DNA from: Actinopolyspora halophila DSM 43834
Lineage (GTDB): Bacteria > Actinomycetota > Actinomycetes > Mycobacteriales > Pseudonocardiaceae
Direction: 5' to 3'
DNA: 64,000 nt
Assembly (NCBI RefSeq): GCF_000371785.1
Contig: NZ_AQUI01000002.1
Coordinates: 310,001 to 374,000 of the forward strand
Position numbers and translations under genes: made by a program. Shown here piece by piece: positions 1 to 64,000 of this stretch. A model generated the notes under the pieces. The model saw nothing but the letters and a program-made list of their open reading frames with translations, did no database searches and was not told the origin of the DNA. The first letter of the stretch is position 1, and each line of letters starts with the position of its first letter.

Positions 1-711
1 GCCTCGGGAACCCCGCTGGTGCTGGTGACCGGGCGTCCACCGCGCTGGGTGCCGCGGATCGTCGACTCGCTGGGGGTGGCGGGCACCGTGGTGTGCGCCA
101 ACGGGGCGGTGATCTACGACTCCGCCGCCGACACCGTGCTGCACTCCAGTGATGTCGACCCGCTGACGCTGCGGGACGTGACCAAGTTGCTTCGCGAGGC
201 GCTGCCGGGGTGCTCCTTCGGGGTGGAGCGCGCGACCGGAGGTGCCCGGGATCGCGTCGACGAGCAGTTCCTCGCCGAGCCGGAGTTCCACCGCTGCTGG
301 CCGAACCCGGACCTGCGGGTCGTGCCCGTCGACGAGCTCGTGGGTTACGCCGCGGGCAAGTTGCTCGTGCTGCACGAGCGCATGACCAGTGCCCAGATGG
401 CCGTCGTGGCGGAGGAACTGGTCGGCAGCATGTTGCAGGTCACCTACTCGACCGGCTCCGGGCTGCTGGAGCTCTCGGCGCCCGGGGTGAACAAGGCGTC
501 CGGGCTGGCCCGTGTCGTGGGTGAACTGGGGATCGCGGCTTCCGACGTCCTCGCCTTCGGGGACATGCCCAACGACATTCCCATGCTGGAGTGGGTGGGT
601 CACGGTGTGGCCATGGGCAACGCCCACCCGGATGTCCGCCAGGCGGCCGACGAGGTGACGGCGAGCAACGAGGAGGACGGTGTAGCAGCCGTGCTGGACC
701 GCTGGTGGTGA
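1..711 (+). CDS. HAD-family Cof-type hydrolase, 5'-truncated by window edge
   Basis: The reading frame is open from base 1 and reads through ...LVLVTGRPPRWV, the conserved second stretch of Cof/YidA-type HAD phosphatases. The N-terminal DxDGT nucleophile motif therefore lies outside the window, and the GTG at 19 is internal. The C-terminal motif GDMPNDIPMLEWVGHGVAMG (metal-binding DxxND) is complete, so about 236 residues of a roughly 270-residue protein are visible. Family members dephosphorylate small phosphorylated metabolites in the cytoplasm; the substrate cannot be read from sequence. It sits near the PGRP amidase and glf, as the Rv3813c hydrolase does in M. tuberculosis, which supports orthology. 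Confidence 0.88.
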   Translation, partial: ASGTPLVLVTGRPPRWVPRIVDSLGVAGTVVCANGAVIYDSAADTVLHSSDVDPLTLRDVTKLLREALPGCSFGVERATGGARDRVDEQFLAEPEFHRCWPNPDLRVVPVDELVGYAAGKLLVLHERMTSAQMAVVAEELVGSMLQVTYSTGSGLLELSAPGVNKASGLARVVGELGIAASDVLAFGDMPNDIPMLEWVGHGVAMGNAHPDVRQAADEVTASNEEDGVAAVLDRWW

Positions 712-734
712 GGTGAGAGTCGGCGGTGCCGGTT

Positions 735-990
735 GCTCGGGTGGTTGCTTGGCGGAACCTCTCGCGGGCTCTCGCTCCGGCGAGGCCCGACATCGGGTAG
801 CGGCCTACACAACGTCGGGCCTTCCTCGCGAGAGCATCACGAGAGAACCCGCGGTCGGTTGGGCTGCGTAGGCTCAAAGCGCTTGCGTCGAGCGGCTCGG
901 TTTCCTCGGCGGCTCACTTGGCGGAACCAGCGGCGGTGCCAGCTGCTCGGGCTCGTAAGCGCTTGCGTTGGGGGTGGCGCCCTGGTCGGA
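735..990 (+). repeat. Dispersed intergenic repeat, copy R1 (hairpin module plus two AAGCGCTT modules)
   Basis: The gene-free stretch 712-1035 is filled by this element. Module I (about 751-836) has an outer stem CTCTCGC/GCGAGAG and an inner stem GGCCCGAC/GTCGGGCC. Module II (about 845-890, and again about 921-970) carries AACCCGCGGT or a variant followed by the palindrome AAGCGCTT. Related copies lie at about 7860, 19655, 29935, 49225, 51278, 61945 and 62735, all between genes. No coding sequence is supported here. Confidence 0.6.
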
Positions 991-1035
991 AGTTCCTGTC
1001 CGGGGATTCGGCGTTGTTGGGGTGGCGTGACTCGC

Positions 1036-3563
<2,528 letters not shown>

Positions 3564-3564
3564 C

Positions 3565-5679
3565 GTGACTGACCGGACTTCCCCAGCCGAATCGGAACCG
3601 ACAGGGTCGGAACCATCGGAACCGAGCGCCCCGGAAGCGGGAGCACCGGAGGCGGAGTCGACCTCCGCGCCGGCCGGTGCGGAGGTTCCGGGCGTCGACA
3701 CCGGGGACCGAACGGAGCAACAGGCGGACGCGGAGAACGCCACACCCGCCTCTCCGGAGGCGGCGGAGAGCAAACTCAGCGACTCGGCCACGGTTCGGAC
3801 GGGGCACCGGCGCGTCGCGGCGGGACAGACCCTGCAACGGGTGCTGCTTCCGCGTGCCGAGGACCCGCTCGACGCGCGTCCGCTCTACCTGGACGAGCCG
3901 GAGAACCTCGCACAGCGCGCCACCGTGCTGTCCAGGCGTTCGGTGCGGATCCCCGGTAACTCGCGGGTCTCGTTCGCCTCGTACTTCAACGCCTTCCCCG
4001 CCAGCTACTGGAAGCGCTGGACCAAGATCGACGAGGTGGTCCTGCGACTGAAGGTCCGCGGAAGCGGGCGGCTGGACGTGTACCGGTCCAAGCCGAACGG
4101 CGACATCGTGCACCTGGAGGGCACCCCGGTCTCCAGTTCGAAGTCGTGGCGGTGGCTGGAGTTCCGGGTCTCGCTCAAACCGTTCGAGGACGGCGGCTGG
4201 ATCTGGTTCGACCTGTTCACCAACGACAACGAGCTCGACCTCGACGAGGCGTCCTGGACGACCGACCTCAGGTTGCCCAGGCAGCGTGTCGTGGTGGGCA
4301 CCACGACCATGCGTCCGGTCGACTGCGTGCAGACCCTGCAGACCCTCGGCGAGGACGCCCAGGTGCTCGATCTCGTCGAGCGCGTGGTCGTCGCCGACCA
4401 GGGCGGGCAGAAGATCAGGGACACCGAGGGCTTCGACGAGGCCGCCAGGAGGATCGGGGACAAGCTGCACGTCATCGAGCAGCCGAACCTCGGCGGTTCC
4501 GGGGGGTTCACCCGCGTCATGTACGAGGGGGTGTACAACTCCGACGCCGAGCAGGTGATGCTGTTCGACGACGACATCGCGCTGGAGCCGGACGGGGTGC
4601 TGCGGGCCAACGCCTTCGCCAGGGCCGCCGTCCAGCCGGTGATCGTGGGTGGGCACATGCTCAACCTGCAGGCCCGCTCGCGGCTGCACACCATGGGCGA
4701 GGTCGTCGACCTGGGATCCGCGATGTGGCGTGCCGCCCCCGGGGCGGCCACCGACCACGACTTCGCCGAGTACCCGCTGCGCGAGAGCAGCAAGCTGCAC
4801 AAGCTCATCCACTCCACCTACAACGGGTGGTGGATGTGCCTCTTCCCGCGCGAGGTCATCGAGAACACGGGGCTGCCGCTGCCGCTCTTCCTCAAGTGGG
4901 ACGACGCCGAGTACCACGTCCGCGCTGGTGAGCGGGGGTACCCGACGGTCTCGCTGCCCGGTGCGGCCGTCTGGCACATGCCGTGGAGCGACAAGAACGA
5001 CGCCACCGACTGGACGGCCTACTTCCACACCCGCAACAGGCTGATCCTCGCGGCGTTGCACAGTCCCGACGACGTCAAGAAGAATCTGCTCAAGCAGAGC
5101 TTCAAGCTCACCCTGCGGCACCTGTTCTCGATGGAGTACTCGACCGTGGCGGTGCAGCTCAAGGCGGTCGAGGACTTCCTGGCCGGGCCGGAAGGGTTGT
5201 TCGAGAGCCTGCGTACGGCACTTCCCGAGGTCCGGAAGCTGCGTGAGCAGTACGACGACGCGCAGACCTTCTCCTCGGCCGGAGAACTGCCCTCGCCGAC
5301 CGCCGATCCCGTGCTGGTCGAACAGCTGCTGAGCCCCCCGGTGCGCACGACGCGAATCGCCCTGCGAGCCTCGAAGGCGCTGCTGCACAACCTCAAGCAG
5401 CCCGATTCCGAGGCGCAGCGGCGTCCTCAGCTCAACATCCCCTCGGCCAGTGCTCGGTGGTTCCTGCTCGGGTCCCTGGACAGCGCCACCGTCTCCACCG
5501 CCGACGGCAGTGGTACGGCCTTCCGGCGTCGCGATCCGGAGGAGTTCCGTAGGCTCGGTACTCGGGCCATAGCCGACTACCGCAGGCTGGTGAGCGAGTG
5601 GTCACGGTTGCGGGAGGCGTATCGTGCCGCCCTGCCGGAGCTGACCAGCCCCGAGGCGTGGAAGCAGATGTACGAGTGA
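3565..5679 (+). CDS. glfT2: Polymerising galactofuranosyltransferase GlfT2
   Basis: Cytoplasmic GT2-family enzyme that extends the galactan chain with alternating beta-1,5 and beta-1,6 Galf from UDP-Galf. The protein is 704 residues, longer than the roughly 640 of the mycobacterial enzyme. The extra length is an N-terminal low-complexity region of about 75 residues rich in Glu, Pro, Ser and Ala. The order then matches the family: beta-sandwich (about 90-235), a GT-A domain with the metal-binding FDDDIALEPDG, the catalytic-region WDDAEYHVRAGERG and VWHMPW, and a helical C-terminal half ending SPEAWKQMYE. It starts with GTG one base after the glf stop. Confidence 0.96.
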   Translation: MTDRTSPAESEPTGSEPSEPSAPEAGAPEAESTSAPAGAEVPGVDTGDRTEQQADAENATPASPEAAESKLSDSATVRTGHRRVAAGQTLQRVLLPRAEDPLDARPLYLDEPENLAQRATVLSRRSVRIPGNSRVSFASYFNAFPASYWKRWTKIDEVVLRLKVRGSGRLDVYRSKPNGDIVHLEGTPVSSSKSWRWLEFRVSLKPFEDGGWIWFDLFTNDNELDLDEASWTTDLRLPRQRVVVGTTTMRPVDCVQTLQTLGEDAQVLDLVERVVVADQGGQKIRDTEGFDEAARRIGDKLHVIEQPNLGGSGGFTRVMYEGVYNSDAEQVMLFDDDIALEPDGVLRANAFARAAVQPVIVGGHMLNLQARSRLHTMGEVVDLGSAMWRAAPGAATDHDFAEYPLRESSKLHKLIHSTYNGWWMCLFPREVIENTGLPLPLFLKWDDAEYHVRAGERGYPTVSLPGAAVWHMPWSDKNDATDWTAYFHTRNRLILAALHSPDDVKKNLLKQSFKLTLRHLFSMEYSTVAVQLKAVEDFLAGPEGLFESLRTALPEVRKLREQYDDAQTFSSAGELPSPTADPVLVEQLLSPPVRTTRIALRASKALLHNLKQPDSEAQRRPQLNIPSASARWFLLGSLDSATVSTADGSGTAFRRRDPEEFRRLGTRAIADYRRLVSEWSRLREAYRAALPELTSPEAWKQMYE

Positions 5680-5754
5680 GCTGAATCCGCGTGCGGCGAC
5701 CCGGCCGGGAGACCCACGTCATGGAGTGGAAAGCGCGGTGGCCCGGGACGGGCC

Positions 5755-6513
5755 GTGATCCGTCCCGGGCCACGGCGCGAGTTCGTCGGGGCACGATCCG
5801 AGGAGCGCCCGTCCGAGTCGCCACATTCGAATACCGCCTACAGCCGAGAGCACGGATCCGAGACCAGAACGCCTCGGGTGGATACCGACAGCCTCCGTGC
5901 AGCTGTCCGAGAAGAAGCCGGAGACGAAGTGGACGCAGAGCTGACCACCGCACCCCCTGCCGCCGAGACGGAGCGGAGTGCGGAGGAACACCCGCCACCG
6001 GCCGTTACGGCCGAGACGGTGGCGGTACGCCGGGTGCAGGGCGTGCTGGCCAAGCGACCAGTGGTTACGGTCGCCGGAGTCATGTCCAAATTCGGTGATC
6101 ACGCGATTGGGTGGCTCGTGTTGGGAGCAGTGGGAGCGCTGGCCGACCGCGGACGGCGCGCCGACTGGATCGCCTCCGCGGCCGGGGTCGCCGCGGCACA
6201 CGGTGCCTCCATCGCGGTCAAGCGGGTGGTGCGCCGCAGCAGACCCGGTGACCCGGGAATCAGGGTGCTGGTCAGCACTCCGAGCGGACTGAGCTTCCCC
6301 TCTTCGCACGCGACTTCCACGACGACGGCCGCCGTGCTGTACGGCAGCGTGCTCGGCCGTCGGCTCACTCCCGCGCTGGTACCGCCGATGATGGTCAGCA
6401 GATTGGTGCTCGGCGTCCACTATCCGAGTGACGTGGCAGCGGGTTCGACACTCGGTGGAGCCGTCGCGTGGGGAGTGCGTCGCTACATCGAACGGCGGAG
6501 GAACCGTGGCTGA
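5755..6513 (+). CDS. PAP2-family membrane phosphatase (Rv3807c-like)
   Basis: Contains the complete PAP2 acid-phosphatase signature: KRVVRRSRP, then PSSHATS, then SRLVLGVHYPSDV with the catalytic His. Hydrophobic helices surround these motifs. In M. tuberculosis the equivalent gene lies between glfT2 and ubiA and is linked to dephosphorylating decaprenyl-phosphoribose 5-phosphate; that role here is inferred from position. The listed start gives 252 residues with an unstructured 80-residue N-terminus. GTG codons at 5879 or 5930 would give a protein closer to family length. The 3' end overlaps ubiA by eight bases. Confidence 0.88.
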   Translation: MIRPGPRREFVGARSEERPSESPHSNTAYSREHGSETRTPRVDTDSLRAAVREEAGDEVDAELTTAPPAAETERSAEEHPPPAVTAETVAVRRVQGVLAKRPVVTVAGVMSKFGDHAIGWLVLGAVGALADRGRRADWIASAAGVAAAHGASIAVKRVVRRSRPGDPGIRVLVSTPSGLSFPSSHATSTTTAAVLYGSVLGRRLTPALVPPMMVSRLVLGVHYPSDVAAGSTLGGAVAWGVRRYIERRRNRG

Positions 6514-7744
6514 CAAGAACGAGACCGGGCTCGGCGAAGAGCTCACAACGGGACAGGGCCCGTACGAGGACTCCGACGGGGCCGCCGAAGGGGAATCACC
6601 CGGCGGCACGCGGGTGGCCACCGAGACCGCCGCCCCGGAGCGGGCGAGCGATACCACCTCCTCCCACGGCGCGGCGGAAACCGATTCCGAGCTGCCGAGT
6701 CAGGTCGAGGAGCAGGTCGAAGCGGACTCCGAGGGAGCCATCGGCTCGGAGGCCGGTGGGGAGGCCGCCGCGTTGGAGGAGGACTCCGGCTCGGGCGGGA
6801 CCACCACGTCCGCGGACAGCACCGACAAGTCCTCCGACGCCTATCACGCCAGGGTGACGGCGGCGGCCGGAACGCCTTCCGGCCTCTTCAACGGCCTGAT
6901 CAGGGAGCTGCGCCCCAAGCAGTGGGTCAAGAACATCCTCGTGCTCGCCGCCCCGTTCACGGCGGGGGCGCTGCTGGACGTTTCGATCCTGCTGGACGCG
7001 GCCATGGCGTTCGTGGTCTTCTCGATGGCCGCCTCCGGGATCTACTTCATCAACGACGCGCTCGACGTCGAGTCGGACCGCGCCCACCCGACCAAGCGCA
7101 ACCGACCCATCGCGGCGGGGCTGATCCCGCTGCCGATCGCCTACGCCGTGTGCGGTCTGCTGCTGGTGGGGTCGCTGGTCATCTCCGGCCTGATCAGCAT
7201 GCCGTTGTTCGCCGTCATGGCGGTCTACATCGGGGTGCAGCTGGGCTACTGCTTCGGGCTCAAGCACCAGCCGGTCATCGACCTGTGCATCGTCGCTTCC
7301 GGGTTCCTGCTGCGTGCCGTGGCCGGTGGTGCCGCGGCCGGGCTGGTGATCACCCAGTGGTTCTACATCGTCGTGGCGTTCGGTTCGCTGTTCATGGTGG
7401 CGGGCAAGCGCTACGCCGAGGTGAAGCTGGCCAACGAGACCGGCGCCAAGATCCGGAAGTCCCTGCGGGCCTACTCGGCCTCGTACCTGCGGTTCGTCTG
7501 GGCCATCTCGGCGGCGATCATGATCATGTCGTACAGCCAGTGGGCCTACGAGATCCAGAACCACGACCACTCCCGGTGGGGAGTCATCTCGATCATCCCC
7601 TTCGTGATCGGGATCCTGCGCTACGCCGTGGACGTGGACAAGGGCGTGGCCGGGGAGCCCGAGGAGGTCGCGCTCAAGGACAAGGTGCTGCTGGTCCTGT
7701 TCTGCGTGCTCGCGGGCTGCCTGTTCCTGGCCTTCTACCTGTGA
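6506..7744 (+). CDS. ubiA: Decaprenyl-phosphate 5-phosphoribosyltransferase (UbiA family, DPPR synthase)
   Basis: Transfers phosphoribose from PRPP to decaprenyl phosphate, the first committed step to the arabinose donor DPA. The GTG at 6506 is preceded by GGCGGAGG, sits inside the end of the PAP2 gene and gives 412 residues. Residues from about 130 are a UbiA prenyltransferase: RPKQWVKNILVLAAPF, the Asp-rich NDALDVESDRAHPTKRNRP, and about nine membrane helices. Residues 1-120 are an acidic low-complexity tail (Glu, Asp, Gly, Ala) that the mycobacterial protein lacks in this form. A strong hairpin follows the stop. Confidence 0.94.
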   Translation: MADKNETGLGEELTTGQGPYEDSDGAAEGESPGGTRVATETAAPERASDTTSSHGAAETDSELPSQVEEQVEADSEGAIGSEAGGEAAALEEDSGSGGTTTSADSTDKSSDAYHARVTAAAGTPSGLFNGLIRELRPKQWVKNILVLAAPFTAGALLDVSILLDAAMAFVVFSMAASGIYFINDALDVESDRAHPTKRNRPIAAGLIPLPIAYAVCGLLLVGSLVISGLISMPLFAVMAVYIGVQLGYCFGLKHQPVIDLCIVASGFLLRAVAGGAAAGLVITQWFYIVVAFGSLFMVAGKRYAEVKLANETGAKIRKSLRAYSASYLRFVWAISAAIMIMSYSQWAYEIQNHDHSRWGVISIIPFVIGILRYAVDVDKGVAGEPEEVALKDKVLLVLFCVLAGCLFLAFYL

Positions 7745-7755
7745 GCGCCGGTGCT

Positions 7756-7800
7756 CGCCGATCCCGGCGTGCGGTTTTGTCGGCCGTGCCGGGATCGGCG
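7756..7800 (+). terminator. Hairpin terminator of the glf-glfT2-PAP2-ubiA unit
   Basis: A perfect 13-bp stem, CGCCGATCCCGGC with GCCGGGATCGGCG, around a 19-base loop that contains TTTT. It begins 11 bases after the ubiA stop. There is no U-tail, as is common in high-GC actinobacteria. Confidence 0.7.
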
Positions 7801-7859
7801 CGGCGGTTTCGGTGCGGGCAGTGCCGAGACTCCCAGGAGAGCGGAGTCGTCGAACCCTC

Positions 7860-8095
7860 TGTCAGGAGCTCCCGATCGAAGGGCACCGTTCAACGCGAGC
7901 GCTTACGAGCCTGGGCAGTCGGCACCACCGCGAGAGAGTGAGTCGCCACGAAACCCCGGACAGGAACTCCTGACTGAAGGGTACCGTTCAACGCAGGTGC
8001 TTCGAGCCTGCGCAGTCGGCACCGCCGCGGGTTCTCGGTCTCGGGCCTCCCCACAGCGAGCCCCCGACTGAGGTTCCGCCAAGTGACCCGCCAAG
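7860..8095 (-). repeat. Dispersed intergenic repeat, copy R2 (inverted orientation)
   Basis: The 7801-8118 gap contains two related units, each running from a CAGGAxCTCC block through GTTCAACGC to CCTGnGCAGTCGGCACC. These are the reverse complement of module II of the repeat family. The end, ACTGAGGTTCCGCC, matches the reverse of the GGCGGAACCTC edge. No gene is supported in the gap. Confidence 0.55.
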
Positions 8096-8118
8096 CAAAA
8101 AGACCCGCCGAACCTCAC

Positions 8119-8640
8119 TCACTCCCCGGCGACGGGGAGTGAATATCCTCCGGTAATCCGCACCAGCTCGTCGTGCGTGGTGGGGAACAGGGTGCGCGGA
8201 GTTCCGCCCGCCGCCCACACGCACGGGTAGTCGGCCAGCGCGCTGTCCACGATCGTGGTCAGCTCCGCGGGGTGGCCGATCGGGGCCACACCGCCGATCG
8301 ACTGGCCGGTGGCCTGCCGCACCCGTTCGGGCTTGGCCCGCTCCAGCGGGGGCCATCCGAGCCTCTCGGCGAGCTCGTCCGTGTCGACCCGGTGGCGTCC
8401 GCTGGTGAGCACCAGTACCGGCTGTTCGTCGGAAAGGAACACGAGGCTGCTGGCGATGGCCCCGGCCTCGCAGCCGAGGGCCGCGGCGGCATCGGCCGCG
8501 GTTCTGGTGGAGCCGGGCATCTCCCTGATCTCGCCGGACACCTCCGCCGCTCGCAGTGCTCGGGCCACCTGCTTGCTGCGCTCCGGCAGCATCGTCTCCG
8601 GCGGTACCGTCGTCTCCGACTGCACGTGGCGAACCTCCAT
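8119..8640 (-). CDS. YbaK/EbsC-family aminoacyl-tRNA deacylase-like protein
   Basis: A 173-residue cytoplasmic protein with the YbaK/ProX editing-domain fold. Visible motifs are TAADAAAALGCEAGAIASSLVF near residue 47, the LTSGRHRVDTDEL stretch, and QSIGGVAPIGHP, where the conserved Gly-Gly-Val-x-Pro-hydrophobic-Gly loop binds the tRNA 3' end. Family members hydrolyse mischarged aminoacyl-tRNA (Cys or Ala on tRNA-Pro); the exact substrate is not readable. Met17 is an alternative start. It is divergent from the nitroreductase, with 68 bases between them. Confidence 0.87.
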   Translation of the reverse strand: MEVRHVQSETTVPPETMLPERSKQVARALRAAEVSGEIREMPGSTRTAADAAAALGCEAGAIASSLVFLSDEQPVLVLTSGRHRVDTDELAERLGWPPLERAKPERVRQATGQSIGGVAPIGHPAELTTIVDSALADYPCVWAAGGTPRTLFPTTHDELVRITGGYSLPVAGE

Positions 8641-8708
8641 ACGGTTTCGGCTGCTGCCGAGCCAACCCGTCGCGACGGGTTGTACGTTAGCGCACCATAC
8701 TCCAATTC

Positions 8709-9248
8709 GTGAGCGAATCGAGCGGGCGTGGTGCCCATTCCGATGATCCCCTGGAGACGTTGCGCGGGCTGCGGGCCACGCGCTGGTTCACCGACCGGGA
8801 GGTCACCGAGCAGCAGCTGCGCCGGGTCCTCGAGGTGGCGCGGTGGACCGGCTCGGCCCGCAACAGGCAGCCGTGGCGGCTGCACACGGTGCGGGACCGA
8901 CAGCGGCGCGAGCGGCTGAGCCGGTGCGGGAGCTACGCGCTGCACCTGAGCCAGGCGCCCGTGGTGGTGCTGCTGGCGCTCGACCACAGCGGGCAGGACG
9001 CCGAGTTCGACGGGGGCAGGATCGCGCAGGCGATCATGACGGCCGCCCGGTTCGACGGTCTCGGCTCGTGTCCGGCGACGTTCTTCCCGCGGGAGAACGC
9101 GGACCGAGCCGGCGCGCTGGCCGGGTTCGCCGAGCCCTGGTCGGTGCGCACCGGCATAGCGCTGGGCTGGCCCGCGCCGCGGCCGCCGGGGCGGTCGGCG
9201 ATCCCGACCGGGAGGCTGCCGCTGGACCGGCTCTGGTCGGGCGAGTGA
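8709..9248 (+). CDS. Nitroreductase-family FMN oxidoreductase
   Basis: A 179-residue member of the nitroreductase/FMN flavoprotein fold: LRGLRATRWFTDREVTEQQL at the N-terminus, the FMN-contacting ARNRQPWRLHTV, a central APVVVLLALDH strand, and a C-terminal IALGWPAPRPPGRS loop. Such proteins reduce flavins, nitroaromatics or quinones with NAD(P)H; no specific substrate can be assigned. The GTG start follows the divergent promoter region shared with the YbaK-like gene. Confidence 0.85.
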   Translation: MSESSGRGAHSDDPLETLRGLRATRWFTDREVTEQQLRRVLEVARWTGSARNRQPWRLHTVRDRQRRERLSRCGSYALHLSQAPVVVLLALDHSGQDAEFDGGRIAQAIMTAARFDGLGSCPATFFPRENADRAGALAGFAEPWSVRTGIALGWPAPRPPGRSAIPTGRLPLDRLWSGE

Positions 9249-9277
9249 GTCGCGGGGGCCTCCGAAGGGTTCCGGGC

Positions 9278-9688
9278 TCAGTCCACCACACGCAGGGTCA
9301 GACCGTGTGCTTTGCGCATGTCCTCGGCGAACTCCCGTCCGGAGTAGCGGGGCACGTAGGCGTGCCACCAGGGGTGGTGTTCGGGGTCCCGGATCGGTTG
9401 TTCGTGCAGGATGGCTCGGAGGCGTTGGTCGGCCGCGGCCACTTCGCGGCGCAGCCACTCGATCCCGGGGAGACGGTTGAGCTCCGGGTCGTTCAGGGCT
9501 TCCTCGAGAAGGTCCCGGTCCTGGAGGTCGAAGGCGTACTCGAATTCGTTGTCGTCGTAGCCTTCCTCGCACAGGGCGACGAATTTCTGCCAGTCGCTGA
9601 GCGCGTCTTCCGGATCATAAATCTGCTCTTCTCCCCGCCTGACGAGGAACTCGTGGAATCTCGTGGTTAATTCTGCGCCGTCTGTCAT
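9278..9688 (-). CDS. Hypothetical acidic protein
   Basis: I do not recognise this 136-residue cytoplasmic protein. It is rich in Asp and Glu and predicted mainly helical. It ends in a Trp/Tyr/His-containing stretch (EHHPWWHAYVPRYSG) that could be a structured core or binding face. It has no signal peptide or membrane segment. It lies at the left edge of an AT-richer island of other unrecognised genes on the same strand. Confidence 0.7.
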   Translation of the reverse strand: MTDGAELTTRFHEFLVRRGEEQIYDPEDALSDWQKFVALCEEGYDDNEFEYAFDLQDRDLLEEALNDPELNRLPGIEWLRREVAAADQRLRAILHEQPIRDPEHHPWWHAYVPRYSGREFAEDMRKAHGLTLRVVD

Positions 9689-9828
9689 GTTGTGAACCCG
9701 GTGTGCGACAGATGAGAGGTCCGTTTCGTAGGAACGCTGGCGCTGCGTCGCTCCGGTGCTGCGAGTGGATCGAGTACTCCACGTCCTCTACCGTACGAGC
9801 TGCTGCTCACCGGAACTGGATATCATTG

Positions 9829-10698
9829 CTACTCCGGGCTGTCCTCGAGCTCCACGTGGATGGATACGGGATTCTCCCAGGGAGAGCCGTCCCTGTGCCA
9901 GGTCGTCGAGAGGTAAAGGGTGGATATGACGTTGCGGGTGTATTTGTCCCTCGCCGCTGTTCCCTTTATTCTTGTCACCGCTTCCCAGTGCCCCAAGGGG
10001 AAGGTTTTCTTGATTTCTTCCAATGCCTGATCGGGTGAAGAGTTCCACTGCGTGCAGAACACCTTGGTGTCCAGTGTTTCAGTGTCCACGTATTCTGGTT
10101 GTTCTATGTTCATTTTGTCGCCATCGAACCACTTCGTTTTTCGGAACCAGCTGATGAACGAGTTCGCCGCTATTCCGGCTCCGGTCCCGTTTACGCCTCT
10201 GGTTACAAGATGTAGCACGTACAAGGTGTGTGGCTGAGCTGGAACATTTTTCGGAGTTTTGGCGGGTTCGATGTCTTCATCGTACTCGTCGTCCGGGGTG
10301 AGATCATACGGAAATGTGTCGATCGCAGCTCCCATAGTGCAGGTGTCAGCAAAATTTACCTCCGAATTTTCAGGGATGTCGGAGTAAATGAATTTCAGCG
10401 GTATTCCGCGATTCTCGTCCGGATTTTCTACCTCTTCCGAAGGGGGAAGGTTGATCTTCTTCAGGGTACCCCGTATTACTCGAAGCAGCGCCTCCTCCGA
10501 GTTCTCCGAACGAGGTTCGTAGCTGTTGTGTACGATCAGCCTGATAGTGTAACCGGACTCGTTTCGACGTAAATCCAGGCTTGTGGGAACGAGCTGTTCA
10601 ACCACATCGGTGCAGTGGTTGAGCGCCGCATCGCGGGAAGAAACTGTCGCGTGAAGTGTCAAAGTAATCGCCACGGTCAGCGAGTCCTGGCTTAGCAA
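9829..10698 (-). CDS. Hypothetical protein of the AT-rich island
   Basis: Unrecognised 289-residue protein. Residues 1-80 alternate beta strands and one helix (VAITLTLHATVSSRDAALNH, then a second strand GYTIRLIVHN) and resemble the N-terminus of the next gene upstream (10798-11205). A linker rich in Asp, Glu and Pro (about 125-155) leads to a second beta-rich half containing two Trp-containing blocks. No signal peptide or transmembrane helix is seen. Base composition is visibly more AT-rich than the backbone, suggesting lateral acquisition. Confidence 0.72.
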   Translation of the reverse strand: MLSQDSLTVAITLTLHATVSSRDAALNHCTDVVEQLVPTSLDLRRNESGYTIRLIVHNSYEPRSENSEEALLRVIRGTLKKINLPPSEEVENPDENRGIPLKFIYSDIPENSEVNFADTCTMGAAIDTFPYDLTPDDEYDEDIEPAKTPKNVPAQPHTLYVLHLVTRGVNGTGAGIAANSFISWFRKTKWFDGDKMNIEQPEYVDTETLDTKVFCTQWNSSPDQALEEIKKTFPLGHWEAVTRIKGTAARDKYTRNVISTLYLSTTWHRDGSPWENPVSIHVELEDSPE

Positions 10699-10797
10699 AT
10701 CCGTGTTCTCCGAGAGTACTATTGTAGTCAGGTGTGTCGTAGTGGCGGGAAATATCCGAGGTTCCCGCCGCTACGGCGCATGCTTGTTTAGCCTGTG

Positions 10798-11205
10798 TCA
10801 GTCCATATCCATCGGACTCATATCGGCCGACCCCATCAGATGGTAGAACCTGCACTCAGGGAATAGTACGGCAGCTTGGGAGGGCAGCTTGCAATCGTCT
10901 TCGATTGTGGTGAAGGAACCGTTGTTCCAGCGCTCAGCATGGCCGTTGGCCAGTCCCAACAGAGCGACAACGGAATTTACTTCCTCGCGTGCAAGATCGA
11001 TACCATATCCTGTTGAGCACGTTTTCCGCGTGAAAGAGATATCAATCCAGTATCGGAATTCTTCTGAATGATATCCTTGAGGCTCGACATGTATCAGATC
11101 GGCGTCGAGGAGATCTACAGTGGAGCGGGATACCTCGACAGCCTGGTTGACCGAATCAGCCGCCACTAGCAGCGTGATGTAGAGATATATCTCCCTGGGG
11201 GGCAC
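10798..11205 (-). CDS. Hypothetical protein, possible paralogue of 9829-10698
   Basis: Unrecognised 135-residue protein beginning IYLYITLLVAADSVNQAVEV, a strand-turn-helix layout like that at the N-terminus of 9829-10698. A second strand FRYWIDISFTRKT follows at a comparable distance. Three Cys residues and a Met/Asp-rich C-terminus (MSPMDMD) are notable. It is 99 bases upstream of 9829-10698 on the same strand, so the two may be co-transcribed. The pairing hints at duplicated small alpha/beta modules. Confidence 0.65.
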   Translation of the reverse strand: MPPREIYLYITLLVAADSVNQAVEVSRSTVDLLDADLIHVEPQGYHSEEFRYWIDISFTRKTCSTGYGIDLAREEVNSVVALLGLANGHAERWNNGSFTTIEDDCKLPSQAAVLFPECRFYHLMGSADMSPMDMD

Positions 11206-11601
11206 TTTTTCACCTGTGGGTCACGGTACCGTCCGACCCGATATTAGCATGCGGAGTACAGGACTTCTGCTTCGCGAAGTATTCGATCTTCAGGAACTTC
11301 TTCCTGCTTGATGTCTTCTGTTGCTCTGGATAACTCTGTCTAGTATTCTGGATCTTGCTTCCCCGTGGTTTCTCCGATCGCCGGGGCGGTCGAGATTGCA
11401 AGCTGTCGATGCCGATGTGACGGCAGCGATTTCTCCTGGAATGAAAGGGTTCGTCCTCTCCGCGGTTGCAGCCAGTAGGTAAATTCCGTTTCCTGCTGTT
11501 GTGATCAGAGTGATCGATCTTGTCGTTGCCCGAAAACCGGCCCAGGCTTGGTAGGTGTCACCGCGGATTACGGACAAGGCCCGGAGTTCGTCCTTCTTTT
11601 A
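11206..11601. other. AT-rich stretch without a convincing gene
   Basis: Open frames of 63 and 95 codons exist on the minus strand (11210-11401, 11290-11577). The first has a composition unlike a protein. The second starts with TTG, has no clear ribosome site and shows mixed hydrophobic and Arg-rich segments, so it may be a decayed gene. I see no RNA gene or promoter here that I can defend. Confidence 0.4.
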
Positions 11602-11808
11602 TTATTCTTGGGAATCCGGGTGTTCCGTTGGTTGTTTTTGCTGTTGTTCCTTGTTTTTCTTCGTGCTGTAAGCGTAGAAGAGGATGGCCGCGGAGAGAGA
11701 TAGAACACTCCATACAAGGGGTGATCCCATGGTTATGTCGAAGTCCGGGAACACGTAGAGGTCGACAACCAGAAATGTTGGTAAGCATATTACTACTGTT
11801 ATCGCCAT
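11602..11808 (-). CDS. Small two-helix membrane protein, possibly 5'-frameshifted
   Basis: Sixty-eight residues with two membrane helices (about 2-22 and 29-48) and a Lys/Gln-rich tail (STKKNKEQQQKQ). The ATG at 11808 has no good ribosome site. Sixty-four bases upstream, GAGGAAAG precedes ATG-AGA-AAA-CTG-TCC-TGG-TAG at 11872, in a different frame. Reading from that ATG and skipping one base near the AAAA run would join a basic cytoplasmic N-terminus (RITRINRGAKRVYLAM) to the first helix, a more typical membrane topology. It may be intact with the later start, frameshifted, or a pseudogene. Confidence 0.45.
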   Translation of the reverse strand: MAITVVICLPTFLVVDLYVFPDFDITMGSPLVWSVLSLSAAILFYAYSTKKNKEQQQKQPTEHPDSQE

Positions 11809-12495
11809 TGCCAGGTAAACTCTTTTGGCGCCTCTGTTTATTCGGGTGATCCTACCAGGACAGTTTTCTCATGGCAAGATACTTTCCTCGTGAGGTCGAG
11901 TTGACCTGACCGGGGATGATCAGTGGCAATTGGTGCCGAAATTGCTGCATCGAACGCTCTTGCTCCTGTCACGGAACTCGAAGAAGTCGTTCGATGTTGC
12001 GGAGCGCACCAGTAGCCCGTGACGACGGTGTACTGCCGTTGGTTCTACTGCAGAGGCCGGTGGGGAACTGGGGGAAGTGCGTCCACAGGAGAAACTGGAG
12101 TTACTACAGTCTTCAACGGCCTCTGGGGGAGCGGAATTTGCCAGGACTCCGATTCGTTCTTGGACCCCTGCAACAAGGTCCCCGGGATCTCGCTCTCTGG
12201 GTCAATTACCCGGTTTACCCGTTCAGTTGATCCACTGAGGCCGTGTCCGGCGTCCCCGCGAGGAGACGCCGGACACTTTGCATCACAGAACGGCCGAAGA
12301 GCCCGCAGCTGAACACGCTCCAAGCCGTGTTCACGGATACGAGCAGCGCACTCCGAGCGTTCCGCAGCGTCGAGTTCGAGCCACACCCTCCTCGGCGGGT
12401 CGCTCACGGGAAAAGCACCTCGTTCAGCAGACCGTGCCGGAATCTGCCGCCGTTCTGGCCCTTGCACCACCACGTCGGAATCCCGCGGAGGGCAC
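11809..12495. other. Non-coding right part of the AT-rich island
   Basis: Apart from the possible upstream start at 11872 and the hairpin at 12244-12275, nothing convincing is seen. The several overlapping open frames between 11916 and 12473 on both strands lack ribosome sites and recognisable domains. A minus-strand stretch near 12300-12400 reads like coding sequence (LELDAAERSECAARIREHGL) but has no start and may be a gene remnant. Confidence 0.35.
12244..12275. terminator. Perfect hairpin at the right edge of the AT-rich island
   Basis: TGTCCGGCGTC pairs exactly with GACGCCGGACA around a 10-base loop, followed on the plus strand by CTTTG. It could end transcription from the minus-strand gene at 12496-13077, 220 bases upstream, or mark an island boundary. 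Confidence 0.45.
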
Positions 12496-13077
12496 TCAGT
12501 AGCAGGAGTACTCCGGCAGCGGCTGGCCCGAGACCTTGCGCAGCGACTCCGCGACCCGGTGCAGCCACCACACGGCGAAACGCGCCGGGGTGAGCGGGTC
12601 GCTCCAGTCCGCGGCCTTGTCGAAATGCTTGTCGATCGGGGGACAGCCCGGTCCGAGGACGCCGTGCTCCACCCCGTAGGCGATGCGCATGTTGACCAGC
12701 ACCCAGAACCACGCCTCGACCTGCTCGGCCGTGTGCAGCAGCAACTGCTCGCCTTCGGCCGGCAGGGTGGACAGCACCAGCTCGGCGTCGTCGCGCAGCC
12801 TGCTGACCAGATCGGCTTCCATCCAGTCCCGCAGCGCGTCGTCGTCGACCGGGTCGCACCAGTTGTCCCGCAGCGCGCGCAGCATCGTGGAGTCCAGCGG
12901 TGTGACCGGCAGGGGCAGGGCGAGTCGTTCGCAGAGCCAGTCGTATTCGCGGTACTCGTCCAGACGTCCCTGGATTATGTCCCTGTACCGGGGAAGTGAA
13001 GCGCGTAGCCACCTGAACATGGTGGAATCGAACTCAGCGACCAGCATGTTGTCCACAATGGAGCACTTCACGGTCAT
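12496..13077 (-). CDS. DUF2017-like hypothetical protein
   Basis: A 193-residue cytoplasmic, mainly helical protein. ATG 13077 is chosen because GGGAGA lies seven bases upstream; the frame continues further upstream without a good start. The pattern of a short N-terminal strand pair, an acidic turn (DPVDDDALRDWMEADL), then VLSTLPAEGEQLLL and a Trp-containing helix followed by MRIAYGVEHG resembles actinobacterial DUF2017 proteins. The match is by eye only. Function unknown. The 344 bases upstream (13078-13421) contain no other feature I can support. Confidence 0.65.
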   Translation of the reverse strand: MTVKCSIVDNMLVAEFDSTMFRWLRASLPRYRDIIQGRLDEYREYDWLCERLALPLPVTPLDSTMLRALRDNWCDPVDDDALRDWMEADLVSRLRDDAELVLSTLPAEGEQLLLHTAEQVEAWFWVLVNMRIAYGVEHGVLGPGCPPIDKHFDKAADWSDPLTPARFAVWWLHRVAESLRKVSGQPLPEYSCY

Positions 13078-13421
13078 ATCCGAGTCTCCCATCGCCCCGG
13101 CCCCGAATCCACTGTTGATTCTCGCAGCCGACTTGCAGGAACCCGCAACCGCGTCCGAAGTCCTCCCCGTCCGGATGCCACCGCCCGACGAACCCGACCC
13201 GAACACACTTCACGTCGCTCGGCGCCCGGGTGGCGTTCCGGCTGGAACGCCTGGTCGAGTGGGTTCGACGGGAACGGGCACGTCCGTTCCCGTCGCTTCC
13301 GCTCGAAGGGGAGAAAAGCACCGTTCCGGAAACCGACCGCCGGGACGACGAGTGGTGTCCGCGCATTCCGCGGAGCGAACTCCTCGGATCCGCGCGGGAT
13401 CACCACCCGTCGGGGACGGGA

Positions 13422-14258
13422 TCAGTAGCGGTGCGCGGTGGCCTTGCCCGTGGAGGAGTTCCAGTAGATGTAGCCGCCCTGGAAATCGCTGCGCCTACCT
13501 CCGGGAACGCTGTACTCGTTGGAGTCCGGGTAGCCCAGCCAGGAGGTCTCGGCTCCCATGCTCAGCCAGAGTTCGCGGATCGTGCCGCGCACCGAGTGCG
13601 TTCCGGTCTCGGAGTTCCAGTACACCGAGGCGCCCGCGTGGTCGGCTCCCCGGAAGTGGGTGTAGATGCCGTCCCCCTCCTGGGTGTCGGCCGTGTCCGT
13701 CACCGGGTAGTCCAGGTAGCCCCGCTCGAAGCCCGTCTGCCCCCAGAACTCGCGCGCGGGACCCCAGACGCCGTGCGCTCCGGTGTCCGCGGTCCAGTAG
13801 ATCGAGGCGGTGCCGATGGCCTCGGTGCCCGCGAAGTGGTTGAACCGCCCCACCTCGTCCGGTGTGGGAAGCTCGTCCGTGATGGGCACGTTGTAGTTGG
13901 AGTGCCCTCCCAGGGCCTCGTAGCGGTCCGAGATGGCGCCGTGCACCTCGTGGGCGCCGGTGTCCTCGGTGTGATACATCCAGCCGAGCTGGTACTCCTG
14001 GTAGGACATTCCGTTGGTGTCCTGCTCGGAGTCCACCGGGTTGCCGAGCACTCTGCGCAGGTGTGGTTCGTTCCAGTATCTTTCCTGGATCGGGCTGAAC
14101 TGAGCGGGTGCGGGCGCGGCCTTGGTGTCCTGCGCACCGGTCTGTTGCGTGACGTCACCGCTGGCCGTGCCGGACAGTCCGAGCGAGAGTGTCGCCGCGA
14201 GCAGGGTGGCGGTGCTCGCCGCGCTCTTGCGGAAAATGGAACCCTTTCGGGAAGTCAC
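13422..14258 (-). CDS. Secreted LGFP-repeat protein (four repeats)
   Basis: The GTG at 14258 follows GGAGAA and gives 278 residues with a signal peptide (about 1-33, ending LSGTASG). The rest is a tandem of about 50-residue LGFP repeats, seen as ERYWNEPHLRRVLGNPV, RYEALGGHSNYNVPITDE, FERGYLDYPVTD and AETSWLGYPDSNE, each followed by a SIYWTxxTGAHxVxG unit. LGFP repeats are proposed to hold proteins to the actinobacterial cell wall. No enzymatic domain is present, so it is probably a structural wall protein. It follows a second LGFP protein on the same strand, separated by a terminator. Confidence 0.88.
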   Translation of the reverse strand: MTSRKGSIFRKSAASTATLLAATLSLGLSGTASGDVTQQTGAQDTKAAPAPAQFSPIQERYWNEPHLRRVLGNPVDSEQDTNGMSYQEYQLGWMYHTEDTGAHEVHGAISDRYEALGGHSNYNVPITDELPTPDEVGRFNHFAGTEAIGTASIYWTADTGAHGVWGPAREFWGQTGFERGYLDYPVTDTADTQEGDGIYTHFRGADHAGASVYWNSETGTHSVRGTIRELWLSMGAETSWLGYPDSNEYSVPGGRRSDFQGGYIYWNSSTGKATAHRY

Positions 14259-14385
14259 GGAAGTTCTCCTGTTCGCCTCGATGGCTCCGGACGAACTCAG
14301 AGTGCGTGGACCGGGACGGAAGTTGTGGAACGGACACGGCTTCTCACACGTTGCTCTTACTTTTTTCACCCGTCCGTGAGAAAGA

Positions 14386-14420
14386 CGGAGGGCTTTCCGG
14401 ACAATCCGGAAAGCCCTCCG
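14386..14420 (-). terminator. Sixteen-bp perfect hairpin between the two LGFP genes
   Basis: CGGAGGGCTTTCCGGA pairs with TCCGGAAAGCCCTCCG around a three-base loop. It lies 45 bases downstream of the 558-residue LGFP gene and upstream of the 278-residue one, so the two are probably separate transcripts. Confidence 0.75.
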
Positions 14421-14464
14421 AAGTGGTCACCGCCGAATCACGGGATTCCGCGACCCGCGGTTGC

Positions 14465-16141
14465 TCACCAGCGCCGGTCCACGATCTGGCCGGAGTCGAG
14501 GTAGAAGCTGATGTGCCCGCCCTCGAAGTGGTTCCTGCGACCGCCTTCGATGTCGAACTCGCCGGTGGTCGGGTAGCCCAGGTAGGACTTCTCCCAGCCC
14601 ATGCTGGCCCAGTGGTCGCGGATGCCGCCGTAGATCTCACGGGCCCCGGTGCCGCGGGTCCAGTAGATCGAGGCGCCGCCCGCGCCGTTGAAGTGGTTGT
14701 AGTACCCCCTGCCGTCCGGGGTGCTGCGTTCGTCGGTGGTCGGGTAGCCGAGCACACCGTTCGGACCGCCGAGGTTCGTGTAGCGCTGGGCGATCCAACC
14801 CTGCACGGTGTGCGCCTTGGTCTCGGGGCTCCACACGATCCCGGCGGGCAGGCCGTCGGTACCGGTGAACGTGTTGTACTTGCCGACTTTGTCACCGGCG
14901 GTGATCTCGTCACTGGTCGGGTAGCCCATCGGGCCACGCTCCCAGCCGGTGGCGGACCACTTGTCCCGGATCGCACCCCGGACCACGTGAGCGTTGGTCT
15001 CGGCGGTCCAGTAGATCGAGGCGTTGTTCTCGAAGTGGTTGTACTTGCCCTTGCCGTCCGGGGTGATCCCCTGGTCGGTGGTCGGGTAGCCGAGCGGGCC
15101 GTTCGGCCCACCGGTCAGGCCCCACTTGTCCCGGACCTCGTCCCGGAGCACGTGGGCGCCCGCGTTCCCCGTCCAGAAGATCGTGGCGTCGTTCTGGAAG
15201 TTGTTGAAAGTGGCCCGCTGGTCGTAGGTCAGGTAGGTGTCGCTGATCGGGTAGCCCAGCTCGTCGGCTCCGCCGACGGAACGCCACTTCTCCAGCATCG
15301 GGCCCAGGATCGCGTGCGTGCCCGCCGCGGAGTGGTCGTAGATGGCACTGGTCGTGTCACCGTTGGCGTCGCTGTAGACGAACTCGTTGTAGGCGGTTTC
15401 GTCGCCGGTGGTGAGCTCGTCCGTGGACGGAACGCCGAGCGACTCGTGCCCGCCGAGCTGGATGTACTTGTCCAGCACCGCGCCGAAGACGATCTTCACG
15501 CCGTACTGCTGGGACCAGTAGAATCGGGCGTTGGAGTAGTCCTGGTAGCGCAGCGAGTCGCTGACGACGACCTCGTCGCCCTCCTGCTGCCCGACGCGCT
15601 CCTTGGTCTGCTGGTCGAGCCCCTCGTAGCGGTCCTGGATCGCGCCCTCGCCGTCCGCGGGCGCTGCCTCGTAGCTCTCGAGGGACCTCTGCTGCTCCGC
15701 GTCCGCCGAACCGGGCGTCTTCGGGATCTCCCCGTAGACGGGGCCCCGCAGGGGGTCGCCGGTGCTCGCGGTGCTCCGGGAGGTTGTGGAGCCGGTGGAC
15801 TCCTCACCCGTGGGCTCCGGGCTCCGCTCGGCCGAGTCCTGTTCGGACGAGCTCTCCTCGGTCGTGTCCTCCTGGGCCGCGCCCGTCTCGGTGGACTCCT
15901 CGGTGGAGGTCTCCTCCGCCGCGTCCTGCTCGGTCGTGTTCTCCGTGGTCTCCGGAGCCTTCTCGGTCGTGCTCTCCGAGCTGTCGCTCGACGGCGCGGG
16001 CTGCTGAGAGCTGGTGGAGCTCGGCTGCTGGTTGCCGGAGTCGTTCTGCTCGGCGTTGCCGGCCGCCGCGGGAGCGGCCGTGACCAGGGCGGCCGCCGTG
16101 CTCAGCGCGACGGCATGCCCCACAAGATTCTTGACCTGCAC
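14465..16141 (-). CDS. Secreted LGFP-repeat protein with acidic Ser/Thr/Glu spacer
   Basis: The GTG at 16141 follows AAAGGGGAAAG and gives 558 residues. Residues 1-28 are a signal peptide (MQVKNLVGHAVALSTAAAL... ending APAAAG). Residues about 30-145 are a low-complexity Ser/Thr/Glu/Gln spacer likely to span the wall. Residues about 165-558 hold about seven LGFP repeats, recognisable by LGVPSTDE, LGYPISDT, LGYPTTDQ, MGYPTSDE, LGYPTTDE and LGYPTTGE, with intervening SIYWTxxT units. No catalytic domain is visible. Its position beside the arabinosyltransferase gene suits a wall-anchored structural protein. Confidence 0.9.
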   Translation of the reverse strand: MQVKNLVGHAVALSTAAALVTAAPAAAGNAEQNDSGNQQPSSTSSQQPAPSSDSSESTTEKAPETTENTTEQDAAEETSTEESTETGAAQEDTTEESSSEQDSAERSPEPTGEESTGSTTSRSTASTGDPLRGPVYGEIPKTPGSADAEQQRSLESYEAAPADGEGAIQDRYEGLDQQTKERVGQQEGDEVVVSDSLRYQDYSNARFYWSQQYGVKIVFGAVLDKYIQLGGHESLGVPSTDELTTGDETAYNEFVYSDANGDTTSAIYDHSAAGTHAILGPMLEKWRSVGGADELGYPISDTYLTYDQRATFNNFQNDATIFWTGNAGAHVLRDEVRDKWGLTGGPNGPLGYPTTDQGITPDGKGKYNHFENNASIYWTAETNAHVVRGAIRDKWSATGWERGPMGYPTSDEITAGDKVGKYNTFTGTDGLPAGIVWSPETKAHTVQGWIAQRYTNLGGPNGVLGYPTTDERSTPDGRGYYNHFNGAGGASIYWTRGTGAREIYGGIRDHWASMGWEKSYLGYPTTGEFDIEGGRRNHFEGGHISFYLDSGQIVDRRW

Positions 16142-16406
16142 TCTTTCCCCTTTCGGTCTGAAATCCATGATCGAACGAAAGGGGGGTGTTTGTCTCGTTT
16201 TGTTACCGTTTCGAAGTCGAATTTACCCGTGCAAACGGTTCGAATCGAGTGTAACGCGGTGAGCTGGATTACAGTAAACCTTTTCCGTCGCGAGTGGGGG
16301 TTTCCTCCGGGGTGCTCACGGGTCGCACGTGATGCTCGATAACCCGTTTGCCCAGCTGTTCCACGGTTTTCTTCCGGCGATATCGGGAGGTATTCCGCGT
16401 TCGGGC
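16142..16406. promoter_or_regulatory. Upstream region of the large LGFP gene
   Basis: This AT-richer spacer lies between the terminator after the Emb gene and the LGFP start. It must hold the LGFP promoter. I cannot assign a -10 or operator with confidence. Confidence 0.4.
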
Positions 16407-16438
16407 GGCCGTGCGGACGAGAAAACGTCCGCACGGCC
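16407..16438 (-). terminator. Terminator after the first Emb gene
   Basis: GGCCGTGCGGACG pairs perfectly with CGTCCGCACGGCC (13 bp) around AGAAAA. It begins nine bases after the stop of the Emb gene at 16448. Confidence 0.8.
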
Positions 16439-16447
16439 CGCGAAGGC

Positions 16448-19400
16448 TCAATCCTGGTCGTCCTCGTCTTTCTCCTCCGGATCGGTTCCGGCGTTTTCCT
16501 GGATGTTCGGATAATCGTTGTCGGCCAGGGTCGGCAGCCGTTTCCAGCCCCACCGGGTTTTCTCGCCCACTTCCAGGTCGAATTCCCCGACCGGGTGGGG
16601 GTAACGCAGGACGTACACGTGCCCCCAGGGTTTGCGCGGCGGCCCGCTCGGCCGCAAACGCGCGGGCAGCCTGGTCTGCACCCATTCGCGCGAGGTCTGC
16701 TCCCACGCACCGCCCCAGGGCAGGTTGCTGATGTTGTCCGGCCAGTCCGGCGGCAGCAACTGGTCGACGGTCATCCGCACGACCGGTGTCCCGGTCAGCC
16801 CGTCGTCCATCTTCACCTGGTTGGCGCACGGCCACTCCGCCGCCCCGATGTGGTTCGCCAGCACGGGGCGGTCCCTGGTGATCTCCGAGACCGGGTTCTC
16901 CGAGGTGAGCCGCGGCTCGGCAGCCGCGATCCACGAGTTCGCCCCGGTCCTGCGGTCCGCGAGCACCAGGCGCACTCCCTGCGCCCCCTCGGGAAGTTCG
17001 ACGGCCAGCTGCTGCCACTCGTCCAGCGGCATGCGCGTGTCCGGCTCCAGTCGCCGCGAACCGGTCGCCCGCCAGCCCGCTCCGGAGGACTCGCCGAACT
17101 CCACCCGCAGGTCCTGGTTGCCCAGCGCTCCCGCGAGCGGAACCGTGACGTGGGTGCCCGTGGTATCCGCCGGGATCCGGTACCATCCCGTCGTCAGCTC
17201 CCCGGTTCCGGTGCTGGTCCCGTCGGGCACGTCGTCGTGCCAGACGGTGGTCGGTTCCGACCACGGGGGAGCGGCCAGCGGAACGGGGCGCTCGTTGCGG
17301 AAGTCGCCCTCCAGCCGCGGCGGGTTCGCCGGGCTCTCCGGCTGGCGCGTCACGGGCAGCTGCACCTTGACGGCGTCGGCGAGTCCGCAGCCGTCCCCGA
17401 ACATCGTCCGCACCCCGGAACGCGCGATCGTCCAGCCCGGGTACTGCCCGATCGGGGCGTAGCTGAACGAGGCGAGCAGCAGCACCACCGCGGACAGCGA
17501 CGCCGCCCCGAGCACGGCGCGGTCCGGTTTGAGCAGCACCGGCAGTCCGCGCCGCCTGCGCCAGTAGCCCCAGGCCAGCGCCAACGCGGCCACGCTCAAC
17601 CAAACGGCGGGGTTGCGCAGGTACAGCCACTCGAAGTGCGGCTGGGTGTTCGCCGTGTCCGAGTTCGGGTCCAGGTGGTTGCCGAAGCGCTGCCCCGCGT
17701 CGGAGAACGGGACCCACCAGGTCCCGCCCGCGAAGCTCAGCGAGACCACACCGACGAGCAGCAGCAGGCCGGCCGTGGACGCCACCTGGGCGCCCCTGCG
17801 GGGCAGTGGTGAACGGACCAGGGCCGCTGCCAGCAGCACGGTCGGCGCGGCGGCGACCGCGTGGAAGTGGTTGACCCACTTGGTGGGGCTGAAGGAGATC
17901 ATCGCCAGCGCCACGGCACTGGCGACCGCGCTGACCAGCAGCAGCCTGCGCACCGGGTCGCGCCCCATGTTGACCCGTCCGCTGGCGATGGCCACCGACG
18001 CGATCAGTGCGAGCGTCAGCAGCACCGGGAGTCTGCGCGCCCAGCCCGCGGTGTCCAGCAGGGTCTTGTAGTGCTCGAACTCCTGGTACCAGGAGAACGA
18101 GAGGTAGTACCACTGGTGGACCTCGTAGGCCTCCAGCACGTCGCCGAGGCTCGCATCGGCGAACCCGATCGGGACCACCACGGTGGTGGAGGCGATGGCG
18201 AGCAGCACCGCCCCGATGCGGGCCGACCAGGGCTGACGACGCAGCCAGCGCAGCAGCCACGGCAGGCTCAGCACCAGCGGTGCCGCGGCGGCGATTCCGG
18301 TGGGGGAGGCGGTCACCCCGAGCACCGCGCACACCGTGGCCACGGCCAGCATCCCGACCGACCGCCGCAGCAGCGCCGCCTCGGCGAACACCATGGTGGC
18401 CGCCGCGCACACCACGATCACCGGCTCCGGACGCAGCGTGGTTCCGTAGGGCAGGTACCAGACCAGGTGCGCCACGAGCAGCGCCCACGGGACGATCCGC
18501 AGCCTGCCGCCGGTTCGGCCCAGCACGGTGGCGAGCAGGATGCGCAGCAGGAACCAGGTCCCGATCCCGCACAGGGTCGGCACCACGCGCATCCACCACA
18601 GCGACCAGCCACCGAGCTCACCCCAGAGCTGCAGCAGGTACTGGCTGAGCACGAACGGGTTCTCGGTGACGTTGAACATGTAGACGAAGTTGCCGATGTA
18701 CCCGTTCTCGACGGCGTTGCGCGCCATCATCAGGTACCAGCCGTCGTCCATGTTCGTCGGGCCGAGGAAGATCCAGGCCAACGAGACGAGCACCAGCACT
18801 GCGTCGGCCAAACCGAGCCGGGGCATCCGCAGCCTGCGCATCGACCTGGTTCCGCGCCAGTGCCGCCAGGCGAGCACGAGCACGCCGGCCAGCGCCAACG
18901 CGTGCGCGATCAGCAGTCCGAGCTTCAGCGCGCTCGGGTTCGATTCGTAGCGGGCGTCGGTGTGCAACCGCACCGACAGTCCCTGCGCCTGGGGGGTGCC
19001 TTCCGCCGCGGTGGAGAACTCGGCCACCTGTGGCGGGAGGAGCTCGGGGCGCTCGGCCAGCGTGGTGCCGTCGCGCAGGACGCGCACGCCCGTGTCGTCG
19101 GCGACCACCCGGTAGGAGCACGCTCCTTCCGGGAGCGGTTCGGTGTGGACCCGCTCACCGGAGACGTGGAACCGAGCGGTGCCTTCCGCCGCGGTGACGC
19201 GCAGTCCTTCCTGCCCGCGGGGTGGCTGGGTGCGCAGCGCCGCGGCTGGCTCATCCGCCGCCGAGGCGCTGTCGGCCTGCCGCAGCGTGGAGCAGGGGAT
19301 CTCGGCGTTCAGGCTGAGCGGTCGGTACGGCGACAGCGGGACGACCGTCGAGGTGGCTCGCTCGCCCTGCTGCGGCCACGTGAGCACCGGGTCGTCCACG

Positions 19401-19588
19401 CGCACCGGTGCGAGTACGGCCAGCGCGCCGAGCAGCACGGCGAGCCCGGCCAGCAGTGCGATCCGCCATTCCCGGCGGCGGGAGACGCCGGTCGACGGTG
19501 TGCTTGCGTTCTCGCCTCGTGGTGGTCGTGCCGGTGGTGGTTGGACTCCCATACCCAGTGTGATCTCCCGGCCGGCCGGTTCGTTCAC
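16448..19588 (-). CDS. Emb-family arabinosyltransferase (first copy)
   Basis: Membrane GT-C enzyme predicted to add arabinofuranose from decaprenyl-phosphoarabinose to the arabinan outside the membrane. It has 1046 residues, family length. Order: one N-terminal helix (about 43-62), a periplasmic jelly-roll domain (about 65-220), a bundle of about 12 helices, and a C-terminal carbohydrate-binding domain (about 690-1020, with ADRRTGANSWIAAAEPRL). The catalytic loop is MDDGWYLMMAR at residues 280-290; the second Met aligns with EmbB Met306. The GTG start follows AGGGA. A C-terminal tail rich in Glu/Asp (EEKDEDDQD) is unusual. It lies downstream of dprE1-dprE2 on the same strand; whether it equals EmbA, B or C cannot be decided by eye. 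Confidence 0.93.
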   Translation of the reverse strand: MNEPAGREITLGMGVQPPPARPPRGENASTPSTGVSRRREWRIALLAGLAVLLGALAVLAPVRVDDPVLTWPQQGERATSTVVPLSPYRPLSLNAEIPCSTLRQADSASAADEPAAALRTQPPRGQEGLRVTAAEGTARFHVSGERVHTEPLPEGACSYRVVADDTGVRVLRDGTTLAERPELLPPQVAEFSTAAEGTPQAQGLSVRLHTDARYESNPSALKLGLLIAHALALAGVLVLAWRHWRGTRSMRRLRMPRLGLADAVLVLVSLAWIFLGPTNMDDGWYLMMARNAVENGYIGNFVYMFNVTENPFVLSQYLLQLWGELGGWSLWWMRVVPTLCGIGTWFLLRILLATVLGRTGGRLRIVPWALLVAHLVWYLPYGTTLRPEPVIVVCAAATMVFAEAALLRRSVGMLAVATVCAVLGVTASPTGIAAAAPLVLSLPWLLRWLRRQPWSARIGAVLLAIASTTVVVPIGFADASLGDVLEAYEVHQWYYLSFSWYQEFEHYKTLLDTAGWARRLPVLLTLALIASVAIASGRVNMGRDPVRRLLLVSAVASAVALAMISFSPTKWVNHFHAVAAAPTVLLAAALVRSPLPRRGAQVASTAGLLLLVGVVSLSFAGGTWWVPFSDAGQRFGNHLDPNSDTANTQPHFEWLYLRNPAVWLSVAALALAWGYWRRRRGLPVLLKPDRAVLGAASLSAVVLLLASFSYAPIGQYPGWTIARSGVRTMFGDGCGLADAVKVQLPVTRQPESPANPPRLEGDFRNERPVPLAAPPWSEPTTVWHDDVPDGTSTGTGELTTGWYRIPADTTGTHVTVPLAGALGNQDLRVEFGESSGAGWRATGSRRLEPDTRMPLDEWQQLAVELPEGAQGVRLVLADRRTGANSWIAAAEPRLTSENPVSEITRDRPVLANHIGAAEWPCANQVKMDDGLTGTPVVRMTVDQLLPPDWPDNISNLPWGGAWEQTSREWVQTRLPARLRPSGPPRKPWGHVYVLRYPHPVGEFDLEVGEKTRWGWKRLPTLADNDYPNIQENAGTDPEEKDEDDQD

Positions 19589-19654
19589 CGCATCCCTGTT
19601 GCGATTCGGTCACGATACTGGCGGTGTGTTGTTGCGGAATCGACGGTTGGAGGA

Positions 19655-19950
19655 CGCGCGGCGGCCCCGCCCAGTCAGGAACTCCCCACCAAGGGCTACA
19701 CCCCGACGAAAGCGCTTTGAGCCCGAGCCATCGGTCCCGCCGCGGGTAAACTGAGCTGCCCCGAAAACCCTGGACAGGCACTCCAGGTAGAAGGACACCG
19801 TCCACCCCAAGCGCTTCGAGCCCACGCAGCCCGACCGACCGCGGGTTCTCAGTCGAGTGCCCGGCGAGGACGGCCTCGACGTTGTGTAGGTCGCTACCCG
19901 ATGTCGAGGCCCCCGCAGCCGGGCGCCGACTGAGGTTCCGCCACGGAACC
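19655..19950 (-). repeat. Dispersed intergenic repeat, copy R3
   Basis: The gap 19589-19982 carries two inverted module II units (AAAGCGCTTTGAGCCC and AAGCGCTTCGAGCCC, each followed by CCGCGGGT) and one inverted module I. Module I has GTCGAGG...CCTCGAC and TCGACG...CGATGTCGA pairings and ends in CTGAGGTTCCGCC. No gene is supported. Confidence 0.55.
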
Positions 19951-19982
19951 ACCCACGCCAAGGGGTGGACGGAAAACGTCCC

Positions 19983-20738
19983 TCAGAAAGGAAGCCTGCG
20001 GAAGACGACTCGGGGGAGATGCCGCAGCACGCTCATCACGTAGCGGAACTGAGCCGGTGCCCACACCAGTTCCCTGCCCTTGCGCACCGAGTCGACGATG
20101 ATCCGCGCGACCTGCTCGGGCGTCTGAGCCAGCGGGGCCTCCTTCATCCCCTCGGTCATCTTCGACTTCACGTGGCCGGGGCGAACGACCGTGACCTTGA
20201 CCCCGGAGGGGCGCAGGGCCTCGGTCAGCCCCGTGTAGAAGCCGTCCATGCCGGCCTTGGAGGACCCGTAGGCGAAGTTGGAGCGGCGCACCCGCTCCCC
20301 GGCGACGGAGGAGAGCGCGACGATGTGGCCGTGGCCCTGCTTGCGCATCCGCTCGGCGAGCAGCACCCCCACGGTCACCGGGGCGACGTAGTTGATCTCG
20401 GCCATCTCCCTGGCCGCCTCCACGTCGGTCCACAGCTTTTCCTGGTCGCCGAGCATTCCGAAGGCGACGAGGCTGATGTCGATGTCGCCGTCGGCGAAGG
20501 CCTTGTCCAGGGTCTCGGCGTGGGTGTCGGGGTCGCGTGCGTCGAAGGGAACCGTGGTCACCGTGCTGCCCGTTCCGCGCAGCCGCTCGGCGGCCTCCTC
20601 CAGCCGTTCGGAGGGGCGAGCGGCCAGCACGATGCGCAGCGGGCGCCTGCGCGCGTACTGCTCGGCCGTGGCCAGCGCGATGTCCGAGGTGCCGCCGAGC
20701 AGCAGCAGGGACTGGGGGTTGCCAACCGCGTCGATCAC
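19983..20738 (-). CDS. dprE2: Decaprenylphosphoryl-2-keto-ribose reductase
   Basis: Short-chain dehydrogenase that reduces the 2-keto intermediate to decaprenyl-phosphoarabinose with NADH, acting with DprE1 in the epimerisation of DPR to DPA. The GTG at 20738 follows GGAGG and overlaps the dprE1 stop as GTGA, giving 251 residues. Motifs: [12 protein letters not shown] (cofactor loop), [15 protein letters not shown], the Ser-Tyr-Lys triad in [23 protein letters not shown], and [14 protein letters not shown]-terminal [24 protein letters not shown] helix matches the family. Translational coupling with dprE1 is clear. Confidence 0.96.
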
Positions 20739-22099
20739 AGGTTCAGCCTCCTGGCCAAATCGGAACGGAAGATTCCTTGGGGGTCGACCGCGGCGCGCGT
20801 CTTGCGCCACTCGTCGATGCGCGGGTACATGCGTTCGATCATCTCGGGTGTGGTGCGGGACTCCTTGGCGAAGTAGAGGCGCCCACCCGCCTCGAGCACC
20901 GTTTCGTCCAGTTCACGGCACAGGCGTTCCAGGCCGGGACTGATGGGGATGTCGACGGTGAGGGTCCACCCCTTGCTCGGGAAGGAGAGTGGCGCCGCGT
21001 TCCCCGCGCCGAACGTCTTCAACACGTTGAGGAAGGAGGCGTGCCCGGACGCGCTGATTTTGTCGATCGAGCGGCGGAAAGCCTGCTCCTGCCCGAACGG
21101 AACCATGAACTGGTACTGGAGGAAGCCGGCCGATCCGTACACCCGGTTCCACTCGCCGACCAGATCGAGTGGGTGGAAGAACTGCGTGATGTTCTGCACG
21201 GAGCCGTACTTCGTGGGGGCCTTGCGGTACCAGACCTCGTTGAAAGCCGTGATCGTGTACTTGTTGACCAGGCCGTTCGGGAAAACGGGGGGTGCCGTCA
21301 TGAGCTGCGGCGCGTCGAAGCCGAGCGGGTTCTTCCGCAGTTTCTTGGGGAGGTCCTCGAGAGTGGCCGAATTTCCCCTGGTGAGTAGCGCGCGCCCCAT
21401 GTTCTCGCCGCGAGCCAGTGAGTCGAACCAGGCCACCGAGTACGTGTAGTTGTCGTCCGAACCGTCGGTGAAGTGTTCGAGCAGCTCGTCCAGGTTCCTG
21501 GTCCGGATGTTGTCCACCACGAAGTAGGCGGTCTCGACCCGCTTGAGGCGAACGCGTGCTCTGAGCACGATCCCGGTCAGCCCCATACCGCCGACCGTGG
21601 CCCAGAAGAGCTCCGCCGACTCCCCGTCCGGGGTGAGCGTGCGCACCTCGCCGTCCGCGGTGAGCAGCTCGAGCGAGAGCACGTGGCTGCCGAAGGAGCC
21701 CTGGGAGTGGTGGTTCTTGCCGTGGATGTCCGAGCCGATGGCCCCGCCGACCGTCACCTGCCTGGTGCCCGGCAGCACCGGAACCCACAGGCCGTGTGGC
21801 AGCAGTCTCCGCATCAGCGTGTCCAGGGACACGCCCGCGTCGACGTCGACGATCGCTTCGTCGACGTCGATGGAGTGGATCCGGTTCAGCGCGGTCATGT
21901 CGATGACGGTTCCGCCCGCGTTCTGCGCCGGGTCGCCGTAACTGCGGCCGAGCCCTCTGGCGATCACCCCGCGGTCGCCTGCCGCGCGCACGGCGCGGGC
22001 GATGGTTTCGACGTCCGGCGTGCTGACCACCTCGGCCATGGTCGGGGCGGTGCGGCCCCAGCCCGTCAGCATCTTGTGCTCGTCCTTAACCGATCCCAC
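20735..22099 (-). CDS. dprE1: Decaprenylphosphoryl-beta-D-ribose 2'-oxidase
   Basis: FAD oxidase that converts DPR to the 2-keto form, the drug-targeted first half of DPA synthesis. The GTG at 22099 gives 454 residues; ATG 22072, with AAGGA upstream, is an alternative. Motifs: [10 protein letters not shown] near the start, the FAD-binding [41 protein letters not shown], and LQYQF. At the position of M. tuberculosis Cys387 (motif WNICVDFP), the covalent site of benzothiazinones, this protein reads WTLTVDIP with Thr381. It overlaps dprE2 by four bases. Confidence 0.96.
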
Positions 22100-22282
22100 T
22101 GGAGGGAGTCTATCGGCGCTGCGTGGTGTCGACCCGCCGGGTGAACCCGTGTCGATCCGGCCCCTACGGAGGGCGGCTACACTCGCCCCTTGAAACCAGG
22201 GGGAAGCAGGTGTCGTGGCCGAGCCGAGTCCTCGCCCGTCCCGTGTCCCGCGCGATGTCGTCGCAACAGCTGAGGTGAACGA

Positions 22283-22732
22283 GTGGCCGTGGCCGAGAGC
22301 ACCGCCGAACCCGAGGTAAAGAAGCTGGGGCTGCTCAACCAACTGATCCGTTTCGGGCTCATCGGCGGCGTCTGTGCGTTGCTGGACTACGGCTCGTACA
22401 TGACGCTGCTGGCCCTGGAGGTCCCGAACTGGCTGGCTCGTTCGCTGGCGTTCGCACTGGGAACCACGACCTCCTACGTCGCGAACCGAAGACTCACCTT
22501 CACGGGTGCCAGCACCGGTAACACCAAAGCCAAGGCCGGAGCCTTCGTCCTGGTCTACCTGGTGACCTTCCTGGTCAACATCGGTACCAACCAGCTGCTG
22601 TTCCTCACGCTCCCCCCGTTCGACTTCGGCTACGGGGCACAGCTGCGGTGGTCGCTGTGCTGGGTCGTCGGCCAGGGACTCGGAACCGGGATCAATTTCG
22701 TACTGCTGCGCTGGGTGGTCTTCCGGGAGTAG
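22283..22732 (+). CDS. GtrA-family membrane protein (Rv3789-like)
   Basis: A 149-residue protein with four membrane helices and the GtrA pattern [18 protein letters not shown], followed by [13 protein letters not shown] and the closing [18 protein letters not shown]. In M. tuberculosis the neighbour of dprE1, Rv3789, belongs to this family and has been proposed either to move decaprenyl-phosphoarabinose across the membrane or to anchor wall enzymes; the role is not settled. It starts with GTG, is divergent from dprE1, and is convergent with the second Emb gene. Confidence 0.9.
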
Positions 22733-22920
22733 CGCTTCGCCGCTCCCGCTCGTGCACAGCCCCGTGCGCGCTCGTGCACCGTCCCGCAGGAGACCCGCGG
22801 CGCGGCCGGACCCATCCGTCGAGCGCCCGCAGTTCCGGGGCGAGCGGCCCGGGGGACGACCGAAACGCCGTCCCACCGGGCCCCACCCGCTGTCGGCCGG
22901 GGCCGGACCGCGGGGCGCCC

Positions 22921-25900
22921 TCAGTCGGCCCCGCGCCGGTTGTCGGCCCCGTCCATGAAGCCGATGTCGTCACCGCCCGAACCGCCGCGCTGCGAGGTGT
23001 CGTTGCGGTCGTCGGAGCTCGGCACGTCACCTGGTAGCTGAACCTGCCTGCTCAACGGGCCCGGGGACCAGGTGCCCCAGTGCGTCTCCTGCTCGATGTG
23101 CATCGCCGCCTGTGCGGGCAACGCCTCGGGCGCGTACGGGTCGACCGCGTAGAGCGTGCCCCAGTCCCGGTGGATGTTGCCCCGCATGTACGTCGGCAAC
23201 TCCCGCATGCTGGTGGTCAGGCTCATCCAGCCGAACGGACCGCCCGCGTCGGGGGAGGACCAGCTCTGCCCGACCGAGTCCAGCGCACCGCCCGCCGCGA
23301 CCCGGAAGCGCGGCACCTCGGCGATCCCGTGACTGATCTCGGGCAGCTGCAGGCAGGGGTGCTGGAACGCGGCCGTCCACTCCACGAACGTGGGAGCGTC
23401 GCCGATGAACTGGGTCATGTTCGTCAGCTGGGGCGCCCGGGGGCCGCTCACGGCCAGCCAGCCGTCCTCGCCGAGGGTCTGGTCGATCGCGACCACGCGC
23501 ACCTGTTCGGCCCCTTCGGCCTTGCCGTTGACGCTGATCCGCGCGTCCCTCCACTGCTGGGTGGGACTGACGACGGGGCGGCGGTCCATCACCTTGAAGC
23601 CCTCGTCGGTCTGTTTGCCGAACTCGACGGACAGACTGTTGGCCCCGCTCGCGCTGCCCGCGAGCGCCAACACGATCGGGACTTCGCCGTTGCGGGCGCG
23701 CTCGGGCAGGTCGTACCACTGGGTGCGCAGTTCGCCGGTGCCCATGTGGCGCTCGTCGTAGCTGCCCCAGACCGGGGCGTTCTCCGTTCCGAGTCCGTAC
23801 GGCGGTTGCCAGTCGGTGTCGGACCGGCCGTCGTCCCCCTCGGGCGGAATCCCGTTGTGGCGGTACCCCTCCATCTTCGCGCCGAGGTACTCCTGCGGCG
23901 TCTCCTTCTCGGAGAGCCGGTCGGGAACCTCGGTGTCCGGCTCGGGGTTGCTCGGTTGGTTCTCGGAGACCGACAGCATGCCCGCGAGCGGGTCCTTCTC
24001 CACGTAGATGTAGTCCGAGAGCCCGCAGCTCTTCCCGGCCAGCTGCCGGACCGAGTCCCAGCTGAGGCTGTAGCTGCCCCACTGCTCCTGGACGACCTTG
24101 CCGAAGGTCGCGACCTCGCCGAGCACCAGCAAGGCGCAGATCACCGAGAGCGGCGCGGTACCCAGCCGCAGTGCCCGACTGCGGCCCTCGAGTCCGGTCC
24201 GGCCGTTGCGGTCGAGCTTGGGCGGGTTGATCACGTGCGGGCGGTGCTCGTCGATGCGCAGGTGCTCGATGAACGCGACCACCACAGCTATCCCCGCGAT
24301 CACCAGCAGCACGGTGCTGAACTCGTAGCCCGCCAGTGAGGGCGGCTTGTCGTACCAGGGAACACCCCAGCCGGAGACGTACCACCAGGCGTTCGGGCCG
24401 GTGGCCGCGAACGCGCAGATCAGCATCAGCCCCGCGAAGAAGGCGGCCCGGTTGCGCCGGGAGCGCAGCACGGTGCTGCTCGTCGCCAGCGCGGTGAGCG
24501 CGGCGAGCGCGCCCCCCACGGCCGCGAACACGCCGAAGTGGTGCGTCCACTTCGTCGGGGTGAGCATGAGCACGAAGAACGACAGCGCCGTGAGCCCGAG
24601 CAGCCTGCGGCTCGGCCCCAGCGCGGCACCGCGGATCCGGCCCCGCCGCAGCAGGACCACGACGCAGGTGATCAGGCACAGGATCACGAGCAGCACGGGG
24701 AAGCGCCTGGTCATCGATCCGTCGGCCGAGTGGCTGAACAGCAGCGAGTAGCGGCTCAGCTCCTGGTACCAGCTCAGGCTCGGGCCGATGTCACCGCGCA
24801 GCTGCGTCGACTCGAGCACCGACTGCCAGGTCTGGTCCCAGTAGACGATGTTGAGGATGAGGAATCCGCAGGCCGATATCGGGGCGAGCACCGGCGTCCA
24901 GCCGAACTGCCGGATCCGCTGGCTCAGCAACCGCAGCAGCGGCTTCAGGGCGACGACGTAGGGCAGTACGGCGATCAGTCCGTGCGGGTTGGCGCCGAGG
25001 GCCAGCGCGGCGCCGAACAGCCCCACGGCGGCGGGCAGCAGCCGTCGCGTGGCCAGGGCGCGCTCCACGGCGGCCAGGGCAAGCAGCGAGAACACCACGA
25101 CGACCGGTTCCGGGCGCAGCCCGTTGTTGTAGGGCAGCCAGAAGGCGAGGAACACGGCTGCGGCCGCCCAGCCCGCGGCCCGGCTGCGCCGCACCTGCTG
25201 GCCGAGGCGGGGGAGCACCTCGCGGCTGATCAGCAGCCAACTGGTGATCCCCATGAGCAGGGCGGGCAGTCGTACCCACGGTGTCGCGGTGGAGATCTGC
25301 ACCCACTGGGAGTAGAGCTCGTAGAACCAGCCGAACGGGGACTCGGGTGCCCCGAACCAGCGGTAGTAGTTGCTGATGTAGCCCGCGCTGTCCCTGGACC
25401 TGGCTATCGAGAGGATGTAGCCGTCGTCGGAGGTCATCGCCCCGAGCAGCCACCAGATCACCAGGGCGGAGAACACCGAGATGTCCCGCCAGGTCGGCTT
25501 CCACCAACCGCTGGGCACCAGGCGCGGCGCTTTGCGACCGGCGCGCGCGTCGAACTTGCGCAGCACGATGACGCAGCCGATGAAGCACAGCACCGCCAGA
25601 CCGATGACCGTGAGCTTGAGCGCCGTGATGGTCGTGGACCACCGGGTGTCCACCTGCGCCTCGAAGGAGACCCCGTCCATCGGGTCCTGCTGGTCGTCCA
25701 GCTGCGAGAAGATCCCCGTCAGCTGGGGCCTGCGGTCCTGGCCCTGCACGCTGGCCAGCGTCTGGTCCCCGACCTTGGCCACCGTCCGGGAGGCGTCGGA
25801 CTTGACCGAGATGGTGCATTCCCCACCGCTGGGCAGTGAGGCCGTACCGAGCTGGCGCCCCTTGGACAGCAGGGTCAGCGTCCCGTCCTCGACCCGCAGC

Positions 25901-26283
25901 ACCATTCCCGTCAGGTTGCTGTACTCGGAGGACGGGGGGTTGGTGCTGAGCAGCGTCGCCGCCCCGTCGGTCCTGTCGTCCAGGCTCCGCGCGGAGGCGC
26001 ACGACGCGGTGAAGTTCAGGTCCACCGGTGAGTAGATCACCAGTGGGGCCGACACCGATTCGGTTCCCTGCGCCGTTGGCCACCGCAGACTCGTTATGTC
26101 GTGCTGCACGGGCAGAAACGGAACCGACAACGACAGTATGGTGCCGGCTATTCCCAGCACAGCGGCGACGATTCGGAGACGTTTCGACGCTCTGGTGTGC
26201 GAAGGTTCCTCACGGCCACCGTTTTTGTCGGGATTGCCCCCCGGATCTGGCCGCTCGCCTTCTTCCCGCCCGACGTTAAGCAC
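22921..26283 (-). CDS. Emb-family arabinosyltransferase (second copy)
   Basis: 1120 residues with the full Emb layout: basic N-terminus and one helix (about 34-56), jelly-roll domain (about 60-215), multi-helix GT-C core, and a long C-terminal carbohydrate-binding domain. The catalytic loop [20 protein letters not shown] begins at residue 284, and [19 protein letters not shown] follows, close to mycobacterial EmbB. Ile293 replaces the residue equivalent to EmbB Met306. Late-membrane motif [11 protein letters not shown] is also present. Likely polymerises or branches arabinan from decaprenyl-phosphoarabinose outside the membrane. It is alone on its strand, converging on gtrA. N- and C-terminal tails are charged and of low complexity. 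Confidence 0.94.
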
Positions 26284-26547
26284 GTGTGGAGAATAGTAGC
26301 CGCTTCGGTGGGACTGATCCTCGGTACCACCGGGCTGTGGATCCGGACACGTTCCGTCGAAAGAGTGGGCGGCTCGGTTCGCTCGGGTGCTCCCGTGGCC
26401 GAACCTCGGCCGGGGGGTCGCTGCGGGGATCCACCCACCTCGAGCGACCCCCCGTGGTCACGTGCAGGCTGCTCGGGTGGATGAGTGGTCGAGCCGGACG
26501 AACCACTCCGTCGGGTCCGTCCGGGACTCTTCGTCGACCGCGGCGGT

Positions 26548-27477
26548 TCACCGCCGGAAGAAGCGCTCGCGGCGGCCCAGCCGGAGCAGCCGCAACCATT
26601 CGAGGAAGGTTCGCGGGCTTTTGCGCTGCCCCACGAAGTAGAGTCCGAATCGGACCACCTCGAGAGCGCCGATCCTGCGCATTCCCGGCTGGGCGAGCAG
26701 ATAGCCGCGGTTGCGATAGGTGTAGTAGCGCTTGGTGGCGTCCTCGGGGTCCTGGGCGTGGAACCTCCCACCGAGCATCGGCTTGAACTCGGCGGAGCCG
26801 TTCGGATGCAGAAAACGCGTGCGCAGCGTCGTCCCGAACGGCAGTCCGGAACGGACGAGCCTGCGGTGTATCTCCACCTCGTCACCGCGGAAGAAGAGCC
26901 GGTAGTCCGGCACCCCGACCACGTCCAGCGTCGCGGCGCGGAACAGCGCTCCGTTGAACAGCGAGGCGATCCCGCCGAGGAACTCCTCGTCGGACCCGCC
27001 GTCGCGCAGCTGTTCGGGGTGGCGCTTCCAGGTCAGACCGCGCCGCAACGGGAAGGCGAGCGTGTCCGGACTGTCGATGTCGACCACGACCGGCGAGACC
27101 GCGGCCAGTCCGCGGGTCTCCGCCTCGTCCAGCAGGGTTCGCAGCGCGTGGTCGTCGGCGGGCCTGCCGTCGTCGTCACCGAGCCAGACCCATTCGGCAC
27201 CCAGAGCCAGCGCGTGCAGCATCCCCAGGGCGAATCCGCCCGCCCCGCCGAGATTGCGGCTGGAGGGGAGGTAGGTGGACGGGATGGGGCACTCGTCCAC
27301 CACCGCGGAAGCGGGCTGCTCCGGGCCGTTGTCCACCACGATCAGGTGGTCGGGGACACGGGTCTGGTTCGCGATGACCTTCAGCGACTCGGCCAGCTGT
27401 TCCGCGCGGTTCCTGGTGACGATCACCGTCACCACGGCTCCGCGGGGCAGCCGCGCGGATTGTTCGGATGCCGTCAT
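26548..27477 (-). CDS. glfT1: Galactan-initiating galactofuranosyltransferase GlfT1
   Basis: GT2-family enzyme that adds the first Galf residues to the rhamnosyl-GlcNAc-decaprenyl linker. It has 309 residues. Motifs: VTVIVTRNRAEQLAESL at the N-terminus, VVDNG, SRNLGGAGGFALGM, the metal-binding GDDDGRP, and a catalytic-region FFRGDEVEIHRRL with LHPNG. The ATG overlaps the wzt stop as TGATG, so the gene is translationally coupled to the ATPase. The same order (ATPase, GlfT1, permease nearby) is found at Rv3781-Rv3783. Confidence 0.93.
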   Translation of the reverse strand: MTASEQSARLPRGAVVTVIVTRNRAEQLAESLKVIANQTRVPDHLIVVDNGPEQPASAVVDECPIPSTYLPSSRNLGGAGGFALGMLHALALGAEWVWLGDDDGRPADDHALRTLLDEAETRGLAAVSPVVVDIDSPDTLAFPLRRGLTWKRHPEQLRDGGSDEEFLGGIASLFNGALFRAATLDVVGVPDYRLFFRGDEVEIHRRLVRSGLPFGTTLRTRFLHPNGSAEFKPMLGGRFHAQDPEDATKRYYTYRNRGYLLAQPGMRRIGALEVVRFGLYFVGQRKSPRTFLEWLRLLRLGRRERFFRR

Positions 27478-28304
27478 CAGCCCTCGTTGCTTCCGATGGT
27501 GGCGGTCGGGTCGGAATCGTCGTCCTGCATCCGCGCCAGCGCACGCGGGCTGAGGTTCTCGAAGGGGTCCTTGCCCTTGTAGTGCGTCAGCACCTCGCGC
27601 AGTGAGCCCTGCTCCTTGATCTGGCCCTTCTCCATCCAGACGGCGGAACTGCATAGTTCGGCGAGGAACTCGTCGGAGTGCGAGGCGAACACCAGCATCC
27701 CGGAGCGTTTGACCAGGTCGTTGAGCCTGCTCTTGGCCTTCTCGAGGAACTCGGCGTCGACAGCCCCGATCCCTTCGTCGAGCAACAGGATCTCGGGGTC
27801 GATCGAGGTGACCACGCCGAGTGCCAGCCGCACCCGCATACCGGTGGAGTAGGTGCGCAACGGCATTTCCAGATAACGCCCGAGATCGGAGAAGTCGGCG
27901 ATGTCGTCGATGCGCCTTTCCATCTGCCTGCGGCTCATGCCGAGGAAGAGGCCGCGGATGATGATGTTCTCGCGCCCGGATATCTCCGGGTCCATCCCCA
28001 CGCCGAGGTCGAAGACCGGGGCGACCTTGCCCTCGATGCGCGCGTTGCCCCTGGTCGGTTCGTAGATGCCCGAGAGCAGCCGCAGCAGGGTCGACTTGCC
28101 CGCGCCGTTGTGCCCGATGAGGGCGACGCGCTCTCCGTGGCGTATCGAGAGGTTGATGTCGTGCAGGGCCTCGATGATCGGTACCTTGGCTTCGGTGCCG
28201 ATCTGGCCACCGGTCTTGCCGAGTACCTTCTTCTTCAGCGAGCGCGACTTCGCGTCGAAGATCGGGAAGTCGACTGCTGCGTTCCACACATCGATGCTGA
28301 CCAT
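27477..28304 (-). CDS. wzt: Galactan-lipid ABC exporter, ATP-binding subunit (Wzt-like)
   Basis: ATPase of the transporter thought to flip the completed galactan lipid to the outer face of the membrane. It has 275 residues. Walker A is GHNGAGKST, the signature is YSTGMRVRLALG, Walker B is EILLLDEGIGAVD and the switch His is in FASHSDEFL. The N-terminal RSLKKKVLG segment is typical of O-antigen/teichoic-type ATPases; no C-terminal carbohydrate-binding domain is present. It starts 17 bases after the permease gene and overlaps glfT1. Confidence 0.93.
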   Translation of the reverse strand: MVSIDVWNAAVDFPIFDAKSRSLKKKVLGKTGGQIGTEAKVPIIEALHDINLSIRHGERVALIGHNGAGKSTLLRLLSGIYEPTRGNARIEGKVAPVFDLGVGMDPEISGRENIIIRGLFLGMSRRQMERRIDDIADFSDLGRYLEMPLRTYSTGMRVRLALGVVTSIDPEILLLDEGIGAVDAEFLEKAKSRLNDLVKRSGMLVFASHSDEFLAELCSSAVWMEKGQIKEQGSLREVLTHYKGKDPFENLSPRALARMQDDDSDPTATIGSNEG

Positions 28305-28321
28305 TTTTGGCTGGCTCCCGA

Positions 28322-29170
28322 TCAGATCCAGTAGGTGACGCGTGCCCGATAGTTACGCAGAACGAGTAGAGCGAGCATCCACCCGGCCACGGTAATACCG
28401 CCGACCACGAGCCAATTGGTCAACACGATGTCCGAACCGAGCAGCGGATCCCTGATGATCTCGATATAGTGGTACAGCGGGTTGATCTTGGCCAGGCTCA
28501 GGCTGCCGCCGCGCTCTTCGAGGATGTCCGCGTCCCACACGATCGGTGTCATGAAGAAGATCAGCTGCATCAGGCTGCCGATCACCGGGGGGATGTCCCG
28601 GAAGCGAGTGCTGATGACTCCGAACAGGGTGGCGACCCAGGCTCCGTTCGCGATCAGCAGCATGATCGCGGGGATCGCCATGACCACCGTGAAGCTGATC
28701 GGCATCCGCATGATGGCCAGCACGATGAAGTAGATGACCATGTTGTGGCCGAACAGCAGCGTCTGACGCCAGATCAGTCGCAGTATGTGTACGCTCAACG
28801 GTGCGGGCAGGTGCTTCATCAGACCTTCGTTCTGGATGAAGACCTCGGTGCCGTCCGTCAGGCATCCGGATATGAACCCCCACACGATGAAGCCGACCGC
28901 CACGTAGGGCAGGTGTGTGGTGATGTCCTTCTCGAAAAGCTTCGCGTACAGGATACCGAGAGCGGTGACGGTCATGCCCATGCTGATGGTGATCCACAGC
29001 GGGCCTATCACCGAGCGCCGGTAGCGCTGCTTGATGTCCTGCCAGCCCAGGTGCGCCCAGAGCTGTCGCTGCTTGGTGCCCTCGGCAATGTCGTTGAACG
29101 CCTTGCGCCAGCTCCGGGAGGAATTTTCCGGTGGCGCGGCGGGTCGGTCTACCGTGCTGCTCGCCTGCAC
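28322..29170 (-). CDS. wzm: Galactan-lipid ABC exporter, permease subunit (Wzm-like)
   Basis: ABC-2 type permease of 282 residues with six membrane helices and the family motifs RYRRSVIGPLWI at the N-terminus, GLMKHLPAPLSVHILR in the middle, and NPLYHYIEIIRDPLLG before the last helix. It pairs with the downstream ATPase, so the pair is predicted to export lipid-linked galactan. The GTG start and tight spacing make wzm-wzt-glfT1 one operon. Confidence 0.93.
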   Translation of the reverse strand: MQASSTVDRPAAPPENSSRSWRKAFNDIAEGTKQRQLWAHLGWQDIKQRYRRSVIGPLWITISMGMTVTALGILYAKLFEKDITTHLPYVAVGFIVWGFISGCLTDGTEVFIQNEGLMKHLPAPLSVHILRLIWRQTLLFGHNMVIYFIVLAIMRMPISFTVVMAIPAIMLLIANGAWVATLFGVISTRFRDIPPVIGSLMQLIFFMTPIVWDADILEERGGSLSLAKINPLYHYIEIIRDPLLGSDIVLTNWLVVGGITVAGWMLALLVLRNYRARVTYWI

Positions 29171-29322
29171 ACTGTGCAGAGTACCGACCGGGGTGTGTGT
29201 ACTTGTCGCGGGATTCGCCTCCGGTGACTACCCGCCCGATACGCCCGAAAGTGTGAAGCTGCTCGGGCGATGTTTCCGCACCACACCGGCTGCGCCCCCG
29301 GCGGAGACGCAGCCGAGAGGCC

Positions 29323-29904
29323 TCAGAGGTACTGCCCCGGCGAACCTCCGTACTCGGGTTCGCCGGTGTTGTCCTCCTCGCCGGAGGGCAGGGCGTCCTG
29401 GCGCATCTTCTCCAGTTGGGTCCGTGCGGCGAGCTGCTGGGCGTACAGGGCGGTCTGCAGGCCGTGGAAAAGTCCCTCCAGCCAGCCGACGAGCTGGGCC
29501 TGCGCGATGCGCAGTTCGGAGTCGGAGGGGGTCTCCTCCCCGGTGAAGGGCAGGGACAGCCGCTCCAACTCCTCGATCAGCTCCGGAGCCAGCCCCTGTT
29601 CGAGCTCACGTACGGAGGACCGGTGGATCTCCTTGAGCCTGTTGCGGCTGGCCTCGTCGAGCGCGGCCGAACGCACTTCCTCGAGAAGCTGCTTGATCAT
29701 CGTCCCGATGCGCATCACCTTGGTGGGCTGCTCGACGAGCTCACCGAGATCCTGATCACTGTTCGAGTGTTCGCCCGCGACCTCCGCGGCGGCCTCGGCG
29801 GTGGAGGACTCGTCTCCCGTGCGGGGGACCGCCCCGGCGCCGACCGGTGTGTTCTCGTCGCCGACCACGAACATCCGTCCGGGGTCGATGTCCTTGCCGT
29901 GCAT
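29323..29904 (-). CDS. bpa: Bacterial proteasome activator Bpa (PafE)
   Basis: A 193-residue cytoplasmic helical protein with the DUF2587 core (VMRIGTMIKQLLEEVRSAAL through QLVGWLEGLFHGLQTAL) and the C-terminal GQYL. In M. tuberculosis the same tetrapeptide docks into 20S proteasome pockets and opens the gate without ATP. The acidic N-terminal 50 residues are likely disordered. It precedes the galactan exporter genes on the same strand, as Rv3780 lies next to Rv3781. Its presence implies a 20S proteasome elsewhere in the genome. Confidence 0.93.
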   Translation of the reverse strand: MHGKDIDPGRMFVVGDENTPVGAGAVPRTGDESSTAEAAAEVAGEHSNSDQDLGELVEQPTKVMRIGTMIKQLLEEVRSAALDEASRNRLKEIHRSSVRELEQGLAPELIEELERLSLPFTGEETPSDSELRIAQAQLVGWLEGLFHGLQTALYAQQLAARTQLEKMRQDALPSGEEDNTGEPEYGGSPGQYL

Positions 29905-29934
29905 TCCCCAATGGTGACCGGTCGGTCAGACGCT

Positions 29935-30045
29935 GGTTTTCGGCGGTGCCGTGCGAGGGGCGGCGGGTCGGGTTGCGTGGCGGAACCTCAGTCGGCGCCC
30001 GGCTGCGGGTGCCCGCGAGAGGTTCCGCCAAGCAACCACCTACGC
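29935..30045. repeat. Dispersed intergenic repeat, copy R4 (edge hairpin)
   Basis: GGCGGAACCT (29979-29988) pairs with AGGTTCCGCC (30020-30029) around a GC-rich loop containing GTCGG...CCCGCGAG. The edges equal those of the other repeat copies, but most of module I is missing. It lies downstream of the oxidoreductase gene and may terminate it. Confidence 0.5.
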
Positions 30046-30053
30046 GAACCGAG

Positions 30054-31034
30054 CTAGCGGGCTTCCAGCAGCACCTTGCCGTGGACTCCGCCGCCCTCCA
30101 GCAGCTCGTGGGCGCGGGACGCCTCGGGCATGGGGAACCTGCTGTGCACCAGGGGACGCAGCTCGCCGCGTTCCACCATCGGCCACGCGCGCTGCCGCAC
30201 GTCGGCCACGATGTCGGCCTTGCCGTTCGGCCCGTCCAGGGGGCGCCCGCGCAGCCCGAGCACCGACATGCGTATCCGTTTGACCAGCATCTTGCCCATG
30301 TCCAGCTCGGCGTGCCTGCCGCCCTGCAGTCCGATCACGGCCAGGTGGCCGTCCGGGGCCAGCGCGCTGAGATTGCGGTCCAGGTAGGAGGCGCCCATGT
30401 TGTCCAGGACCACATCGGCCCCGCCCATCTCCTTGACCTCGGAGACGAAGTCGCCGTCACGGTAGTTGATCGTCTTCTCGGCTCCGAGCTCCGCGCACAG
30501 GTTCAGCGCGGCCTCCGAACCCGCGGTGGCGGCGACCCTGGCGCCCAGCGCGCGGCCGATCTGGATCGCACAGGTTCCGATACCGCCCGACCCGCCGTGC
30601 ACCAGCAGGACCTGCTCGTGGGAGAGCCCCGCCTCCCGCACGACGTTCGACCAAACGGTGCAGACGACCTCGGGCAGCGCCGCCGCGTCCACAGTGCTCA
30701 CGCCCACCGGGACGGGCAGCAACTGGGTGGCCGGCACGACCACCCTCTCGGCGTACCCGCCTCCGGCGAGCAGGGCGCACACCTGGTCACCGACCTCCCA
30801 GGCGGTGACTCCCCCGCCGAGCGCGGCCACGGTCCCGGAACACTCCAGGCCGGGGAGTTCGCTCGCTCCGGCGGGCGGTGGGTACGCCCCCTGACGTTGG
30901 GACAGGTCGGCCCGGTTGATCCCCGCCGCCGCCACGTCGACGGCGACCTCTCCCGGACCGGGCTCGGGAGTGGTCCACTCGCGCCATTCCAGTACCTCGG
31001 GGCCGCCGGATTCGCGGATCGTGATCGCGTGCAT
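30054..31034 (-). CDS. NADPH:quinone oxidoreductase / zeta-crystallin-like MDR protein
   Basis: A 326-residue medium-chain reductase. The N-terminal GroES-like domain (NRADLSQRQGAYPPPAGAS, LPGLECSGTV) is followed by a Rossmann domain with VLLVHGGSGGIGTCAIQIGRALGA. The catalytic-zinc ligands of alcohol dehydrogenases are absent, consistent with a zinc-free quinone or enoyl reductase. It is probably the Rv3777 equivalent. Its substrate is unknown. Confidence 0.9.
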   Translation of the reverse strand: MHAITIRESGGPEVLEWREWTTPEPGPGEVAVDVAAAGINRADLSQRQGAYPPPAGASELPGLECSGTVAALGGGVTAWEVGDQVCALLAGGGYAERVVVPATQLLPVPVGVSTVDAAALPEVVCTVWSNVVREAGLSHEQVLLVHGGSGGIGTCAIQIGRALGARVAATAGSEAALNLCAELGAEKTINYRDGDFVSEVKEMGGADVVLDNMGASYLDRNLSALAPDGHLAVIGLQGGRHAELDMGKMLVKRIRMSVLGLRGRPLDGPNGKADIVADVRQRAWPMVERGELRPLVHSRFPMPEASRAHELLEGGGVHGKVLLEAR

Positions 31035-31320
31035 GCCCCGACCGTAGCGCCGGGAACCCCCGCGTCGTACGTAGCAGTGCTCGCGACTCGGCGTGTCGGA
31101 AGTCCGTGCCCGAGAAATCCGTGTGATCGTATCGTTTCGGTATTGTTTCGTGCTTTTTCGTGGGAAAAACGGGAAATGTTTTCACGTGGCCCGGTGGGCA
31201 GTGCCGAAACGAACCGTCCCGTGCCTTTCGGTGCTCGTTCGTCGGAGGTGGAGTCTTGACTCGACCGGGGATTCCTTATGGACTCTTGCGCAACACATAT
31301 CACCCGATCCGGGGAGCATG

Positions 31321-32853
31321 ATGAGAGTGCGAAAACTCCGATCAGGACGACTGGTTCCAGCGCTGTTCGCGGCTGGCGCCGTCGCCGCGGCCGCGGCCGT
31401 GCCCGCCGCCGCCCTGCCGCAGCAGAACGCGGGCGCTCAAGGCGGACCCACCGTCAACGACGTGAACCGGCACCTGGTCGCCCTGCAACGCATCGCCGAC
31501 CGCAACGACGGGACCCGGGCCTCGGGAACACCCGGATACCAGGCCAGCGTGGACTACGTTTCCGAGACTCTTCGCCGAGCGGGATACGAGGTGTCCACCC
31601 CGGAATTCGAATACACCAAGTATCAGCTCGACTCGATCTCCCTGGACGTCGCCGGTAACGCGGTCGAGGCCGATGCCCTGGAGTATTCCCCGGCCACACC
31701 GGAGAACGGGATCCAGGCTCCACTGGCGGTGACCCCGGTCGACGACTCCACCGGTTGCCAGGCCTCCGACTACGACGGCGCCGACGTGACCGACAAGATC
31801 ACGTTGATCAAGCGCGGGGCCTGCACCTTCGCCGAGAAGCAGCGCATCGCCTCCGAGCAGGGCGCCGGCGCGGCGATCATCTACAACAACGCCGAGGGAC
31901 CGGTCAACGGAACGCTGGGCGGAGCCGACGCCGGGGTCATCCCCACGGTCGGAGTCGACGAGAAGACCGGTGCCGAGCTGGTCGACCAGGCAGGCACCAC
32001 CGCGAAGCTGAACCTGCGGGCGAACTTCGACGAGATCACCACCGAGAACGTGATCGCCGAAACCCGCACCGGACGTGAGGACAACGTCGTCATGGCCGGT
32101 GCGCACCTGGACAGCGTCGACGCAGCTGCGGGCATCAACGACAACGGCAGCGGCAGCGCCGGGCTGCTGGAAACCGCGCTGGAGCTGGGCGGTGAGCCCG
32201 ACGTGAACAACGCGGTCCGGTTCGCCTGGTGGGGTGCCGAGGAGTCCGGCCTGATCGGCTCCACCAAGTACGTCAACGGGCTGAGCTTCCAGCAGCAGCT
32301 CGACATCGCGCTGTACCTGAACTTCGACATGATCGGCTCGCCGAACGCCGGTTACTTCAGCTACGACGGGGACGACTCGGACGGTGTCGGCGCAGGCCCG
32401 GGGCCGCACGGATCGGCGCAGATCGAGCAGGACTTCACCGAGGCGATGAAGCGCCAGGGAGTCGAGATCGAGGGCACCGACTTCAACGGTCGTTCCGACT
32501 ACGGGCAGTTCATCGCCGAGGGCATCCCCGCGGGTGGACTGTTCACCGGAGCCGAGGGCGTCAAGACCGAGAAGCAGGCCGCCAAGTGGGGCGGTGAGGC
32601 CGGTGAGGCCTACGACCCCAATTACCACGCGGCCGGTGACGACCTCGACAACGTCGACCGCAAGGCGCTGATCCGCAACACGCGGGCGATGTCCGAGGTC
32701 GTGGGGCACTACGCGCGGACCACCGAGGAGGTCAACGGTATGCGGAGCCGGGAGCAACGGGCCCAGCTGCGGCGCGCGGCCATGGCCGAACCGATGGGTC
32801 TGAACGACGCGCGGGAATCGCACGGACACTCCTGCCAGCTTCCGCTGAAGTGA
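31321..32853 (+). CDS. Secreted M28-family zinc aminopeptidase with PA domain
   Basis: ATG 31321 follows GGGGAG and gives 510 residues; the adjacent ATG 31318 is equivalent. Residues 1-36 are a signal peptide. A PA (protease-associated) insert lies at about 135-245. The di-zinc M28 core follows, with ligands visible in MAGAHLDSVD, GINDNGSGSAG, WGAEESGLIGS, NFDMIGSPN and YHAAGDDLDN. It resembles the extracellular aminopeptidases of Streptomyces and Saccharomonospora. The last 40 residues are a basic tail (RSREQRAQLRRAAMAEP). A terminator follows; it is expressed alone. Confidence 0.92.
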   Translation: MRVRKLRSGRLVPALFAAGAVAAAAAVPAAALPQQNAGAQGGPTVNDVNRHLVALQRIADRNDGTRASGTPGYQASVDYVSETLRRAGYEVSTPEFEYTKYQLDSISLDVAGNAVEADALEYSPATPENGIQAPLAVTPVDDSTGCQASDYDGADVTDKITLIKRGACTFAEKQRIASEQGAGAAIIYNNAEGPVNGTLGGADAGVIPTVGVDEKTGAELVDQAGTTAKLNLRANFDEITTENVIAETRTGREDNVVMAGAHLDSVDAAAGINDNGSGSAGLLETALELGGEPDVNNAVRFAWWGAEESGLIGSTKYVNGLSFQQQLDIALYLNFDMIGSPNAGYFSYDGDDSDGVGAGPGPHGSAQIEQDFTEAMKRQGVEIEGTDFNGRSDYGQFIAEGIPAGGLFTGAEGVKTEKQAAKWGGEAGEAYDPNYHAAGDDLDNVDRKALIRNTRAMSEVVGHYARTTEEVNGMRSREQRAQLRRAAMAEPMGLNDARESHGHSCQLPLK

Positions 32854-32937
32854 CCCGGTTCTCGTCGAAGTGACCCCGTCTTCTCCGTTGAAGTGACGGA
32901 GTGGGCGGGAACCGAGCCGCACGGCTCGGTGAACGAC

Positions 32938-32980
32938 AGCCACGGGGTGGGGCTCCCAGCGTCCCGCCCCGTGGCTTTTT
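32938..32980 (+). terminator. Intrinsic terminator of the M28 aminopeptidase gene
   Basis: AGCCACGGGG pairs with CCCCGTGGCT around a 19-base loop, followed by a run of T. Confidence 0.85.
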
Positions 32981-33033
32981 CCGGCGCGGCCACGCACCAC
33001 CACCCGAGCAAACCGCGCCGCCGAACTTTCACC

Positions 33034-33816
33034 TCAGTCCAGGGCGCGCCGCAGGAAGAACTTGATCCCGGCCGCCCCGAAGACCAAGCAGGCCAGCAGC
33101 AGGGCCAGCACGCACACCCACGGGGCCATGTGCGGGACCTCCGGGAGCAGGGCTCCCCGCATGCCCTCGCTGACGTAGGTCAACGGGTTGAAGGCGCACA
33201 CGATCTGGAACCAGCGCAGGTCGTGGAGTTGCGCCCAGGGGAACTGGCTGGCTCCGGTGAAGATGAGCGGAGCCAGGATCACGGCGAACATGATGTTGAT
33301 CCTGCGGGGCGGCACGGCTGCCCCGACGGTCAGCCCGACGGTCCCACCCGCGAGCGATCCCAGCACCATGCACAGCACGGCGAAGGGCAGGCCGGACAGG
33401 TCCCAGCTGACCCGGCCCAGCATCAGCAGGCCGATCGGGAACATGAGCAGGGCGGCGAACAGGCCGCGCAGCGCCCCGAACAGCATCTTCTCCACGGCTA
33501 CCCAGCTGATCGGCAGCGGAGCGAGCAGTCTGTCCTCGATCTCCCGCGAGTAGGAGAAGTCCAGCACGAGCGGGAAGGAGGTGTTCTGCAGCGCCACCAG
33601 GAACGCGTTGAGCGCGATCATCCCGGGGAGCAGGATCTGGGCGTAGCCGGGCTGGGTGTAACCGAGCTGGCCCAGGACCTTGCCGAATATGAACAGCAGC
33701 GCCACCGGCTGCACCAGGACCTGGGCCAGAAAGCTCGGGAGTTCGCGTCCGGTGACGAACACGTCCCGTCCCAGCACGGCCGCGAACGCGCGAAGGGATG
33801 TCGTCGTCGTGCTCAC
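33034..33816 (-). CDS. ABC-2 type exporter permease (DrrB-like)
   Basis: A 260-residue protein with six membrane helices and the ABC-2 motif LLPGMIALNAFLVALQNTSF. The amphipathic segment SREIEDRLLAPLPISWVAVEK is typical of the drug/lipid exporter permeases. The start overlaps the stop of the ATPase gene by four bases (ATGA), so the two form one transporter. Substrate unknown; exporters of this type move lipids or hydrophobic natural products. Confidence 0.9.
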   Translation of the reverse strand: MSTTTTSLRAFAAVLGRDVFVTGRELPSFLAQVLVQPVALLFIFGKVLGQLGYTQPGYAQILLPGMIALNAFLVALQNTSFPLVLDFSYSREIEDRLLAPLPISWVAVEKMLFGALRGLFAALLMFPIGLLMLGRVSWDLSGLPFAVLCMVLGSLAGGTVGLTVGAAVPPRRINIMFAVILAPLIFTGASQFPWAQLHDLRWFQIVCAFNPLTYVSEGMRGALLPEVPHMAPWVCVLALLLACLVFGAAGIKFFLRRALD

Positions 33817-34796
33817 CGCATGTCCCTGCCCGTCAGATCGATGAAAACGTCCTCCAAGCTCGCCGAGCCGAGCGCGAGGTCGGTGACGGTCACGGCCCGT
33901 TCGTGCAACCGGGCCGCCACGGGGCCGAGCAGCTCGGTCGTCTCCCCGGCGACGTACAGGCGCAGCCTGGTCTCGGCCGTCCCGCCCTCGCCGCTCGGGC
34001 GCCCGAGACGTTCGACGTGCCGGACTCCGGCGATCTCCGCGAGCGCGCCGCCTGCCGCCTCGGGGGTGAGACCGTTCGGGCGGATCGTGACGTCCATGGT
34101 CCCGCTGCCGGGCAGCGACCTGATCAGCTCGGACGGGGTGTCCACGGTGAGCATCCTCCCGTGGTCGACGATGCCCACCCGGTCCGAGAGCTTCTCCGCC
34201 TCGTCCATGTCGTGGGTGGTCAGCACGACGGTGATGCCTTCGGAGCGCAGGTCCTCGATCCTGTCGTGCAGGAACAGCCTGGCCTGCGGATCCAGCCCGG
34301 TGGACGGTTCGTCGAGGAAGAGGACCTCGGGGCGGTGGATCAGCGCCCTGGCGATCATCAGGCGTTGGGACTGCCCGCCGGAGAGGTCGTCTATCCGGGC
34401 CTTGGCCTTGCCCGCCAGGCCCATCCGCTCGAGCAGCTCGTCGGCGAGCGCGTGCCGCGTGGAACGCCCCACCCCGTGGTAGGTGGCGTGGAACAGCAGG
34501 TTCTGCCGCGCGTTCAGGGAGCGGTCGAGGTTGACCCGTTGGGGGACGACCGCGACCTTCGTCTTGGCCGCGACCGGATCGCGACCGACGTCGACCCCGC
34601 CGATCTCGACCTTGCCAGCGGTGGGGACGATGCGCGTGGTCAGCACACCCACCGTCGTGGTCTTGCCCGCTCCGTTGGGGCCGAGCAACCCGAAGATCTC
34701 ACCGCGCCGCACCCGGAAGCTCAGCCCGTCCACCGCGTTGTTCCTGCTCTTGGGATAGCGCTTCACCAGATCGGCCACGTCGACGGCAGTTGTCAC
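33813..34796 (-). CDS. ABC-2 type exporter ATPase (DrrA-like)
   Basis: The GTG at 34796 follows GAGGGAGA and gives 327 residues; the frame extends upstream without a ribosome site. Walker A is GPNGAGKTT, the signature LSGGQSQRLMIA, Walker B VLFLDEPSTGLD, and the switch TTHDMDE. The C-terminal 90 residues, ending LEDVFIDLTGRDMR, are the DrrA-type extension. It is upstream of and overlaps the permease gene. No regulator is adjacent, so its trigger cannot be told. Confidence 0.92.
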   Translation of the reverse strand: MTTAVDVADLVKRYPKSRNNAVDGLSFRVRRGEIFGLLGPNGAGKTTTVGVLTTRIVPTAGKVEIGGVDVGRDPVAAKTKVAVVPQRVNLDRSLNARQNLLFHATYHGVGRSTRHALADELLERMGLAGKAKARIDDLSGGQSQRLMIARALIHRPEVLFLDEPSTGLDPQARLFLHDRIEDLRSEGITVVLTTHDMDEAEKLSDRVGIVDHGRMLTVDTPSELIRSLPGSGTMDVTIRPNGLTPEAAGGALAEIAGVRHVERLGRPSGEGGTAETRLRLYVAGETTELLGPVAARLHERAVTVTDLALGSASLEDVFIDLTGRDMR

Positions 34797-35019
34797 CGGC
34801 GTCTCCCTCGGCGTGCGTGGCAGGTGCGCTCCGTCGAAAGTATACGTGCGCCGAGCGCGTTCGAAAGTCGGTTCGGCCCCGCGCAGGCTCGTGCTCGGCA
34901 GGCTCGTGCTCGGGGAGTCGCCGCGGAGTGCTCGTCCTCCGGGGCGGAGACGGCTGGTTCGCGTGGCCACGGCCCCCGGTATTGGTGCGGCTGGACGCGG
35001 GCCGCTACGCTACGGCCCC

Positions 35020-35104
35020 GGAAGCGTGGCAGAGCGGCCTAATGCACTCGCCTTGAAAGCGAGCGGTCCGCGAGGGCCCGCGGGTTCGAATCCCGCCGCT
35101 TCCG
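35020..35104 (+). tRNA. tRNA-Ser (anticodon UGA)
   Basis: The acceptor stem GGAAGCG pairs with CGCTTCC. The anticodon stem-loop CTCGC-CTTGAAA-GCGAG carries TGA. A long variable arm and the T-loop GGTTCGAATC confirm a class II serine tRNA. CCA is not encoded. Confidence 0.96.
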
Positions 35105-35294
35105 CCGCTGTGAGCGGGGGAGAGCCCGGTGGCGCGTACGGAGCACCGGGCTCTCCCGCTGTTCCGCGGGACACCCCCGAGCGGGCCGTTGTGACTCCGT
35201 CGGCCGCGTGCCGCCGTGGAGCGCGCGCGTTCCTGATCCGGATTTCTGCGCGATTTCGGACACGGGAGCCCGCAGTCCACGTATTCTCCGACTC

Positions 35295-36014
35295 GTGAGG
35301 TTCCGCAAGGGGAGACGGACGACGTACCGACCGTCTCGGAGCAGCGGTGACCGGGGCACCGGACGCGCGGACGAGCACGCCACGGTCCGGGCTGCCGTGA
35401 TCAGCCGCCGCGGAGCCGTCGTCGCCGCGGTCATCACCGCTCTGGTCACGCTGGTCACCAGTTCTTTCACGGTCTACTTCACGACGCGTGCCGAGCAGAA
35501 GCAGCAGGAATCGTCGGAGGGACCGACGTCGACGAGGGTGACGGAAACCGTCGCGCGCAGTTCCGCGCGGGAGGGCTCCGGGGGTGCGGACGAGGTGCCG
35601 GATTCGGAGCCCGCCACCTCCGGGGAGACGGTCCACCTCGTCGATCGGAAGCCGGACGACGGGGAGATGTACTGGGAACGCGGTGAGGTCACCGTGGCCA
35701 GGAAGGAACGTCCGCGCGCGCTGACGATGGACACCAGCTGCTCGGACGGTTACGCCGTCGGCTACAACATCGACCGGGGCATGAGCACTTTCCGCGCCGA
35801 GGTGGGGCTGACCGACTACGCGGATTCCGGCGAGCCGGTCACGTTCACGGTGCGGGTCGACGGGGAGCCCGTGGGCGCTCCCGTGACGGTTCGGGTCGGA
35901 GAGGTGGCCGAGCTGCGCGCGGATCTCGGTGCGGGATTTCGGGTCTCGGTCCGCGCGAATCCGCGGGACTGCGCCAAGTCCGCGGTGTTGATCGACCCGG
36001 TGCTGCTCCCCTGA
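35295..36014 (+). CDS. Membrane-anchored protein with NPCBM-like C-terminal domain
   Basis: A 239-residue protein that I recognise only by layout. There is a basic N-terminus and one transmembrane helix (about 40-60, VVAAVITALVTLVTSSF). An acidic spacer follows (about 65-115), then an extracellular beta domain with TMDTSCSDGYAVGYNIDRGMSTFRAEVG, resembling the NPCBM/NEW2-type carbohydrate-binding fold. Two Cys residues probably form a disulphide. GTG 35295 has no ribosome site, but TATTCT lies at 35282-35287 just upstream, suggesting a leaderless transcript. GTG 35397 is an alternative. Confidence 0.7.
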   Translation: MRFRKGRRTTYRPSRSSGDRGTGRADEHATVRAAVISRRGAVVAAVITALVTLVTSSFTVYFTTRAEQKQQESSEGPTSTRVTETVARSSAREGSGGADEVPDSEPATSGETVHLVDRKPDDGEMYWERGEVTVARKERPRALTMDTSCSDGYAVGYNIDRGMSTFRAEVGLTDYADSGEPVTFTVRVDGEPVGAPVTVRVGEVAELRADLGAGFRVSVRANPRDCAKSAVLIDPVLLP

Positions 36015-36545
36015 ACCGTCCGGGCCCGGTTGCGGCCGGGACTGCCCGGAGCCGGGAACGGCGCGGGTCGCGTCTCCGGGGGCGACACCGAGTGAATGAA
36101 AGTGTCTGATTTTTCGCTCGGGTGGGTGACAAGTGGTTCGTGGTCGGTTTTCGTGAGTAATTCGTCGTTTCTCCGGCGACGTGAGTTTTTTAGCTCGATA
36201 GAGTGAGTTTTTTGCTGGTGACTATCCGAAGAACTTTCCCTGTTGATCTCCGCGCCTTCCGAAAAGTTGATTTTTGTGCTGGTCAAGAACGCTTCAGCGC
36301 GGATCTTGGTGTCGTGCGGGCCGGGCGTGTCCCCGGTTGCTCGGTAGTGGTGATCGGTTAATCTTCGCTCGGAGTCCGATCGTTCTTCCGGTCGGTTTCC
36401 CGTCGCCGGTCGAACTCGAGGGTCGATGATCCGACTCGAGAGGGGATCGGTGCGTACCGCGAAGGCAGACGCAGTCACGAGGACGTTTTCGATGGAGTTC
36501 GCGAGAATCGGCTTCCCCGGTTCCGTCTCCGGGGGGATTTCCCCG
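36015..36545. promoter_or_regulatory. Long AT-richer upstream region of the L,D-transpeptidase gene
   Basis: About 530 bases without a supported gene, visibly richer in T and A than the surroundings (for example TTTTTCG and GAGTTTTTTAGCTC at 36100-36200). It holds the promoter of the downstream lipoprotein. I cannot place a -10 or operator with confidence. The minus-strand open frame here (to 36652) is of low-complexity composition and is not supported. Confidence 0.4.
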
Positions 36546-37331
36546 GTGCGTCGGTTGGTGGCGATTTCCGCTGCTCTTCTCGTGCTGCTGTTGGGCGGTT
36601 GTTCGGACACCTCGTCCGAGCCGGCTCCGGCGGACGCGGCCACTCCACCCACATCTCAATCCACAGTGGACCTGTCCGCGCTCCCGGATGCGACGACCTT
36701 CGGCACCACCCCCGACGCGCCGTCCGATCCCGCTCCACGAAAGGGGACGGACGGTGTGGTGCTGCGTGTCGAGCAGGACACGGCTGTGTACGACTCGGTG
36801 CGCGGCAAGGCGATCGCCCGATTGCCCGCCAGCCAGTTCAAGTCCCCCACCTGGATCCCGATCGTCGCCGAACGCGGTGATTGGGCGCGGGTTCTGCTGC
36901 CTTCACGGCCGAACGGTTCGACCGGCTGGGTCCGGTCGGGCAGTGACAAAGTACACAAGGCGCGTTCCCGACACGTCGTGAACGTCGACGTGGACGCTCG
37001 CCGACTGGTGGTGCTCGAGAACGGTCGCGAGATCGGTTCCTGGGAAGTCGGCGTGGGCAAGGAGGCAAGCCCGACCCCGAAGGGACGTACCTTCATCCTC
37101 GCCTCCATCCGGGAAACGGTGAACGATTACAGTCCGATCGTTTTGCCGCTGGGCACACATTCCGAGACCTACAAGACCTACGGGGGTGGTCCCGGGACAG
37201 TGGCGTTGCACGGTTGGCCGGATCCGAGCGTCTTCGGTTCCGCGAGCAGCGACGGCTGTGTCCGCGTTCCCGCGGACGCGCTGTCCTTGTTGCGGTCGTT
37301 GCCGCTGGGAACGTTGGTCCGGCTGCGCTGA
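36546..37331 (+). CDS. L,D-transpeptidase lipoprotein (YkuD domain)
   Basis: GTG 36546 after GGGGGGA gives MRRLVAISAALLVLLLGGC, a lipoprotein signal with the lipobox LGGC; ATG 36492 would add 18 residues. The 261-residue precursor has a Pro/Ser/Asp spacer, an SH3-like region (about 65-120, DGVVLRVEQDTAVYDSVRG) and a YkuD catalytic domain. The catalytic stretch is HGWPDPSVFGSASSDGCVRVP, with the conserved His, Ser, Cys and Arg. It is expected to form 3-3 crosslinks or attach proteins to peptidoglycan outside the cell. The next gene, a chaplin-like protein, follows 73 bases on. Confidence 0.92.
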   Translation: MRRLVAISAALLVLLLGGCSDTSSEPAPADAATPPTSQSTVDLSALPDATTFGTTPDAPSDPAPRKGTDGVVLRVEQDTAVYDSVRGKAIARLPASQFKSPTWIPIVAERGDWARVLLPSRPNGSTGWVRSGSDKVHKARSRHVVNVDVDARRLVVLENGREIGSWEVGVGKEASPTPKGRTFILASIRETVNDYSPIVLPLGTHSETYKTYGGGPGTVALHGWPDPSVFGSASSDGCVRVPADALSLLRSLPLGTLVRLR

Positions 37332-37404
37332 GTGGGCGGATGGCGAGCCGCTGAGTGACTCGTCGAGTGGAAATCCGCAAGTATCCGACAAAGGAAGTGT
37401 AAGA

Positions 37405-37857
37405 GTGGGTAAGAAGACATACTTGGCGGGGAGCGTGGCCGCGACCGCGGGTCTCCTGCTCGCGGGCACTCCGTCTTTCGCCGACAGCGCCGACAACGAC
37501 GGGATCAACGTCGGTAACGGCAACAACGCCAGTGTCGCGCCGATCCAGCTCTGCGGAAACGACATCGCGGTACTCGGCGCCGTCGCTTCGGTCCTGTCGC
37601 CGGAGTCCGCGGAGTGCGTCAACGCCCCTGTGGTGGACCACCCCTCGAACGACGGGGACAAGGACGAGCCGGACGAGCCCGATGAGCCGGACAAGCCCGA
37701 TAAGCCCGATGAGCCGGACAAGCCCGAGAAGCCGGGTGAGCCCGACGAGCCGAAGCAGCCCGAGAAGCCCCAGCACCCGGGTGATGAGGACGAGGAGGAG
37801 CTGCCCAGCGCTCCCACCCCGGACAGCCCCGAGGGGCACGCGGCCGTGACCGGCTGA
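37405..37857 (+). CDS. Chaplin-like secreted protein with acidic Pro-rich tail
   Basis: GTG 37405 follows AAGGAAG at optimal spacing and gives 150 residues. Residues 1-27 are a signal peptide ending PSFADS. Residues about 30-72 match the chaplin domain: NDGINVGNGNNASVAP, an LCGNDIAVLGAV core, and a second Cys in SAECVNAP. Chaplins form amyloid-like hydrophobic sheaths on aerial hyphae. The remaining 75 residues are repeats of PDEP/PDKP/PEKP, not found in the short chaplins of Streptomyces. There is no sortase motif or membrane anchor. A strong terminator follows. Confidence 0.82.
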   Translation: MGKKTYLAGSVAATAGLLLAGTPSFADSADNDGINVGNGNNASVAPIQLCGNDIAVLGAVASVLSPESAECVNAPVVDHPSNDGDKDEPDEPDEPDKPDKPDEPDKPEKPGEPDEPKQPEKPQHPGDEDEEELPSAPTPDSPEGHAAVTG

Positions 37858-37971
37858 CAGCCCGGTGGAGCCCGCGGTTCGCGGGTGCGAGGTGCCGGAG
37901 TGGTGTCGGGTGTGACCGGCCCGCTCCGTTCGCTCGGCGGGACCGTCCCTCGTGCACGCGCATCCGGATCG

Positions 37972-38007
37972 GGCGCCGTGCCCCGTGTGTCGACGGGGCA
38001 CGGCGCC
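37972..38007 (+). terminator. Hairpin terminator of the chaplin-like gene
   Basis: GGCGCCGTGCCCCGT pairs with ACGGGGCACGGCGCC, a perfect 15-bp stem, around GTGTCG. Confidence 0.8.
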
Positions 38008-38091
38008 GCCGCGCTCTCGTGCCCGGAACCGGAAACACGGTTTCCGGCCGTTCGGTGGTGAGCCGTGCGCCCGTGCGGGCACAGTGGGCGC

Positions 38092-38922
38092 ATGATGATC
38101 GCTATTCCAACGCCGGGCGAGGTCGCCGGGATGGCCAGAACGACCATAGGGCGTGCCGTGAACGTGGCCGGATCAGCGGCCGCGGTCCCCGGCAGGGTGG
38201 TCGGTCTGATCGACGAGGCCGAGCGGCTGGTCGAACGGGTCGGTGAAATCGTCGAGCGCGCGGACGGACTCGTCGAACGCGCCTCGGGGACGGTGGACGC
38301 GGCCGAGGGAATCGTTCGGCACAGCAGAGAGGTGGCCGCCGCCGCGGAGGAGGCGGTGTCGGCGGCGAAGCACATCTCGGCCTCGGCGAGCACGGTCGTC
38401 TCCGAGGCCGAGAGCGTCTCCACTCGCGCGGCGGAGACCGTCGAACGCGCCGAACGCGCGACCGGAACGGTGGACGGGCTGCTCGCCGCCTACGAAGCCA
38501 CCGCGCACCGGGCCGCTCCCATGTTGGAGAAGTTCGTCAACGAGCTCTCGCAGAAGGAGGTCGACGCGGCCATCAGGCTGGTCGACGAATTGCCGGTGCT
38601 CACCGAACACGTCCTCTCGGACATCCTCCCGATTCTGCGCACGTTGGACCGCGTCGGTCCGGAGATCCACGAGCTTCTGGAGGTCTCGTACGACGTGCGC
38701 AGGGCCATCGTGGGGATCCCCGGTTTCGGCTTCTTCCGCAGGCGCGGTCAGCAGCGGTTGTCCGGCTCCGAGGCACTCGACGCGGAGGAACGACCTCTTC
38801 CGGACGAGGAGGACACGACGCGGGGGACCGCGCGCTCCGCGGACGAGCGACGTCCCGGAACGGAGGGTGCCCTCCTCACCGAAGGAACCGGTCACGGGAG
38901 CGAGGAGGAGTCCGGGCGTTGA
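38092..38922 (+). CDS. Apolipoprotein-like helical protein of unknown function
   Basis: A 276-residue protein (ATG 38092; ATG 38095 and 38131 are alternatives). Residues about 35-150 are a run of 11- and heptad-like amphipathic repeats (RAERLVERVG, IVERADGLVERASG, VVSEAESVS) giving a long helix or coiled coil. A conserved-looking C-terminal segment contains VGIPGFGFFRRRGQQRLSG, and a disordered acidic tail ends the protein. No signal peptide is evident. Similar proteins are common in Pseudonocardiales, but I cannot give a function. It converges on the aminotransferase gene, with only six bases between the stops. Confidence 0.75.
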   Translation: MMIAIPTPGEVAGMARTTIGRAVNVAGSAAAVPGRVVGLIDEAERLVERVGEIVERADGLVERASGTVDAAEGIVRHSREVAAAAEEAVSAAKHISASASTVVSEAESVSTRAAETVERAERATGTVDGLLAAYEATAHRAAPMLEKFVNELSQKEVDAAIRLVDELPVLTEHVLSDILPILRTLDRVGPEIHELLEVSYDVRRAIVGIPGFGFFRRRGQQRLSGSEALDAEERPLPDEEDTTRGTARSADERRPGTEGALLTEGTGHGSEEESGR

Positions 38923-38928
38923 GCGGGA

Positions 38929-39981
38929 TCAGCCGGAGAAGGAAGCGGCTGCCTCCAGCAGAGCGTCGTTCTCCGGCGGAGTACCGACCGTGACGCGTGC
39001 CCCGTCACCGGTGAAGGCACGGACCACCACGCGATTCTCCAGGCAGTGCTCGTTGAAGGCCCGGGTTCGCTCCCCGAGGGGAAGCCACACGAAGTTCGCC
39101 TGGGTCGGCGGCACTCGGTAGCCGAGTTCCAACAGCCGGTCCCTGACCCGTTTCCGCTCCGCGATCACCTCGGCGCAGCGCTGCTCGAGCTCTTCGCGGG
39201 CTCCCAGCGAGGCCACCGCCGCAGCCTGGGCGACCGCGTTGACGCTGAACGGGATGTAGACCTTGCGGAGCGCTTCGGCGACCTCGGGGGGTGCTACCGC
39301 GTACCCGACGCGCAGACCGGCCAGGCCGTAGGCCTTGGAGAAGGTGCGCAGGGAAACGACGTTGTCCCACCGGCGGGTGAGTTCCACTCCGTCGGGTGCC
39401 TGCGGGTCGTCGACGAACTCCCGGTAGGCCTCGTCGAGAACCACGAGCACATCGGACGGGACCCGGTCGAGGAACGCCACCAGCTCGTCCTCGTGCAGTG
39501 CCGTTCCGGTGGGGTTGTTGGGCGTGCAGACGAAGACCACGCGCGTGGAGTCGGTGATCGCCGCGGCCAGCGCGTCCAGGTCCAGGGCGTTCTCCGCGGT
39601 GAGCGGGACCCGGACCTCGCTCGCCCCGGCGACTTTCGTCAGGATCGGGTAGGCCTCGAAGGAACGCCACGGGAAAACGACCTCCTCCCCCGGGGCGCAC
39701 ATGGCCTGCACGATCTGCTGGCACAGCGCCACGGAGCCGCAGCCGACGGCGATCCGCTCGGTGGGCACGTCGAGGCGTTCGGCCAGCTCGTCCACGAGCT
39801 CGGTCGCGGCCATGTCGGGGTAGCGGTGTACCTCGTGGGCCGCGTGCGTGATGGCTTCCACCACGCTCGGCAGCGGTCCCCGGGAGACCTCGTTGCTGGC
39901 CAGTTTCGTGGACCCCGGCACGGTTCTGCCCGCCACGTAGGCGGGGAGGCTGTCGAGGTCGGCACGGACGCGCACGCTCAT
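38929..39981 (-). CDS. pat: Histidinol-phosphate / aromatic amino acid aminotransferase
   Basis: PLP-dependent class I/II enzyme of 350 residues. ATG 39981 is preceded by AAGGAG. Motifs: SNEVSRGPLPSVVEAI, RYPDMAATEL, the PLP-binding VCTPNNPTGTAL and DEAYREFVDD, and the Schiff-base Lys in RTFSKAYGLAGLRVGYA. It most resembles the actinobacterial HisC2/Pat group (Rv3772), which transaminates phenylpyruvate and hydroxyphenylpyruvate. With tyrA at 51388 it could complete tyrosine or phenylalanine synthesis. HisC activity is an alternative. Confidence 0.9.
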   Translation of the reverse strand: MSVRVRADLDSLPAYVAGRTVPGSTKLASNEVSRGPLPSVVEAITHAAHEVHRYPDMAATELVDELAERLDVPTERIAVGCGSVALCQQIVQAMCAPGEEVVFPWRSFEAYPILTKVAGASEVRVPLTAENALDLDALAAAITDSTRVVFVCTPNNPTGTALHEDELVAFLDRVPSDVLVVLDEAYREFVDDPQAPDGVELTRRWDNVVSLRTFSKAYGLAGLRVGYAVAPPEVAEALRKVYIPFSVNAVAQAAAVASLGAREELEQRCAEVIAERKRVRDRLLELGYRVPPTQANFVWLPLGERTRAFNEHCLENRVVVRAFTGDGARVTVGTPPENDALLEAAASFSG

Positions 39982-40279
39982 TGACCACTCCTTGATCGTT
40001 CCGCGACGGCCTCTCCGGCCGCGCCGCGGCCCGAGACTATCCCCTCCGCCGGGCACGTCAGGAACCAATGGGAGTACCCGACCGGGGGCGCTCCTCGAAG
40101 TCGGGCCACCCGCTCACAAGCCCGCGAAAGGCTCCGCCGCCCGCTTCGCCACGCAAACCGAACTGTCGAACTCCTGTTAGACCGAAAGGAGGAAAAATCG
40201 ACTACGCGCGCCGCTCGGTCACTCCATTTCGTCACACAGCGTTGACGTGCGCTTACCCCGGCATGGTTCCCTTCGCAGT

Positions 40280-40984
40280 ATGATCGAAACCAGGACCGAC
40301 ACCATCGCGCTCACCGACGGAACTCAACTCCGACTGACCGTCGCCGAACCGGAGAACGTAGTACGTGGTGGGCTCGTGGTCCTGCACGAGGACGAAGGGG
40401 TGACCGAGCGGATAAGGATAATCCTGGCCGCCCTCGCGGAGGAGGGTTGGCTCACGGTGGCCCCGCATCTCTACCACGGGAACGGGGCCGCGGAGCCCGA
40501 TTCGGACGCCGAGGAACCGTGGGTGGCCGAGCGGGTGCGGGGGCTTTCCGGGGATTCCTTGTTGGCCGATACCGACGCGGCCTTCGTCTGGTTGGCGGAT
40601 CGGGGGGTTTCCGGTGATCGCCAGGGAATCATGGGGTTCGACATCGGCGGTACGGCGGCTCTGGTCGTCGCGGCGAGCAGGAGGCTCGGTGCTGCCGTGA
40701 CCGTGGGTGGTGGCGGGATCGTCACTCCGCTCTCCGCTGGGCTGCCGCCGCTGGTCGAGGTCGCGGAGGAGGTCAGCTGCCCGTGGCTGGGGATGTACGG
40801 CGAGATGGACTCGCACATCCCTCCGGAGGAGATCGACAAGCTCCGTTCGGCCGCCTCGGGGGCCGGTGCGATCACCGATGTGGTGCGTTACTCGAGAGCG
40901 GACCACCGCTTCGACACCGCCCCCGATTCGGCGGAGGAGGCCTGGCGCCGGGCGCGCAACTGGTTCGACCTGCACCTGAGGTGA
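40280..40984 (+). CDS. Dienelactone-hydrolase-family protein with Asp at the nucleophile position
   Basis: A 234-residue alpha/beta hydrolase with LVVLHEDEGVTERIR (normally HEIFG...) and the nucleophile elbow IMGFDIGGTAAL. In dienelactone hydrolases this elbow carries Cys (GFCxGG); here residue 121 is Asp (codon 40640-40642). The acid in GMYGEMDSHIP (Asp177) and the His in SRADHRFDT (His209) are kept. An Asp nucleophile would suit dehalogenase- or epoxide-hydrolase-like chemistry, or the protein may be catalytically altered. A divergent start region is shared with the aminotransferase gene (39982-40279), which contains a fragment resembling the dispersed repeats near 40120. Confidence 0.85.
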   Translation: MIETRTDTIALTDGTQLRLTVAEPENVVRGGLVVLHEDEGVTERIRIILAALAEEGWLTVAPHLYHGNGAAEPDSDAEEPWVAERVRGLSGDSLLADTDAAFVWLADRGVSGDRQGIMGFDIGGTAALVVAASRRLGAAVTVGGGGIVTPLSAGLPPLVEVAEEVSCPWLGMYGEMDSHIPPEEIDKLRSAASGAGAITDVVRYSRADHRFDTAPDSAEEAWRRARNWFDLHLR

Positions 40985-41143
40985 GCCTCCCGGGGCCATC
41001 CCCGCCGCACGCGGTGGTCGCCTCCCGGAGAAGCGTGATCCGCGGGATCCGCCGACCCGTCGACGGGAGTTCTCCGGCGTGAACTCCGAATTCCCGGGCG
41101 TTATCTATAGCCCAACCGGGTGTTAGTGGGTTAGGAAGCTGTT

Positions 41144-43138
41144 ATGACTTCAAGTGCCTCCGCGGACAGCACGCCCGAACTGCTCTGGCAGCCCTCGCCC
41201 GAGCGCGTGAGCGAAACCAGCATGGCTCGGTTCCGGGGGTGGTTGCGTGAGCAGCGGGAGCTCGACCTGCCCGACTACCGGTCGCTGTGGCGGTGGTCGG
41301 TCGACGATCTGGAGGGTTTCTGGTCGGCGGTGGCCGACTTCTTCGGGGTGTCCTTCTCCGACCGTGGGCGGCGCGTGTTGAACGCGGAGATCATGCCGGG
41401 AGCGGAGTGGTTCCCGGGGGCGCGGCTGAATTACGCCGAACACGCGCTGTCGGCCGGACCCGGCAAGGACGCGGACGACACGGCCGTGGTCTTCGTGCGG
41501 GAGGACGGACGTAGCGAGGAGTTCACCTTCGGTCGGCTGCGTGCCGCCGTGGCCGCGGCCAGGGCCGGTCTCGTCGAACTCGGTGTGCGGCAGGGCGACC
41601 GGGTGGCCGCTCTGGCCCCGAACAGTCCCGAGACGCTCGTGGCCTTCCTCGCGACCGCCAGTCTCGGCGCCGTCTGGTCGTCCTGTTCCCCGGATTTCGG
41701 GTTGCGTGCCGTGGCGGATCGTTTCGTCCAGATCGAGCCGAAGGTGCTGATCGCCACGAACGGTTATCTGTACGGAGGGCGTCGGTTCGACGTGACCGAG
41801 ACGGTCCGGCAGCTGGGGGACCAGCTTCCGGGGCTGGGGGCCACCGTGCTGATCGATTACCTCGACGATGCCGCGGAGCTGCCGGGGACCACGGACTGGT
41901 CCGACATGCTCGAACGACATGCCGGTGCCGAGCTCTCCTTCGAACGGCTCGCCTTCGACCACCCGCTCTGGGTGCTGTACTCCTCCGGAACCACCGGACT
42001 GCCGAAGGGGATCGTCCACGGGCACGGCGGGATGGTTCTGGAACATCTCAAGGCCGTCGGGCTGCACTGCGACCTCGGGCCGGGCGACGTGTTCCTCTGG
42101 TACACCACCACCGGCTGGATGATGTGGAACTTCCTCGTCGGCGGTTTGCTGACCGGCGCGACCGTGGTGTTGTACGACGGGAGCCCGATGTACCCGGCCA
42201 CGCACAGTCTCTGGGAGATCGTGGCACGGTACGGGGTCAACTACTTCGGCACGTCCGCGCCGTTCATCCAGACGTGCCGCAAACGCGGGCTGACCCCGGG
42301 GGCGGATTACGATCTGTCCGCGCTGCGCACCGTGGGGTCGACGGGAGCCCCGCTCACGGGGGACGGGTTCCGGTGGATCGCCGAGGCCGTCGGGCGCGAC
42401 GTGCAGATCGCGAGCGTGTCCGGGGGCACCGACCTGTGCACCGCTTTCGTGGGGGCTTCGCCCGATGTTCCGGTGTGGCTGGGCGAGATCTCCTGCCCGA
42501 TGCTCGGGGCCTCCGTGGCCGCCTACGACGAGCGGGGTGGTGAACTGCACGAGGAGGTCGGTGAGCTGGTGCTCACCAAGCCGATGCCGTGCATGCCGGT
42601 GTACTTCTGGAACGACCCCGACGGCAGCAGGATGCTGGAGGCGTACTTCGACACGTTCCCCGGTATCTGGCGCCACGGGGACTGGGTGCGTGCAACCGAG
42701 CGCGGTTCGCTGGTGATCTACGGGAGGAGCGACTCCACGCTCAATCGCGGTGGTATCCGGATGGGCACGGCCGAGTTCTACCGCGTGGTCGAGGGCTTCG
42801 ACGAGGTGCTCGACTCGTTGGTCATCGACACCTCCGGCGCGGGGGAGACGGACGGGGAGCTGCTGTGCTTCCTGGTGCTGGCCGAGGACGCGGAGCTGTC
42901 CGCGCTGATACCCCGGCTCAAGGAGGGGCTGCGCGGCGAGCTGTCCCCCAGGCACGTGCCGAACAGGTTCGTCCCGGTGGACGAGGTGCCGCACACCTTG
43001 AACGGGAAGAAGCTCGAGGTCCCGGTGAAGAAGATCCTCGCGGGAACCGCTCCCGAGAGCGCGGTGAGCATGGATGCCTTGCGCAACCCGGACTCGTTGA
43101 CCCCCTTCATCCGCATGAGCGGCGAAAAAACCGGTTGA
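41144..43138 (+). CDS. Acetoacetyl-CoA synthetase (acetoacetate--CoA ligase)
   Basis: ANL-superfamily ligase of 664 residues, the usual length for the family. It opens with ELLWQPSPERVSETSMARF, which is characteristic of acetoacetate--CoA ligases. The ATP-binding P-loop is VLYSSGTTGLPKGIVHGHGG. The adenylate motifs VSGGTDLCTAF and YGRSDSTLNRGGIRMG are intact, and the C-terminal domain carries the catalytic Lys in LNGKKLEVPVKK. It activates acetoacetate with ATP and CoA in the cytoplasm, feeding ketone-body or polyhydroxybutyrate carbon into acetyl-CoA. No operon partner is adjacent. Confidence 0.92.
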   Translation: MTSSASADSTPELLWQPSPERVSETSMARFRGWLREQRELDLPDYRSLWRWSVDDLEGFWSAVADFFGVSFSDRGRRVLNAEIMPGAEWFPGARLNYAEHALSAGPGKDADDTAVVFVREDGRSEEFTFGRLRAAVAAARAGLVELGVRQGDRVAALAPNSPETLVAFLATASLGAVWSSCSPDFGLRAVADRFVQIEPKVLIATNGYLYGGRRFDVTETVRQLGDQLPGLGATVLIDYLDDAAELPGTTDWSDMLERHAGAELSFERLAFDHPLWVLYSSGTTGLPKGIVHGHGGMVLEHLKAVGLHCDLGPGDVFLWYTTTGWMMWNFLVGGLLTGATVVLYDGSPMYPATHSLWEIVARYGVNYFGTSAPFIQTCRKRGLTPGADYDLSALRTVGSTGAPLTGDGFRWIAEAVGRDVQIASVSGGTDLCTAFVGASPDVPVWLGEISCPMLGASVAAYDERGGELHEEVGELVLTKPMPCMPVYFWNDPDGSRMLEAYFDTFPGIWRHGDWVRATERGSLVIYGRSDSTLNRGGIRMGTAEFYRVVEGFDEVLDSLVIDTSGAGETDGELLCFLVLAEDAELSALIPRLKEGLRGELSPRHVPNRFVPVDEVPHTLNGKKLEVPVKKILAGTAPESAVSMDALRNPDSLTPFIRMSGEKTG

Positions 43139-43250
43139 TCGCGAGGGCGGGCGGGTCACCGTTCGGGCCTGTGCGCGAAAGGTGACCCCCGTTGAAATCG
43201 GATCGACGGCGGTGTGTATAGTCTCCGTCAGTGGCAAACAGAAAACACCC

Positions 43251-43340
43251 GGAGGCTTCGCCTAGTCTGGTCTATGGCGCCGCACTGCTAATGCGGTAAG
43301 GGGCAACCCCCCTTCCCGGGTTCGAATCCCGGAGCCTCCG
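43251..43340 (+). tRNA. tRNA-Ser (anticodon GCU)
   Basis: The acceptor GGAGGCT pairs with AGCCTCC. The anticodon stem-loop CGCA-CTGCTAA-TGCG carries GCT. The long variable arm (GGGGCAACCCCCC) marks a serine tRNA. CCA is not encoded. Confidence 0.95.
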
Positions 43341-43379
43341 CCGGGGCTTCCACGCGAGTGGGAGTTCACAACTGAACAC

Positions 43380-43452
<73 letters not shown>

Positions 43453-43472
43453 CGTCTGGTCGAGACAGCTTG

Positions 43473-43499
43473 AAACCCCCGGTTCGCTGGGGGTTTTTT
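43473..43499 (+). terminator. Intrinsic terminator after the tRNA pair
   Basis: AAACCCCC and GGGGGTTT pair around GGTTCGCT, followed by a T run. Confidence 0.9.
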
Positions 43500-43673
43500 G
43501 CTGTTCGGGGGTGGTGGATCCGTGGGTGTCGCGGAGGCGGTTGCCAATTTGTCGCCGACTTTCCCGCGGTGCTGCCGACCGAGTCCGGTGTCGGCCGCGT
43601 GACCCCGTCGTCGTCGACGCGGCGGATCGCGTCGACGACAACGCGGTGGGGTCGTGGTGTTGTTCGTACCCGT

Positions 43674-44801
43674 TCAGTTCGGCAGCGTCGTGGTCGGAGT
43701 TTCGGGGCAGTCGATCCACAACTCGTGCGTGCCGTCCCGGTGAGCCGTGATTCCGTATCGATCGATGCCGGGCCGGTTCGCCCGCTGCCACGAGGTCAGC
43801 ACCGGCTCCAGCTCGTCCCACAACCGCCGGGGGCCCGACTGGTGGACCCGCTGGTTGGCCGGTTCGACGCGAGCCCACGAACCGGACGTGGGGTGGACCC
43901 AGTGCCAGGTGGTGACCTGCTCGTCCTCGGCGGTGCATACGAGTCGGCTCCGGGCGGCGGTCAGTGACGTGAACAGCGACATCGTGGAGAAGTCGATCGC
44001 GGCCGGTACGGCTGCCGGGCGAGTGGTGTCCGCGGCCCCGGTGGTTTCGGCCACCACGCGGTCGGTTGGCCACTGGGCGGGTTCGGAGGGAGAGCGCAGC
44101 GGCATGAATCCGGCCCAGTCGAGGAACCGGCCGGACACACTGCCGGAGCGGGTGCGCCGCAGCAGCGCGATCCCTCTGGACAGGTTGACCAGGATCGCCC
44201 CGTTGGTGGAGAGCTGATCGAGCCACGCGGTCGGCACCCGGTCCACTCCGCAGGTCGCGATGATCCGGTTGAACGGTGCCTGTTCGACAAGACCGTCAGC
44301 ACCGTCGCCACACAGCACGGTCGGGGCGTATCCGGCGGCGTCCAGTGCGGTACGGGCGTTGCCGATCAGCTCGGGGCTCACGTCGATGGTGGCGACGTGC
44401 GAGCTGCCCACGACTTCGCACAGCAGGGCTGTGCTGTAGCCGGTTCCGGTTCCGACCTCGAGCACTCGGTCGGACGGGTCGAGATCCAGTGCGTCCAGCA
44501 TCGTTGCCATCAGGCTCGGTTCCGTTGAGGAGCTGGTGCCGATTCCGGTCTCGTCGAACCGGGTGATCAGCGTGTCGTCGCTGTAGGCGGCAGACAACGC
44601 GGCGGCGCGCTGTGTCGGATCGGTGGTGTCGTAGCTGGTGTAGCTCCCGGTGGGCGGGTGGAACAGGGTGAACTGGGGTGCGAACAGGTGGCGCGGCACC
44701 GCTCGGAAGGCGGCGCGCCACGTGGTCCGCAGGTTCAGTCTCTCGGTCAGGTGATCGGCGAGCGCGCCACGGTACCGGGCGGTGTCGTCGGTGGAGGTCA
44801 T
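43674..44801 (-). CDS. tgmC: PIMT-like methyltransferase of an ATP-grasp RiPP system
   Basis: A 375-residue SAM methyltransferase related to protein-L-isoaspartate O-methyltransferase. Visible parts are an N-terminal RYRGALADHLTERL, the PIMT-type substrate/SAM loop SSSTEPSLMATML (residues 90-102), SAM motif I VLEVGTGTGYSTALL (113-127), and a C-terminal domain longer than in housekeeping PIMT. This is the layout of methyltransferases paired with graspetide ligases. In fuscimiditide-type systems the enzyme methylates an Asp of the cyclised peptide, which then forms an aspartimide. The start overlaps the ligase stop by four bases, so it is the last gene of the operon. Confidence 0.9.
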   Translation of the reverse strand: MTSTDDTARYRGALADHLTERLNLRTTWRAAFRAVPRHLFAPQFTLFHPPTGSYTSYDTTDPTQRAAALSAAYSDDTLITRFDETGIGTSSSTEPSLMATMLDALDLDPSDRVLEVGTGTGYSTALLCEVVGSSHVATIDVSPELIGNARTALDAAGYAPTVLCGDGADGLVEQAPFNRIIATCGVDRVPTAWLDQLSTNGAILVNLSRGIALLRRTRSGSVSGRFLDWAGFMPLRSPSEPAQWPTDRVVAETTGAADTTRPAAVPAAIDFSTMSLFTSLTAARSRLVCTAEDEQVTTWHWVHPTSGSWARVEPANQRVHQSGPRRLWDELEPVLTSWQRANRPGIDRYGITAHRDGTHELWIDCPETPTTTLPN

Positions 44802-45763
44802 GTTGTCTCCGGCTCGGTGAGTTCATCGGCCAGGGCTCGGGTGATCGGTTCGCGGAGTTGTTCGATCCAGGCCCACTGGCCGTTCGGGTTGAGGTCGCCG
44901 ATGAAGTGCCAGCGGTCGTCGTGATCGACCACGAAGTCGGGGGAGGCGGACACCAGACCCAGCCGGGCCATGAGCGCACGCAGTCCCGCGCTGACGGTGC
45001 TGGGCACTTCGATCGGGGTGATGCTGAGCTCGTCGTGGCAGTCCCGCCAGTCCACCGTGCCCGCTCCGGGCGGGATCTCCAACCGCGCGGCGAACACGAG
45101 ATTGCCGACCACGGTGCAGCGCACCGCATAGGCGCATTCGACCCGCCGCTGGAACAGATGCGTGGTGCGCGCGACTCCCTCGGTGATCTCGTTCGCGGTC
45201 ACGGTGGTGGCCCGCAGCGCCACGCGGTGACCGTTCTCGCTTCCCGGTCCCCCACCCAACGGTTTGTAGATCACGGATTTGCCCGCGCAGAATTCCCGAG
45301 CGCGTTCGGGGTCGTTGGTCAGCAGTGATTCGGGAACGTCGAGTCCGCATGTCACCGCCGTTTGGAGCTGTGCGGGTTTCTGACTGGCGAGTGCCGCCGC
45401 GTCTGGGCGGTTGATCCACCGGGCCGGGAGCGCAGCGAGCAGACCGCCGAGACCCGTATGAGCCTCGGCGGCTACCCAGTCGCGTTCCGTTGCGGTCAGC
45501 TTGGGATGTGGCGCGGCTGGTGCCGGTTTGCGGTACCACACACCGCGTACTGCTGAAAGGTCCACATCCCGGTGTGTTCCGCGCAGCGCTCCGGTCCAGC
45601 GGTTCCGGCCGGGCACGAGATACGCGGCCTGGCTCATCCGTTCCGGAAAGTCGGACAGGTCGAACCGGGCCACGCCGATGCCGCGCTCGTGCAGTTCGTT
45701 CACCACCAAGTCGGCGGTGATGTCCTGATCGCGGGTGATGACAACAACGGAAGGCGCTGACAT
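44798..45763 (-). CDS. tgmB: ATP-grasp ribosomal peptide maturase (graspetide ligase)
   Basis: A 321-residue ATP-grasp ligase that should join Asp/Glu side chains to Ser/Thr or Lys side chains of the precursor, using ATP through an acyl-phosphate. Motifs: VVVITRDQDITADLVVNELHERG at the N-terminus, GVWYRKPAP, the nucleotide-binding VIYKPLGGG, and FIGDLNPNGQWAWIEQL, which carries the metal-binding Asp and Asn near the C-terminus. It starts one base after the precursor stop and overlaps the methyltransferase gene. The family match is to the SAV_5884-type maturases of Streptomyces. Confidence 0.93.
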   Translation of the reverse strand: MSAPSVVVITRDQDITADLVVNELHERGIGVARFDLSDFPERMSQAAYLVPGRNRWTGALRGTHRDVDLSAVRGVWYRKPAPAAPHPKLTATERDWVAAEAHTGLGGLLAALPARWINRPDAAALASQKPAQLQTAVTCGLDVPESLLTNDPERAREFCAGKSVIYKPLGGGPGSENGHRVALRATTVTANEITEGVARTTHLFQRRVECAYAVRCTVVGNLVFAARLEIPPGAGTVDWRDCHDELSITPIEVPSTVSAGLRALMARLGLVSASPDFVVDHDDRWHFIGDLNPNGQWAWIEQLREPITRALADELTEPETT

Positions 45764-45764
45764 G

Positions 45765-46052
45765 TCAGTCCCTGTCCACGAACCACTGCATGTCGTACCG
45801 GGTGTCGGTGTGCGTGGTCATCCGCGGTGACAGCGGGTCCGCCACGACCGGATCACCTTCGGAATCCACATTGATTTGTCGTTCGGAGTCGTAGGTCAGG
45901 CCGCTCAGGTCGGTCATCGCTTCCCCGTCGGCCAGGGCGGTACCACGGGTCAGTCCGAAGGGACGCAGTGCTGTGCCGCTGGGCACGTCCGTGGACAGGT
46001 CTTCCGCTGGTGTGCGGGAGGGGAACAGGTTGGTTTCGGGAACGCCGGTCAC
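45765..46052 (-). CDS. tgmA: Graspetide-type RiPP precursor peptide
   Basis: GTG 46052 is preceded by GGAAAGGAATTCACT, a good ribosome site, and gives 95 residues. The frame stays open 288 bases upstream, but that part is Arg/Pro-rich and lacks a site. Residues 1-46 form the leader with the recognition-type motif RPFGLTRG (30-37). The core, from about 47, contains LTYDSERQINVDSEGDPV (52-69), the family YDxxxQ pattern, and a second acidic/hydroxyl segment PRMTTHTDTRYDMQWFVDRD (76-95). Asp, Glu, Thr and Ser supply donors and acceptors for side-chain crosslinks; the only Lys-like acceptors (Lys) are absent, so esters rather than amides are expected. The gene abuts the ligase. Confidence 0.86.
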   Translation of the reverse strand: MTGVPETNLFPSRTPAEDLSTDVPSGTALRPFGLTRGTALADGEAMTDLSGLTYDSERQINVDSEGDPVVADPLSPRMTTHTDTRYDMQWFVDRD

Positions 46053-46336
46053 AGTGAATTCCTTTCCGTGTTTCCTCTTCTCAGCACCCGGATCGGCTCG
46101 GGCCGAACCGGGTGGGCTCGGGCCACGACTCCGTGCCGGGGACTGCAGGGCGCGCAACCCCTTCAGCACTCGGGCGAGCAGTACCGGGGTCGGCTCGGCG
46201 CGCCGCGGTCGACCCGGCCGCCTGCTCTCGTGTGGGCCGGTTGTCGGCAGTGTTCCGGTGAAGGCGAGCCGGTGGCCGGGCAGTCGGCACGGGCGGAACC
46301 GGTGTCGTCCGAGGTAGGGGCGGGGCCGGTGGGCGC

Positions 46337-46564
46337 TCACCGTTCGGCCTCCACGATCGCCGGGTGTGCGTTCTCGGCCGTTGTGAGCTCGCCCGATTCG
46401 TCCGAGTACTCACGCAGTGCGGCGGCGAGTTCGTCGAGTGCTTCGGCCAGGGCGTGCCGGTCAGTGGCCGGAGGCTGCTTGCCGCCGAGTTCGTAGGCGG
46501 CTTCGTCGAGCATCCATTGAGCTCGGCGCAGCAGTGTCGCCAGCTGCGTGTGCGGTTGGCTCAT
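46337..46564 (-). CDS. Small helical protein of the RiPP cluster
   Basis: Seventy-five residues, unrecognised. It is predicted to be two helices (HTQLATLLRRAQWMLDEAAYEL and DRHALAEALDELAAALREY) with an acidic C-terminus. There is no signal peptide. The start overlaps the stop of the 74-residue gene by four bases, so both are coupled. A similar short helical protein is often seen near XRE regulators in actinomycete peptide clusters; a role in regulation or precursor handling is only a guess. Confidence 0.75.
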   Translation of the reverse strand: MSQPHTQLATLLRRAQWMLDEAAYELGGKQPPATDRHALAEALDELAAALREYSDESGELTTAENAHPAIVEAER

Positions 46565-46785
46565 CGGGTCTCACCGCCTCGGGTGAGCCGGTCGAGCAGC
46601 GTGGTCAGCGCGTCGCGCAATTCGCGAGCCTGCTCGGGCGTCCACACCGTCCGGTGGAACACCGTGGGTGTGTCGATCCGGAGCTGCTTGCCCGAGCGGT
46701 GCAGCACGAACGATTCCCGTCCGCCGGATTCCAGGGTCGTGCAGCGGACCTTGATGTGGTCGGTTTCAGTGGATCTCGTGACCAT
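46561..46785 (-). CDS. Small beta-helix protein of the RiPP cluster
   Basis: Seventy-four residues, unrecognised. The N-terminal half reads as a strand pair (IKVRCTTLESG and SFVLHRSGKQLRIDT), followed by FHRTVWTPEQARELRDALTTLL, a motif common at the end of small actinomycete proteins linked to XRE regulators. It follows the regulator gene by 81 bases and overlaps the next small gene, so it may be the first gene of the biosynthetic operon. Confidence 0.72.
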   Translation of the reverse strand: MVTRSTETDHIKVRCTTLESGGRESFVLHRSGKQLRIDTPTVFHRTVWTPEQARELRDALTTLLDRLTRGGETR

Positions 46786-46843
46786 GCCCGAAGCATCGGC
46801 CGGACAGTGCTGTGACGTGCAGGGGTTGCGCCATGCGTTTCCG

Positions 46844-46853
46844 TATGCGCATA
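46844..46853. promoter_or_regulatory. TATGCGCATA palindrome in front of the small RiPP genes
   Basis: A perfect 10-bp palindrome inside the 81-base gap between the regulator stop and the 74-residue gene. It sits where a promoter or operator for the downstream genes would be. Binding by the XRE protein is inferred only. Confidence 0.35.
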
Positions 46854-46866
46854 ACGTGCGGGTAGG

Positions 46867-47853
46867 TTATCGGCGCTGTTCGGCCAGGGCGAAGGCTTGT
46901 CGGTACTCGAATGTCCATTCCCCGGCGCGCTGGTCCGTGGGTAGCCCGTCCAGGCCGGCGCCGAGGTGATCGGCTGCTGCGGCGTAGTCGTTCAAGGACA
47001 GGTGGGCCAGACCGAAGTTGAGTCGATGGAACGTCGGAGTCAGCCAGTAGGCAGTCTGGGGAGGTTCGTCCCGGGCTGCGGTGTCGATCATCTTTCCTGC
47101 CGTGTCCAACAGGCGAAGCGCGCTGTCGACCTGGTCGAGTTCGGCGTAGCCCTGCGCGGCTTGGGCGGCGGCTCCGACCTGCTGTGCGAGGTGGGCGCCC
47201 GGGGTGTGGTGTTCGGCCAGAAACCACCGCACGATTCCCCGTGAGTTCCCTCGCTGCCTGGCCAGATACCCCTTGAAGTTCGCCGCTTGGGCGGCCAGAA
47301 CTCCGTTTCCGATCTCGTCTGCGACCCGTTCGGCGTCATCGAGCAGCCGCACGGCGTCCCGATCTCGGCGTGCCTCGGCGTGTAGCCATCCGGCGAACTG
47401 CACGTACTCCGCCCCGACGTCGGCCAGGGCGCGCTGGTGGGGACCGCCTGCCTGGCGTAGCAACCCGGTCACGGTGTCCACCTGCGCCATGACAGTCGGA
47501 ATCAGCGGTTCCGGGCCGAGCGTGTCGTCCAGCCTGCGCTGGGCGGCCAACACCTCCGCGAGCGCGGTCACGGTCGCTGCGTCGATCCGGTGCGGCTGCT
47601 CCAATCCCCGGGCGAGCCGCTGCTGATCGTCCGGCGTGAGCAACCCGTTGGTCGGATCCGCCAGCGTGGCCAACTCTCGGTCCGAACCGAGCAGCTCGTC
47701 CAAGCGACGTGCCATCGACACGTCAACCGCCTGTCGGTCGGACTCGTACCGCGACAGCGAGGACTGACTGATATGCGCCTGCCTGGCCAGCTGCGGCTGG
47801 GAGAATCCCGCCAACGCACGCAACCGGCGCAACGCTTGCCCGAACGTCTCCAC
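46867..47853 (-). CDS. XRE-family regulator with TPR-like C-terminal domain
   Basis: A 328-residue protein. Residues 1-60 are a lambda-repressor-type helix-turn-helix (LRALAGFSQPQLARQAHISQSSLSRYE, in which the recognition helix follows SQSS). Residues about 110-328 form helical TPR-like repeats (EYVQFAGWLHAEARRD, ANFKGYLARQRGN, HRLNFGLAHLSLNDYAAA), as in large actinomycete cytoplasmic regulators of quorum or peptide response. It is first in the same-strand run leading to the precursor, ligase and methyltransferase, so it probably controls them; a bound peptide or small molecule could be the signal. Confidence 0.88.
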   Translation of the reverse strand: METFGQALRRLRALAGFSQPQLARQAHISQSSLSRYESDRQAVDVSMARRLDELLGSDRELATLADPTNGLLTPDDQQRLARGLEQPHRIDAATVTALAEVLAAQRRLDDTLGPEPLIPTVMAQVDTVTGLLRQAGGPHQRALADVGAEYVQFAGWLHAEARRDRDAVRLLDDAERVADEIGNGVLAAQAANFKGYLARQRGNSRGIVRWFLAEHHTPGAHLAQQVGAAAQAAQGYAELDQVDSALRLLDTAGKMIDTAARDEPPQTAYWLTPTFHRLNFGLAHLSLNDYAAAADHLGAGLDGLPTDQRAGEWTFEYRQAFALAEQRR

Positions 47854-48035
47854 GGTGCACCTCTTCGCCGTGCCCCTTCACCGCCCTACGGCGTTCCGCA
47901 GGGCAACCGCGGAGAAGAGACGCCCACCACACTACCGAGCACGCGATCAGGTGACGAGGCTTCGGGAGCTACTCGCCAACGCCCACCAGGGCGGCCCGTT
48001 AGCAGCGAGCGGGCCGCGGACTCGCGGCAGATCGA

Positions 48036-48125
48036 TGAGAAACCCCGCGTGCGCGGGGCCTACGCGAGGCACGTCGCTCGACCAGCGGCTACGGGCGGTC
48101 CATCCCCGCGTGTGCGGGGCCTGCC
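48036..48125 (-). CRISPR. Two-repeat type I-E-like CRISPR relic
   Basis: Two 29-base units centred on CCCCGCGTGYGCGGGGCC (core starts 48043 and 48104) are exactly 61 bases apart, the period of type I-E arrays (29 + 32). On the minus strand the first unit reads GCCCCGCACACGCGGGGATG and continues GACCG, close to actinobacterial I-E repeats. The second matches in the hairpin but degenerates after CGCGGGG, as terminal repeats do. No third unit at plus or minus 61 bases and no cas genes are present. The rest of the gap 47854-48212 shows nothing else. Confidence 0.5.
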
Positions 48126-48212
48126 CCTTGTTGTCCTGCGGTTTCGCTGTCGCGTTGTTCGGTTGTGACCTTCGGTGCCAGCGGTGTGGATCCTAGCCTC
48201 CACCGGCCCCGG

Positions 48213-64000: not shown

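What the first reader, a model, noticed from the sequence alone, without database searches (positions are those of the whole stretch)
43674..47853. Complete graspetide-type RiPP cluster with a PIMT-like methyltransferase
Six same-strand genes lie in order: XRE/TPR regulator, two small unknown proteins, an RPFGL-leader precursor, an ATP-grasp ligase starting one base after the precursor, and an isoaspartate-methyltransferase-like enzyme overlapping the ligase. The families match the tgmA/B/C triad and fuscimiditide-type biosynthesis (established). The core does not look like a known product to me, so the compound is probably new (inference). The cluster sits next to a tRNA-Arg gene and a CRISPR relic in an otherwise conserved backbone, as an acquired island would.
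Basis: partly seen in the sequence, partly recalled or inferred. Interest (0 to 1): 0.85.

Follow-up and report, generated by a model that had tools for sequence, protein, structure and literature searches.

The report
Graspetide operon behind swappable control cassette
A salt-loving bacterium carries genes for a probably new, cross-linked small peptide of a known family, and the small genes in front of it are a shared, control-like unit that in related bacteria sits in front of quite different weapons such as DNA-editing toxins.

Summary
The operon encodes an RPFGL-leader precursor (45765-46052), an ATP-grasp ligase and a PIMT-like methyltransferase: a group 13 graspetide (graspimiditide) cluster in an Actinopolyspora-type genome, under purifying selection (dN/dS 0.19-0.35 for these three genes). 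Predicted from the core MTTHTDTRYDMQWFVDRD: esters T84-D93 and T80-D95, aspartimide at D87. The motif [T/S]-x2-D-x5-D occurs in 18 of 18 related precursors inspected (window included): an 8-residue loop against the 10-12 reported.

The surprise is upstream. The 'two small unknown proteins' (plus a third, missed) are not graspetide-specific. They form a cassette with 70 copies in 10 genomes, almost confined to Actinopolyspora, in front of graspetides (8 of 68 copies examined), DddA-like deaminases (15), T7SS-type proteins (4) or nothing recognised (38). At this same tRNA-Arg site one sister keeps regulator and cassette but carries deaminase/Imm1; another keeps the graspetide but has a different regulator. 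Sister genomes show integrase, tRNA repeats and an empty site; the window itself has no repeat. No chemistry was tested; control by the cassette is inferred.

The parts
46867..47853 (-). XRE/TPR regulator, NsdA family, 328 aa
   Evidence: HTH_31 7e-14, NF053720 103.6 bits; same cluster of regulators before S74 in G003, G005 and G007 (L154, L155, L112)
46826..46854 (-). operator-like element between regulator and S74 (palindromic in sisters, degenerate here)
   Evidence: pattern, drawn from these four loci, matches once in the window (0 of 100 shuffles) and at 4 places in 10 genomes with up to 2 mismatches, all between the 328-aa regulator and S74; palindrome above the shuffled maximum in L112 and L155, not in L154 or the window
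46561..46785 (-). S74: first small protein of the cassette, 74 aa
   Evidence: 70 copies in the 10 genus genomes at E below 1e-15; dN/dS 0.28 against L025
46337..46564 (-). S75: second small protein, 75 aa, start overlaps the S74 stop
   Evidence: follows S74 in 65 of 68 copies examined; dN/dS 0.20
46143..46340 (-).
   Evidence: alignment A5; S3, or an alternative small protein (19 of its 20 members end in the same kind of tail), in 63 of 68 copies; weaker constraint, dN/dS 0.63
46060..46067 (-). ribosome-binding site GGAAAGGA of the precursor
   Evidence: identical in L025
45765..46052 (-). precursor peptide (tgmA-like), 95 aa, GTG start
   Evidence: TIGR04186 30.9 bits over cut-off 25; 89% identical to L025
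45951..45965 (-). RPFGL leader motif (residues 30-34)
   Evidence: RPFG is named as the likely ligase recognition motif in PMC13003496 (passages read)
45768..45821 (-). predicted core M78-D95, MTTHTDTRYDMQWFVDRD
   Evidence: T80, D83, T84, D87, D93, D95 invariant in 5 genus sequences (whose printed numbers are one higher); [T/S]-x2-D-x5-D in 18 of 18 cores inspected
44798..45763 (-). ATP-grasp graspetide synthetase (tgmB-like), 321 aa
   Evidence: TIGR04187 5e-103; homologous to six solved ATP-grasp ligase sequences incl. AMdnB and CdnC; GDLN in place of LExN
43674..44801 (-). PIMT-like O-methyltransferase with C-terminal extension (tgmC-like), 375 aa
   Evidence: TIGR04188 3e-96, PCMT 5e-29; WQRANRP in place of WXXXGXP
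43380..43453 (+). tRNA-Arg(acg), integration site in sister genomes
48043..48122 (+). two-repeat CRISPR relic, outside the block missing from G002
   Evidence: similar repeats also in G002

Best explanation
A graspimiditide (group 13 graspetide) operon carried as cargo behind a genus-specific, control-like cassette at a tRNA-Arg integration site. Working model: the RPFGL leader binds the ATP-grasp ligase, which phosphorylates C-terminal Asp side chains and closes two nested Thr-Asp esters (inner T84-D93 with the 8-residue loop RYDMQWFV, outer T80-D95). The PIMT-like enzyme then methylates D87 in the loop; the ester collapses onto the M88 amide to an aspartimide, which may open to isoAsp. A protease encoded elsewhere removes the leader. 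Expression is set by the XRE/TPR regulator acting at the S74 promoter; S74-S75-S3 are a shared front module, not biosynthetic enzymes. Shown here by sequence: gene families, invariant residues, selection, cassette sharing, exchange of cargo and of regulator. Inferred: all chemistry, the ring pattern, the aspartimide site, the protease, and control by the regulator.
For: Families. 22 ligase positions, among them K167, R215, D238, R240, are invariant in the 29 rows longer than 280 letters. Purifying selection. Core: six T/D positions invariant in 5 genus sequences; D87 and D93 invariant and T84 Thr or Ser in 16 of 16 aligned precursors; [T/S]-x2-D-x5-D in 18 of 18 cores. Precedent: fuscimiditide esters T3-D22 and T7-D18 (PMC12291112 passages), aspartimide in the loop (PMC13001092 section 9); that review lists Met, Ser, His, Asn and Thr among possible residues after the modified Asp, and the relatives here have DM, DS, DH, DN and DT. 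Cassette: 70 S74 copies in 10 genomes; 36 of 36 confirmed loci of the named collection are Actinopolyspora; cargo census; enrichment against a chance fraction of 0.0028. Exchange at one site: G007 keeps regulator and cassette with DddA-like and Imm1; L025 keeps cassette and graspetide with an XRE of another cluster. The ligase of window and L025 groups with four enzymes of other genera (100/99).
Against: No product or expression data. Ligase and methyltransferase score below the curated NCBIfam cut-offs. The window also has T79 and T82 and the D83 that is invariant in its genus, so more or other linkages, or modification of D83, are possible. The 18 cores were chosen as kin of this core with profiles seeded by it, which favours equal spacing; other core types met in the same searches (L021-L030, most of L243-L267) were not counted. 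The operator palindrome is degenerate in the window copy and not above shuffles in L154. 38 of 68 cassette copies have no recognised cargo, S3 is weakly constrained here, and no sigma-70-like promoter was found.
Confidence: 0.72

Rival explanations
1. S74, S75 and S3 are partner proteins needed for graspetide biosynthesis, as the PpiC-like partner is for rosaritide.
For: Partner-protein dependence is known in group 21 (PMC13097080, parts 1-2 of 6 read); S74 lies within 4 kb upstream in 8 of 13 near-complete clusters of the genus.
Against: No trace of the cassette by three clusters with the same core type (L019, L020, L029); present before deaminase, T7SS-type, radical SAM and unknown cargo; the Saccharopolyspora pogona plasmid relative (ligase 68% identical) is preceded by other small genes.
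Confidence: 0.08
2. Cassette and cargo merely share hot spots of integration; the cassette does not control the cargo.
For: The site is mobile and degenerate copies exist; 38 of 68 cassette copies have no recognised cargo; in L109 and L149 phage genes on the opposite strand follow.
Against: Same strand, tight spacing and order; 15 of 57 DddA-like matches and 8 of 16 ligase matches (three of the 16 are short remnants) lie within 4 kb downstream on the same strand, against a chance fraction of 0.0028.
Confidence: 0.35
3. Different ring pattern: modification at D83 instead of D87, or three or more esters using T79/T82 and D83/D87.
For: D83 is invariant in the 5 genus sequences; T79 and T82 are extra donors in the window and L025; Thr is listed as a possible residue after the modified Asp.
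Against: D87 is invariant in 16 of 16, D83 is not; T79 and T82 are not conserved.
Confidence: 0.25
4. A cryptic or decaying cluster that makes nothing.
For: S3 has lost its stop; in the genus one sister cluster has its ligase in three fragments (G009:C14), one ligase has an internal TAG (G006), and short ligase remnants stand in G002, G005 and G006.
Against: Precursor, ligase and methyltransferase are intact with dN/dS 0.19-0.35 against L025; ribosome-binding site kept.
Confidence: 0.1

Closest known systems
Fuscimiditide (ThfA/ThfB/ThfM, Thermobifida fusca), group 13 graspetide / graspimiditide
   Same: RPFG leader, Thr donors four apart (T-x3-T) followed by C-terminal Asp acceptors, PIMT-like enzyme; predicted two-ester stem-loop with an Asp in the loop (PMC12291112 and PMC13003496 passages; PMC13001092 sections 9 and 11).
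   Different: Fuscimiditide has a 10-residue loop and D-x3-D, and in all four characterised graspimiditides Gly follows the modified Asp. Here an 8-residue loop, D-x-D and Asp-Met are predicted; the ligase has GDLN with one inserted residue instead of LExN.
tgmA/tgmB/methyltransferase cluster on a Saccharopolyspora pogona plasmid (NZ_CP031144.1)
   Same: Best plasmid match of the ligase (68%) and nearest row outside the genus in the tree; core ends TSYDTQYDMQWFVDQD; same precursor-ligase-methyltransferase order.
   Different: Preceded by divergent HTH and DUF397 genes and two other hypothetical genes, no S74/S75/S3.
WhiJ-BldB-AbaA/iosA loci of Streptomyces (XRE-DUF397)
   Same: Multi-copy XRE regulator loci next to small target genes that are strongly derepressed without BldB (PMC10294661, passages). 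47 of 68 S74 copies have an XRE/DUF5753-cluster gene upstream, many with a DUF397-cluster gene (one representative of each confirmed by Pfam).
   Different: S74 does not align with DUF397 (hhalign probability 0.3, few sequences); the window copy has an XRE/TPR regulator without DUF397.
DddA-like deaminase / Imm1 pairs
   Same: Occupy the place of the graspetide genes behind the same cassette at the same tRNA-Arg site in G007; DddA-like genes also there in G004 and G005.
   Different: Protein toxin and immunity genes, no ATP-grasp or RiPP genes.

Membership tests
Group 13 graspetides (graspimiditides) | ATP-grasp ligase of the graspetide synthetase family | tested here: met
   Full-length TIGR04187 match E 5e-103, homology to solved AMdnB/CdnC-type ligases, invariant residues and tree
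Group 13 graspetides (graspimiditides) | precursor with RPFG-type leader and Thr donors before C-terminal Asp acceptors | tested here: met
   TIGR04186 over cut-off; RPFGL and invariant T/D pattern
Group 13 graspetides (graspimiditides) | PIMT homologue in the cluster | tested here: met
   PCMT 5e-29, TIGR04188 3e-96, 375 aa with C-terminal extension
Group 13 graspetides (graspimiditides) | WXXXGXP motif in the PIMT C-terminal domain | tested here: inconclusive
   N for G in window and L025; D for G in L021-L023; G in the other relatives matched; no match printed for L065, L073, L075
Group 13 graspetides (graspimiditides) | omega-ester crosslinks in the product | not testable with these tools
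   needs co-expression and MS
Group 13 graspetides (graspimiditides) | aspartimide or isoAsp in the loop | not testable with these tools
   D87 invariant in 16 of 16 is only suggestive
NCBIfam TgmB (TIGR04187) and TgmC (TIGR04188) assignments | score over the curated cut-off | tested here: not met
   344.5 of 350 and 323.1 of 380 bits; the second cluster of this genome passes TIGR04187 with 370.2
Fuscimiditide-type core (narrow sense) | 10-12 residue loop, D-x3-D, Asp-Gly site | tested here: not met
   8-residue spacing, D-x-D, Asp-Met
BldB/DUF397 (for S74) | DUF397 domain | tested here: not met
   no DUF397 match for S74; hhalign with DUF397 probability 0.3 (shallow alignments)
Integrative element at tRNA-Arg | direct repeat of the tRNA 3' end and integrase | tested here: not met
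   no repeat in the window and no integrase among its genes; both present in sister G003, so a decayed element is inferred

The most novel reading that the evidence does not exclude
Actinopolyspora uses one interchangeable front cassette (XRE regulator, S74, S75, and S3 or a substitute with the same C-terminal LLxRVLxGLxRL-like tail) to run a set of otherwise unrelated weapons: aspartimide graspetides, DddA-like DNA deaminases with Imm1, T7SS-type proteins and possibly a radical-SAM peptide. Regulator and cargo exchange independently around the cassette at a tRNA site. This would make these graspimiditides part of the same conflict programme as protein toxins and would give a handle on when they are made.
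Probability: 0.35. Interest if true: 0.75.

Novelty: new variant of a known kind. Interest (0 to 1): 0.52.

Why it matters
In the parts of papers read here I met no natural role or trigger for group 13 graspetides, and their leader protease is said to be undetermined (PMC12291112, passages). Finding one as exchangeable cargo behind a control-like cassette that also fronts deaminase toxins suggests a role (competition) and a testable switch (the XRE/TPR regulator and the element before S74). The core subgroup (8-residue loop, Asp-Met site, GDLN ligase) is a compact test of what these ligases and methyltransferases accept. The cassette proteins match no Pfam or NCBIfam model.

Tried and rejected
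S3-precursor fusion: the window reads open from 46340 to the precursor stop, but L025 stops earlier and the linker carries frame-shifting indels; rejected. att repeat in the window: only 10-13 nt matches to the tRNA apart from itself; rejected. S74 as a DUF397/BldB protein: hhalign probability 0.3; not supported. Operator palindrome in the window: best arm 7 nt, inside the shuffled range; the element itself is present, but the pattern was drawn from it. Phage carriage: no tblastn match of the precursor in 50,697 phage records; one S74 match in viral contigs, whose contig position and numbers resemble the A. xinjiangensis locus L234. Search of viral contigs with A6 could not run. Promoter scan: 0 sigma-70-like sites in 43300-48300; 2 terminator-like sites, both on the + strand, against 2.5 expected. 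Defence library: the methyltransferase matches mad2 (50.9 bits) and the regulator capH and HTH_VI (about 30 bits) over part of their length only; read as shared methyltransferase and HTH domains, not a defence system. Structure prediction of S74 and S75 could not be run. Literature: searches for graspetide+ATP-grasp+aspartimide, group 13, fuscimiditide/amycolimiditide, DUF397/DUF5753, Actinopolyspora+RiPP, graspimiditide, DddA+Actinobacteria, Actinopolyspora+genomic island; in the listings and passages seen I met no description of the S74/S75/S3 cassette, but most subscription papers are not held.

Full report
What is there. Profile matches: TIGR04186 30.9 bits, TIGR04187 5e-103, TIGR04188 3e-96, NF053720 103.6 bits; the two enzymes miss their curated cut-offs. 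The same genome has a second ligase match at C2:3157567 that passes (370.2 bits), with its own precursor and methyltransferase.

Is it functional. The nearest relative, G008 (L025), has the cluster at the same tRNA-Ser/tRNA-Arg site. dN/dS is 0.21 (precursor), 0.19 (ligase), 0.35 (methyltransferase), 0.28 (S74), 0.20 (S75) and 0.63 (S3). The ribosome-binding site before GTG 46052 is kept. In the window S3 reads on into the precursor frame, but in L025 S3 stops first and the frames differ, so I reject a fusion.

The product. Fuscimiditide has esters T3-D22 and T7-D18 around a 10-residue loop (PMC12291112, passages). In all four characterised graspimiditides the methylation site lies in the loop and is followed by Gly (PMC13001092 section 9). 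The window core MTTHTDTRYDMQWFVDRD has Thr 80 and 84 (the same spacing of four) and Asp 93 and 95. In 16 precursors aligned, D87 and D93 are invariant and T84 is Thr or Ser. [T/S]-x2-D-x5-D occurs once in each of 18 cores inspected, window included, while the flanks vary. These 18 were picked as kin of this core; other core types found on the way (L021-L030, most of L243-L267) were not counted. I infer inner ester T84-D93, outer ester T80-D95 and modification of D87. The loop of 8 is shorter than the 10-12 given for graspimiditides. The review lists Met, Ser, His, Asn and Thr among possible residues after the modified Asp, so such cores were probably counted in earlier surveys; I could not read the original. 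Spread: the precursor profile matches 37 of 297 family genomes (E 0.01) and 24 of 394 class genomes (E 0.001), many with other cores. Most ligases of this core type carry GDLN with a one-residue insertion where others have mostly LExN: window, L019, L020, L025, L029, L064-L067, L073, L075, and GDVN in L071 with another core tail; L079, L241 and L242 have DVN without the insertion, and L240 and L241 share the loop spacing without the GDLN insertion. It is a clade marker, not a strict rule.

Where it came from. In the ligase tree the window and L025 group with four enzymes of other genera (100/99); the starred branches force at least three changes of the genus label, which may be gains or losses. 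I read this as more than one acquisition, not as proof. The nearest outside the genus is on a Saccharopolyspora pogona plasmid (68%, core TSYDTQYDMQWFVDQD). The tRNA pair is present in 10 of 10 genus genomes. G002 is an empty site: window 43511-47940 is replaced by 270 bp and the CRISPR relic region is kept. In G003 a tyrosine integrase lies next to the tRNA, with phage capsid and AAA genes, the S74 cassette, and a 33-nt exact copy of the tRNA 3' end 9.5 kb downstream; in G009 a 41-nt copy (95%) lies 3.3 kb downstream. The window itself has no such repeat. I infer a decayed integrative element.

The cassette. S74 matches: 10 of 10 genus genomes with 4 to 11 matches each, 70 in all at E below 1e-15, and one other genome (G077, 2e-13) among the 297 family genomes (2 of 46 genera). 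In the scan of named species genomes with one peptide pattern, 36 of 36 confirmed loci (40 stretches matched) are Actinopolyspora. For 68 of the 70 copies I fetched the surroundings (labels by ORF clusters): S75 follows in 65; S3, or an alternative small protein of which 19 of 20 end in the same kind of tail, in 63; upstream an XRE/DUF5753-cluster gene in 47, an XRE/TPR-cluster gene in 16 and neither in 5 (one of the 5, L025, does have an XRE). Downstream on the same strand: DddA-like in 15, graspetide genes in 8 (seven as labelled plus L025), methyltransferase without ligase in 3, a WXG100/T7SS-signal protein in 4 (one tested by Pfam), nothing recognised in 38. One of the 38 (L185) has a radical SAM/SPASM protein. 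Of 57 DddA-like matches in the genus 15, and of 16 ligase matches (three of them short remnants) 8, lie within 4 kb downstream on the same strand of S74; the chance fraction is 0.0028. Against a graspetide role: 5 of 13 near-complete graspetide clusters lack S74 upstream, and three of these (L019, L020, L029), which have the window's own core type, have no trace of the cassette.

Exchange on both sides. G007 has, at the same site, the window's type of regulator with S74 and S75 (window 46279-47965, 78% identical DNA) and S3, but then a 96-aa protein, a DddA-like protein (PF14428 4e-21) and Imm1 (6e-17); it has no TIGR04187 match. DddA-like genes sit at this site also in G004 and G005. Conversely G008 keeps S74 to methyltransferase but has an XRE of the 410-aa cluster in place of the window's regulator. 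A 28-nt pattern between the 328-aa regulator and S74 occurs 4 times in 10 genomes, each time there. Its palindrome exceeds 20 shuffles in L112 and L155, not in L154, and is degenerate in the window. Because these four regions are homologous throughout, their conservation alone does not prove an operator.

Reading. Best supported: a real group 13 graspimiditide operon with a probably new core variant, carried as cargo behind a cassette that in this genus also fronts protein toxins. A precedent for multi-copy XRE loci switching on small neighbours is WhiJ/BldB/AbaA in Streptomyces (PMC10294661, passages); S74 is not recognisably DUF397. That the cassette controls the cargo is inference.

Papers: PMC13097080 parts 1-2 of 6; PMC13001092 outline, sections 9 and 11; PMC10787088 outline, section 4, part 1 of 3 of section 5; PMC12291112, PMC13003496, PMC8939145, PMC7159879, PMC10294661, PMC10364602 passages only; all others search listings only.

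Noticed in passing
L022 (G000:C2:3153567-3162496): Second group 13 graspetide cluster of the same genome, with XRE/DUF5753, DUF397, S74, S75, S3 upstream and a different core (TAYTVSNNDGDEGVSEDWINDFAPDF).
   Followed up: partly
L182, L189, L190: A TIGR04188-like methyltransferase (329 bits, below the cut-off of 380; tested for the L190 protein) directly behind the cassette with no ligase found in the stretch: orphan, or a methyltransferase-only peptide system.
   Followed up: partly
L109 (G003:C1:195800-213800): Apparently intact integrative element at tRNA-Arg with integrase, capsid-family and AAA genes. A 17-nt hairpin (one mismatch) appears to cover the ribosome-binding site and start of S74; similar 11-13 nt ones in five other loci, each above its 20 shuffles.
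   Followed up: partly
L171 and L154 (G003:C1:4280725-4293662): Two cassettes in tandem, each followed by a DddA-like gene and an Imm1-cluster gene, with different regulators.
   Followed up: no
L185: Radical SAM/SPASM protein with a Cys-rich tail plus an ATPase-like protein behind S74-S75 and the alternative S3: possible further peptide-modifying cargo.
   Followed up: partly
window 48043-48122; G000:C2 771 kb, 818 kb, 3090 kb: Matches to one CRISPR-like repeat pattern at 61-nt steps at four places, the window one being a two-repeat relic.
   Followed up: partly
G009:C14:1172-2106 (L030): Graspetide ligase broken into three fragments beside a complete-looking precursor; short ligase remnants in G002, G005 and G006.
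   Followed up: no
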